Under the pieces are notes generated by a model that was not told the DNA's origin, made no database searches, and saw only the letters and a list, made by a program, of their open reading frames with translations. The translations under genes were made by a program, and so were the position numbers. A stretch of 64,000 bases of DNA from Argentina anserina (Eukaryota; Streptophyta; Magnoliopsida; Rosales; Rosaceae): positions 20,398,001 to 20,462,000 of the forward strand of contig NC_065873.1 in assembly GCF_933775445.1 (NCBI RefSeq), given 5' to 3'. Positions 1 to 64,000 of this stretch are shown here, piece after piece; position 1 is the first letter of the stretch; the number at the start of each line of letters is the position of its first letter.

Positions 1-347
1 TACCGACTACGTCAGAATTCAGGTAATAGATTTTTCCGTTCGATTGTTTTTTTTTTCTTTTTCAAAAGAAGTAAACGGAGTTTGGGATTGATTTTATTTA
101 TGATTATTTTCAGGCCTTTGGATTGGGTAGTGAAGGAGTAGTGGGGCCGAGATCGGTGCGAGGAGAGGTGTTGAAGGAGAGAGGAGTGGAGACGTTACCG
201 TTTGGCGGGAAGAGGTTACTGAAGGAGACAAACGGAGAGAGAATCGAGGGTTTCGTTCAGAGACTCGTGGCGTGTGGAAGGAGCAGTTTGCCACCTAGTC
301 CGTGCAAGGATTCCGCCGTCGTTAGCCAACTCGCTAACGACCGTTAA
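1..347 (+). CDS. 3' end of an unrecognised plant gene (partial, two exons)
   Basis: Bases 1-22 read as the end of an exon followed by a GTAATAG donor. A short intron (23-113) ends in a T-rich stretch and TTTTCAG, and the last exon runs 114-347 to a TAA. The joined frame stays open through TDYVRIQ and AFGLGSEG, with about 78 residues in the last exon. The C-terminus is rich in charged residues and Ser/Pro (RSSLPPSPCKDSA), with no membrane segment or motif that I can name. The gene starts outside the window. I do not recognise the family. The splice signals and the open frame make it a likely real gene, but the function is unknown. Confidence 0.5.
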
Positions 348-2772
348 TTAGCAATGGAATTGTAATTTGTAGGTTTGGGAAGTTTGTTAATTTGTAAAAC
401 CAAGCTCAGGTTTATGGTAGCAAAGCTAATAATTACCCCACCACCTGTTCAGTTCTACCGGAAACTCTGATTAACCTAACTAATCGGCGGCGTTAGCCTT
501 TAAATTTGCTTGTTTTGCTAACGAGGCTGAACATGTTTTTGTTGCCAAAATGGTTGATGTTCACATTCATCATGCAAATTCCGAGTCATGTGACATTACA
601 TTGTGATCGAGACTGCGGATAATATAGATCCAAACCATTTTGCGGTACCATATCCAAACACAGCTGAGTATCTTATTCGCGTTAGTTGCATTACTATTGG
701 TAGCATCTGTCAACTGGTAAAATACAATATCGGAAAGAGAGGAATGGACTGATGGTGAAAGTTTTACGTGAACTTTAGGATGGGGTGTGACATATATCCA
801 TTGTTTCACTCCGAAGCTTTGTCGACCATAACCATAAGTCGCTACATCATTACGTGTTTTGTGTTCAAAATAACTAGACATGTCATTTCATCATAAACAT
901 ACATTCACACTTATCTACTAAAAAAGCATCGAAGACTCATTTACTATACAAATGTGAATGACTATGATTGATTGCATGACATATATAATAAAAACACATG
1001 GTAACCTTCATATATAGATTGTTTTAGATATTAATATTGCATAGTGTACTTACACGTCGTGATTCTTCTAAGTCGTTTACATATAGATTTATTGTTTCAT
1101 ATTTAATTTTGTTTTCTTCTTTTCAACGTGTTTTTTTTTATGTTTGGATTTGATAAATCAGAAACTAATTTCCCTCACAGTTTGACTTATGATATGTTAT
1201 TTTCATAATATTACCAATTTGCATCAACTGACTATGAAGGTATCTCTATCGAAGGCGTACGGAAGTATGGAACATACAGAAGTGATGGAAACCATTCACC
1301 TTTCGACAGGATGCACGATTAATACCTCGCCTAAACTTCTCGATCGTGAGTAGTTAGTTACTAGCTAGCAAACCTATCACTGAGACTGAAACATAAGTGG
1401 TTGAAACCAAGCACGAATCCTGAACCCTGGTAACCCACCACGTCGTGTTTCACATCTTCAATACATAGCATTAGCCATGTAGCCATAGCTAGCTTCACTT
1501 TTAGCCACACTCAACAATCATGGTACATTCAGAACAGATCGTTGATGCACCTAGCCATAGCAAGTTGCAAGGGCTATAGATAGTAAGCTCCGCAAACCTT
1601 TTCACAGAACCCAGCTACCGTCGTAAACATGCAGTAATGGATCGAATCGTTATTAGGTGAGAAAGATCCATTTCAATACCTAACTTCGTATAATTTTTCA
1701 CTTTCTGGGAATCCTATCACTTAATACCTCTCCTCCGGCCGGCCATTTCTGGTAGGTAAGTTTTGGTGCAGTAACTAACGCCGTACTCATTAATTAGCTT
1801 GAGAACAGAAAGCCCTACTTGCTCGTTAATTTTTTTCTGCTTCTTTTCTGGGGGTACTATCATTTTCTTCGTCTTCCTCCTTGGCTCGTTGCACAGATCA
1901 GTGATTAATATACTGCACAGCTTTATTAATGACGATAATGTCAATCTATAAGACAAAGTGTGCGGCCAATTAAGGTTAAGATCTAGCTGAGGCTGCTTAG
2001 ATTAGACAACCTGTATCGATGGGGACTTCCCGTGAGCATTATGTAGGAAAATATGAAATATCAGAATCCTATGAATTTCAGTGAATGTGGTTATTTGTGG
2101 GCGAGGGGGGACCTCGTGATCTAATTTCAGAAATGGATTTTTATGGATATGAAAAACTGTATGATTCTTCCTTCTCTGTACATAATTCGTAGTTTATTCC
2201 CTACTTTCCATTAAGAGGAGAATTATTCCTTACAGCAAGATAGAAAACAACCCAGGTTTTGGGCTGTTAAATATTTCTAAGGCGTACTGATATATGACTG
2301 CTTATGAGAACTTGCAGGTTGCCTATATGTCTGTTTCGCAATAGCCAAAAAATACTTACTGACCTATTCAGTACTCCGTATATATCACACTGCTAATTGC
2401 AAGTTTTGACCTCTAAGATAAATATAGGAGCTGTCGAAATCCCCACAATGGGGTTTGCAGTTTTCCTATATTTGGTTGTACATCGATCTGTTGCGATGCC
2501 TGCTTAGTAATTGATGATCATCTTATAACCAAAATAGGTTTTTGTGAACGAAATCAGAAAAATTATATATATACCATTTTGATTATGTAATATTAAAAAA
2601 CATTAACACTAAGAAAATAAATATAAATATAAATATAAATAGTCAAATTATAAAACAACATATAATAATAGAAAATGAACAAAAATCAATAATTTTCATA
2701 TATTAACCACCCATATATTCAGTAATTACCCACTTATATCTTCAGTAATCACCCACTTACTAGAAACTCTAT
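348..2772. other. Intergenic, no gene seen
   Basis: AT-rich sequence with frequent stops in all frames. I see no ORF with a recognisable domain, no terminal repeats and no RNA gene. A short imperfect AAATAT repeat lies near 2617-2640. Part of it may be the 3' UTR of the gene ending at 347. Confidence 0.5.
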
Positions 2773-2782
2773 CTCCACTATT

Positions 2783-3298
2783 GAGAAATTCTTAGGTTCG
2801 ACCAACGCACAACCTGTCCTATGCGACCGCCCAGTTAAAGAGTAACACGTGGCATAATCTATCCCAGGACAGAAACTTCGGCTGATTCTTCTTCTTCTTC
2901 CATCTCTTACTTTCCTTTGTCTAACATCAGCCTGACCCCAACAAAGATGATTCAAAATAAATAATAGCCGGAGAGTGTAGGCGGGAACATCATCGTGAAC
3001 CACATCGGCATGAGTCAATCGGAGAGAGAAATTATCGCCAAGGACTGTGGCAGTCTGCTCGTTGCGGCTGGAGGGTGAGCCCATATTACCGGTCATGTAG
3101 GCGGACTGATTACCTAGCTGTTCTCACCGTTGTCAGCTGGGTTATGGGGGTCGGGAACAAAAGAGGAAGAAGGTAGAGACCTTCTGGGAAAAAAAGAGGA
3201 AGAAGATGGAAAGAGGGGAATTATGTTGAGACACGTGTCGATTATTTATTGGTTGGGTATATGACAGGTGGTGTGGTTAGCGCACGGAAGAATTTCTC
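2783..3298. mobile_element. MULE-type MITE with 10-bp target duplication
   Basis: The ends are inverted repeats: the left begins GAGAAATTCTT and the right ends AAGAATTTCTC. Similarity continues inward through CACAACCTGTC / CACCACCTGTC to a shared CACGTG motif. The flanks are CTCCACTATT (2773-2782) and CTCCACTGTT (3299-3308), a 10-bp duplication with one mismatch, which fits the 9-11 bp typical of Mutator-like elements. At 516 bp with no transposase, it is non-autonomous. An open frame of about 115 codons on the minus strand inside it has no recognisable domain and is probably chance. Confidence 0.7.
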
Positions 3299-3308
3299 CT
3301 CCACTGTT

Positions 3309-4938
3309 TGCAATAAGGTCCTTGTAGTAAAACTCTAATTATCTTAAAATTTTACAAACATTGGACCGCACCCACTAAGTGTGTGTTTCATTATAGTATA
3401 CACTGATCTTTTAGAGAGCTGACGCATATGATTATACATGGCCACCCAAAAAGACGACGATATTTGATTGATATTTTGCTCCTACTTTCTTCCAATTTGA
3501 TAAACCCACTGTGAATATTATTCAAACATTAACGGTCAGCTTTATGTGATTATAGATGAGGCAATTAGAAAAATTTAAGGTACAAATTTGCATGTTATGC
3601 AACTTAAAATTATACGGCCATCATTACACGTGTGTGGAATCAATTGTTAGTAACATAATTTTAGGTCTCATATATAACATGCGCGCCAATGGACAAACTC
3701 AAACAACCATCTTGCCCTCCAAATTATATGTATATTCATAAATATGCAATATAAAGTATTATAAAGCACAATCAATCATAAACACAAATAGGTTTACTCT
3801 AATTATGTCAAAAATTATATGGCTTCAAAGGTAGGCACTAGGCAGCTAGCTTATCTGCTGATGTGGTAGCTCCGATTCCTCCGAAGTAAGTCTGAATTTT
3901 GTATTTATACGTGCTAATTAAGCAAGTAGTACGTGATACGGTAATACCAATGTGTTAGTGCAAAACAACCCGAGGCCGACAAGTTTTGGAAGCGAGTCAA
4001 ATCCCAGTGTGATCTTTTAGTCTTTGCCCCACCCCAAAATTACTTGGAACAAAAAATACCCTCTAACTTAATTTGTTTCTTCTGTACCAAACAATTCGAG
4101 TTGTGCGGGTTCGATACGTGGCTCAATGCTCTTAGTTTATCGTTTTCTAATTATTTAGGACAAGAACTACGGACAAATTGCTACGTCGTTTAATAGTTTT
4201 CACAAAGTTTTTGGTGCTATAATCATCCTAATTCCCCTACCAAATTGCAATTATATATAACGAGGCAACCCACTTAATAATGGAAACAAAGTTAATTACT
4301 ATATGAAAACCCAGATGGCTCCTCCGTCACATAGCATGCCATCAATCGAAGTTGGATAATAATATTGCATTTGCATCATATTTTGTGCTCTGAGCCTCTG
4401 ACTTTAGCTCTTTTCCGATAGTGTTTTTTTTTTGTTAAAGAGTAATTCATAAAAGGGATAAAGCCCAACATACAAGACCCGTATATAGTCAGAATGAAAT
4501 AATACAAATAGCACGGCTCGCAGAAAAAGTGAAAAGAAACTGATAACTCATTAATCTATGGGTCAATGATCCTACAAATGAAAAGTATAAAAGTAATTAT
4601 ACTAACAATTCTACCACACACACCTCTAAAGCTAGCTAACACTAACGATGTCATCAACATTGACAAGCATAAGGTAGCAGGGTGTACTATATTGGAGCGT
4701 AGAAGCTCGAATACCCAACGTCATTCTAATTCTAAAACATAGATCATATGGAAACCACAAACAAAACATCATACATACCATCATTGAACCTCAACACATG
4801 AAAGAGCTGAGCCTGACGAAAGAGAATCAAGAACCGTAACCATAACAAAGAACCAGTACTGAAGAAAATGGGGGGTGATGAATCCACGCTTGAGCACCCA
4901 TAATCCAATTGGTAAGTTTCAAATGCACTTTAAGCGTG
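3309..4938. other. Intergenic, no gene seen
   Basis: AT-rich, no domain-bearing ORF and no terminal repeats found. A short 61-codon frame near 3556-3741 has nothing to support it. Confidence 0.45.
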
Positions 4939-5785
4939 CAGACCTACATAGCACGGAAGCTTGGTTGGACGACTGATTCCCGCTTTGGAAGCGGAAGCGG
5001 GAGCGGAAGCGCGGGGAAGCGCGATTCCGAAAAAGGTGGGTTTGGAAGCGCGGCGGAAGCGTTGGCTTCCAAATTGGAAGCGCGACGGAAGTGTAGGCTT
5101 CTAAATTGGAAGCGCGACGGAAGCGTTGGCTTCCAAATTGGAAGCGCAGCGGAAGCGTTGACTTCCAAATTGGAAGCGTGATTCCTTCTCTACCTCTATT
5201 TCATCAATCAATGTCTTGAGACTCTTCTTATCGTCTCATCTTCTTATTTATTTCGTTAACCGGTTAAAGATGATCAACATCAATCAATCTAATATGTGTC
5301 AGAAATAAGGGGGAGAGATATCAGGAAAATCTAGATGAGAGAGATATATAGAGAGAAGACAGAGAGTTGTGGAGAGATATGAAAAAAAATCCAGATTAGA
5401 GAAAAGAGACAGAGAGAAAACGAACTTTTTTTTTATCAATTTCATCTAGTGATATCTCTTTGACTTGCACGTGCCCAACACCTTCACACTATGTTGTACA
5501 TTCTTTTGTTTTTTTTTGAAATGAAGCTTTAATAATGCAATAATTAAAGATAATCATGGGTTAGAAAATAAGTCATTAATATTTATCCAGTTATTTTTAA
5601 TACTAGATAAAATAATTAAAAAATAAAATATAAAAATATTATATATATATATATGTATATATTTATTATTCTGACGCTTCCAAAACGCACCCGCTTCCTT
5701 AATTTTTGGAAAAAAAACGCTTCCGCGTTTCCAAACGCTTCGCTTCCACGTACCCGCACCCGATTCCATGCAGCCTAGGTGCAGA
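4939..5785. repeat. GGAAGCG-rich element, possibly a MITE
   Basis: GGAAGCG-rich sequence on the left (about 4980-5190) and its complement CGCTTCC on the right (about 5674-5765) flank an AT-rich middle. The outer ends are loosely inverted (CAGACCTACATAGCACGG on the left; the right end, read in reverse, starts CTGCACCTAGGCTGCATGG). This suggests a foldback or hAT-like non-autonomous element. I found no clean target duplication, so the borders are approximate. Confidence 0.4.
5044..5187. repeat. 32-bp tandem repeat (GGAAGCG minisatellite)
   Basis: Units begin at 5044, 5076, 5108, 5140 and 5172, an exact 32-bp period with four full copies and a partial fifth. Each carries GGAAGCG twice followed by GGCTTCCAAATT, so a unit can also pair with itself. 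It lies inside the larger GGAAGCG-rich repeat. Confidence 0.85.
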
Positions 5786-7082
5786 CACACAAACTTTCAT
5801 CAGAGTATGCAATAGTAGTTAACGAGTTATTTTGGTGTTGAGTAACCAATAATTTGGAAACAGTTAGGATAGATTGACATCGATTTAAGGAACCATGTCC
5901 TTCCGAACTGGACTATGCCAGTAATATCCACAAAGGGATAATGCACCACACATTGGGTGAAAACTGCACCACTAAACGGGTTAAATGACTGCATATAGTA
6001 GTAAGCATAGAAAATAAGATAGTTACCTCATATGGGCCAAAAACCCATACCCAGGCCCAGACTCTCGGCTCATGAGGCGAACGCCCAACACCCATGGGAA
6101 AGAACTAGGCCCAAAGGACCAGTGCAGCACACCCAGTAGCCGTCGTCCTTGTCGTTAATTGCCGCACCAGAGTTGTCGTGCCACCACCATAGTTGACACA
6201 AAATAATGAAATATGATAAGAAACACCTACAACCCAGCGGCACACCCATCGGCTAATTATACGACCTTCTTTCATGACTTTGTTCGGATGGAGGTAAAAT
6301 TAGATGTATCACCTCACTCTACTGTGATAAGATTCATGACTATATTTCCAAGTCTCATATTGAAGAACATACCCTTAAACTATGCACTTAGAAATATTTC
6401 CTAATTTCCAATTTCCTAAGTCCTAACATAAGATCAAATAACAACCATCAAGAAAAAATAACATGAGATCAAATAAATTTAGAAATTATTTGATGCTTCC
6501 CGATAAAGCTAGCCAAATTTTATTCCCCATGCCAGCAGAAACTGTTCAAGTCACATGAAATTACTCCTGCTACTGTCACCTTGCTCATAGACATAAATTA
6601 ATAGATATGCATATGATATATATTCTGACCCATCAAGCATCTATTTCTAGCTAGCTTACTTTGTTTTCACTTTTGATCTGATGGTGGTTCTAAAAAAAAT
6701 TACAGATTCTTGTTGTAGGATCTTCTTTCTGTAGTTTTTACTTATAGGCTTGTTTCTTCTTTTTGTTAATGGTTTCATATCAATGCTCATTCAAGGACTA
6801 GAAAAGGAAGGAGATAGATTTACAACTTGGTTTGCTTCTTTTGTTAAAGCTTTTAGTAAAGCAGATTCTAGTTAGGCTTCTTACATTTAATAAAGTTCCA
6901 TTATGCAGTAGATAGGTTTGTTACACTAAATATATCTATAAATGTACATCAGTTGGTGTGTATCATTCAGTAGGCTATCAAATGATTTATAAATTGTTCA
7001 GTTATCATTATGCATGATTTGCTTTAGGCCATCATATGATTGATAAATTGATCAGGTCTATCGCCATCAATCCCCATCATAC
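5786..7082. other. Intergenic, no gene seen
   Basis: AT-rich, no ORF with a recognisable domain and no structured repeat identified. Confidence 0.45.

Positions 7083-7117
<35 letters not shown>
7083..7117. repeat. (TA)n microsatellite
   Basis: A run of about 17 TA/AT dinucleotides directly precedes the LINE remnant. Other TA tracts of note are near 9262-9283, 13303-13347, 37843-37864 and 38262-38282. Confidence 0.9.
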
Positions 7118-7118
<1 letters not shown>

Positions 7119-7450
7119 AAATTAGAGAATCAGCTTGATGATTAGAAAATATAGGCAGTTGGCAGCAGGTTTTTCTCTCGTGGAGTGGAACTAGGTTCTA
7201 AGGGAAGCGAACCGCATGGTGCCGCAGCAAAGCTTGCGATTGCGAGGTTGAACTCTTCGGACTGGGTTAGCAGACCCCCTATCTCCTTTGTTCATGTTCT
7301 CAGAAGTGATGGTCTCACATGACCTCCATTGTACTAAACTTTTAGTCTTATTATATTCTTTTCCTTAGTCTCGTTCTTCAGTTGTTATTTTTTATTTGCT
7401 GGTTTATCTAGGCTTTAATGAAGTTTATCCATTGACAAAAAAAAAAAGGA
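7118..7450 (+). mobile_element. 5'-truncated LINE: RNase H end and poly-A tail
   Basis: A broken frame reads REANRM and, after a frameshift near 7220, AKLAIARLN, DWVSRPP and HVLRSDGL before a TGA. This resembles the C-terminal tail of the RNase H-like domain of plant non-LTR retrotransposons, where a REANR-type motif is followed by a W...RPP segment. About 110 bp later a run of A (7437-7449) looks like the poly-A tail. Everything upstream of the RNase H end is missing, as is usual for LINE copies truncated during insertion. No target duplication could be confirmed. Confidence 0.5.
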
Positions 7451-10400
7451 AATATATACGGGGTTCAAAAGGCTTAGATTCTAAAGACGCTACTGAAAGC
7501 CTTTTTTAGGTCGTGTTTTAGAAAGCGTCTTGAAGTTGTTTTTGTCCATTTAAATCCAAATTTTCATCAATAGTACACGTACACGATGAACTAACAAAGA
7601 AGATAAAATTATTAACGAAGTTGAAGTTGTGGATGTAGTTTGGTAGGCAATCTTATTCAATAGACAATCATGATTTCCAATTGATTAAGACCGTACCTAA
7701 GATCCTAACTAGGAGTACTGTAATATGAAGATTATTACTTTTTTGTGGAAAACACATTTGATTAACACCCCAAGTTATACTCTTCAAAAGAATCATGTCC
7801 ATTTCCATCAAACCAAGCATTGAGATCCTCTTTTTTATAATTCATCTCCACCAACTTCATTAAGGGGCTTGTTTTGCTATTACATGTTAATCATCAACTT
7901 AACTCGAACCTTGTCGAAGTATGCAAACACGATATTAACTCAGCTATGTTGTCCCCAATACTCAAAGGAAGTGCCTTCATTACTCTCTTAAATATTGATC
8001 AAGAGCAAACAAGAAAAATTCCTGGTAAAATCGGGTCATCAACTCACGTTGAATACGTTCACGCCTTTGTACACACACTCATCAATCGCATCCATATCTA
8101 TTGTACTGTTCGTAGTTATATGTAGTTGACATTGAGATTTGATATATTATGATTGTATAATAGTTTGAACTTTGAAGTCTTTGTAAAAATACTTATTGTA
8201 GTTTTTGTTGTTATGAGATGAATTCGCAAATCGCAATCTCTCACTTCCAGCGAATAGGCTAATGTGACATATATCATCAAACAATGCAGGCACAGATTCT
8301 TCATTGTCCACGTATTTTCCTACCATACCTCGTTACTTTTTCTTTTAATTTGAATGATGTCTAATTTAATGTTCTTTCAAGTAATATATATAACTAGATG
8401 CCAAGTATATATTTTTCCGTTCTAAAAAAAAGTATAGATTTTTCATTAATCGAGTTGTCCGTCATATATATACTTGTAAACCAAAGCATGTACGTAGTGT
8501 ACTCGCAAGTCGCAATTTATATGTGCAAAACCAACTAGGGCTTCAGGAAAATTCTATGGTGCAGGCCTCTAATCCACCGTCCATACACCCTACAGATCCT
8601 CGTGCATTTCAAGACACCATTTATCCACCGTCCGATTCGGTATGTATGGTATGAAGCGCTGCACCATAGACGAATCCTAGGGCTTCACACCATAAAACAT
8701 TTTAGTCGGTGGGAAGATTCATTACAAGAATATCTTCATAGCTCAGATCGATCGGTTTCTATCTGGGCAATTCATCTAATACCCCAAGAGGCAAAAGGAC
8801 AGGACATCAAAACGAATGATCCTTTTCATCCTGGCCTTATCTGAGTTACCTCTCTTTAATTTTGAGCTACCACCAGATCGATCTACTCGAAATAACTAAC
8901 TAACAAATGTACTGGAACGAATTCTAACATAATCAAACTCGATTATGTATATATATTAAGATCAAGCACTGTCCTCTGTAACTACAAATGTCGATGCCTT
9001 TAAATAGCTACTGTCGATATCATAGTTCTGGAAATGAGTACGCGTGAGAGTACATAAACACTCTGTATAATTGAATTCCAGAATCTGTCTTCTTTTCTTC
9101 TTAATTGTTAGGTGTTAATTTATTTTCTAAAGAAAAAGTACTGATGCGTTCATCGAAATCATTTAAGTGATGAGCCACAACCAGCTAGATTTGATGCCAC
9201 TCAATCATAATTTTTATAAGTATATATGTTTGTTTGTTGAAGGAATTTTTTTTTCTCGATTACAATATATATATATATATATATTTCAATTATAATTTGT
9301 TGAAAGAAATTAAACAGGCGTTTATACACCCGCTATGGACCTGCGAAAAGATCACGGTTATATTATAATTGGGTCCTATAATTAACATGATAATACAATC
9401 TTAAGAAAAAAACACATGATAATTCTTATTGATACGCACTGAAATAAAAATAAAACTCAAATGATATCCAAGTTTTTACTGCTCTCAAACTGAAGTCAAA
9501 TATCCCAAAAAAGAAGAAGAAAGAAACTGCAATACGTGCACATTGCCATGTTCTAATATTTTTTTCGTTTTATATAGCCACATCAGTACATCAATTTACT
9601 ATCCTATTATTTGAATGTTAGATTGATTTTCAGAGTTATATAAGAAAAAGTTATTATAGAAATTATGTGAATGATGGTTACATAAACATTGTTTGCATAA
9701 TTAATACCGATAATATGCATAAGACTCTCAAATCCTGGCTACCTCCTAACGCAAGCATACCTCACAAGTCACAACGTTGGTCACAACAAGCAAATGTCTC
9801 TCGATATTTAACCCTAAACAATTCCCGATTTCAAAGCCTGCAGATATCTCTCGTTTGTGAAATCATTGATTTATTCATTTCCCCGGCCTTGTTATCCTCC
9901 TGAAATGTATTTCCAAGCATCTTTACCAACTTCTTACTCATGAAAATTTATAGACCAAATACGAGACAAGCTATTTCATTATTTACTTACCCAACATTCG
10001 ATTGCATGCAATTGGTTCTTAGCCTCTTTCATTATGTGACTAATTGTTAGACACATAGACCAAAGAACGCTAACTCATGCCGCGCCCATTGCTCTATGTT
10101 TCCAGATCTCATGTACTCGTTCTTACGTAAAATTATATGATATCTACTCGATCGGACCCTCCGAACTGTGACATCAGATAGATTTTGATAAGATCTTGTC
10201 TGCTTTGTTTGTATATGTGTGGGATAAGTAACATACCTTTCTCATTTCCAATACGCCTTTTGTCTTCTTCTCCCTACAAACTAATTTATCACCATAATAC
10301 TGCAGTACGTACTCTCTGGTCTCTATTATTCTGTCTATGCATTTACATCTCGGCCGGTCTCGATCCATGGTCTCATCGATCGTTTTACATATGGTCACAT

Positions 10401-10776
10401 TTCGTATGCATGTATAGATACTTTTGTGTGAGAATCTTCACATATGTTAACGAAAACGTACGTACTACTCACTGTAAAGAATATTTACTTGCACGCATTT
10501 GTTTTGTTAATCATAGTAGTTGTGAATTTTTAGTTGGCTAAAGAGACAAATATACTTGTCACTGTATGTCAAATCCAATGAAAGTAGCGATGGAGACATG
10601 GTGCATTTCAGACCTCTCATACATATATGTCGGAATCTCTTTCTACAAACCCTAACTAAAATCCACAAAAATTATCGATGACTAGTTGTATTGATAATTA
10701 TAAGGGTCAGGACTTTTGTTTCCTTTCGTAATTGGGCAATAATTATACTATAATTTCTTAAAACCACGTATATAAA
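7451..10776. other. Intergenic, no gene seen
   Basis: 3.3 kb of AT-rich sequence. The longest frames (under 120 codons, for example 10185-10541) lack a domain or splice context. A (TA)n tract lies near 9262-9283. Confidence 0.45.
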
Positions 10777-10952
10777 CAGGAGCGGGCCTAGGATTGAAAT
10801 GGTACGAGGGGCTTCAATAACGAGGCTTATATAGCATTACACAATTTTTTAATTAAAAAAGTATTATTAATTTAAAATAATGTAGTAATTCTCTCATGAA
10901 CAATTTGAGCAACATGCAATACAATACAATATAAAAGGAACATAAATAAAAA

Positions 10953-11306
10953 TTAACTAAATTTTATTCTACGTAGAACCAACTCTTCAAAATCTTTGAT
11001 CACCACCTCATTATCAACCGCTTTAGTAAATTCCTTCTTAATGTGGAGTATCATGCAATTATCAAGAAATTCGTTTTCTAACTTGTTTCTGAGTTTGTTT
11101 TTTATTATGTTCATGGATGACAAAGTTCTCTCAGTGGTAACAGTGGAAACGGGAAAGGTCAGCACTAGGCAAATCAGTCTATATGTCATCGGAAAAAACT
11201 CTGATTTCTTTATTTGAATAAGTTGCCGACATAAATCAGATATAAAATCTAAGTTGTGAAATGTTGCATTCTCAACTATATCTTTCATATAATATGCAGA
11301 CTCCAC
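10953..11306 (-). pseudogene. hAT transposase C-terminal dimerisation domain remnant
   Basis: About 117 codons ending at TGA/TAA near the left TIR. The motif FPVSTVTTERTLSSMNIIKN followed by KLRNKLENEFL is the hAT C-terminal dimerisation region of the TTF-type zinc finger MYM1-like transposases. This is the distal end of a protein that normally exceeds 700 residues; the zinc finger and the catalytic DDE segments are absent. It lies about 65 bp downstream of the PLGG1-like piece on the same strand, so a transcript could join the two. Confidence 0.75.
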
Positions 11307-11371
11307 TTATAGAGTAAGTAAATCATCTTACAAAAAATCTTGGGGATAAAAGGTTTTAGCAAGAAGTACAT

Positions 11372-11807
11372 TTTCAGTTTCAAAAATGTACCAAGGACAG
11401 GATCAAGCCCAAACTTGGAGAAGTATCCATAAGCCACTGCTGCCACTTCTGCAGATAGTGCACAACGAATAATTTGATGGAAAACCGTCTTCACAGCTGA
11501 TGGGAATCTGAAAATTATAAGTTGAAAATTGCATGTTTAGAACCCGGGTAACTTGTATTAAAAATCCTATAGTTGTTACTTTACTTGTTTACTTACACCA
11601 AAAGAGCACTTGTCCCCAGTGCTGTTGGTTTTACTAATACTCCAACGAATGAGATCAGGAGGATGCCACTCCATGACCGTTTACAAGGGAAGAAAAATGG
11701 AGCGGGTTTTGCCATCAACTCAGCATCTGTCATTTCTGTCGTTACCAATTTTCTGATAGCTATTGCTGTATATCCTGCAACAGCCAATGAAGCTAACCAG
11801 CCCCCAA
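11372..11807 (-). pseudogene. PLGG1: Captured fragment of PLGG1 (plastid glycolate/glycerate translocator)
   Basis: Two exon-like blocks lie in sequence. The first, 11597-11807, starts after a CCTGCAG acceptor, encodes GGWLASLAVAGYTAIAIRKL then TEMTDAELMAKPAPFF and PTALGTSA, and ends at a GTAAGT donor. The second, about 11372-11507, starts after TTTTCAG and encodes FPSAVKTVFHQII, CALSAEVAAVAYGYFSK and GLDPVLG. From memory of the family these match the LrgB-like membrane half of PLGG1, the chloroplast inner-envelope glycolate/glycerate exchanger of photorespiration. About 18 residues expected between the blocks are missing, and both protein ends are absent. It lies wholly inside the hAT element, so it is a captured, non-functional piece rather than the native gene. 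Confidence 0.7.
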
Positions 11808-13302
11808 CTGCAGGATATAATGATACACACAAGAACTTGAGACAAGATCATGATAGAGGTAACAGTTAACAAACTCCCACTCACATCAGAACAGAAATCC
11901 TAATTCACGTAGAACCGTTTATCAATCAACATCCTAAAATGCTACTATATAGATGAATTTCTTTTCACATCTTCAAATTCTTTTTATCTTAACTTCTCAC
12001 ATTGATTTCCACTATAACAGTTGTCATCTTTATAGAAATGAAGTCAACCAAACTTGCATACGAAGACAGATTGTATATGCATAATGTTTAAATTTTCTTG
12101 AGTTTTCTATAAACAACTAAATTGTTAACTCAAGCGACAGAGCCACAAATGGGACAGAATGTGATATATGAATACTCAGCAGACGTTAAGAGAAAAAAGG
12201 TTTCTCTGCATACTTCAAGAGTACAAATGCATGTTGCCCACATCATGAAACTTATAATTAGTTGAACCAACAGTAGCTACAGTCTCTCAGCAGAGATGCT
12301 AGCAAAACCAGAGTTCCATGGGAATTGGAAATATTCTCTCTCCACAGTATTGAGAGAGAGGCTCGAGGATCTATACAAGTTCACCAAGTTAATCTGTTGT
12401 CTTGAAATTATAAGAGGAACTACTCTGGAGTCTAGTTCATTATTAGGTTGATGATTGCTCTCTGCCCTATAAACTGAATCACAACCATCTTGTCAAAATA
12501 CTTCAAATTTCAATTCAATGCATAATTTCTATATTTTCCTTTGTATATTTTCAATCCCTATTTGTCAGTAAATCTGATCTTGTTTTCTTTTATTTGTCAG
12601 TAAATCTGCAGTCTAGTTCAATCCCTATTCCTTTGTATAATACTTTTCTTCAAACTTTTCCCCCATCCTCCGTCCTCCCATCTATACAATTCCACTTCAA
12701 TGAACATCATGCAATAAAGTAACAAACACAACTAGTCAACTACAAAAACTAATCCACATGAGCTTTGGAATCAATCAAATTGAAAATTTGAAATCACAGG
12801 AGTGAGAGAACCTTTGTGTGATGAAATCGACGGAGGTGAGGGTGGGAGGAGTGTGGCAGAGGGCGCGGAGGACTAGAGGCCGACAGAGCAATGGGCGGCT
12901 GGGCAGTGGCTAGTGGGCGTCGAGCAGCAGACCAACAATGGATTTCGCGCGAGGAGAGAGAGAGAGACGAAGGACAAGTAACGAACGAATGAAACGATGG
13001 TTGTGCGGAGAACTAATGTCTTTTTTTTCTTGGGCTAGCTGATATGTAGTAAAAAATTTAAGCCCAAAATTTCTGCATGGCTCTAGCCAGACAAGCCTTG
13101 GGTTGGATCCGCCCCTGTATATAGATTTCATGCAATTGTTGATGGTGTCACTAGATGTTGAGAGAAGTATGTACAAGAAAAAACTTTAGATAAAATTGAA
13201 ATCGCCAAGAGAAATGTATATATAGAAAGAAATGTGAATCAAGATTGAAAAATGCTCTCCTTCATTCCAAGGTTGTTTTATCGCTAAGGTTGATGTACGG
13301 GA

Positions 13303-13347
<45 letters not shown>
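13303..13347. repeat. (TA)n microsatellite at the edge of a foldback element
   Basis: About 22 TA units, immediately left of the inverted-repeat element at 13348. Confidence 0.9.
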
Positions 13348-13350
<3 letters not shown>

Positions 13351-13702
13351 GGTTTCTCGGTTGTGGACGTCTGCACCGTCCGTACGGTCCAGATTCGCCA
13401 ATTTCGGCCACCGGCGATACTCAATGACGGCGCCGACCAGCACAGCCGCACTCCCCTCCTCCCGATACTCATGTTTGTGCCGACCGGAGCTGCTGCACCG
13501 GCCTGGGTCGGCCGGAATCTCGAAATTTCAAGTTTATGGGCACTATGCGGAGATTTTAAGATTCTGACTGTCGTTGGCCGGCGCTGCAGCTCCGGTTGGC
13601 ACAGACAGGAGCGTCGGAAGGAGGGAGTGCGGCTGTGCTAGTTAGCGTAATCGTTGCACGTCGCCGGTAGCCGGAATCACCTAATCCGCAACTGAGAATG
13701 AC
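13348..13702. mobile_element. Long-TIR foldback MITE next to a TA tract
   Basis: The left arm (about 13349-13501) and right arm (about 13578-13700) are inverted copies. CACAGCCGCACTCCC at 13440 pairs with GGGAGTGCGGCTGTG near 13624, and the ends TTCTCGGTTG and CAACTGAGAA also pair. It is GC-rich compared with its surroundings. Open frames on both strands follow from the palindrome and are not genes. The left edge abuts (TA)n; no TA tract is seen on the right. The left end resembles that of the element at 37865. Confidence 0.6.
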
Positions 13703-13867
13703 CCAAGCTATCATCAGATCCGAAATGGGAGGGGAGGAAGATAGAGATAACCAGTAAAAGAGATGCATATACCAAGCAACATAGGGTCCGACTCGGCATG
13801 CGTATTGAATAATCTCCATCTTTCTTGATCTCGGGCGCATATTTGAATCAGTCTTCAGTTACTTTAT

Positions 13868-14087
13868 TAGAGGCTTGACGCAATCAAACTACTATAAGCC
13901 CAGCAAATGAATTCCATACACTAGAGAGTCGAGCTATTAAAGGAAAGACTATTACCGGCGTCAAAGAGATGAAGAAACAAGTCTGCTATATTTGACTAAG
14001 AGGTGACGCTTCATGCTAGTGTCCTACACTCATCTAAGTTATGGGCCTAATATTTAGTGTTGATTATTTGGCCCATTCTCAGTGGTT
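13868..14087. repeat. Direct repeat of 22861-23076
   Basis: About 220 bp nearly match the segment just inside the right LTR of the 17381-24162 element; the shared stretch includes GAAGAAACAAGTCTGCTA. It is a stray fragment of the 3' internal region of the same element family, with no LTR directly attached. Confidence 0.7.
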
Positions 14088-15560
14088 ATTTCTAATACCC
14101 TAAGTTTTATCTTGTTTGTTTGTTTTTTTATCTCACTTATTATTTGAAAATCTTAAAATCATATCTTGATTGCTTTGTGTTCATAGTTTAGATTAATTAA
14201 GTTAGGATAAATCGATTCTCAATACCTAGTTGGAACGACCTTTTGATTTCTCACTATACTAACGACGATGTGTGCGCTTGTGAGTTTTAAATAAAATTTC
14301 ACACCATCACATCTGTTGTGACATCTCATGTCACACTCATTGTCACACCCCATGTTACATTATCTATTACACCTCCTGTCACACTACTTGTTACATTACC
14401 TCTCACACCCACTGTCACACTACCTGTCACACCCCATGTCACACTACCTATCACAAACCATGTCACAACCTCTGTCACACTACCTATCACATTAACTGTC
14501 ACACTCCATGTCACATGGTTTTTCTGTGACTTTGTTGTGACGAATAAGTAGAATGACTACAAATAACAAACTTTAATTTATTGTTATATAATTTTAAACT
14601 TCTCAAATCAACTAATATAATCCAAATATCGACACTCATGTAGTTGTACAAAATATCACTGGTCAAATTACTTATCACATTACATGTCACACAAACATTG
14701 TTATGTGATAGGTAGTGTGATTGGTAAACTGATAGTCACACTATCAACCACACTATCAGTCACACTAAGATTGTTTGTGTCGGGTAGAAAACTAAATTTG
14801 AAGAAACAACAAAAGAAAAACAAAATTTCTGATGTGGGCACCTAAAAAACTGCTATGGGCACCCAGAAAACTGCTATGGGCACCCATTGGTCACTATCAT
14901 CTCAAATATTTCACCGAAGACCTCAGATGCCTAACTTCACCATTTCTGGCGGCTGGTTTCCTCACTACCTTTCCTCTATAGCTTGATTAAGTGACCACGA
15001 CGCTGCTTTGGTTTCATAGAAGCTCATCTTCTTCAAGGTCGACCTTACTCACTCTCCAATTTGGTTAAAACTCTTGCCCGACTTGCACAAAATCTTGATG
15101 GCAAAGAACAAGCATGTAGTCAAGTTCATAAAGAAGCGAGAGGCCTCACTATGAGCACTCAGTTTCTAAGAGGAATGGAGATAAGAGAGATTTGAACTAA
15201 TGTTGTCGTTGACAAATCCAGATCAAATCTTTGCCGACGAACAAACAAAGCTAAAGCAACCACACCACGACGACAAAGATGACCTAAAACAAGAGTCATG
15301 AGGACCTGAGCTTCACCTACAGATTTCCAAGATCTCAATGACAAAGATGATCATCTCATCGAGGCAACGGTTGAGTTAGGCCTTCCTCTCGGCAATCCCT
15401 AGCGCATGTGAGACGCGACTCCATCTCGGCGAGCCTGTCGGAGATTTTTTACCGCGACGGTGTTGTGGTGGTCGCTGGGTGATCGTGCGATGATGGTGAA
15501 GAGGGAGATAAGGGCGAAGGTGATGTTCAGTTGAACTTGATGGCGAGAAATTGAGGAGAT
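14088..15560. other. No gene; contains TGTCACA-rich repeats
   Basis: About 14308-14520 consists of degenerate copies of TGTCACAC followed by 3-6 variable bases, with a second short patch near 14660-14770. This leaves long open frames of Val/Thr/Pro on both strands, which are artefacts of the repeat. A short GGGCACC(T/C)A...CTGCTAT repeat lies near 14836-14886. Nothing else is recognisable. Confidence 0.55.
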
Positions 15561-17380
15561 TGTAATATTCGAGATTCTAATCTCGATTACCGACACATTA
15601 AGACTAATTAATCGATATTTATCTTAAATATCGAAAACGTAGCTTAATACGTCATTATTAAACTACACGTCACCACGAGCTCGGAAATGTTTTCATAATA
15701 CTTTTCCAACGCTCGGTTTTATTTTTATGAACTTTCTAAATTGTACTTTGTTTTAAAAATATTTTCTGAAATTAGATTTTTCAGATTGGGTTTTTAGGTT
15801 ATAGGCTTTGTGAAAAGCCTAAAAGTTTTGTTAATCCAGGCCCTAGGCCCAAACCCATTCTTCTCTTCTTCAAAAAATTCATTTCTCCTTCTCTTCTTCT
15901 TCTTTTCTGGACAACACACCAAACAGAGAGAAAAAATCTATGTTGCCTCCACCGAAGACCTCCACCGTCTCCCTTGATCTCCACCCATCGCTGCCGTCTT
16001 GGCAGCCCAACCACATGCATTATCACCTTCTTGACCGCCTCATATTCTTCTATTTAACCATGTCTCTCAATCATTCATTCACTCATGTTTTTGGTGAGAC
16101 TAGAGATGAGACAGTGGAGTGGTCTTGGCACTCTGGCGAGTTCTCAAGCTCCGACGAAATTCTCAGCCCTAAATTTGGTAAGCCTAGTCTCTAATCCTAA
16201 TTCCCAATTCACTTATGTCTTCAATTTCACAAATTGAAGGCTGACTTGATTTCTCTCTCTTCTGCAACTTCACCCCTGTGTTTGCCACCGTCCTCCTCCG
16301 CCATATCAACGGCTCAGTGGAGCCCTAGCAGCCTTTGAATCATATATTGGTGAGCCAAGTTCTCTTCCTCTAGTTTTGACTTGATTCTCATTCGAATTCC
16401 TCCGATATAGCTTAATTCCAATCCTTGATTTCTTTGTTGATTTTCTGCCAAGAAACCTATACTCCATCGTCTTCTCTTTCAAACCTAGGCAACTTGGAGA
16501 CCATGAGTAGCAGAAATCATCATGGAGCCTTAGTGGCACAGTAGCAGCTCGAGTTGAAGCCGAGAAGTGCGGTGCCATCGATTTCCATCCTTAGTTTCTC
16601 TGAGGTAGCAATCAGGTTATTTTTCTTTTGTGATTGTGAAATTTGGAATTTTTGTTGTGTTGTGGAGATGTTGAGAAGCCTAGAATTGCTTTGCATGTTA
16701 GTTTAGGCTTGATATGAGATGGTTTTGGAGGTCGGAAAATGTGAATGGGGTGATAAGGTGAAAATCTGGGTTTTTACTATTATAGTTTAATTTTTTTACT
16801 GTTTTACCACAGTATGAAATTATTAAATTGCCCTTGGTAAAAAAGTTATTGTTTTATTGTTTGACTTTTACTATTTATGGTTTTATCATAAGTTACCTTT
16901 TACTATTTGTTAAAAGATTTTAACAATTTTACTTTACCTAGATAACTTAATGAAAACCAAACTTATTTAAAATGGCGACGATTAAAAATTATCATTCAGT
17001 TACAACAAGTAGTAGAAGTTCTGATTCATGCTCGGTTCGAGAATCGAGAACTCGCGTCTAACTTAGAAATGTGTCGGTAAAATATATATATCATCGAAAC
17101 GATTCATAGTGTGTTTAACACATGCTTAATATCGTTCGATAATTAGAGTTGGACTACTTTCGAGTCATTCTAAAATTAGTCAAGTATTGGTCAAACTTTG
17201 TCAACGTAATCAATTCTTGGTCAAATTAGGAATAAAGGATCGAGTCGACTTACGATACTCAAATTTGGTATTGAGTCTTTGATTATTGAATTCAGAGTTA
17301 TGCTACGAAATCGTATAAAGTTGGGGCAACAACAGTAGCAGTATTACTTCAGAATTGGGGGTAGCGAGAATTCTGCACTT
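15561..17380 (+). mobile_element. Left part of a split LTR (probable Gypsy solo LTR)
   Basis: The part begins TGTAATATTCGAGATTC, a start common in plant Gypsy LTRs. I read it as the left part of one LTR whose right part is 24163-25987, ending CGGGATGTGACA. The outer flanks GAGAT (15556-15560) and AAGAT (25988-25992) form a 5-bp duplication with one mismatch. The two parts are separated by the LTR element at 17381-24162. No coding sequence for such an element is present, so it looks like a solo LTR. This is inference from ends and flanks; I could not align it to a known family. Confidence 0.45.
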
Positions 17381-18401
17381 TGTTGATGCCTCTTTTCCAC
17401 AAGTCTAAAGTCAAGGCCTGGCATGCGAAGAACCGAATCAACGGTCCTAAAATCACACCAAGCTTAACGGAAGGTAACGGAGCTTGTGAGGCTCATCGTC
17501 AAAATAGAGCACATAAAAAATTTTGGGCTTAGGAACCAAAGTTCATACATTATGTGGCTTTAAATTGGACATTGGGCTAGTAGAGAAATGGATCTTCAAC
17601 CGAATAAAGCCAAGGCCTATTTTTAGTCCAAAATCCATCACATAACCCATGTCTATTTTCCATTTCAGTTGCTTCATCCCCATTGGCAAACACGTTCTAC
17701 CACTTTTGCTGCTGGGATTGGTGCTTGGCTAGTTCCGACAGCACCAGAAAATCAGAAAAAGACAATCACGCCTAGATCTTCTAAGATATCTTTGATTTGA
17801 TATCCCCACAACTTCCTTTGAGCATGATTTAAGGAGCCCATGATCTTTGGTTGGTGACAGCAGCACCAAGGTGCCGACCTATCCCTCCCATCACCGCCCC
17901 TATCCATAGAACACTCATCCGAGATGAAGAGAAGCGTTGAGCACCATTGGTCTTTAAGGTTCATACTCCCTTCCCAACTCCACTATAAAGAGGGAAGGTT
18001 GTTGTTTCAAAGACGGGGGATGGATGAGGATTCAATCCAACTCATTCCAACCTGGGGGAGATTCATTCCAATTCATTCCATCGGATCCCAATCCAGAAAG
18101 ACCCAGTAACTTCAAGCAAGAGAGCATGCCTCATCTCTCATACTCAAACCATCACCCACCTTGCTTTAATCCTCATGCAATCTCATCTCTACTGAACTCA
18201 CAAGCATCCAGCTCCCCTACCACGCCTTCTGTAAGTTTCATCATTGTGAGTTCGATTTGTTGCTGTTACAGTCAGGTTCGTCACGGTGAGGTCGATTTCC
18301 TGCTGTTACTGTCAAGTCAGGTCAATCACAACAAGATTGTTTTTGGATCCTTTCCTCGATCGATTTTAGGCCTAGTCGCACCGTAAAAACACCCTTTTAC
18401 A
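17381..18401 (+). repeat. 5' LTR of the LARD-like element
   Basis: It starts TGTTG and ends TTTTACA just before the primer-binding-like site. A TATAAAG box at about 17981-17987 could start transcription. A 61-codon frame at 17924-18109 recurs with the same protein sequence in the 3' LTR (23700-23885). Confidence 0.6.
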
Positions 18402-18421
18402 TTTGGCGACTCCGCTGAGGA
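18402..18421 (+). other. Primer-binding-like site (tRNA-Arg type)
   Basis: TTTGGCGACTCCGCTGAGGA directly follows the 5' LTR. The TGGCGACTCC core is the form known for Tat/Ogre Gypsy elements, thought to be primed by tRNA-Arg. Confidence 0.5.
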
Positions 18422-21400
18422 GACTAGGTTATGATTTAAAAGTCACCATGCATTCCTTCAATTCAACCAAGCACAGCAGTAAGAAGTGTTTTGTTTCCAA
18501 ATGCTAATTGATACAACCAAGCTTGACATCATGTTCTATGCAATCATAACAAGGTCTCTTGTTATAAAGCATTTGACTCTCGAACAAATTTTCATCGTCA
18601 CTCAAGACATCTTGTGCTTTGCTACTGCTCAGGCGTTATGCATTTGTCAAGTCGTTCTGACTTCACATTGAAGCTAAAACCAAATTGAAGATAAGTCTTA
18701 TGAACTCTTACTATATCTTTATATTCTTTAATCATTCTTATCCCTTTTGACTAAACTATTTTCACACTACCTTAATATGTTGTTTAAATCCAACAAGCAT
18801 CCACGACATGCAATTGGCTATATTCTGGGCGTGTTATACTTGCTCATCTTTGATTTTGTTTCATTGGAGGTACAACTGTTATCTCAACTTCATGTTTAAA
18901 GCAAAACTAAAGGAGTCATCTACACTTTATGTCTGAGAGGGAAATCTATTTTAATTTCGGCAATAGACTTGATGAATTGCTCTTTATTTTCGATGCTCAA
19001 TCTCTCTAGCAGCCATGCTTGTACACGACCATGCATTTATAATTGTGTCATTCATCCGACAATATGAGACATGATGTACTAGCGGTGATATTTTCTATAG
19101 AGTCTCCTAGTCCAAGTACCAACATGCAACAACTCACTAACTGATCGTCCATCTCAGCACCGACTTATCCATCGTCACCAGTACCCTTCCACCAAGCTCG
19201 CTAATGATCATCCAAGGAGCATAAGTCCTCAGAATTTTCTGGTGATATTCATTGATGAAACTCCTAAAAGCAAACTCGAATTCTTATCCAACAAATACAC
19301 TCGAGGGCTAACATTTTAGCTCATTCCAATGCACTTCCAACAATACTCTCTTCCACCACAAGACTTTTTGATCTGATACTCATGCATCAAGCTCATCTCA
19401 TTTGAAAAGCAACTGGTGCCAACACCATGCAAACTTATTACATTCACATCCTATGGGGCAATCCCAAAACATGCAATTGTAGAGGAAACACACAACCTTT
19501 CATACAGCAACATCATACCCTTCCATGCTCGGTCCAAATTACTCATGCTTAGTCACTAGTGATATTTACTAGAAGTCATCAAGGAAAACTCTTTTCACAA
19601 GAAGGCCAAACACATTACAAACAAGCATAGCCAGAACAAACTTGAAGCAGTAGTTGTAGGGCTCGTCAACGGGCCGGGCCTGGCGGGTTTGTATTAGAAA
19701 AAAAACATAATACTCTAATTTAAGGGTTTGAAAGAATAAAAGAATTATTAGAAAACATTCTAACAAAAAAGTCACAAATAAATTCTAGTTTCAAAATATT
19801 GTCGATCGACACCAATAGATGTGATCGATATATATATCAAGGAACCCTGTAAAAATTTCATCAATTTTGAACATGGTTTAACCGTCTGTACCTACGGTCA
19901 ACTAAAAAAGAGACATTTTCACATAATAAAACTCAATTGACCGGGACTTTGCCAAATGAGTTTCCTCGTTGCGACCACTCATGATCGGTGACAAAAATTA
20001 GGTGATTTCAATATGTAAACAGATTTCCGCATTCGCATCTTGGTAATGGGTTCCCCCTAGGGCATATTAGTGTTGTTTTTAGTTTACCGGAAATTCCGAT
20101 GGTTAAACGAGGTCCGAATTGGGTGAAATTTTAAAATGGTCATTAAATATATATACCGATCACATTGGATGATTTCGATCGATTCCGAGAAGTTTCCTTC
20201 ATATAGTCGCTTCATAATGCGATAATTTTATTATAAACCTAACATAAAGGTTATGATACATTAGTGGAGACTTCAGCGATCGACAACTCCAGTTTGAATT
20301 ATGGTCGATCGACACCAATTTATATATATTTAGGGAATCCGTAAAAATTTCGTCCGTTTTGGACATGGTTTGACCGTTCATACCTACAGTCAAAACAAAA
20401 AAGAGGCATTTTGACATATTGAAACCCCATTGACCGGGGCTTTGCTAAATGAGTTTTCTCAGTGTGACCGGGCACGATAAGTAACAAAAATTAGGTGATT
20501 TCAGATATGCAAACGGCTTTCGGCGTTTACATATTTGTAATAGGTATTCCCTTAGGGCATATTAGTAATTTTTTTGATTTACCAAAAATTCCGGCGGTCA
20601 AACGAGGTCCGAATTAGATAAAAAATTTATAGGGTCACTAAATATATATACCGATCACATTGGCTGGTGTCGATCGATCCCGAGAAGTTTCATTCATATA
20701 GTCGCTTCATAATGCGATAGTTTTATTATAAAACCTAATGTAAAGATTATGATACATTAGTGGAGATGCCTATATTAAGTGATAGAACGTTTTGTTAGAA
20801 CGTCTATAAAATACCCTGTAAAACATCATCGTTAGTATAGAATAAGTAGGGATCGTTCAGTCCGGAGAATCAAAAGGGCCTCAAAACTTATCATGGTATT
20901 GGGGGATTTGATTTGGATTCTATAACTACTACTTAAAATAAAACCTAAATTACTTATGTACAATTGATCAACCATTCATCACATAACCAAAACACGAATT
21001 CTACTCAAGAAACATGTATAACACGTATAGAACAACATATAGGCAGCGACTTATTTCGATTATATCTAAGTCCATTTCAATTCCAATTCTAATTAGAGTC
21101 CGAAGCGGTTCATCTAATCGTTAAGACTTCTTAATTATTTAGAATCAACAAAGCATTCAATCCTAAACATATGCTAAAAAGAGTTTAACATAACGAAGCG
21201 TACTAGTTAAACAACAAAGTAGCACATAAGCACATTAAGTCGAATTGGAGACATGTAAGCAAGCATGGCGTCACTCATCTTGATTAAACATGCAAATTCC
21301 TAGAACTATCACAGCCCTAAACAAGTATCAATAATTAAAACACGAAGCGCATATTCAATCAATGAACACTTTGGTGAATGAAATCGCAACCTTAGGAGAA

Positions 21401-23104
21401 CCATGGCCTTGGCTTCCTCAAGCATTGATTTAGATGCACAAATTCAAGGAATAAATTGAAATAAAACCTAAATAAAAATCGGAAATCCTACTGCCCATAG
21501 ATGCTACACACGGATTCATACATCTTTCATGAGTTTATACAATCAAAACATAAAACCAAATAAGTTTGAATATATGCTCTTCATATATAAAACCGAAAAT
21601 CACATCCAAGAATTCATACAATGAAATCGAAAATTGCAGAAAACCTAAATAAAAATTACAAGCCATGGATGAATCACACATTAGAAACCTTGAAGGATGG
21701 AGCAAGATGAATTCGGATTTGGAGAGGCAAGAGGGGGAGCACGGCTTTGTGGTGATGGATGAAGGTTTTTGGCTTGAATTTTCTGGATGGATTTAGGCAG
21801 CAATTCGGCTAGCTTTGTGAGAGAATGGAGATACCAAATATGAAGGGAGGTCGTGCCTTATATAGAGGAAGGAGGAGGAGAGGCTGCTAGGGTTTTGGGC
21901 TGATCCATGGAGGATGCACGGCTGTGATGCTGCTGCCATGATGGGATCGAATGGCTGCCCTTGTTTCTTGTAGAATAAGCTCTTGTCTCCTTGATTCTCT
22001 AGGGTTACACACGGCTGAACTCTTCTCATTGGCTGAATAGATGCACACGGCTCTATCTTAAATGCAAAGCTGAATTCCCTTCTTTTCCTCAATGAACTTG
22101 GACGGAATCATGTCCTTCTCTTCCTCTAATCCGTGTATATGTGACTCTTTGTAGCTCACGGCTCCTTATTTCTCTCATGTGTAGATAGCACGGCTGGACT
22201 TTCCTTTTTCTTCTTGGACATGGGCTGAAAACATGAGTAGCTTCATCATCAAGCTCATTGCCGTGCTCTATTCCTTTTCCCATGAATTATCTCTTTAATC
22301 TGAAAATAAAAACCAAAATTAATGAGAAGAAGATAATTCATTCGAAAATAATATCTTAATCTAGACATTGGTTGTCTTAAAAAGACATATGTAATAGATG
22401 AGTTCAACTAGATTAGGAAAGTTTCTAATTTGCAAAAAGGAAACTTACTAGAATAAGTAAGTTACTAGAACATGAAAGTTCATTTAGGAAAGTTTCGTAA
22501 TAAGAGTTTGAGTTCAAGTAGGACTTTCCAAAATGGTACGTTTCCTAGTCTAACAAGGATTCCTAATGCAAACATGACTCTCAAGATATCGCCAATGCGA
22601 CCAAAACGTAGAAAGATGAAGACTCCTAATTCAACTAGGTTTCCTAGTCCTATAAGGATTCCCACTCAAACTAGGACTCTAGACTAATTCTTCGTTTTTA
22701 ACTCGTTTAAGCACAAAAAGCACATCCATAACCATCCAAGACTCCTATTGTGACTCAATGACTCGATATTACAATAATAAGGGTTAATCAAAGTACAAAT
22801 GGAGGTAAAAACATATTAAGAATGTAGCACAAAGTGCTCCTACCATTAAGCAACATAGGAGGCATGACGCAATAAAACTACAAGAAGCCCAAAAAATGAA
22901 TTTCATAGACCATACAGTTGAGCTATTCGAGGAAAGACCATTACCGGCGTCGAAGAGATGAAGAAACAAGTCTGCTAAGTTTAACTAAGAGGTGACCCAT
23001 CATGCTAGTGTGCTACACTCATCTAAGTTATGGGGTCTAATATTTAGTGTTGATTATTTGGCTGATTCTCCTGCTTTCATGGCCCATATAATTACGGGGG
23101 CTAA
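18422..23104 (+). other. Interior of the LARD-like element, non-coding
   Basis: 4.7 kb without retroviral domains. It includes the 503-bp tandem repeat at 19801-20768. The stretch 20800-22300 has no coding content I can recognise. Confidence 0.5.
19801..20768 (+). repeat. 503-bp tandem repeat, two copies; also found at 42210-43140 inverted
   Basis: Both copies open with GTCGATCGACACCAAT (19801 and 20304) and end near GATACATTAGTGGAGA. The same unit occurs twice, in the opposite orientation and with a 507-bp period, inside the hAT element in intron 1 of the diterpene cyclase gene (GAAGC(A/G)GCTATATGAAGG at 42210 and 42717). Confidence 0.8.
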
Positions 23105-24162
23105 TGTTGATGCCTCTTTTTCCACAAGCCCAAAGTCAAGGCTCGACATGCGAATAACAGAATCAATGTTCCTAAAATCACGCCAAGCTTAATATCAAGC
23201 CAAACATAAATTAAAACACGTCATGCAATTCTCATAGACCCAAGCTACACTTTGAGTCTTACACGAGGGTCATTGTATGGAAGGTAACGGCGCTTGTGAG
23301 GTCCATCGTCGAAATAGAGCACGTAAACAAATTTTGGGCTTGAGAACCAAAGTTCATGCATTATGGCTTTAAATTCAACATTGGGCTAGTAGAGAAATGT
23401 ATCTTTAACCTAATAAAGCCAAGACCCATTTTCGGCCCAAAACTCATCACATAACCCATATCTATTTCCCATTTCAGTTGCTTCATCCCCATTTGACAAA
23501 CACGTTCAACCATTTTTGCTGCTAGGATTGGTGTTTGGCTAGTTCCGGTAGCACCAGAAAATCAGAGAAAGGCAATCACGCCCACAACTTCGTTTGAGCA
23601 TGATTTAAGGAGCCCAATATCTTTGGTTGGTGACAGCAGCACCAAGGTGCCGACCTATCCCTGCCATCACCGCCCCTATCCATAGAACACTCATTCGAGA
23701 TGAAGAGAAGCGTTGAGCACCATTGGTCTTTAAGGTTCATCCTCCCTTCCCAACTCCACTATAAAGAGGGAAGGTTGTTGTTTCAAAGACGGGGGATGGA
23801 TGAGGATTCAATCCAACTCATTCCAACCTGGGGGAGATTCATTCCAATTCATTCCATCGGATCCCAATCCAGAAAGACCCAGTAACTTCAAGCAAGAGAG
23901 CATGCCTCATCTCTCATACTCAAACCATCACCCACCTTGCTTTAATCCTCCCCGAAATCATGCAATCTCATCTCTACTGAACTCACAAGCATCTAGCTCC
24001 CCTACCACGCCTTTTGTAAGTTTCATCATTGTGAGCTCGATCTGTTGCTGTTACAGTCAGGTTCGTCACGGTGAGGTCGATTTCCTGCTGTTACTGTCAA
24101 GTCAGGTCAATCACAACAAGATCGTTCTTGGATCATTCCTCGATCGATTTTGGGCCTAGTCG
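23105..24162 (+). repeat. 3' LTR of the LARD-like element
   Basis: It starts TGTTGATGCC and ends CCTAGTCG before the GCACTT flank. The last 23 bp of the 5' LTR (through TTTTACA) are missing here, so the end is non-canonical. Confidence 0.55.
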
Positions 24163-25987
24163 CACTTCAATCCAGGTAGGGTGAGCTAACCCCTTTTATA
24201 TGTCCTTAAATTCATTGTCGATGCCTCGGTAATTGATTATTTGAATGAAATACATTATTATTTTAGAAATGCTAAAACCCGAGGATAGATGAATAGTTTG
24301 TAAGTGAGTATACCAAAGAGTGAATCGGGCCCGAGAGTTCATTCACCCCTCGGTGTCAATAATCGTAAACCTTCTTAGGGACAATGTCATGTTTAAGACT
24401 TAGATCCATCCTATATTGTATTATTGAGGGAATTCCATTTAAATGGACGCTCATACTCCTTTGTTGATTCAACAAAGATAATTGACCTCAACTTAAATTG
24501 TGATATATTCACCTCCTAGTTGTTAGGATCGGTCACCACTGACTAGATATTATTGAAAGCCATATATGCATTGTTTGCATTGTTTTCCTGCAAATGATAA
24601 CCTAGCTTGATTCTTATTAAAAAGTTTAAAGCACGTGCTCACATTTAAATATTTTAAGTTATCATAAAACTTAGCTTACCATACATTCAAACCACATAAA
24701 TGGGTTGACCCATACTAGGTGAGCGAGGACAAAGCTCACCCCTACTATAGTATATGTGCAGGTTATGGGCCAACAAGGGTTTAGGAAATGTGAAATTTAG
24801 AAGTACACATTCCTCGAGCCATGATGTCTGAAGTCGTTGTTAGTTTATTAGCTCTCTCTTGATTTTTGTACTATTTGAGATATAAGTCTCAAGGTTATGT
24901 TATAACCTTGGTCAACTTTGTTGTACATTTTGGATAGTCATTGTTGTATTTGTTTGGGCCGGTGACTATTTCATCACCTTCTGTTGGTTTCAAAAATATT
25001 GTAAAGCTTGCATAACTTTTTCAAATGTATTTGTGAGATGGTAACTAAATTTCCAATTCAAGTTATGTTTGTTGTTTAGTGAAAATTTTGTACATGTTTC
25101 CAATTTGACGAGTGTTCAAATAGAGTTCATTCACCCCTCGGTGTCAATAATCGTAAACCTTCTTAGGGACAATGTCATGTTTAAGACTTAGATCCATCCT
25201 ATATTGTATTATTGAGGGAATTCCATTTAAATGGACGCTCATACTCCTTTGTTGATTCAACAAAGATAATTGACCTCAACTTAAATTGTGATATATTCAC
25301 CTCCTAGTTGTTAGGATCGGTCACCACTGACTAGATATTATTGAAAGCCATATATGCATTGTTTGCATTGTTTTCCTGTAAATGATAACCTAGCTTGATT
25401 CTTATTAAAAAGTTTAAAGCACGTGCTCACATTTAAATATTTTAAGTTATCATAAAACTTAGCTTACCATACATTCAAACCACATAAATGGGTTGACCCA
25501 TACTAGGTGAGCGAGGACAAAGCTCACCCCTACTATAGTATCTGTGCAGGTTATGGGCCAACAAGGGTTTAGGAAATGTGAAATTTAGAAGTACACATTC
25601 CTCGAGCCATGATGTCTGAAGTCGTTGTTAGTTTATTAGCTCTCTCTTGATTTTTGTACTATTTGAGATATAAGTCTCAAGGTTATGTTATAACCTTGGT
25701 CAACTTTGTTGTACATTTTGGATAGTCATTGTTGTATTTGTTTGGGTCGGTGACTATTTCATCACCTTCTGTTGGTTTCAAAAATATTGTAAAGCTTGCA
25801 TAACTTTTTCAAATGTATTTGTGAGATGGTAACTAAATTTCCAATTCAAGTTATGTTTGTTGTTTAGTGAAAATTTTGTACATGTTTCCAATTTGACGAG
25901 TGTTCAAATGGACTATATTCGTTTGTTCGCTTGTTAATCCAAAAAATTAAACTCTAATATTGTTATTATCTCTTTCGGGATGTGACA
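24163..25987 (+). mobile_element. Right part of the split LTR
   Basis: It continues the sequence interrupted at 17380 and ends CTTTCGGGATGTGACA. It contains a 788-bp tandem duplication (24334-25909). Confidence 0.45.
24334..25909 (+). repeat. 788-bp tandem duplication, nearly identical copies
   Basis: Copy 1 spans 24334-25121 and copy 2 25122-25909; both start AGAGTTCATTCACCCCTC. By eye I find only about three base differences (for example CCTGCAAATG/CCTGTAAATG and TATATGTGC/TATCTGTGC), which implies a recent event, unless it is an assembly artefact. Confidence 0.85.
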
Positions 25988-26139
25988 AAGATAGGTTGCG
26001 GCGGTTGCGCTGGAGAGTTTTAGAACATAGTGGCAAGAATCGTAAATTTTTAATATTTTTCATGAGCAATGGTTTAAGGTTTTTTAAACAATGACTTTTT
26101 TATTGTTTTGAAGTCTTTCTCGACTTTTAAAAAAAATAT

Positions 26140-27700
26140 ATGTATCAAATGTAACTTTTTTGATAAAAAAACCCAAAATAATAATAGATTCTAAATAATA
26201 TCACGATTCAACATTAGATTAATTAAGGCATCAATTCGCTACCTTTGAAGACCCGAGAACCGTTTAGAACCGTCGGAACCGCACCGGAACAACTGATTCA
26301 ACTCGATTCCAAAATAAATAAATTACTAATTCTTGAGGAACCGCATCGAAATAACCGATTCGATTAGATTCTAGTTCCTAATTTGAAAATGATTTGGAAC
26401 TATTAGAACCAAGTCTTCACAACTAGATAAGAAAAACCCCGAAAAGAAATATTTTTTATCGTCGCCTCCCTCATCACATTGTTTTCTTTACTTCTTAGAC
26501 TCATACTAATTGTTATATACACTAAAAAACCCTATCACCTTACGCCTCACTTCCTCTATTATTTTGTTACTCTCTAAAATCCAAATTGTTTTAGGTTTGC
26601 ATTCTCTCTCTCTCAATTTTTTTTTAAAATAATTGACTATGTTAATTGTTAATCATTGGGTAATTGTATTATAGAGGTTGTTGACATTATGTGTTTGCAT
26701 TTTGAAGTTGATATTTTATATGGTTATTGTTTAAGGCTTGAAGGTAAATATATATTACAGTGAACTTTTATAACCATAAAAATCTGGAAGCCAACCAGAT
26801 ATTTGTGGTTCCGGTTCCTTTCGGTTCCGGAAGTAAATTGTGCTAAATCTTGACCGTTATTTTTTTCTGATTCCGGTTCTAAAAAATCATTATTTTGGAA
26901 CCGGTCTTAGGCCTAGAGTCTTCTACACTAATAGCATTGTAAATAGCACTCTCTCACAAAGGTTTAATTAAATTGCTACGAGATCACTAAAATTTTAATA
27001 ACTTAACAACATCGACATCTATTGGCAATATCGAAAATATTTGTGAATCATTAACTGAAAGTATATATACAAATAAAATTAAAATGATGGAGCGCGAACT
27101 AGAAAAACTTTCACCCTCCAAAGTCCAAACACACGTCCTGCAGGAGATGGAAGAAATATTCCACCTTCCATCATAACTTCTTTTAAGATTTTTTTTTTAG
27201 CTTTCTTCAATATCTCATAAAACTAATTTGCTACGACAACTGACATTTAGTGATGCATTGTTGTTACGTTATATATTGTTTGTAGTGTTTGCAAGAATGA
27301 CAAGTTAATATATGAGATACAATCACACAACACGTCTGCAATTGAAGATAATAAAGAAAAATTTATATTTCAAACTATAACAAAAACTACATGATGTATT
27401 GAAACAATGAGCCATTATATCATCTTCAAACCTAGTCACCAAGAAGCGAATTTTTGTGCGAAACAAACTGGCAGCTAAAACTCATTCTATTCCTGGTTAG
27501 AGGTCTCTCCTACTATGTGAAGAAACCCAATCCCACTCACAAGACTAATAATATTCCGTTCCAGCAAAGACAAGCCCATGCCCATAAAATTCGCCCATGA
27601 AAATATTTTACCCTCCATTACAATTTTGACCCGGGAACCTGGGAACACTCGAAAATTAGGCGGGAAAGTTTTTTTACCTTCTATCATAAAAATATGACCT
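26140..27700 (+). repeat. Dispersed repeat, copy A (others at 52675 and 62462)
   Basis: 26140-26246 and 26924-27700 match the copy at 62462-63452 (GGAGCGCGAA and AAGTCCAAACACAC are shared) and the copy at 52675-53560 (shared words include CTACATGATGTATTGAAACA and GGCGGGAAAGTTTTTTT). The repeat looks like the upstream region of a gene, because in two copies it runs into armadillo-repeat gene fragments. A hAT-like element interrupts this copy at 26247-26923. Confidence 0.7.
26247..26923. mobile_element. hAT-like MITE rich in GGAACCG / CGGTTCC
   Basis: The ends GAAGACCCGAGAACC and GGCCTAGAGTCTTC are inverted, with GAACCG-type words on the left and CGGTTCC on the right. Comparison with the copy at 62500-62600 supports insertion here. 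No clean 8-bp duplication was found. Confidence 0.45.
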
Positions 27701-27965
27701 CTCATTTCCGACGCCGACCGCACCGCCACCTGAGCCATCATCGAGCTCGCCAAGGACGGTAATTCTTTTCTTTCTTGAATTTTTGTGGATTCATTTCTGT
27801 TTATGGCAGTTCGATTTGGTTTTGTTTGCGACGAAATTAGGGGTTTAGGGTTTTTGATGTTTCAGTGATTTGGTTGTAGAGGACAATTTATGGACTTGGT
27901 GGATTGTGGAGCGGTTCCGGCTCTAGTTAAGCATCTACGGTCATTGCGGTGGAGAGAGGCGAAGC
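27700..27965 (+). pseudogene. Armadillo-repeat protein gene fragment (ARIA/ABAP1-like), broken
   Basis: At 27710-27756 the frame reads DADRTAT, a TGA stop, then AIIELAKDG, followed by a GTAATTC donor. After an intron with a TTGTAG acceptor (about 27877) the frame reads DLVDCGAVPALVKHL. The pair resembles the segment of plant ARM-repeat BTB proteins where ADRAAxKRATHxLAELAK precedes VDxGAVPALVKHL. The first exon is cut short compared with the related copy at 53611, and the stop makes it non-functional. The family assignment is from memory. Confidence 0.45.
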
Positions 27966-29425
27966 AAGTGTTCGGTTAGACAAGAATATGAGGTCGAGAA
28001 AGTGTTGGCACAAAAATTGTCTCGGCCGCATGTCAATAGGCCGAGGCTCGCTTTGGCTTCCATGTGTCATTCTGGCTTGGTGACGTGTGCTAGTGTGCAA
28101 ACTCGTTGCCAATGGGCCAAACAAGGTTTTGTAGTTGCTTGTGCGGATCTAACTTATAATCAAACGACTGTGGGCCGAGAAAAGATCACTTCCAGGCGTG
28201 GGGTTCTCAATGCCTTGGATACAAAACCTTTACCATGGATCGGCTTGCTAGCCAAGATCTTGGTGTTGTGTGATATGAGTGAATGTTGTGAATGCGATAG
28301 TGATGGTAATGATGATCTTGATTCTTTGTGAGTTTCTTAATATTAGAACGAAGCAATCAACGTAAATAAAGTGCAGGAAATAACAAATGAACAATTACGT
28401 AGAGAACAATATAAAAAAGTGCATAAAGATAAATACCGGTAAATAAAACGATAAAGTAAACGTGGAGATTGAAAAGAGACTAGAATGTTGTGAATTGTAG
28501 AATTGTATTAAAAGGTAATTTGAAGTAGCGCAGAGCATTTTTTACTCGAGGACCACTAACAATGACTCCTAAGTCCCCTGACCACTAACAATGACTCATA
28601 AGGTCCCTTTATAGTAAAATTGAAACTATTGAATGATGGAAAACGTTACTAAGAACTTAAATTGGCTTCAAATGTGGCCAAACTCTGTAACTGATGTTTC
28701 CAGCATTGAAATGTCTTAATTCTAATTCAAGTTGATGCTCCAACTTGGTAACGGCTTCATGAAATTGACAATCAAACTTTAATACGCCATAGATGTGCCG
28801 TGAACATGGACACACGACTACAGCCAATGCCATATTGGCATCGCGGCTATTTTAATAGCGGTATTTGTAGGAGCGGCACACTTGTCCTACCATGCCACGT
28901 GGTCTTTCTAAATATAGGTTCAAACAAAAAGAATGTGCTTTCGCTCTCAACAAACACGGTACTAACTCAACAAACAAATATATCTGTACATTGTGGAGTT
29001 ACACACGAGCGAAGCTGTTAGTTTGATATGTTTATGCGATATGCATTTTGGGAAAGTGATTTGTCCAACAACACTAAATCATAGAATGTGGGACCTGATG
29101 AATTTCCACTTGAGGTTGAAGCGGCTTCGTCAAGTCATTATATGCAACTCTGTCTGCCATTGTTAACTTGCTTTCACTTGAAAGGAAGCCATTACACCAA
29201 CACGCTTGAAAGTTGAAAGAGACCAACTTTCTTCCATAACAGGGTTCGCCATCTATATTTCTCTGCTCGCTGAATTTGTTCAAACCATCGTACATATAAT
29301 TTAGTGTCATTAAGTTTCGACATCTTCAAACTTAATATAATTAAATGTCCTTATGGAATACATGATTCCAAGTTTTTTCTATTTTATGTCATGTGATACG
29401 ATGTATGCAACTAATAATCATTCAT
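27966..29425. other. No gene recognised
   Basis: A 109-codon frame at 28002-28331 has no domain I recognise, and smaller frames look like chance. The stretch ends at the target site of the Copia element. Confidence 0.4.
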
Positions 29426-29430
29426 AGATC

Positions 29431-30439
29431 TGTTGGAAAATGGTTGGAAAAAACCATTTAAAACCAAATTTTAATTGATTAATTAAATTAAGTTAAACTT
29501 ATAATTAATCAAAGATGAACATAGATTTGAGTTCTCCATAATGAGGGCTACAAGATAATATGTTTGTTTGTGTAATTTGGTTTGTGGGTGAATAAGAAAT
29601 TGTCACTCAAAGATGGCTACTTAGAATGATGGAAATGTATTTGTCCCACATTGGAAAAGAGAAGTGTCGAAAAGACTTTATATAGAATCTATTGTGTATG
29701 GATTGTAAAGTGTGTAAGCCCTCTTATACCCTCTCGCGCACGCGCAGTAGGGGTGCAAATCCTAGGTCACAAGGGAAATTCGTGTATGCCCGTGCGACCT
29801 GCGGACACGAATGCAACACCGCATTGAGGGTCGAAACGCAGATTCTTTTTGCATTTCCGAAAATTCGGTTTTTGACTTTTCAAATTCTCTCTTGATTGTT
29901 CAAATTCTTCTTTTGTAACAACTGAGTTATTGTGTGTTATATAGAATTATAACAGAATTGAAATCAGTGTTTGTAACATATGTAACTCATATATGTTATG
30001 ATCTTTTGATTTCTATAACCGCCATCTTATTTATTGTTGATTGTAAATCCTCACTGTATAAATAGCCACCATCCCTTCATTGTAATATCATTCCATTCGA
30101 AACACAATCCTCTCCCACTCTCAAAATTCTTAGCTTTTCTCTGGTGATAGAAAGAGGTACCTTTCGAGTTCGATGAAGGTTCTAGTTAGTAGTGCAACTT
30201 TCTAGAATTATTTAGTCGTTATATCCTGGGAGACAAGCGCCAAGCATCCTTGCACCGGTAGAGGAGGCGTAAACGTCTTAAGGACAGTGTGGTATCACAC
30301 ACGTCTCGACTACTTCTTCCATCACCAATCTTTCGGTATTTTGGTTGAATTTCTTTTTGTGTTCTTCGTTTCTGATTTATAATTATTTATAATTCGGCTT
30401 ATTAAATTATATATGCAATATATCACTGTTTTTATAACA
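29431..30439 (+). repeat. 5' LTR of the plus-strand Copia element
   Basis: 1009 bp, TG...CA ends. TATAAATA at 30058-30065 is the likely core promoter. Confidence 0.9.
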
Positions 30440-30546
30440 ATCTTAAGACGTTTAATTTGATATTGCTTATATAATTTGTATTCGATATTTATCCACAATT
30501 TTTCAAGTAAACTTACACCTTGTGTGTGTGTTTCAGTTGCTAAAAA

Positions 30547-31570
30547 ATGACTAACGGAGAAAATTCTGGAAATGGCAAGGGACCTTTGGTGCCAACTGTG
30601 CCTACTGCTCCCGTTGTACCTGTCTCAGTATCGCATAGGGAAAAACCTTAGAAGTTCAACGGTTTGTATTTCAAGAGGTGGCAACAAAAGATGATGTTTT
30701 ATCTGACCACTCTGAATATGGCAAGATTTTTGACGGAGAATGCTCCTGAGTTTAAGGAAGATGACCATGGCGATCAAGCAAAGATTGCTGCTATGAATGC
30801 ATGGAATAATTCTGACTACTTATGTAGGAATTATATCATGAATGGTCTAGCCGACTCATTATACAATGTGTACATTAGCATGGGAACGGCAAAGGAGCTA
30901 TGGGAATCCTTGGAGAAAAAATATAAAACCGAGGATGCCGGCGCCAAGAAGTTTATCGTGGGCCGCTTCCTTGATTATAAAATGGTGGATTCCAAAACTG
31001 TGATGAGTCAATTCTCTGAGATTCAGCTAATCCTGCATGAGATTCACGCTGAATGAATGTAACTAGGTGAAAGTTTTCAAGTGGCATGTGCTATTGAAAA
31101 GTTACCACCTGTTTGGAAGGACTTCAAGAATTATTTGAAGCACAAGCGAAAGGAAATGACCATGGAGGATCTAGAGGTTAGGCTTCGCATTGAGAAAGAC
31201 AACCGAGGATCTGAAAAGAAAGCATGGATCAATGATGTCTCTGCCAAGGCAAATATGATGGAACATGGTCAAGGTTCCAAAAAAAGAAAGGCAAGTATCA
31301 AGGGTCCAAGCTAAGGCCGAAAGGAGGCATCTTCAAGAAGCCAAGGTTTGAAGGCAAGTGCTACAATTGTGACAAAACTAGTCATAAGTCTGTCGACTGC
31401 AACAAACCGAGGAGGAACAAAAAGAATGATGCAAACCTAATTGAAGCCGTCACTCAAGAGGTTGCTGACATGAACCTCTGCTGCATGATATCAGAGGATA
31501 ACATGGAAAAAGTCAGTGATTATGACTGGGGACTAAATGACTTAGAGCTATGGTATGACCAAGCCAAGTT
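30547..31570 (+). pseudogene. Copia gag, interrupted
   Basis: The ATG at 30547 opens MTNGENSGNGKG, and a TAG follows at about 30649. The main body (30664-31053) carries the UBN2-type gag sequence ([13 protein letters not shown] ... [13 protein letters not shown]). Two stops near 31054-31062, the frame 31081-31314 and a frameshift precede a zinc knuckle CYNCDKTSHKSVDC at about 31360-31402. It therefore has a nonsense codon early, a double stop mid-way and at least one frameshift. Confidence 0.8.
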
Positions 31571-31886
31571 TTGGATTGATCTGTAGAACATAACTGAAAT
31601 TATCGAATAAATTGATGTATGTTCTTAAGGGTTTTATGAGTATAAAACTCAGTGTTGACAAATGTGTTTTGTCTGAAATTGACATAGAGCCATGGGTGGT
31701 GGATTGTTTATTGTCAAAAACTAGTTATTACACCTATATGAGTCCTCCTAATTTATGGTAGTGAAGAATATGATATATGTCAATTAACATGCATAAGTGT
31801 GAACTTGTGTAGAGACAAAACTGACTAGATCATCTTTCCAAAGTGTTGAAAGAAATACTGAACCCCTTGATCTGATTCATACAGAT
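31571..31886 (+). other. Deleted or degenerate protease and gag-pre-integrase region of the Copia element
   Basis: Between the zinc knuckle and the integrase core only about 300 bp remain, with no D(S/T)G protease motif and no HHCC zinc finger that I can read. A large part of pol has been lost here. Confidence 0.6.
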
Positions 31887-32624
31887 GTGTGTGATTTAAA
31901 ATCAACGGTATCTAGAGGGAATAATAAATACTTTATTACCTACATAGATGATAGCACGAAATATTTCTATGTGTATTTGCTAAAATGCAAGAGTGAGGCT
32001 ATAGAGAAGTTCATTCTCTATAAAAATGAGGTTGAGAACCAACTCAACAAGAAAATTAAGGCACTAAAAAGTGACCGAGGGGGTGAGTATGAATCGCCAT
32101 TTGCTGAGACTTGTGCTCAGAATGGGATTATACATCAAAGGACTGCTCCATACTCACCACAATCCAATGGTGTAGCAGAACGCAAAAATCGTACTCTAAA
32201 GGATATGATGAATGTTATGCTACTCAGTTCTGGGATGCCACCCAACATGTGGGGAGACACGATTCTCACGGCAAATTATCTTTTAAATAAGGTGCCCAAA
32301 AAGAAAGAAGAGAAAACTCCATATGAGTTATGGAAAAAGAGAAAACAATCCTACAAATACTTAAAAGTTTGGGGATGTTTGGCAAAAGTGAAAATTCCTA
32401 AACCTAAAAAGGTGAAGAATGGGCCTAAAACGGTTGATTGCATCTTTATTAGATATGCACATAACAGTTCGGCTTATCGATTCCTAGTCCACGATTCGAA
32501 TATTCCTGAAATCCATAAGGATACGATAATGGAATCGAGAAATGCATCTTTTTTTGAAAATGTATTTCCATGGAAGTCTAGAGAAGAATTTAATTCTTCT
32601 AAATGGGCACCTGAAGACAACTGA
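31887..32624 (+). pseudogene. Copia integrase core
   Basis: A 245-codon frame begins in the integrase core ([15 protein letters not shown] sequence). [10 protein letters not shown] supplies the second catalytic Asp, and [13 protein letters not shown] the Glu. It ends at a TGA before the acidic linker (repeated Glu-Ser near 32650-32690), so it is separated from the RT frame by a stop. Confidence 0.85.
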
Positions 32625-32750
32625 GCCAAAACTAATGATGCTCAGGATCAAGAATCTGAGTCTGAGTCCGAATCTGAGTCTGAGGTTGAACCTAGACGAA
32701 GTAAAAGGGTAAGGACCGCAAAGTCCTATGGACCTGACTTCCTGTCATAT

Positions 32751-34307
32751 ATGGTTGAAGGTGATCCCCGTACCTTCAAAGAGACAGTTAGCTCTACTGA
32801 TGGACCTTTGTGGAAAGAAGCAATCAAAAGTGAGGTTGACTCCATCATGCAAAATCACACTTGGGAATTAGTGGATTTGTCACATGGATGTAAGCCTTTG
32901 ACTTCCAAGTGGATTTTCAAAAAGAAATTAAAAGCTGATGGGTCAATAGACAAGTACAAGGCTAGACTTGTTATTAAAGGCTATAGGCAAAAGGAGGATT
33001 TGGTTTATTTTGACACTTATTCTCCTGTGACGAGAATAACATCCATACGGATGGTACTTGCAAGTGCAGCGTTGCACAAACTTGAAGTACACCAAATGGA
33101 TGTAAATACGGCTTTCTTGAATGGAGATGTAGAAGAAGAAATCTACATGGAACAGCCAGAAGCTTTTTCTGCTCCTTCTCAGAGTAAGAAGGTGTGCAGA
33201 TTAGTTAAGTCATTATATGGCTTAAAACAAGCACCAAAAAAATGGCATGAGAAATTTGATAATGCCATGATCACCAGTGGATTTAGAATAAATGAAGGTG
33301 ATAAGTGTGTATATGTCAAAGACACTGAAAATGGATATATCATTCTATGTCTGTATGTGGATGATATGCTTATCGTTGCTCCCAACGATAAGATGATCAA
33401 GTCTACTAAGGACATGTTGAATTCTAAGTTTGACATGAAAGATTTGGGACTTGCTGATGTCATTTTAGGAATTAAAATTACGAGAACATCAGAAGGGCTA
33501 GTGTTGAGTCAAACACACTATGTGGACAATATTCTTGGGAAATTTGACAAGGAAGGTTCTGGAATTGTCAGAACTCTTGTAGATATGAATTTACATTTGT
33601 CCAAGAATAAATGTGAAAGTGTTTCTCAATTAGAGTATTCAAGAATAATTAGGAGTCTAATGTACTTAACAAGTTGTACAAGACCAGATCTAGCTTATGC
33701 GGTTCATAAGCTAAGTAAGTACACGAGTAATCCTAGAGCTATGCATTGGCAAGCGATTGGAAGAGTACTCAAATACCTAAGGTATACTCATACCTATGGG
33801 TTGCACTACACATCATACCCAGCTGTTATAGAAGGGTTCACTGATGCGAACTGGATATCTGACATGAAAGACTCAAAGTCTACTAGCGGATATGTATTTA
33901 CGCTAGGGGGTGCAGCCGTGTCCTGGAAGTCCTCAAAACAAACAGTTATAACTAGATCCACAATGGAGTCTGAGTTTGTAGCACTAGACAAATGTGGGGA
34001 GGAAGCAGAATGGTTACGCCAGTTCATAGAGGACATTCCTAGATGGACAAAACTTGTGCCTGTGATTGGTATACATTGTGATAGTCAATCTGCAATTAAC
34101 AGGGCACAGAGCAAGATGTATAATGGTAAGTCTAGACACATTCGTCGAAGACATAATACCATTAGACAACTACTCTCAACTGGAGTTATCTCTATAGACT
34201 ATGTAAAGTCTAAGGATAATATTGCTGATCCTCTAACCAAAGGGTTAAACAGAGAGTTAGTTGAAAAATCATCGAAGGAAATGGGACTAAAGCCCATTGG
34301 AAATTAA
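32751..34307 (+). pseudogene. Copia reverse transcriptase and RNase H
   Basis: A 518-codon open frame. It starts with the Copia RT motif [20 protein letters not shown], has the active site YVDD near residue 202, and ends in RNase H ([23 protein letters not shown]). This part is uninterrupted, but it lacks the upstream domains in frame. Confidence 0.9.
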
Positions 34308-34885
34308 AAATCACTACAGTGGATACCTAACCTAGCTGACTGGAGATCCCAAGATCTAGGTTCAAAAGGGAAAACCAAATTGTGGAGATGAGTTCGGATC
34401 ACTGTGGGGAGTTCCCTAAGTCCATTCCTATGATGAAAAACAGTGATACCCGTAAGGATGAGGTTAAGCTAAAACTTTTAATGATTCTTATGGGTCGAGA
34501 AATCGAGCAGAGTAATACGGGTTACTCTTAATTAAGAGATCACCTATGCAAGAGAGAAGTGGGGCCGCTTCTAGGGGAGTTAATGAGGGCATAACTCTTA
34601 TCAAACTACTTGCAGAACCATGCATGTGTTCCATGGCCAAAATAGGCACAAAAATGAGAACCGAAGTGTACCAGGGAGACTCCTATGTAAAGTATGTCAT
34701 CATTTACACAAATGACGAATAGTTCAAAGACATCGCGTCTACTATTTAGTTAGTAAAGTAAGCATACTTTTATAAGAGAATGTTCAAAGGGTCAAACCTA
34801 CCTATCCTATGCAGGTTTCAACCGTAGAAATCTATCACCAAATTCTATCGAGTCTTTGGTGGCCAATTTCATTCATGTGGGGAAT

Positions 34886-35894
34886 TGTTGGAAAATGGTT
34901 GGAAAAAACCATTTAAAACCAAATTTTAATTGATTAATTAAATTAAGTTAAACTTATAATTAATCAAAGATGAACATAGATTTGAATTCTCCATAATGAG
35001 AGCTACAAGATCATATGTTTGTTTGTGTAATTTGGTTTGTGGGTGAATAAGAAATTGTCACTCAAAGATGGCTACTTAGAATGAGGGAAATGTATTTGTC
35101 CCACATTGGAAAAGAGAAGTGTCGAAAAGACTTTATATAGAATACATTGTGTATGGATTGTAAAGTGTGTAAGCCCCCTTATACCCTCTCGCGCACGTGC
35201 AGGGGGGGTGCAAATCCTAGGTCACAAGGAAAACTCGTGTATGCCCGTGTGACCTGCGGACACGAATGCAACACCGAATTGAGGGTCGGAACGCATATTC
35301 TTTTTGCATTTCTGAAAATTCGGTTTTTGACTTTTCAAATTCTCTCTTGACTGTTCAAATTCTTCTTTTGTAACAACTGAGTTATTGTGTGTTATATAGA
35401 ATTATAACATAATTGAAATCAATGTTTGTAACATATGTAACTCATATATGTTATGATCTTTTGATTTCTATAACCGCCATCTTATTTATTGCTGATTGCA
35501 AATCCTCACTGTATAAATAGCCACTATCCTTTCATTGTAATATCATTCCATTCGAAACACAATCCTCTCCCACTCTCAAAATTCTTAGCTTTTCTCTGGT
35601 GATAGAAAGAGGTACCTTTCGAGTTCGATGAAGGTTCTAGTTAGTAGTGCAACTTTCTAGAATTGTTTAGTCGTTATATCCTGGGAGACAAGCGTCAAGC
35701 ATCCTTGCACCGGTAGAGGAGGCGTAAACGTCTTAAAGACAGTGTGGTATCACACACGTCTCGATTACTTCTTCCATCACCAATCGTTCGGTATTTTGGT
35801 TGAATTTCTTTTCGTATTCTTCGTTTCTGATTTATAATTATTTATAATTCGACTTATTAAATTATATATGCAATATATCACTATTTTTATAACA
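34886..35894 (+). repeat. 3' LTR of the plus-strand Copia element
   Basis: 1009 bp; TATAAATA at 35512-35519. It ends 107 bp from the stop codon of the minus-strand diterpene cyclase gene and points into it. Confidence 0.9.
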
Positions 35895-36001
35895 ATATCA
35901 TTATCTGAGGGGTACTTTAATTGATGAAGATTAATTCTGTGGATTACATAGAACCTCATACTAGCTATCTACAATGACTTAATTAATCTCCTGCGAGTTA
36001 A

Positions 36002-37827
36002 TCAAATTGCTCTCTGGAAGAGTACTTTGTCAATGTGCTGGCTTATGATTTTAGGGTCACAGTAGGCCAAATAGTAGAAACTCCTCGCCACTGTGAAAAA
36101 GCTTTGCTTAATTAAGGATTCCACATCCGAAGATGTTATCACCAATTCCACAAGCTTTTGCATGTCTGATTCTATTGCCTGCGTTGTCAGGTTCATTTTC
36201 GTTCCGCAGGCCCCATTATCATTTACCTTAAACAAAACAAAACAAATTTGTCAATGAAACAAATTCATCATTTAGCCCTAACCTATCGTTACAGTACGTC
36301 GAAAGGAAAAAAAAATAGTCCTTATCAATGAAACATCTAACCTTGTGCTTTTGGTTTAGGCAAGAACGAAGTTGATTGCAAACTTTGTTAGTCAGCTTGA
36401 TAAGCTCGTCATGATCTGGATGAGTATTGGACAGCAACCCCCGAGTTAGTGAAATGCCAGCGGTTTGGTTTATTGTTTCTACTAGCAGCTCGGCTTCATC
36501 TTGGTGCCGTCCTCCTTTCTCTAGCCATTTCAGTAGACACTGTTCCCACTATATTTAATCGAAAAATTATGTCGAAAACACAAAACAATATTAGTGGAAC
36601 AATGAAATAGGAAGTTATAGTTATCTGGATCATGATCTAGAGGTTGCACTCGAATAAGAACTGTATATGCAATTATGCACTCACAGTTTGACGCAGAGAT
36701 TGGGATATATCTTGGCCATGTAGCACCATGGTGTCCAATGAGAGTTGGCTTAACGTCGCCAACAAAGCCCCCACAATTCCTTGCGCAGCAGTCTTGTTCT
36801 TATTCGACCTCCTATAAGGTACATGAACCACATGAAGATGATGATATATAAAACTCTTTACACAGCTATCTGCATGCAAATGCATTCGAGTCTGTGCTAG
36901 TCAGTTATATTATTACCTTGCAACTTCATACTCTCGCATATTGGAAAGGTTTTTGAACTCATCAACAAACGCCTTCTTATCTTGATGAGAAGGTTCCCCC
37001 TTAAAATTAGACTCGATTGTATCAACTAAGGAGGCCGTCTTAGCCCATGCGAGTCGTTCATTTGCCCTTTCAGGTTCAAAGATACTTGCTGCGGCAACAA
37101 AATAAGCCGTGAGGAGACTCTTTTTGCTTAATCCATAGTCTCCAAGTTTCCATTCTCCGTACCACCTGCATTACACATGAGATTGATATGAAATTAGTTT
37201 CATTATTCACTGGTTATATATAAACTGTGCATGGTTGAACTAGCTCAAAAAGAAAAAGAATAATTTGACCACTAAGGAATTGAGGTTTTGTTTGATTACT
37301 TTTGAAGGTTGTCCCATTCACTGAGATGTAGTGCTTGGCAATTGTTGAAGTCTACCTTTGCCAGTTCAAGATACAAATTATTGTTAACATAGGGCATACT
37401 GGAAGTGAGAGAACAAAGAACGAAACAAACAGTCGTTAGAATCAAAGTTTTAATAATAAGATTGCAAGAATAAATCATAAAGAGAAGCTGTCATGCACCA
37501 TTTTAATTATTACCTAAATTTATACATACAGTACTAGGTCCAAAACATTGGACAAGAGAAAGAATTATACACCATTAAAATTAGAGAAGAAATGAACAAA
37601 AATAATACCTGTAGAGAGTCTTGCCAATCCATACGTCATCTGCACCACCATACTGTTCGATATAGACTTTAGTCTCCAGTCGAGGTAAGCTCGCATACCA
37701 TGGAACGTCAAGTGCATATCCCACCTGATTTTCAATATTCAACACATTCTCGATCAGTTTAGAAACTAGCTCGCATATCTGATTTAATATGATCACTCTT
37801 AATTAGTTTTTGTTAATAGCAACTGTT

Positions 37828-37864
<37 letters not shown>

Positions 37865-40800
37865 GGCTTCTTGGCTGCGGAGGTCCGCACCAATGGATTT
37901 GGTGCGGATTTCCATTTTTGCACCACTTTCTGATCGAATTTCATCATTTTCACCGTTTAGTAACTAAATAATATTGTGTAGATTATTTTATAAAATTTAT
38001 GCTAATTTGATGATTGTTAAGGCCTTCAAAATCAAAAACCAAATAGATAAAATCGAATTTTGTCAAACATGAACCGTTCATATTTTATAAAAAAAAACAC
38101 AATTTGAAAGGCCTTAACGATTACCAACTTAGCTGAAATTTTACAGAAATGATATACACAATATACTATCTAGATAGTAGATGATATATCATAAAACGGT
38201 GCAAAAATGGAAATCCGCTCTAAAACTATTGGTGTAGACCTCCACACCTGAGAAAAAAAAAAATATATATATATATATATATACCTCTCCGGGCAAGTCC
38301 TTCATTATGATCCACTTGTCTAGAAGCTCATTTGAAGCTTGCTTCTCCCTAAGGAACTTTGTTGAAAACTCCTTAGCGTCATAGAGGATCTTCTCTCCCG
38401 GCAAGGCCACCTGACTTGCCCTATACAAGTTGTACATTCCAGTCACAGCCTGGTTTGATTGTCCGGCGGAGCCGAAAAACTCGTCCCCTTTCTTGAAATG
38501 CTTAAACACATCTGCACACCACCCATGTCACCGGCCAAATTTAATCAACTAAATCATAAATCTGATTGATTATATATTCCGTTCGCTAAAAAACAAAACA
38601 CCAAAAATGGGACAAATTAAGCTTTAACGTATTATGCTTATGAGTTATGACGTGTCGTAAAACAAACTCACCAGCTGACACTTTGAGCCCATGCAATCGG
38701 AGCAGTCTGAATCCCATCGCTGTGTCATCGATGTCCTGAACCTCTGAGTTTCTCGCCCAGCCAATCCCTTTCTCAGTCCAGAACCTTCATGATATCAAGG
38801 CCAAAAACTAATTAGAAAACTAGCTAATAGATACGGTTGTGAACAAAGTTGTCAGTAAATACTGTATATCCATACTTGGCTACGTAGTTCATACATTCCT
38901 TAATCTCCGGATCAAAGTATCTGTACAATCCCAACCTCTGCAACCGATCCACTGCCCAAATGTGTTCGAACAAATCGACTGGGTACACATTAGGGACTGG
39001 AAAGCAAGACAGAAAGAATATCAAGTCCCTTGCTGCAGTTTGGCTTAGACAATTGACATGCATGTACTAACTAAAACCAGCATACCTCCTCCATTGAACT
39101 TGCGGACTGCTCTTGACAGATAGGATATGCAGTTTTGGTCCTTGGTCTGCTGAGCCCCGTAGGCAGTGGACGCCGGAGAGAACAAGAACGAGCCGTCTTG
39201 GCATTGGAGTTTCAGAAGCTTTTCCCAGTCGAGACCTGCCATCCCTTCCATGCTATAAAGAAGGGTTGTGGGTACTCTGTGCAGTATGTCCTTGGGTATC
39301 CTGCTTCCACACCCACATGAGTTCATCATTATGCACGTACGGTTATAAAGACGGGGAAACCACATTATGCATAGTTGCTTGGATAAGCCGATAAGGTTTA
39401 CTGTTCAGACAACTTCAATGAGAAAAAAAATTACTTGGTTAGTTTTAGGTTTCTGCAATCATAGATCTTATGCAACACAGGAGAGTCGTCAGGAACTTCA
39501 AGGTTTAAGCTCCGAGCTATTTCCAAAACAGAGGGAAACGCAACCTCGAACCCTATAGTCATGTGTTCGATATTCTCGTCTTCCAGCTTGTTTAGGTTTT
39601 TCTTGAAAAACCTCATTCCTGTAGTATACGAGTAATTATCAGAATTTTCTTAAGTATTTCGAAGTATATATGTGGTATTTTAAATTATTAATATCACAAC
39701 AAATTTAGTATCATTATGGTAAATAGCGTGTTGTTTTGGATAATTCTAGTTCTAATAGGTGTAATTACTAAGCCTATAATATTTTACATGATTATGAACA
39801 AATAATTGTTATTGTGGTAAATTTATTTAGTTATTTGTAAATATAAAAAACACATATTATAACTTTATTTTCAATATTGTAAATTTAGTTCAATACCATT
39901 ATAATTTTATTTTTTTTAAGTTATAATTAAGAGTAAGATATATCTAAGTATTGTTGAAGACCCAGCAATAATCAACTTGATTAATAATTAAATATTATGG
40001 CCTCGGCCTTAAAGAAGATGACAAAAGAATTTGGCAGTGGAAATACTTGCATCAATCCCGGGATTCCCGGCCTTACCTTTGTCGCATTTGTCGGGGTGGA
40101 GATTCCACGATTTCAAAGCAACGACGCAGGCGAGGGTGCTAATGATTCGATCGTGGGCGGAGTAGAAGTCCTCGAAACCCCAAGAGCCATCTTCGAGCTG
40201 GTTGTAGGCAATCCATTCGAGGCTGGAAGGGAACTGCGGGGAACCACTACTATTGACGTCTTCGACCAAAGCAACCCAGGCGGTGTCGTACGCTGATACG
40301 CTGATCTCCCCGTCCTCCATAGAAGACAGCATGGACTTGATGGATTCCACATGCTCCTTGATGATCTCGGTTGTTGCAGAGTCGTCGTCCTAAATTAAAG
40401 AAGAAAGAAAATAATAATAATAATAATAAATTAAAATGCATCAGATCAAATATGGACTGAATCAACAAAACTTACAAAATTTAAATTGTATCTTAGAGTA
40501 CGTAATTAATCAATTAAGGACCTTGATAGGAGGAGCCTCTTCATCTTGTTGTGTGTCATCCCCCAGAATCGAAGGATTCTTATGCCACTTATTAATCACT
40601 GGTTGAAAGACGTCTGGACAAAGATTGGAGTGTGAAAATTTATTTGATACATATGGTATCCGTAGGCAAGATTTTACCTGATCTGAGGAAAAGGTGGAAA
40701 GGAAAGGAATCAAATACTTACCTCGAGTGCGAGATTTGGAAACCGCATTGCAGATTGAAGGAAGAACCCTTCTGTCTTCAGCTCCGAACAACCAAAGGTC

Positions 40801-43800
40801 TGTTAACAATGGTAAAGATTGGTATATGACAATTTAGCTTTATTTTTATTAGACGTTAACTTAGGTTAGGTAACATCACTAACATGTTTACTTGGGTGAT
40901 ATAACATGTTTACTAGCTAGGTGTAATAATTTATTATTAGTCGTTATTGGTGTTAGTAATTTATTCCGTTGTTGAAGGTTAATAATTTATTATTAAACAT
41001 TATTGTGGATCTGTAATTTATTTTAAGGATTAGTGTTTGTTGGCGGAGTCCGGCGAAGTTTTAATAAAGTGTTATCTCTCATCAACCTTTTTTTTTAGTG
41101 TTTAGATAGATAAGGCTATAATAGTCTTAAAATTATTCAAAACTATAGTTGTTGTACTTTTGGTCAAATAATATTATACTCTTAGAGTGAATTGTTACAT
41201 TGTGAATTGTTCCATTCAAATAGGCAATAAGGGAGCCAAATTAGTATTAAATGGTCATTTTTCGAGGAATTTTACAGTCCTCTCAGGGAACCGTGTGGCA
41301 ATGTCTAGTGACACTCCCTTCCAATCACCATTTGACACTTATGATTTAATTTTTTAAAAAAATCATATTTAAGCTATTTTATCAAAAACTATCTTGAGTT
41401 TCTTTTTAAAATCTTACACCCCACAGTCTCACACTCTAATATCCTAAACTCTAAAACATTATACCCTATATCCTAAACTCTAAACTCTTAACCCAAAATT
41501 TTAGTTCAAAATTATCAATACCCATGAAAGTCATTTCACAAATAATAAAAATGTGTAAAAATTATAATTTTGGTGTAATAAATCTATGTGTCAAAATATA
41601 ACAGTTGAGGAGGATTACTAGACATTACCACATGGTTCTCCGGGATCACTGAAATTTGTTGTCATTTTTTCTAAAGACAATTTATTATGTAAAAAGTTAC
41701 ACTAGTGCCCAACTCAATAAATCACCAAAACAATATTACATGTATAAATGACTGCACCATTAATATTTTATGTAATATGTCGACTTTATTACATATTAGG
41801 GGTGGCACTTAAGACTGAAAAACCGAAAATCGAACCGAAAAAACTGGATCGAAATCGGAAAAAAACCGAACCAAACACGAGAAAAACCAAACCGAACCGA
41901 ATTAATCGGTTTGATTTCCGGTTTGGGCACATAAGAAACCGAACCGAACCGAAAAACCAAACTATTCATAAAATAATGTCGTTTTAAGTCTATCTTACCG
42001 AATATTTGATTTGATTAATGTGATTTTAGGTTTATATTATATATAATTATATGTTTCTCTTTTGTAGTGTTATATATGTATATATAATCATCTATGTTTA
42101 TATGTATGCCCATATATGTATGTTTCAAATAAGTTTGCTAAAACAAACATATATATACATATATATATATATACAAGCGGATATGTAATTACTAAATCCG
42201 CCTCAATATGAAGCAGCTATATGAAGGAAACTTCTCGGGATCGATCGACACTAGTCGATATGATTGATATATATATATATAGTGACCTTGTAAAAATTTC
42301 ATCATATTCGGACCTTATTTAACCGTCGGAATTTCCGGTAAACCGAAATCAATACTAATATGTCATAAGGGAAGACACATTACCAAAATACGAACACCAA
42401 AAGTCGTTTGCATATCTGAAATCACCTAATTTTTGTCATCAATTGTATGCGGTCGCACCAAAGAAACCAATTTGGCAAAGCCCCGGTCAATGAGGATTTT
42501 AATATGTCAAAACGCCTCTTTTTTAGTTGACCGTTGGTATGAACGGTCAAATTATGTCCAAAACGGACGAAATTTTTACGGGGTCCCTAAATATATATAC
42601 AGATCACATCTGCTGGTGTCGATTGATCATATTTTGAACTAGAGTGGCGATCTCCTAAGTGTCAACTAATGTATCATAACCTTTATATTAGGTTTAAAAT
42701 AAAACTATCGCATTATGAAGCGGCTATATGAAGGAAACTTCTCGGAATTGATCGACAGCATCCGATATGATCGGTATATATATTTAGTGATCATTTTCAA
42801 ATTTCATCCAATTCGGACCTCGTTTAACCTTATGAATTTCTGGTAAATCAAAAACAACACTAATATACCCTAAGGGAGGACCCATTACCAAGATGCGAAT
42901 GAGAAAAGTTGTTTACATATTTGAAATCACATAATGTTTGTCATCGATCGTGCGTGGTCGAAACAAGGAAACTCATTTGGCAATGCCCCGGTCAATGAGG
43001 TTTTATTATGTGAAAATGCCTTTTTTTTTGTTAATCGTTAGTACGGACGGTCAAACTATGTTCAAAATGGATGAAATTTTCACATGGTCCCTAAATATAT
43101 ATGTCGATCACATCTATTAGTGTCGATCGACAATATTTTAAAACTAGAATTAAAAAAATATAAAAAAGAATTAAAAAACGGAAAAAAAAAACGAACCGAA
43201 CCGTTCAGTTCGGTTTTTAGTTTGACTTGTTGGAGAACCGTGAACCGAACTAAACCGAACCGAAGTTCAATTTCAATTCGGTTTCTGGTTTGAGCCCAAA
43301 ACCAAACCGTTTAAACCGAATGCCACCCCTATTACATAGGGGCTGGATTTTGGGAATATGAGCACTTTAATTAGTGTCTTTATTTTCCCTCTTTTTTGCA
43401 TTGTGCACTCTATACTGAGTTTAATAATAATTATTATTATTACTAATTTATTGATATATATATATATATTTACAGTTTCCCGTCTCAGTCATATATTAAT
43501 GCGAGCACATTAAGTTGAACAATTTTAAATGCAAGTTTAGAAAGAGTTTTTTAATTAGATATTGTAAAGACTACCTTGGTGATGCAGACGAATTGTGACA
43601 AGTTTATGAAGGATTGTTTGAATTAATATTTCGGGAAAGTAATATACACTAGTACAGACGATGAAGATTGCTTTGCAAAAAATTCAATGTATAAAATCTC
43701 TTAAGACTATTTTCACCAATATAGACGAACCAGTATATTTGGTTAGTAGTGTGAACAATGAGGAAAACTTTTTTACTATTGATTTCTGTGCCCGGTTTGG

Positions 43801-43955
43801 TCTATTTTTCTGGCTACGCTATTAAGAGTGATAGATTCAATTATCAAAATGGGGAGAGACTTACCAGGTACATGTCTAGGTTGATCGTAGTTGGAGGAGG
43901 GAGAAACAGAAGGTGGGAGAGAGAGAAAGAGGTGGTGGGTGGAATGAGAAGACAT
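36002..43955 (-). CDS. CPS: Copalyl diphosphate synthase-type class II diterpene cyclase, 15 exons
   Basis: Exons in transcript order: 43865-43955, 40722-40799, 40522-40613, 40077-40389, 39435-39618, 39086-39300, 38876-38996, 38672-38784, 38285-38511, 37609-37724, 37300-37398, 36917-37165, 36685-36811, 36342-36548, 36002-36226. All introns are GT-AG, every phase matches, and the total is 2457 nt (818 residues), the usual length. Residues 1 to about 60 are Ser- and basic-rich, a likely plastid transit peptide. Landmarks are SAYDTAW (119-125), LEDGSWG, PNV (Asn327) and the catalytic acid motif DIDD (382-385); no class I DDxxD is seen. The family protonates geranylgeranyl diphosphate to a bicyclic diphosphate such as ent-CPP, the gibberellin precursor. 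Odd point: the catalytic His of the LHS motif is Tyr268 (LYS). His336, matching the Mg-sensitive His of gibberellin-type enzymes, is kept. The product is therefore uncertain. Confidence 0.9.
37865..38252. mobile_element. Foldback MITE between TA tracts, in CPS intron 9
   Basis: The left end has AGGTCCGCACCAATGG and GCGGATTTCCATTTTTGCAC; the right end carries the inverted counterparts GTGCAAAAATGGAAATCCGC and TTGGTGTAGACCTCC. The arms continue inward (TTAAGGCCTT pairs with its reverse). It lies between (TA)n runs at 37843-37864 and 38262-38282 and has no ORF. TA-tract targeting resembles the Micron MITEs of rice. Confidence 0.7.
41797..43331. mobile_element. Non-autonomous hAT element in CPS intron 1
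   Basis: The ends are TAGGGGTGGCA and TGCCACCCCTA, with flanks TTACATAT (41789-41796) and TTACATAG (43332-43339), an 8-bp duplication with one mismatch. Both arms are rich in AACCGAAC words. The centre holds two copies of the 503-507 bp tandem repeat also seen at 19801-20768. No transposase. Confidence 0.8.
42210..43140 (-). repeat. 507-bp tandem repeat inside the hAT element
   Basis: Units start at GAAGC(A/G)GCTATATGAAGG (42210 and 42717). They are reverse complements of the units at 19801 and 20304. Confidence 0.8.
43865..43955 (-). other. CPS: Exon 1 of the CPS gene (transit peptide)
   Basis: It encodes 30 residues from the ATG at 43953-43955 (MSSHSTHHLF ... PRHVP) plus one base, then a GTAAGT donor. 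The start has A at -3. The single leftover G joins AC of exon 2 to give Asp and continues into LWLFGAEDRR. No in-frame ATG exists at the 5' end of exon 2 (frame open only back to a TAA at 40834-40836), so this distant exon is needed to start the protein. Confidence 0.75.
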
Positions 43956-44224
43956 GATGATTATGTTGGTGTGTGGGCGGAGTGTGTTGTTTAATTTGGG
44001 TGTAGAGAGTAGAGGAAGCAGGTCAGCCTCAGAGTAGGCCGGTGGTGGTGGTGGCCGGGATTAGAGGAGATCGAGCCTAGCTTGAGAGAGAGAGAGAGAG
44101 AGAGGGGGGGGGGAATGAAATGAAATGAATTGAGAGATACGGGAAATGTTGGAAGAGGCTTTTAGGAGTACAGGGAAGGAAGCAAACAGACAGAAACGAC
44201 TTCCCAAGAGATTCCCGCTAATAG

Positions 44225-44420
44225 GTGCATGGTATCTATCTCTTCAACACACTCAGACTTCCTTTGTATATACCCTCAGTATGGCACTCCGGTTCTTTTC
44301 CTTCTTTTTTTTTTTTATAGAGAAAGACGTTCCGGTCCCTTTTCCAAATTCGTAGATTCTTTCTAGCCTCTCATGCATTAGGTGCATGGCATCATATCTC
44401 TTCAACACACTTCCTCTCTG
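44225..44420. repeat. Duplicated CPS-upstream segment (second copy 52147-52262)
   Basis: About 120 bp (44265-44385) recur at 52147-52262, both starting ATATACCCTCAGTA and ending TCTCATGCATTA. A shorter internal duplication (GGTGCATGG...CTCTTCAACACAC) occurs at 44224 and 44379. Confidence 0.75.
44262..44276 (-). promoter_or_regulatory. Possible TATA box of the CPS gene
   Basis: On the minus strand GGGTATATACAAAGG lies about 310 bp upstream of the ATG. Between them is a (CT)n/C-rich tract (44084-44108, read as GA/G on the plus strand), common in plant 5' UTRs. The transcription start is not demonstrated. Confidence 0.3.
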
Positions 44421-44568
44421 TATACTAATGACTAAAATATCGAGAAAATTGAATTTTTGACCTTTTAAAAAATGGATATCTCTTTCACTATTGATTTTTG
44501 TAAAATTCGATAAAGATATTTAAAATATTTTGAAATTATTAACAAGCACTTATATATAATTATGTACA

Positions 44569-44753
44569 TGATGCAAGATGAAATAATTATGTATTATTAA
44601 ATTATATGGTGGCCTATATATAAGCATTTATAAAACCACAATCTCGTAGGATTCGGAGTCCTAATATATTACGGAGATACTAATCTATCTCATAACAGGA
44701 AACCTATTAGGCTAAGACACACATAAGGGTAGAATAATCATTCTCCCGGAACA
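44569..44753 (-). repeat. 3' LTR (185 bp) of the minus-strand Copia element
   Basis: In element sense it runs TGTTCCGGGAG ... to TTGCATCA. TATATATAGG around 44613-44622 may be its TATA box. At 185 bp this LTR is very short for Copia. Confidence 0.85.
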
Positions 44754-44940
44754 CTCCCCCTTGTGTCGCATGCCTAGGTTGCATGGTGCACATATCATTG
44801 CCTCGGTAAAAACCTTGTCAAGCAAAACAAAAACCTCTTGGGTAAAACAAAAGCTTGATCGAAGGAAAAAAGAGCACAACGCACCAACTACTTAAGGATC
44901 TTAACATGTGATGTAGACTCCCCCTGAAGTCTACCAAACT

Positions 44941-47900
44941 CTAGTGTTCCGATAAACGACGCATGCCAATGCTCTTCACATGTTTCACAAAAGTAGATTT
45001 AGGCAAAGACTTGGTGAACAAATCCGCAACATTGGATTCTGAACTCACTTGATTGATCTGAACATTCAAGAACTTCTGTTGTTGAACGTTGTAGAAGAAC
45101 TTAGGCGAAATATGCTTGGTGTTGTCTCCCTTGATGAAACCTAACTTTGTCTGCTCTATGCAAGAAGCATTATCTTCATAAATGCACGTAGGTTGATCAG
45201 TTGTAGAGACTAATCCACAAGAATCATGAATATGGCGAACAAGTGATCGTAGCCAAACACATTCTTTAACTGCTTCATGGAGAGCGATGATCTCCGCGTG
45301 ATTCGAAGAAATAGCAACAAGAGTTTGCTTTGTGGATCTCCAAGATATCGCTGTATTCCCAATGGTGAACACATAACCGGTTTGAGAACGAGCCTTGTGA
45401 AGGTCAAAGAGGTACCTTGCGTCGGCATAACCAACTAACAAGTTGTTTGGAGTCTTTGCATCGGGAGAAAGAGCTGCACGGGACCGGTTGCTGCTCTCGG
45501 CACCGCGCACGGTCTCCACGCCATGGCGGCTGGCGGCGTCGCTGCGGCGTACAGCGGCAAGGCCGGGGTCGGCGACGTCAGTGGTGTGGGGAGATACCGT
45601 GGCGGTGTTCTCTCTGCAATAGGGGTAGAAAAATCCCATGTCAAGGGAACCTTTCAAGTATCGAAACAAATGCTTGATTCCATTCCAATGACGTAGCATA
45701 GGCGCGGAGCTAAATCTAGCTAATAAGATCACTGCGAAAGATATGTCCGGTCTAGTACATTGAGCAAGATACAATAGTGCCCCAATCGCACTAAGGTATG
45801 GAACTTCAAGACCAAGAACTTCTTCATCATCCTCTTTAGGACGGAAGGGATCCTTCTTGATATCTAGACTTCGGACGACCATGGGAGTAGACAATGGACT
45901 GCATAGATCCATATTGAAACGTCGAAGCATCTTCTGCGTGTAATTTGACTGATGCACTAAGATGTCATCGGCCCTATGCACAAGCTCAAGGCCGAGACAG
46001 AATTTCGTCCTCCCTAGGTCTTTCATCTCAAATTCCGACTTCAAATAAGACACGGTCTCTTCAATCTCATCAAGAGTACCGATTATGTTTATGTCATCAA
46101 CGTAGACCGCAACGATGACGAATCCGGAATTTGTCTTTCGTATGAACACGCATGGGCATAGTTCATCATTCTTGTAACCCCTTCTCACCAAGTATTGATG
46201 CAACCGATTGTACCACATTCTTCCGGATTGCTTTAACCCGTACAATGAACGACGTAGTCTGACTGCATGAGCACTCCGTGGTCTGGAGGCACTTGATGGA
46301 GGTAAAGGTAGTCCCTCTGGAGCTTTCATGTATATCTCTGCGTCAAGATCCCAATAGAGATAAGCTGTGACCACATCCATAAGCTGCATGTTTAGTCTTT
46401 CGGACACTACCAGACTAATAAGGTAGCGGAAGGTAATGATGTCCATAACAGGAGAATAAGTCTCTTCATAGTCAATACCAGGTCGTTGTGAGAATCCTTG
46501 CGCCACGAGTCTTGCCTTATACCGCACAATATCGTTCATCTCATTACGCTTACGAACGAAGACCCATTTATGTCCAACAGGTTTGACATCTCTTGGAGTC
46601 AATTCAACCTTTCCGAAGACTTCTCGCTTCGCTAATGAGTCAAGTTCTACCTGGATTGCTTCCTTCCACTTCGGCCAATCTGCTCTGCGTTCGCATTCAG
46701 CTACAGAGCAAGGTTCAACGTCGTCTTCAGATATGATCTCATGTGCGACAGAATAAGCGAAAACGTCATCAATGCATGTAGTGGCTCGGTTTCGAACCGA
46801 CTGCTCACTTGTGTAGTTCACTGAGATTTCGTTGTTCTCTGGAATCAAACAAGGTTCCATAGCGTCCCACGGTAACACTTGAGTTGATTCATGGACATAG
46901 CTGTAATCAGAGACAACTTCATACGATGGTGATTCATCGTTGATGACGCGCTGTGCCTTAGTCATTCGTTTCTTTCTAGGTTTTGAATCCCTAGAGTTTA
47001 TCGGTCTCCCCCTTTTTCTTTGAGGAGCCGAGGCCGAAGCTGCTCCATGCCGGGCCATCTCGGCATCGTCGCCACAAGGGGCGCCGACAACACCACGGCG
47101 TACGGTGGTGCCGCCGCCGGCCTCCGTCCCACTGTCAGGGGCGGTGCCAACGTTGCTAGGTCCAGGAGCTTGTTTTCCACGCCCGTATTTCGGGACATCC
47201 AACCGTGCCGGTATGTTCGCAGCGGGTATGTTTGATCTCGTCACTTTAGCAATATCTACAAAGCCGTCGGGCATCGAATCCGCGACTTTCTGGAGGTCAA
47301 TAATGCGTTGCACTTCTAACTCGCTTTGAGCAGTGCGGGGATCATAATGAGACATAGTGGGGACACACCACGTCAATTTCTGACGTTCATTTGGAATGAT
47401 AACATTCCCATCTCCCCCTAACGACGGGAAGCATGTCTCATCAAAGTGACAATCTGCAAATCTTGCAGTAAAGAGATCTCCGGTGGTTGGTTCTAAGTAG
47501 CGGACAATCATTGGGGAATTATAGCCAACATAGATACCTAATCGTCTCTGAGGACCCATCTTAGTACGCAGCGGAGGCGTAATAGGCACATAAACGGCGC
47601 AACCAAAGATGCGTAAGTGTGAAATATTGGGTTCGTAACCAGTTACCATCTGGTACGCACTAAATGCTTGGTTAGCCGCGGGTCGGAAACGAATAAGTGT
47701 CGCTGCATGCAACACTGCATATCCCCACGCAGAGACCGGCAGGTTAGTACCCATAACCATTGCCCGAGCAACAAGCTGAATAAGTTTGATGGTAGCCTCT
47801 GCTAGACCGTTCTGTGAATGAACATGAGGAACGGGATGTTCAACTTCGATCCCAATAGACATGCAGTAATCATCAAAAGTTTTGGAGGTGAATTCTCCAG

Positions 47901-48810
47901 CATTATCCAAACGAATGGATTTGATAGGATAATCGGGGTGGTGAGCCCGAAGTTTGATGATCTCAGCTAATAACTTGGCAAATGCAGCATTCCTTGTGGA
48001 TAGAAAAGCAACGTGTGACCAACGCGTCGATGCATCAACCAATACCATAAAATATCGAAAAGGTCCGCATTCTGGTTGAATAGGTCCACAAATATCACCT
48101 TGGATACCTTGTAAGAATGGAATGTTCTCGGTTGAAGCCTTAGCAAAAGAAGGACTTCCTTGAAATTTAGCAAGAGAACAAGCTTTGCAAAACGAGCGAT
48201 AGGCATCAGAAATTGCCATGGAGGCATTTGAAAGCACGGGAGGCATCACAAGCTCTTGTGAAGCAGGGGATGCCGCCACCGACGGCATGAAAGCCGTGGA
48301 GCTGCCGAGTGAGGCATGCTCGGCCACACCATGCGGTGCATGGGTAGGCACGGCCTCACCGTGCGGAGCACGGGTGTGGTGATCCTCCAATCGCTTCCGG
48401 GACTTGAAAAATGGATGACCATGTGAATTATTAAGAATTCTAATCATCATATCACGTCCAGGGTGCCCGAGACGGGCATGCCAAAGCATATAAGAGTCCG
48501 AATCACAAAAGTTGCGTTCAACCGCATATGATTCAAAGATCTGAATGGAAGTAAGATACAAACCATTCCCAAGACTCTTCATCTTCTCTAAGATGCGGCG
48601 ATGGCCTGCTTTCTCAGAGGTAACACAAAGATATTCATCTCCATTCTCAACATAAGTATCGAGGTGAAAACCATTGGCACGTATGTCCTTAAAACTTAGC
48701 AAGGTGCGGGGAGACTTCGGCGCATAAAGAGCGTCTACGACGTTAAGAGTCGTACCATTAGGCCATGAAAGAAGATGTGCCTCTTCCTTGAATGATGGAT
48801 TTCGAGCCAA
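44941..48810 (-). CDS. Copia pol: integrase, reverse transcriptase, RNase H
   Basis: A 1289-codon frame. The integrase zinc finger uses H111/H116 and C208/C211, with 91 residues between the second His and the first Cys (about 30 is usual). The integrase core has IQGDICGP (Asp238), RLDNAGEF (Asp about 301) and NGLAEATIK (Glu about 338). RT has LDSLAKREVFG-type entry motifs and YVDD at 903-906; RNase H has GYADARY and SNHAEIIALHE. GC-rich low-complexity inserts separate domains near 48250-48370, 47020-47200 and 45470-45600. The protease precedes it in another frame (48811-48925), split off by one frameshift near 48790. Confidence 0.85.
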   Translation of the reverse strand: MARNPSFKEEAHLLSWPNGTTLNVVDALYAPKSPRTLLSFKDIRANGFHLDTYVENGDEYLCVTSEKAGHRRILEKMKSLGNGLYLTSIQIFESYAVERNFCDSDSYMLWHARLGHPGRDMMIRILNNSHGHPFFKSRKRLEDHHTRAPHGEAVPTHAPHGVAEHASLGSSTAFMPSVAASPASQELVMPPVLSNASMAISDAYRSFCKACSLAKFQGSPSFAKASTENIPFLQGIQGDICGPIQPECGPFRYFMVLVDASTRWSHVAFLSTRNAAFAKLLAEIIKLRAHHPDYPIKSIRLDNAGEFTSKTFDDYCMSIGIEVEHPVPHVHSQNGLAEATIKLIQLVARAMVMGTNLPVSAWGYAVLHAATLIRFRPAANQAFSAYQMVTGYEPNISHLRIFGCAVYVPITPPLRTKMGPQRRLGIYVGYNSPMIVRYLEPTTGDLFTARFADCHFDETCFPSLGGDGNVIIPNERQKLTWCVPTMSHYDPRTAQSELEVQRIIDLQKVADSMPDGFVDIAKVTRSNIPAANIPARLDVPKYGRGKQAPGPSNVGTAPDSGTEAGGGTTVRRGVVGAPCGDDAEMARHGAASASAPQRKRGRPINSRDSKPRKKRMTKAQRVINDESPSYEVVSDYSYVHESTQVLPWDAMEPCLIPENNEISVNYTSEQSVRNRATTCIDDVFAYSVAHEIISEDDVEPCSVAECERRADWPKWKEAIQVELDSLAKREVFGKVELTPRDVKPVGHKWVFVRKRNEMNDIVRYKARLVAQGFSQRPGIDYEETYSPVMDIITFRYLISLVVSERLNMQLMDVVTAYLYWDLDAEIYMKAPEGLPLPPSSASRPRSAHAVRLRRSLYGLKQSGRMWYNRLHQYLVRRGYKNDELCPCVFIRKTNSGFVIVAVYVDDINIIGTLDEIEETVSYLKSEFEMKDLGRTKFCLGLELVHRADDILVHQSNYTQKMLRRFNMDLCSPLSTPMVVRSLDIKKDPFRPKEDDEEVLGLEVPYLSAIGALLYLAQCTRPDISFAVILLARFSSAPMLRHWNGIKHLFRYLKGSLDMGFFYPYCRENTATVSPHTTDVADPGLAAVRRSDAASRHGVETVRGAESSNRSRAALSPDAKTPNNLLVGYADARYLFDLHKARSQTGYVFTIGNTAISWRSTKQTLVAISSNHAEIIALHEAVKECVWLRSLVRHIHDSCGLVSTTDQPTCIYEDNASCIEQTKLGFIKGDNTKHISPKFFYNVQQQKFLNVQINQVSSESNVADLFTKSLPKSTFVKHVKSIGMRRLSEH

Positions 48811-48925
48811 TCATTGTAGTCATCGAAAAAGTCGAAAACACTAGATCCGTGAACAACTGCCTGTGCCGTAGGATAGTGTGGGTGGTTCCGCAATCAGCTA
48901 GACATTCGATTTCACCGCGGGACAT
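48780..48925 (-). pseudogene. Copia protease start, frameshifted from pol
   Basis: It begins ATGTCCCGCGG at 48925, directly after TTTTGTAG. It encodes LADCGTTHTIL, where DCG stands at the place of the D(S/T)G active site, and is then knocked out of the pol frame by a one-base shift near 48790. Confidence 0.65.
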
Positions 48926-49892
48926 CTACAAAATGACAATTAAGAGAGTCAGCGACACGGGAACAATTCTATACAATACGCCGTAGGATATTGTCAGAAT
49001 GGAAATCAGAACAAAGGTCGATCTCATCGAATGTATCACATGGCAATAGTACTACATTCTTCAACTAAAGAGTTGGAAATCATGGTATTGAAGCAGTGAA
49101 ATACCAAACAGTAAACTAGGGTGGTATAAACCATCCAAAAATGGTGTGGAAAACACACACAAAGAGTACCGGTGAGTGTATATAACGGACTTGGAGAAAA
49201 CCGGAAAAACAAATCGGAAAACCATGTCAAAAGAACTCAAAACCGGGTGAATTTTGGATGAGGAAAACGTGGCAGCAGGGACTGCTGCAATATGCCGGAA
49301 AAATGACGAGAAATGATGGAAAAAAAATTGTCGAAAAACTCGTTGGAAAACCGGCGGCACCGATTGCCGGAAAACCGGTCGGCGGCGGTCGGAACTAGAC
49401 GGTATGGAGGCCGGAACTTCAGGTCCGACAGGGGACGCTGGCAGGAACCGGGTGGCGATGCCGGAAACGCCGGAAAATGGCCGGAAGACGGCGAATACGC
49501 CGGCAAAACGTGCTGGAAACGCTGGAATAGTAACCGGGTCCGGCCAAGGCAAAACGACATCGTTTTCGAGGTTCCGAGGTTCGTTTTCCGAATTTTAAGT
49601 TCCAAATTCACAATGTAGTGCTATTGGGGTCCCATGTGACCCAAAAGCGTCCAATTTAAAAACCACGTGAGTTGCACACGTTGATCATCATGCTAAATGT
49701 CAGGTAAATAAAATTCTCAAAGAGATTGTCTTGTAAGCAAGAAATGAGAAATTTTATTGAATGCCAATCTTTAATACATCACACATGAACTTCTAATTCC
49801 AAAATCAAAAGACTATTACAAAGTCAATGAAAATAACAATGGCGGTCGGCCAAAACAATACTTGAATCATAAAGCTAAAGAAGCTAAAACGA
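48926..49892 (-). other. 1-kb non-coding spacer between gag and pol
   Basis: It contains an AATAAA (49753-49758, minus) followed by T/A-rich sequence, a GCCGGA-rich block (about 49320-49560) and a TTTTGTAG acceptor-like end. Large open frames here have biased, low-complexity protein sequence and no domain. Confidence 0.5.
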
Positions 49893-50955
49893 CTAATCAA
49901 AGTCGGGAGTATCCATGGTAGCAACCGGAGGCCTAGCCTTAGAAGCAAGGGGCTCGGGCTTCATGGAGATATGGTGAGTCTCGATCTCATGGTCCTCATC
50001 CACATGATTCGATTCGGGTTGTAGAAACTTCTTGTAGGCGGAGTAAGCCTTGATCATCTCTTTGCTAGCGCGACAATCGCGATTAAAGTGCTTGAAGGAG
50101 CCACATTTGAAGCATGGAGACTTGCCATGACCGGGAGTGGAGGCATTAGGAGGCGCACAGCCTCCTTAGAGTTTGGGACGGGGACGGCCTCCCCCAGAGG
50201 GTGCGGCGCCGCCACCATCACGGGTCCAAGTATTGGACCGAGGACGAGATCGGTCTTGTTGCCTCCCACCACGAGAGTTGTTATTTTGGTGCTGATATGG
50301 AGCGTTTCTTGATTGATTCTTTTGCTTAGGAGCTTTCCCATAGTTAGATTGTGGCGTAGAAATTATTTTAGTGCCAACATGTCTATTGTTGTTGTTGAGG
50401 AGAATCTCAGAATGTCTCTCCTTCTTAGCCAAGAGTGCCATTAAGTCGGCAAAAGACCGGATCTTCCCTTCCTCTACATGAGTGTGGTACGTATGAGGTT
50501 GAACCTCATAGTTGATTGGAAACGTGTCCAATGTCTTATTGAGAAGATCTAGGTCGGTCTTGATGACACCAACGGTGCCAAGATCGGATTGCAAGCATAT
50601 CCTGATTGAAATCATCCACTCTCTTATAGTCCAATAGACGGATGTTATCCCATCTAACGGTCAATTCAGGAAGAAGCTTATCATTAACGTTGTTGTACCG
50701 CAAGCGTAGTTTGTCCCATAATTCTTTAGGATCTTTTACGTTCAAGTATTGCCTCTTGAGAGTTGCATGGATGTGACGGCTCATGAAGATGAGAGTCTGA
50801 GTCTTAGCCATGGGTGGGAAATCAGCAGGAGGGTCGGCAAACATGCATTCAATCCCTCGGCTCTCGAAAGCGAGTTCCATGTCGAAAACCCAGCGGTGGT
50901 ATTCCTTTCCTTCTAGATCAAGAAGGCCAAATTCCGGTCGAGATGGCGATGACAT
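49893..50955 (-). pseudogene. Copia gag with zinc knuckle, broken
   Basis: The ATG at 50955 opens MSSPSRPEFGLLDL, the usual gag start with a YHRW motif. A frameshift near 50590 moves it to the next frame, and a TAA at 50166-50168 interrupts before the zinc knuckle (CFKCGSFKHFNRDC, about 50060-50110). The frame then continues to a TAG at 49893. TTTTGTAG precedes the ATG. Confidence 0.8.
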
Positions 50956-51707
50956 CTACAAAACGAATACGGAATCGATTAGATTCAAGTATAATAGGAA
51001 TGAGAAGGGGTGACGTATATGGTCACAAGAAAAATCGATGCAAGCGGCGATACTCATGATCGCACCCAAAACAGCGGTGCACTCAGGCGACCACACGAAA
51101 ATCGATTAACTTCCCTTTCAAAACAATCGTGACTCCCCCAGGACCGTCACACAGAAAACATCGACCAAGAGGGGAAACCCATCCCTCTATAGTCTCATCG
51201 GCGTTATAAGAAAGGCCGGAATTAAGACAAGAAGAAGGCTAATAGCGCCCGATATAATATATCTATACGTTCAAAAGCGGGAACGTTTATGAAAAATTTA
51301 CCTTTGAAGGTTTGTAGTATACGGTAGTAGCTTCTCTTGAGCGAAGTCCTTGCTTGTGAATTTCACGTCTCTTGCGTGAATATGCGGGAGGAGCAATTTT
51401 GAATGCTTTGATGCGGGGACTTGCGGGGCAAAAAGATGTTTTTGCGGAGCGAATGTGGAGGAGACCCTGCGGTGCTGCGGGGCTGGCTGCAGGGGCTGGG
51501 CCGCGTGCAGCTGCGGGGGGGGGGGGGCTGCGGTGCTGGCTGCAGGGGCTGGCTGCAGGGCTGCGTGCGGGGCTGCGGGGGGGGGAGGGGGGGGGTTGCA
51601 GGGGCAGCGATGTGGCGGCTGTAAGGGCGGCGAGCAGGAGGTGCGCCGGCGAGGAGATGCTGGAGCTTGGAATCGACGGCGGCCGGCGGAGGAGAAGAGA
51701 GAGAAAA
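50956..51707 (-). other. Long GC-rich leader of the Copia element with intron-like segment
   Basis: A CTGCGGGG / poly-G-rich block (51420-51690) resembles an untranslated first exon. It is followed, in element sense, by CAAAG|GTAAAT (near 51298) and, 340 bp later, TTTTGTAG directly before gag, so 50956-51297 may be an intron. The 139-codon Pro/Ala-rich frame at 51298-51714 has no domain. Confidence 0.4.
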
Positions 51708-51828
51708 AAACCACAATCCCGTAGGATTCGGAGTCCTAATCTATTACGGAGATGCTAATCTATCTCCTAACAGGAAACCTATTAGGCTAAGACACACATA
51801 AGGGTAGAATAGTAATTCTCCCAGAACA
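51708..51828 (-). repeat. Truncated 5' LTR of the minus-strand Copia element
   Basis: Its first 121 bp (element sense) match the 3' LTR with few differences. The last 64 bp, including the TATA-like part, are absent and the sequence switches to the GC-rich leader. Confidence 0.8.
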
Positions 51829-51833
51829 GTACA

Positions 51834-52146
51834 AATATAATAAAAAAATTCTCAGCAGGGATGGTTAGGATGATTTAATACATCCCAGGAGTGCAAGGTT
51901 TGATTCCCCCCCCCCCCCCCCACCACTAAAATTTTATGTCAATTTTCAACATTTAAGATGAGATTAAGGCAATTGATCAGAAAAATATAGAGAATATCGT
52001 GTGAATTTCGATAAATTCGCGATATAAGACAAAATTTCTTAAATATCGGGCGGAATTTTTTAAATATGGAAAGAAAATTTTCATAGTTTAAAAAAACGAA
52101 AATATCACGAAAATATCGGAAATATTATAGATATTGTAGTCATTGT
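51834..52146. other. No gene seen
   Basis: AT-rich, with a poly-C run (about 51907-51921) and repeated AATATCG words near 51990-52130. Confidence 0.45.
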
Positions 52147-52262
52147 CATATACCCTCAGTAGGGCACTCCTGTCCTTTTCCTTCTTTTTTTTTTTTGAGA
52201 GAAAGGTGTTCTTGTCCTCTTCCAAATTCGCAGGTTCTTTCTAGCTTCTCATGCATTATCAT
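52147..52262. repeat. Second copy of the CPS-upstream segment
   Basis: It matches 44265-44385 with scattered differences, on the far side of the minus-strand Copia element. Confidence 0.75.
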
Positions 52263-52674
52263 TTTGAAATTCTGGATTGACTTTTCCATTTTACCTTAGC
52301 TAATTATGTGGTTTGTTTGCCATCTCAGATGAATATACTAAATTCCTAATCCTAACGGGTCAGCTGTGGATGACTGTATAAGTGCATATACGACTGCCCG
52401 TGAGGCCTGCTAGCTCACTCCAAGGATGTGATATGGATTCGAACGACATATATCAGATATATAACATAATAAAAAAAGTGTAAAAAATCACATAAATAAC
52501 ATTAGATCATAAGATAGTTTCAAACAGTCTTTAATATATGAGGGATCTATACTCTTATAACCAAAAATCTCATTTGTCAACTTAAATGAGTGTGAAATCA
52601 TATAAATAACCTTAGACTATATAATAGTTTAAAATAGTTTTATATAAATGATGACACACTCATATAATTACTAG
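52263..52674. other. No gene seen
   Basis: AT-rich sequence without domain-bearing frames. Confidence 0.45.
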
Positions 52675-53560
52675 GATGCATCGTTGTTCCGTTATATTGT
52701 TTATAGTGTTTGCAAGAATGACATGTTAATATATATATATATATAGGCATGTTCGAGAACGGACATTGGCAAAATAGAAAAGTGTGAATTCCCTGCCGTC
52801 GTCCATCTTTGGGAACTGATAACAGAGTTTCTCTTGTTAGAAGGATGTCGAACTTCAACCTAGAGCTTTGTTTTGCAATCGGACTCTTATGTTATGAGTT
52901 TGCAACCGAGCTTGATGGTGTGCAATAGTTTGCCGGGAAAACTTTCAACCTTGATCACATTGACCTTCAACTTCATGCCGACACTGTATGTGATAGTTGT
53001 GGTCTACATTCGGCAAGAACAGTAGCACCGTTGATGCTTGATGCGGTTACAAGATGGACAACAGCGGGGAATCCGCACATTTTTTGTGCTTTGCGGATGT
53101 CCGATTATGAACGGCTTCGTGTATATATATATATATATATAAGATACAATTACACAACACGTATGCATCTTCAAATAATAAAGCAAAATTTATATTTCAA
53201 ACTATCACAAAAACTACATGATGTATTGAAACAATGGCCAGTGTATCATCTTCAAACCTAGTCACAAAGAGCCGAATTTGTTTGGTACAAAAAACTGGCA
53301 GCTAGACATTATATTCCTGGTCAGATGTCTCCCCTCATCTTACTATGTGAAGAAGCCCAATCCCACTAACAAGGCAAATAATATTCGGTTCCGGCAAAGA
53401 CAAGCCCTAACCCATGCCCATAAATTCGCCGGTGAAAATAATATACCCTCCAAAACAATTTTGACCCAGCAACACTCAAACTTTAGGCGGGAAAGTTTTT
53501 TTTTTCCGTCCATCATAAAAATATGACCTCTCATTTCCCGTCTCTCTCATTCTCCCACAC
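52675..53560 (+). repeat. Dispersed repeat, copy B
   Basis: It matches copy A (26924-27700) on both sides of the inserted element at 52746-53121. Shared words are GTGTTTGCAAGAATGACA and CTACATGATGTATTGAAACA. It leads directly into the broken first exon at 53611. Confidence 0.75.
52746..53121. mobile_element. TA-tract-nested MITE in dispersed repeat copy B
   Basis: (TA)n lies on both sides. The ends are loosely inverted (GTTCGAGAACGGACAT and ATGTCCGATTATGAAC). The corresponding site in copy A is uninterrupted (GTTAATATATGAGATAC), so it serves as the empty site. No ORF. Confidence 0.6.
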
Positions 53561-53610
53561 ACTCATTTTTTATTCCGAAATTACCCTTCATCCCCCACCT
53601 AATCTTCCAT

Positions 53611-53815
53611 GGACCGCCGAACCGTCATCACCATGGAAGAGGATTTCATTGAACAAACCCTAGAAAACGAACCTGATCCTAATCTCCCGCCCTAGATCCC
53701 CAAGATCCGCGCCCATGTCAAGGCTCTCGACTCCAGCCTCTCCACCTCTGACGTCGACCGCACCATCACATGCGCCATCATCACCAAAACTCAGCTCACC
53801 AATGCATTGCATTTC
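53611..53815 (+). pseudogene. Broken first exon related to the ARM-repeat fragment at 27700
   Basis: From the ATG at about 53611 it reads MDRRTVITMEEDFIEQ, then LENEPDPNLPP and a TAG stop at 53694. It continues KIRAHVKALDSSLSTSDVDR and TITCAII, which align with DADRTAT*AII at 27710. It then diverges into unrelated sequence. The stop and the loss of later exons make it a pseudogene; the ARM-repeat assignment comes from the downstream part of copy A. Confidence 0.45.
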
Positions 53816-55617
53816 CCAAATTTGACATGTAGAGACAACCAAGCACAATCTCAGACTAAAGTTTTACAATTAAGGCAAGAAAAACAAATGGGACTGGTTC
53901 AGATCAACGAAACAAATAAGAGCAATAAAATCAAACGAAGCTTAATCACCAATAAAATGAAAAAGACTCTTGATGCTCACTCAACTACAGTGTGTCAAAA
54001 GAAGAGAAGAAGTACTGAAGAAGAGTATGTGATGGGAGAAATCTAAACGAAGTCAATAACTTCAAGAAATCTGAGTACGAGTTCAAAGCTTGAGAGCCGA
54101 GATGAGAAATCCAAGTTGTTGCTAGAAATTGGTACTTGTCGGCGAAGAGTGAACCTAGTTGAACCGTTGAGGTGTCAGAGAATTGGAGATAAATCTGGGT
54201 AAAATAGAGAGATGGCAGCTAACTGCGTTTTTAGGTATTTGGGTATTTGGATGAGCTTCTTTACCCATGCCCATAAATTTCGCCCTTGGGTATTTTTAAA
54301 ATACTCATTACCCACCCATAGGTATTTTTAGATTCCCTATTACCCAAAAAAAAAACCCAATACATATTTTACCCATAGTACCCATACCCATGGGTTTAAA
54401 TGCCATCCTTAGTACTGTTAAAGCTACAACCCTAAGCCGATAAACCCTAATTAAAGTAGTGTACGTTAGATTATGATATAAGCTGCAAGCATTTTTATTA
54501 TTTACATATCTGATATCTGTCGTTCCAATCCATATCAGATCCTTGGAGTGAACTAGCAGGCCTCACGGGCAGTCGTATAAACAGTCCTCGATCCACTGTT
54601 GACAACTTGACATTAGTATTGTTTATAATCTCCAAACCAATGATTAGTAACTACATGAACATGACAACATCGATCCATCGATCAATGGTTCGATTGCATT
54701 TCATTTCTCAAATGAAGTATATATTGGTTTGACCCATGATGGAGGACCATTGATTGGACTAAATTGGTTGAAGCAACTTTACCCCGCATTACGGCCAGGT
54801 GGAGATAGATCAAGATTGACTACAAGGGTAGGAGATATGAAGTATACTTAAAAACCTGATTACATTAAGAAGTCCCGAAATAATATTACGAAAAATAACT
54901 TTTTGGATGGGAAAAGAAAAGAGAAGGTTTGAAGGAGAATGTCACATTTGAATTAAAATTAACTGCACTGTTCCTAGTAGTTATTCTTTAACGCACCTCA
55001 TTACCAGGCCACGCGAGCTTATAAAAATTAGGGCATTAGGCCAACTGTTAAAACATCTTAAACTTTGTTCATTGTCGTCAGAGAGATCAAGTTAACACTA
55101 TTCTATGGGGTCCTAAGTGCTCCGTGTAAACCGGAATTCTCTAGGGTTTACATAAAATTTATATTTTTGTCCGGTGGTGCGTCCACTCATTACCCTATTT
55201 GGTTTATTTTTATCTGTTTTGTGTTCAATTGCCAAGGAGCTTTCTGCTCTGGTCTAACCCCACTGTGGTCCGATCATGTCTAACGTTTGTCTCTGTTATC
55301 ACTGCAGACGTACAGTGATGCAGTGAAGTATTTTTTTTACCGTAAAAGGAGGGACGTCGGTTTGCACGTGACCAGAAGAGTAGATCTGCAGAATGAGAGG
55401 TCACTATAAATCCTATCCAATTAGTTAGGTGGTTCGTTATTCCATTCTAATACATTGAAAATCTGGGTTAGTCAATTGGCCGTGTATTTCAGTCAGAATC
55501 TACCGGAACCGGTTAAAATATTCAATTTGCTTTAAGTTGATCCGTTCTCTGACCCCCTTTCATGAATCCACCAAAATTTATTGTTTTTTTTTGTTAAACT
55601 ACAGTCTCAGTCGATCA
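53816..55617. other. No gene recognised
   Basis: AT-rich. 54240-54420 is rich in GGGTA/TACCC words, like 58130-58230 and 60420-60480, probably ends of a MITE family. Frames such as 53807-54046 have no domain. Confidence 0.4.
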
Positions 55618-56088
55618 TGGAGGGAAATGCAGTCGTCACTATCAAACGCCCATGACAACAGAGCTTTCATCCAACCAAACCCAAAACCCATTTCAAAGCA
55701 ATCACTACTCAGACCTACTAAACTCCCACCCAAATCATCTTCTCCTATCCACCTCACACTAAGATCCCACATTCACTCTCTCCCCAAAACCCCAAATGGC
55801 CCCAACCCACCAGGAAGCCGCAATCATTAGTTGCTCCAGTCCATTCAGGCATTTCCTCGAATAGCTTCAGTGCCAACCAAGAACAATCGGAGTTTTCGAG
55901 ACTGGGTTGAAGCCGCGAGTGAGGCTGTGTCCAATGCCTGTCCCGGTTGGGTTTCATTGGGGTGTCTCTTGGGCTTGCTCAGTCACAAGGAGTTGATTTC
56001 CGGCATTGTTCTTCAGTATTCAGTTTTGGTTATCTACATTGCGTATTTGATCCATTTGTTGCTTATCAGTGTGTGGATATTTGAATGA
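55618..56088 (+). pseudogene. ORF of an unknown small membrane protein, split by one stop
   Basis: The frame starting MEGNAVV/MQSS-like near 55618-55630 runs to a TAG at 55828-55830 and continues in the same frame to 56086 (about 85 more codons). The first half is Ser/Pro/Lys-rich, like a transit peptide. The second half reads RDWVEAASEAVSNACPGW, then GCLLGLLSHKELISG and a hydrophobic C-terminal segment (VLVIYIAYLIHLLLISVWIF) that could cross a membrane. I do not recognise the family. A sequencing error at the stop or an unseen intron could restore it. Confidence 0.35.
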
Positions 56089-56979
56089 CTGCTATTGATT
56101 CAATTCATCAGTTTCGCAATTCCCTAACCTAATACTTAATTACTCACTTTAAAACTTACCCTCCTAGATTAAGATGAGTTTACCCCTCCATATTTTAAAC
56201 CAAACTTACTGATTTAACAAAAAAAAATTGAACAGTAACTAACTCTTCCAATCGTTAGTTCGATCTGTTAGGACTAATGACTTCCTTCCACCTGTCGTCG
56301 ACAGAGTTGGACCAAAGTAGTCCGGGACCATTCCAGAACGCTTCAATTGGCAATACCATTTATGTTGTTTAACTAGAAATTGAAACCCCATCTCTGAATG
56401 TGTGAATCTGTGTTATTTGCATGTTGATCAAAGAGTGAAGAGATGGCTTATGAGTTCTTGGATTTTGATTGGTTTGATTGTGTGATTAGCTTGTTTATCC
56501 TTAGTGTGTGCACTGGGTGATAGTGTTTTAGTGGGAGTGAAATGTGATATGGATTTTGATCTTCATAATTGTAAGATTTTGGCGATCTTTGGGTTTTGAT
56601 TTTTGATATGATCATACATTTCTGATCATGACTGTACATATTGTTGTTGAAGATTGTCGGGTTTTAGTTTGATGTGGTGCTTATGAGGTTTATAGATCTC
56701 CACATAAGAAAATATATATAGAAGAGAGGCACTTCATAATAAGTCTAAGAAGTTCCAACTTTTCACTGTTTTGTTTATCATGAAATTGTGCACTTGCTTC
56801 CTCATGGACATGTTTGAGGGTATAAGCAATTGAAAATATGATTATTTGATTCACTTTTCATTTGAGTAGTAGAAGGCCAGACTATCTATATACATATGTC
56901 TATATATCCTTTCTACAAGGGCTTTACTGTTTAGTTGCATAGCCATTTTAAAGTGTAACAACTGTACAAAAATTACATA
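56089..56979. other. No gene seen
   Basis: AT-rich flank of the split ORF; it may include its 3' UTR. No domain-bearing frame. Confidence 0.4.
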
Positions 56980-56987
56980 GGATTATT

Positions 56988-57526
56988 TAGGGGTCGGCAT
57001 AAAAAACAGAAATTCCGATCCCGTCCCGAAATTCGTAGAGACGGGACGGATGTCTAAAAACGTTCGTCCCGTCCCGATCCCGTCCCGTTTCATAATAGTG
57101 GAATGGGACGTGGGACGAATAATTTCTATCCCGCTTCATCCCGTCCCGTCCCACCTTTAATGAAAACTTATAAAATCTTATATATTTGTATCAAAATGAA
57201 ACTAATTTATGTTCTTAATAACTCCAAAATTATATCAATTCAAATAATAATGGTAAATTATAATATTTTGAACATAATATGTATTGTTTTGGTTAAAATT
57301 TCATTATTAAATGTTATTTTGTTAATGAAAAAGTAAAAATATAGATTTTTATTTAACTTTATAGGAATGTGAGATTTTTCTCGTCCCGTCCCGTCCCAAC
57401 CGGGATTAATCCCGAGTGGGATGCATTCTTAAAAACCCTCGTCCCGTCCCGATCCCGTCCCGATTCAAAAGAGTGGGACGGGACGTGGGATGAGCTCCGT
57501 CTCGTCCCGTCCCGTGCCCACCCCTA
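56988..57526. mobile_element. hAT MITE with perfect 8-bp duplication
   Basis: The ends TAGGGGTCGGCA and TGCCCACCCCTA are flanked by GGATTATT on both sides (56980-56987 and 57527-57534). Both arms consist largely of GGGACGGGACG / CCCGTCCCGATCC repeats around an AT-rich centre. 539 bp, no transposase. Confidence 0.85.
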
Positions 57527-57534
57527 GGATTATT

Positions 57535-58861
57535 GGCTGCTTTGATTTATGTTTTATAGTAACTACATGAAGTTTTTTACCATTAATGGAAGTAATATAA
57601 ATCGTTGTTAATCTACTGTAACAATTAGGAATATGGTCAATTGGGGTGTTGTTTTGTTTTTCATTCCACAAAAACTGTTAACAAGATTAGGAAGTTTTAA
57701 GTGGTATGACATACATTAAGAATTCAATTTTGTAATTGATCTTTGGTGCCACTGGTCATTTTTTTTTTGTATTTCAAATCGAATACTCCATTCCCTTGGC
57801 ATATATTAGTAGTAAGAAGAGAGAAGCTAGTGAGATCATATAGCTGCTCTAGAGAAGTAGTGCTAAGAATGTAAGTAATTGATATAGATGATAGTCATGG
57901 TATGAGTTTAAGATGATTAGAATGTAAGAATGTAAGTTACTGCTCTGAGTGATATGGGTTTATGACCATAGTCATGGTACTGATTTGTTTAAGACCACAA
58001 CTTTAATTAAGGGAGATCAAAGTGTAGCGCTGGATGATGAATCATGGTTAAGATTTTGAAAAAAAATGGGTACCAATTAAAAATGAAAAAAAATATAAGG
58101 TACCCATTGAAATTGGGAAAAAAAAAATAGGGTGCCCATATAAAAGGGGTAAATGGGTGGGTAGTGATATTACCTATCAGTATTTAGAAATGGGTGGGTA
58201 TTTACCCATACCCAGCAAATTGTCATATGGGTATTACCCAAAGACCGTGTTTGTTTGCCCTGATATAGGGACTAGATATGCAAAAATAAATTTTATATGG
58301 CTAATCGGTGTGTTACGGCTGGATTCCGGCGAACTGAGAAAACGCTTCGTCACCTAGAAACCATGAGTACACAGCGTCACGGGGTGAAGACCGGGTTGAC
58401 CGGCCTTCAACACTTTGATGCCTAAGTCAACTACAAAGATGAACGTGTAGAGTAAGGTTGGAGGAGAGGTGAAAATTAAGACTTACCTTGTTTGTGGATA
58501 TGAAATGTCTATTTATATAGCCAAATATGGTGTGATCATTGAAATGACCAAATTGTCCGTGCATGGCTAATAATGCATGTAGTGGGCTTTTGAGCTTAAC
58601 TAGACCCTAAAGTGGCGATTTAGGGCTACGGTAGTTAAGTGTAAATCGAATAATTTCGATGTTTAGCCCTTTAAAGGGCGTATTTTTAACACGATGTGTT
58701 TGGAGGTTGGGATACCTTGATGCGGGAAAACTTATATCTTGTCAGACATTCATTTCAAATTTGGCTAAAATGGTGGGATTGAAGGTATTCAATCAAGATT
58801 CAAAACTCAACCACGAGAAAATGGTCAAAGTTGTTATTTATGTAAAATTTAACCCAAATTC
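57535..58861. other. No gene seen; TACCCA-rich patch
   Basis: AT-rich; 58060-58250 has GGGTACC and TACCCA words in inverted arrangement, probably a degenerate MITE. Nothing coding. Confidence 0.4.
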
Positions 58862-59135
58862 CCAAAACCACGATTGAGCTCGTCTCTCTGCAACCCCAAC
58901 CCCCTTAATCTGCCCCAATCCCAAGGAGAAGCTTCTCCACTCCCAACCGTTGCTTTCCTCTCACTACCACCGTCTTCCCCTCCCTCATTGACAAAATTTC
59001 CGTCACTTATCTAATCGGCTCAGTTTTCGTATCCGCCTAAGACACCTCCTCCTCCGCCGTCTTCTCCCCCATTTTCAACTACGCCTCCTCCACTTCCATT
59101 GAGATCGACGCCATCACTGAGGCGAGCTTTGTGAT
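58862..59135 (+). pseudogene. Unrecognised gene fragment with a stop codon
   Basis: C-rich, codon-like sequence reads PSLIDKISVTYLIGSVFVSA, a TAA, then DTSSSAVFSPIFNYASS and EIDAITEASFVIN. Composition and third-position C bias are unlike the surrounding AT-rich DNA, which suggests a former exon. It is cut at the right by a MULE-type element. The family is not recognised. Confidence 0.35.
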
Positions 59136-59144
59136 AAACTAATA

Positions 59145-60213
59145 GAGTTTTTTTCACCAACAGTCCCTCAACTCTGTTGTACCTACCAATGTGATACCTC
59201 AACTCTTAATCGTACCAATGTGATACCCAGACTCTAGTATTGCTATCATTGAAGTACTTCCGTCAGTTTTTTTCAACTTTTCCGTTATCTTGGTGACGTG
59301 GCAGGTACGTGAGGCCCACAAAGAGAGTTAAAAGACAAAATTAACCTCATCTGAGAGGAGCAATGTTTTTCCCGCCCTTTACCTTGAGAAAGACACCAAA
59401 CAATTCCAATTTTGGCGCCAATTTTCACTCCCTACTCCTTAATTTGTGTCTAATATCTAAACTAAAGAACTACCGCCAACCAGTCGACCACAATCTGATA
59501 AAACCTAGATCAATCTCATTTTCTATTTTTACCCTAGCACTTGTTAAATTAACAGAATAAATATATAAATTTATATGGAACATCTCATTTCCACAATCTC
59601 ATAAGAATATAGAAACACATAACTTAACGAAATTCAACTACATGTACCATTAGTTCTTACAAGCAAAAATCATGGCAGATCAACATAAAAGGTGGCAACT
59701 AATGGTACTTAAACATGTATTTGAATTTCGTTAAGTTATGTGTTTTTATATTCTTATGAGATTGTGGAAATGAGATGTTCCATATAAATTTATATATTTA
59801 TTCTGTTAGTTTAACAAGTGCTAGGGTAAAAATAGAAAATGAGATTGATCTAGGTTTTATCAGATTGTGGTCGACTGGTTGGCGGTAGTTCTTTAGTTTA
59901 GATAAGAGACACAAATTAAGGAGTAGATAGGGAAAATTGGCGCCAAAATTGGAATTGTTGGGTGTCTTTCTCAAGGTAAAGGGCGGGAAAAACATTGCTC
60001 CTCTCAGATGAGGTTAATTTTGTCTTTTAACCCTCTTTGTGGGCCTCACGTACCTGCCACGTCACCAAGATAACGGAAAAGTTTAAAAAAATTAACGGAA
60101 GTACTTCAATGATAGCAATACTAGAGTCTGGGTATCACATTGGTACGATTAAGAGTTGAGGTATCACATTGGTAGGTACACTAGAATTGAGGGATTGTTG
60201 GTGAAAAAAACTC
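59145..60213. mobile_element. Palindromic MULE-type foldback element
   Basis: Arms 59145-59655 and about 59697-60213 are near-perfect inverted copies around a 40-bp loop; the ends are GAGTTTTTTTCACCAACA and its reverse. A perfect 9-bp duplication AAACTAATA flanks it (59136-59144 and 60214-60222). The 65-codon frames on each arm are mirror images of each other, not genes. Confidence 0.9.
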
Positions 60214-60222
60214 AAACTAATA

Positions 60223-60672
60223 ATGGATTTTGCATCTCAATTTTTTTAAATATAATTAAAGAAATAATTAAATGAAATTCAACTTGTATCTTGTTCTCCA
60301 AACACCAATCTTACTGGGAACTATGCAAATCCAATATGTTTCCATTCTAATTCAAGTCAGTGTTGGCACCAATCCAATCTAGTCCGGTCCGCCAACACAG
60401 CCGATGAGCATTACACGCTTGATGTTGGGTGGGTATTACCCAGAGGGTTTTACCCATCGGGTAAAAATGCCAACCTTACAATACGTGGTATTTATGCACG
60501 TGGTACATGGCAACTTGCTATTATATTGGTATGCATGCATGGTCGTTTGGGTTGGACCTCGTTGAATCCCAGATTCTTCTTGTTCATTTTTATATATATT
60601 TCACCTGTCATTACTATCAAAAACAATAGGGCCCCGAGTTGATATATAGCAAAGGTAGATGAACGGGATTGA
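60223..60672. other. No gene seen
   Basis: AT-rich; TACCC/GGGTA-rich end of a MITE-like sequence at 60420-60480. Confidence 0.4.
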
Positions 60673-61028
60673 CTTCTTTGTCATTTGATTAGTTACGTGC
60701 TGGAGATTAGATATATAGATCAGAAACGACGACAAAAGCCTCGAGTTCTGAGTAGTCGCAGTTAGTAAATATATGAGAATAAGGTCGGAAATGCGCTGGC
60801 TAGTACTGTAAGGGAATCTGATCGAGAAGGAAGGGGCCGGAGAAGTGAGCTTCTTTGTCATTTGATCAGTTACGTGCTGGAGATTAGATATATAGATTAG
60901 AAACGACGACAAAAGCCTCGATTTCTGAGTAGTCGCAGTTAGTAAATATATGAGAATAATGTCGGAAATGCGCTGGCTGGTACTGTAAGGGAATCTGATC
61001 GAGAAGGAAGGGGGCCGGAGAAGTGAGC
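60673..61028. repeat. 177-bp tandem duplication
   Basis: Copies begin CTTCTTTGTCATTTGAT at 60673 and 60850 and end GGAGAAGTGAGC. They differ at only a few bases. The TRIM element is inserted just after copy 2. Confidence 0.9.
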
Positions 61029-61033
61029 TTATG

Positions 61034-62046
61034 GTCACGGACTTAGCCATTCGGCTGCCACATTTGGTCCATACGGCGCTCCATCTCCATGGAGTCAATC
61101 TTATCCAACGGGGCAATACACTGGTTTCGCACTGTCTTGGGCTCATCAGGGGATCGGCTCCAGACCTCTATCTGTGTGTAGGACGGCCAACTCGCCTCTT
61201 TGACGTTAAGTCCTCGACTAGCAACAAGCTCTCCGAATTTAACCGGGTCGGCATGCTTGAACCCCTCGGAAGGAGCATGCATATATCTCCCACACATTGA
61301 ATCTTGGAGCAAATCTCATATATCCTTGAAGTTCTTTCAACCAGCAGCCCACGATCGACACTCCCAAAATAGGGACGTGACATCCTCCCCCACCAAACTT
61401 CGTGTACGTCCTCGTACACAACATCCTCACTTGCGGCCCGCGCATCTCTTGTGCGCCCGCGATACCTAGAGCGACGAAAAGGAGTTCCCAAAGATCTTCC
61501 ACCCAACAATGACTTCGCGCCGGATCTCTCTTGTCCTGGACATTGCCACGGATCTTCTCGTCCGGTCCTCCCCCCTGGAGGCGACCCTGCCTACTCGACT
61601 CCCCCGCGGAGTCCCCCGTATCTTAGGGACACGGCGACACGTGTGAGCGCTTGGCGAACACAACGACAGCGATGTTGAGGTGGCTCTGATACCACTTGTC
61701 ACGGACCTAGCCATTCGGCTGCCACACTTGGTCCATGCGGCGCTCCATCCCCATGGAGCCAGCCTTATCCAACGGGGCAATACACTGGTTTCGCCATGCC
61801 TTGGGTTCATCAGGGGATCGGCTCCAAACCCCTACCTGTGTGTAGGACGGCCAACTCGCCTCTTTGACGTTAAGTCCTCGACTAGCAACAAGCTCTCCGA
61901 ATTTAACCGGGTCGGCATGCTTGAACCCCTCGGAAGGAGCAGACATATATCTCCCACACATTGAATCTTGGAGCAAATCCCATATATCCTTGAAGTTCTT
62001 TCAACCAGCAGCCCACGATCGACACTCCCAAAATAGGGACGTGACA
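61034..62046 (-). mobile_element. TRIM (miniature LTR retrotransposon), complete
   Basis: LTRs 61034-61382 and 61697-62046 (about 350 bp) flank only 314 bp. In minus sense the 5' LTR (right) is followed by TGGTATCAGAGCCACC, the classic initiator-Met primer site. A GGTGGGGGAGGAT purine tract precedes the 3' LTR (left). TTATG occurs on both sides (61029-61033 and 62047-62051). The left LTR lacks its outermost T. No coding capacity, so it was moved by another element's proteins. LTR ends are TGTCACG...GTGACA. Confidence 0.9.
61678..61693 (-). other. Primer-binding site of the TRIM (initiator Met tRNA)
   Basis: Minus-strand TGGTATCAGAGCCACC lies 3 bp inside the 5' LTR end; the 12-base TGGTATCAGAGC core is the standard plant initiator-Met site. 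Confidence 0.9.
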
Positions 62047-62051
62047 TTATG

Positions 62052-62461
62052 TTTAGTACTATATCATGAACCACACATGAACCTTCTTCATTGTTTGTTG
62101 AGAGGGAGAGGGAGAGGTTTGCTAGCTGCACTGACAAACCATGCGTACCTACGCATCAATTGGAACTGCCAGTACAAGACGTATACGTACTGCTACTTCG
62201 CGCTAGCTAATTAACCTACAATGTGCTCTGATTTGATCCCCGAGGAGTTTCATCTCCTAGTGGATCAAGAGATGTTATAGGATCTTCATGAATCTGCAAT
62301 TTGTGATCTGAGATTTTATATCCCAATTAATGTAACTGATCAAGAGTGAATCCAGCTTTGACATTTCTTTGGAAATTTAATTTGTTGACAAAAAATAATG
62401 AAAAATCCGAATGCGTATGTGTTTAAAACCAGGCAACAGTGAAAATGCATGGCTATAATTT
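62052..62461. other. No gene seen
   Basis: AT-rich sequence without recognisable features. Confidence 0.45.
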
Positions 62462-63452
62462 CAGTCAAAAAAAAAAGATTTCAAATAATGTCCTGATTCA
62501 ATATTTGATTAACTGAGGCATTAGGCCGCTACTATTTGGTAAAAGTAGTATATTTACATTGATTGAAAATATAAAAATACAAAGAACATTATGGAGCGCG
62601 AAATGAAAAGATTTCAGCCTCCCAAGTCCAAACACACTTAGGATTGTAAGTAAGCTCGAGCTACATGTGTTCGGCTCGAGCTCGTAAAGTTAAATGAGCC
62701 GAGTTTGAGCTCAATATTTAGCCAAACCTTGAAAATGAGCCGAGCTTGAACAACAAGTATTCGGCTCGTTCGACTCGTTTAGCTCGCGAGCTAGCTCGGG
62801 CTTGTTAAAAGCTCGGCTCGTTTATTAATTAAGATTCACTTATTAAATTTTATAATATATATAAAGTATAATTTTTATATGAGAAATAATATTTAAAAAT
62901 ATAATATTAGTTCGAAAGAGCTTGAAAGTTTATTTCTAGAATAATTAGTTAATGACTTTAAGTTATATAACAAGTTTGATTTGTTATTTATAGTTTATTA
63001 CAAATAAAATAGATTTTGTGTGATGCAATGACATTAGATTTTGAATTTTTATTTTAGTTTCTAAATTTTAAAATTTTAGTTTCGTATGATTCAAGCCGGC
63101 TCGATTCGAGTGCAATCTCATCTAATACAATGAGCTGGCCCAAGCCTAACTCGAGTTTTTTTTCAAGCCGAGCCGAGATTGAAGATGAAGCACAAAAATC
63201 CAATTTGGCTCGGATTGAGCTTGATCGAATGAAAACGAGTCAAACATGAACAAACTAGTATTCAGCTCGATTCGGCTCATTTACACTCCTGAACACACTC
63301 CAGGCAAGAGACAGAGAAAAATATCCACCTTGCATTGTATTGTTTATAGTGTTTGCAAGAATGACATGTTGAATGCATAAGATACAATCACACAACACGT
63401 ATGCATTTGGAGATAATAAAGCAAAATTTATATTTCAAACTATCACACAAAC
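62462..63452 (+). repeat. Dispersed repeat, copy C
   Basis: It matches copy A around GATTCAACATTAGATTAA-type sequence, GGAGCGCGAA and the GTGTTTGCAAGAATGACA stretch. It is interrupted by a hAT MITE (62639-63291) and ended by another hAT element at 63453. Confidence 0.7.
62639..63291. mobile_element. hAT MITE with perfect 8-bp duplication
   Basis: The flanks are AACACACT on both sides (62631-62638 and 63292-63299). The ends TAGGATTGTAAG and CATTTACACTCCT are inverted, and the arms are rich in GCTCGAGC / GAGCCGAG words. No ORF. Confidence 0.85.
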
Positions 63453-64000
63453 TAGGGGTGGCAATGGTATAGAAAACCATTCCAACCAATTCGTATACCA
63501 ACCGTACCAAATATGTTGGTATACCAAATACTTGGTACATGGTATATGGTACAGTATACCGTACCAATATTAAAAATACGGTAGGTAGGTGGTATAGATT
63601 TTCCATATACCATGGTATATCGTACCTACCAACTTATATTATATTAAATTATTTAATTAAAAATATATATATATCTTTAAATTTCAATTGTAGATTTATT
63701 GAAAAATAAATCCAAACCATATATATCTACTAACCTTAATCTAATCTCTCTGAGTTTCTTTCTCAAGTACACTATTTTTCTCGTCTTCAATTTCTTTATT
63801 TAATTATGAATGAATCGATTCAATCGAATTCCCAAGTACAAATGCTTAGACCTATCAGTAGCACAATCACAGCTTACAACATGTCAACATATATCGCATT
63901 TAAACCTATCATTTATTTTTTCAATTGTTTTGAGAATTCATAAGTACTTTAACAGTTTGACTATTTGGACTTTGACTTTCTATTTATGACTTTGTATTTG
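63453..64000. mobile_element. Left part of a hAT element, cut by the window edge
   Basis: It begins TAGGGGTGGCAATGG within the dispersed repeat (after CACACAAAC) and continues with GGTATACC-type palindromic words (63490-63620). No closing CCACCCCTA was found before 64000, so the element runs on. Confidence 0.5.

What the first reader, a model, noticed from the sequence alone, without database searches (positions are those of the whole stretch)
39240..39270. Diterpene cyclase with Tyr in place of the catalytic His
In the CPS gene the motif usually LHS reads LYS: codon TAT at residue 268. With a constant offset of 5 this lines up with His263 of Arabidopsis CPS (PNV Asn327 with Asn322, DIDD 382 with 377). 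That His and the Asn act as the base pair that ends the ent-CPP reaction. In enzymes with an aromatic residue there, rearranged or clerodane-type products such as kolavenyl diphosphate have been reported. The enzyme may therefore serve specialised diterpenes rather than gibberellin.
Basis: partly seen in the sequence, partly recalled or inferred. Interest (0 to 1): 0.85.

Follow-up and report, generated by a model that had tools for sequence, protein, structure and literature searches.

The report
Young diterpene cyclase with swapped base
In silverweed, a recent extra copy of the plant-hormone gene for ent-copalyl diphosphate synthase has lost the histidine that ends the normal reaction and a nearby phenylalanine, so it probably makes a different (clerodane-type) diterpene precursor while its sister copy keeps the hormone job.

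Summary
The gene is an intact 15-exon class II diterpene cyclase on the minus strand (43955-36002, 818 aa). Codon TAT at 39257-39255 is residue 268, aligned with AtCPS His263. The genome is that of silverweed, Argentina (Potentilla) anserina.

New here:
(1) A sister copy about 100 kb away (L009) keeps CAT (His). The change is one base, in the window copy only, after a young duplication (dS about 0.09).
(3) In a set of 127 homologues plus the window copy, all nine enzymes with Tyr/Phe at the His site (seven inferred origins) lack this Phe. Of 359 conserved columns, none but the His column itself also shows 9 of 9. After phylogenetic pairing this is suggestive (5:0:2, p=0.0625), and grand fir AgAS, outside the set, is an exception.
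(4) Strawberry CPSs of this type make ent-copalyl diphosphate. A diverged strawberry cyclase without the His-Asn dyad makes a clerodienyl diphosphate; a search found no gene of that type in silverweed.

Most likely the window enzyme makes a rearranged, clerodane-type diphosphate (about 0.6). Relaxed decay of a spare copy is the main rival. It is a new member of a known kind.

The parts
36002..43955 (-). Class II diterpene cyclase gene (copy A), 15 exons, 818 aa plus stop
   Evidence: Exons 43955-43865, 40799-40722, 40613-40522, 40389-40077, 39618-39435, 39300-39086, 38996-38876, 38784-38672, 38511-38285, 37724-37609, 37398-37300, 37165-36917, 36811-36685, 36548-36342, 36226-36002; PF01397 and PF03936 over cut-off; 873 bits to AtCPS 3pya
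39255..39257 (-). Codon TAT, Tyr268, in place of the catalytic His (AtCPS H263; 'LYS' for 'LHS')
   Evidence: sister copy has CAT
38468..38473 (-). Codons GGC TCC, Gly416 and Ser417, in place of Cys and Phe of the FxCF motif (AtCPS C411, F412)
   Evidence: sister copy TGC TTC; Ser at 412 in 0 and Gly at 411 in 1 of 119 homologues
38876..38996 (-). Exon 7 with PNV (Asn327, second member of the His-Asn dyad, codon 38991-38989) and FEHIW (His336, regulatory His of gibberellin-type enzymes, codon 38964-38962), both kept
38672..38784 (-). Exon 8 with the DIDD catalytic acid motif (residue 382 onward, from 38735), kept
35897..44250 (.). Outer limits of the blocks shared with sister copy B (C2:20327480-20332621): the gene plus about 0.1 kb 3' and 0.3 kb 5'; flanks beyond are not shared
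   Evidence: blastn
40843..43818 (.). Repeat-rich stretch of intron 1, about 3 kb, not shared with copy B (whose intron 1 is 579 bases)
   Evidence: Gap between shared blocks; internal repeats; B exon edges
37868..38254 (.). MITE-like insert in intron 9 with 67-nt inverted arms, not shared with copy B

Best explanation
The window gene (copy A) is a young, intact duplicate of silverweed's ent-copalyl diphosphate synthase. It has lost the His half of the His-Asn base (His268Tyr) and the FxCF active-site motif (Cys416Gly, Phe417Ser), but keeps the acid DIDD, PNV, the regulatory His and the substrate-lid DKW. Shown: the sequence changes, their derived state, and the intact reading frame. Inferred: without the ordered water held by His-Asn, the bicyclic cation formed by DIDD is not deprotonated at C-17. 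Hydride and methyl shifts follow and the proton is removed elsewhere, giving a clerodane-type diphosphate (ent-kolavenyl or a stereoisomer), possibly with some 8-hydroxylated product because the pocket is larger. Copy B keeps LHS/PNV/FCF and presumably supplies ent-CPP for gibberellin.
For: Intact frame, 14 introns with GT and AG ends, DIDD/PNV/FEH kept. Tree: A is sister to B (SH-aLRT 100) within a His-bearing Rosoideae clade. AtCPS H263Y gives ent-KPP with good specificity (review); SdKPS F255H reverts to ent-CPP; a Tyr is reported in the KPP synthase TwTPS14. In strawberry, FaCPS1-4 on chromosome 2 with the dyad make ent-CPP; FaCPS5/FvrCPS5, about 70% identical and without the dyad, make cis-cis-clerodienyl diphosphate. 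All 9 of 9 aromatic-263 enzymes of the set, A included, also lack Phe at 412. Purifying selection on A: 30 derived amino-acid changes against about 60 expected if neutral (P of 31 or fewer 0.015) and 0 stops (P 0.04), assuming half of the silent changes fall on A.
Against: No product, expression or allele data. Many F/Y-bearing enzymes do not make KPP. F412 substitutions in AtCPS were not among those reported to alter product. A has more changes at conserved sites than B (14 v 4, p 0.03), including Trp679Cys, which fits relaxed constraint. Even a dyad-bearing strawberry copy, FaCPS7, showed no activity, so intact motifs do not prove function. No clerodane of silverweed is known to me: of the 20 papers listed of 1,042, three held clerodane and Potentilla, one clerodane mention each (listing only).
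Confidence: 0.6

Rival explanations
1. Copy A is a spare copy under relaxed constraint, with poor or no activity; the His loss is one of several hits on conserved sites and has no product of its own.
For: 14 A-derived v 4 B-derived changes at sites conserved at 70% or more (p 0.03); Trp679Cys, Cys373Gly; about 3 kb unshared stretch in intron 1, upstream region beyond 0.3 kb not shared with B.
Against: No stop, frameshift or lost splice site; fewer amino-acid changes than the neutral expectation; catalytic acid, lid and dyad Asn kept; overall A v B rate difference not significant (30 v 20, p 0.20).
Confidence: 0.25
2. Copy A still makes mainly ent-CPP (or the 8-hydroxy product), with another group or water as base.
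For: The LHS/PNV pair is not required for ent-CPP in some enzymes; regulatory His kept as in gibberellin-type enzymes; loss of bulk at 412 could admit water (inference).
Against: In AtCPS itself Tyr at this site redirects to ent-KPP.
Confidence: 0.11
3. Assembly or allele artefact: A is a collapsed or misplaced haplotype, or Tyr is a rare allele.
For: Tetraploid plant, one haplotype shown.
Against: Shared blocks stop at the gene, flanks differ, introns 1 and 9 differ; about 4% coding divergence; QV 55.3, HiFi.
Confidence: 0.04

Closest known systems
Silverweed copy B (P0001, NCBI 'ent-copalyl diphosphate synthase 1-like'); strawberry FaCPS1-4 (ent-CPP synthases, PMC13368613)
   Same: 93% identity to B, 85% to P0003, a Fragaria x ananassa protein that I take to be of the FaCPS1-4 type; same exon structure (B); DIDD, PNV, FEH
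   Different: B and P0003 keep His and FxCF; A has Tyr and Gly-Ser
Strawberry FaCPS5/FvrCPS5, cis-cis-clerodienyl diphosphate synthase (PMC13368613)
   Same: Rosoideae TPS-c enzyme without the His-Asn dyad; P0014 (F. vesca, Tyr; probably this gene, my inference) also lacks Phe412
   Different: Separate clade, P0014 74% identical to A, Arg at the regulatory His; FaCPS5 is on chromosome 3D; A is an independent change in the other clade
Salvia divinorum SdKPS and Tripterygium TwTPS14, kolavenyl diphosphate synthases (PMC5441855)
   Same: Aromatic residue for the catalytic His
   Different: Other lineages; SdKPS has Ser402 where ent-CPSs have Cys (the C411 site by my numbering), and its residue at 412 is not listed as divergent
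AtCPS H263Y mutant (described in PMC11795633)
   Same: Same His to Tyr change with Asn322 kept
   Different: Laboratory mutant keeps FxCF; A has lost it

Membership tests
TPS-c class II diterpene cyclase | DxDD acid motif | tested here: met
   DIDD at 382
TPS-c class II diterpene cyclase | No class I DDxxD motif | tested here: met
   No DD..[DE] in the protein
TPS-c class II diterpene cyclase | Falls among CPS proteins in a tree and by alignment | tested here: met
Gibberellin-type ent-CPP synthase | LHS and PNV dyad motifs | tested here: not met
   LYS, PNV
Gibberellin-type ent-CPP synthase | FxCF active-site motif | tested here: not met
   FFGS
Gibberellin-type ent-CPP synthase | Regulatory His (AtCPS H331) | tested here: met
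   His336; also found in some specialised enzymes
Kolavenyl/clerodienyl diphosphate synthase | Aromatic residue at the His site | tested here: met
   Tyr268
Kolavenyl/clerodienyl diphosphate synthase | Makes a clerodane-type diphosphate from GGPP | not testable with these tools
   Needs an enzyme assay
Kolavenyl/clerodienyl diphosphate synthase | Member of the Rosaceae clade that seems to hold the strawberry clerodane enzyme (FaCPS5 type) | tested here: not met
   A groups with B, Rosa sericea, Fragaria and Rubus rows, not with P0006/P0008/P0009/P0014

The most novel reading that the evidence does not exclude
Position 412 (Phe of FxCF) is a hidden partner of the catalytic His in angiosperm ent-CPS-type cyclases: in nature the enzyme leaves the ent-CPP outcome when both change, in either order, and silverweed carries a natural near-minimal pair (copy B: His+Cys+Phe; copy A: Tyr+Gly+Ser). 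In A, Gly-Ser opens the pocket so that the cation is turned and a product not made by AtCPS H263Y results. Silverweed would thus have re-evolved a rearranging cyclase from its hormone gene, a FaCPS5-type gene not having been found in the assembly.
Probability: 0.3. Interest if true: 0.68.

Novelty: new member of a known kind. Interest (0 to 1): 0.5.

Why it matters
Copies A and B differ at 53 of 817 aligned residues, among them exactly the residue known to switch class II cyclases, so nature has supplied a close pair for testing how a hormone enzyme becomes a specialised one. The column scan adds a testable claim: a second residue, whose substitution in AtCPS was not reported to alter product, is changed in all nine aromatic-263 enzymes of the set, though not in grand fir AgAS. 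If real, the pair would improve prediction of product from sequence and might explain why Tyr or Phe at the His site does not always give kolavenyl diphosphate.

Tried and rejected
Considered and rejected: a third CPS locus (C3:2697672, pattern hit) shows no cyclase in its frames. Haplotypic duplication: rejected because the shared blocks end at the gene. Automatic names '(-)-kolavenyl diphosphate synthase TPS14/28-like' were not used as evidence: several such rows have His (e.g. P0057, P0059), and P0241, named kolavenyl diphosphate synthase, shows His and Phe; that row stands for a cluster of 9 and the name may belong to another member. A clustered pathway (P450 or KS beside the gene) was looked for only by eye in an output-cut list of open frames; none was recognised, and this is not a test. 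No structure was predicted, because the tool returns no coordinates for distances.

Coupling 263/412, results against: independent pairs 5 same, 0 opposite, 2 without difference, p 0.0625, not significant; the raw Fisher p 1.6e-9 (on 119 rows) ignores relatedness; the product of per-lineage rates is a rough figure on rows I chose, one for each inferred origin. The scans dropped P0001, P0005 and P0013 (duplicate of B and two over-long models); the tree rows dropped the same three. Conifer AgAS has Tyr with Phe; rice syn-CPS has His with Leu; Grindelia 9b99 has Tyr with Tyr (the plant name of 9b99 is recalled). SdKPS probably keeps Phe (412 is not listed in its table of divergent residues). Five His rows lack Phe (P0009, P0016, P0024, P0095, P0108). 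The Rosa and Fragaria origins may not be independent, since P0009 with His could be a reversal. The list of active-site positions was chosen from papers after seeing A. The protein database lists only the best 120 rows a search, so the set leans to close relatives.

Papers: PMC12410513: passages and all of its Results and discussion; PMC11795633, PMC5441855, PMC13368613, PMC6349103, PMC11162522: passages only. Potter 2016 (PMC4768914) is not held and is known here only through the others. That the 263/412 link is not in print rests on one search, whose listing shows F412 only in PMC12410513, and on that section, where I saw no mention of it; the supplements were not open to me.

It moved the Gly416-Ser417 codons by one base and the distance between the copies (101.7 kb between them); the odds of rival 2 were lowered from 0.13 to 0.11 only so that the four sum to 1.

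Full report
What is there. The region is a plant gene on the minus strand. Splicing 15 exons gives 818 aa without stop or frameshift; all 14 introns have GT and AG ends. The protein matches AtCPS (3pya) at 873 bits and the two terpene synthase Pfam models above cut-off. Residue 268 is Tyr (TAT, 39257-39255), PNV is at 326, DIDD at 382.

Whose genome. The sister copy's protein equals P0001 but for three residues at one exon edge. P0001 is named 'ent-copalyl diphosphate synthase 1-like isoform X2 [Argentina anserina]' and lies on a contig of 30,213,577 bases against 30,212,500 for C2 here. The silverweed paper reports 237 Mb, seven chromosomes, HiFi reads, QV 55.3 and a tetraploid plant shown as one haplotype (passages).

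The sister copy. On the same strand, with 101.7 kb between them, lies copy B, 818 aa, intact, with LHS, PNV, FEH, DIDD and FxCF. A and B differ at 53 of 817 aligned residues and 102 of 2451 aligned coding bases; dN 0.030, dS 0.092 by NG86. The His codon is CAT in B and TAT in A. The shared blocks lie within 35897-44250, with different flanks, and introns 1 and 9 of A hold long unshared stretches. This is a duplicated gene, not a leftover haplotype.

Polarity. With four Rosoideae proteins as outgroups, 30 differences are derived in A, 20 in B and 3 are unresolved. His268Tyr, Cys373Gly, Cys416Gly and Phe417Ser are derived in A. At sites where the older residue is conserved at 70% or more, A has 14 and B 4 derived changes (p 0.03), so A evolves with looser or different constraint; the overall rates do not differ significantly (30 v 20, p 0.20). 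A is probably not a neutral relic: about 60 amino-acid changes and 3.6 stops are expected for 22 silent changes, against 30 and 0 (P 0.015 and 0.04). The figure of 22, half of all 44 silent changes, is an assumption.

The site in relatives. Of 119 homologues (P0002-P0120), 111 have His, 7 Tyr, 1 Phe. On a tree of 37 chosen rows A and B are sisters (100) within a His-bearing clade with Rosa sericea, Fragaria x ananassa and Rubus; seven changes between His and aromatic are needed (again seven on 127 rows).

The second site. AtCPS F412 is one of seven active-site aromatics; it is kept in 40 of 41 gibberellin-type plant CPSs and in 103 of 153 verified plant class II enzymes (PMC12410513). Substitutions there are not among those the paper names as altering product. 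A has Ser here. In A and 127 homologues (B and P0001 left out), the nine rows with Tyr or Phe at 263 have Ser, Tyr, Tyr, Tyr, Ile, Leu, Cys, Val and Ile at 412, while 114 of 119 His rows have Phe. In the scan set of 127 rows (A and B in; P0001, P0005, P0013 out; 9 aromatic, 118 His), 359 columns are conserved at 85% or more in the His rows. Besides 263 itself only 412 deviates in 9 of 9; the next has 7 of 9 and the mean is 9%. With one row for each of seven origins, the other 227 columns conserved at 95% or more reach at most 3 of 7. The Corylus row P0083 deviates at only 0.4% of these columns, yet has Phe263 and Cys412. Independent pairs give 5 same, 0 opposite, 2 no difference (p 0.0625). 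In Juglans and Fragaria the His-bearing neighbours (P0108, P0009) already lack Phe412, which would fit a change at 412 coming first. Outside the set, 9b99 (labda-7,13E-dienyl diphosphate synthase; Tyr, Tyr) fits, grand fir AgAS (Tyr, Phe) does not, rice syn-CPS has His with Leu, and SdKPS is probably an exception. I take this as a strong lead, not a rule.

What neighbours make. In strawberry FaCPS1-4, on chromosome 2 with the His-Asn dyad, make ent-CPP, at very low abundance; FaCPS7, also with the dyad, showed no activity. FaCPS5 and FvrCPS5, about 70% identical to the others and without the dyad, make cis-cis-clerodienyl diphosphate (passages). P0014 (F. vesca, Tyr; 74% identical to the Fragaria row P0003) sits in a clade with Rosa P0006 and P0008; that it is CPS5 is my inference. 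A search of the silverweed genome with P0014 at E 1e-8 gave 23 matches: only A, B, the KS pair on C3 and one weaker place on C4. Nothing of this kind lies in 71.5 kb around the KS pair. So the silverweed assembly seems to lack the older clerodane-type gene, while A has changed the same catalytic position independently.

How it likely works. The DIDD acid starts bicyclisation as in AtCPS. The His-Asn pair helps hold the water thought to take the proton. With Tyr the cation should persist and rearrange, as in AtCPS H263Y, which gives ent-KPP. Ser417 and Gly416 should widen the pocket; the effect on stereochemistry or water capture is open. Product: inferred, not shown. The kept regulatory His does not decide the matter, since the kolavenyl diphosphate synthases of Salvia divinorum and Vitex agnus-castus keep it.

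Judgement. Observation confirmed; interpretation plausible and sharpened; enzyme class known. The worth lies in the close natural pair and in the testable second site.

Noticed in passing
L010 (C3:7966.3-7970.1 kb) and L011 (C3:7988.0-7991.9 kb); proteins P0121 and P0126: Two ent-kaurene-synthase-type genes about 22 kb apart. P0121 has Asn in the PIx product-switch motif (GPNV), P0126 keeps Ile (GPIV). Of the 120 listed KS-type proteins (these two included) 112 have Ile; Rosa sericea P0123 also has Asn and Fragaria P0122 Val. Strawberry FcKSL5 gives pimaradiene-type products, so P0121 may be a pimaradiene-type enzyme (inference).
   Followed up: partly
window 31887-34307 (+) and 44941-48810 (-): Copia-type retrotransposon open frames (integrase and reverse transcriptase words) on both sides of copy A; read by eye from the ORF list.
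   Followed up: no
window 37868-38254: MITE-like element in intron 9, 67-nt arms 81% complementary, not shared with copy B.
   Followed up: partly
window 42193-43142: Two copies of a stretch, about 505 bases apart and 80-82% alike, inside intron 1.
   Followed up: no
G000 C4:11691027-11691311 (-): Weak match (45%) to the early part of a CPS (P0014 residues 93-184); perhaps another three-domain terpene synthase.
   Followed up: no
P0019 (Malus baccata): A CPS-like protein with Tyr at the His site and DIDS in place of DIDD in the alignment, so perhaps without class II activity.
   Followed up: no
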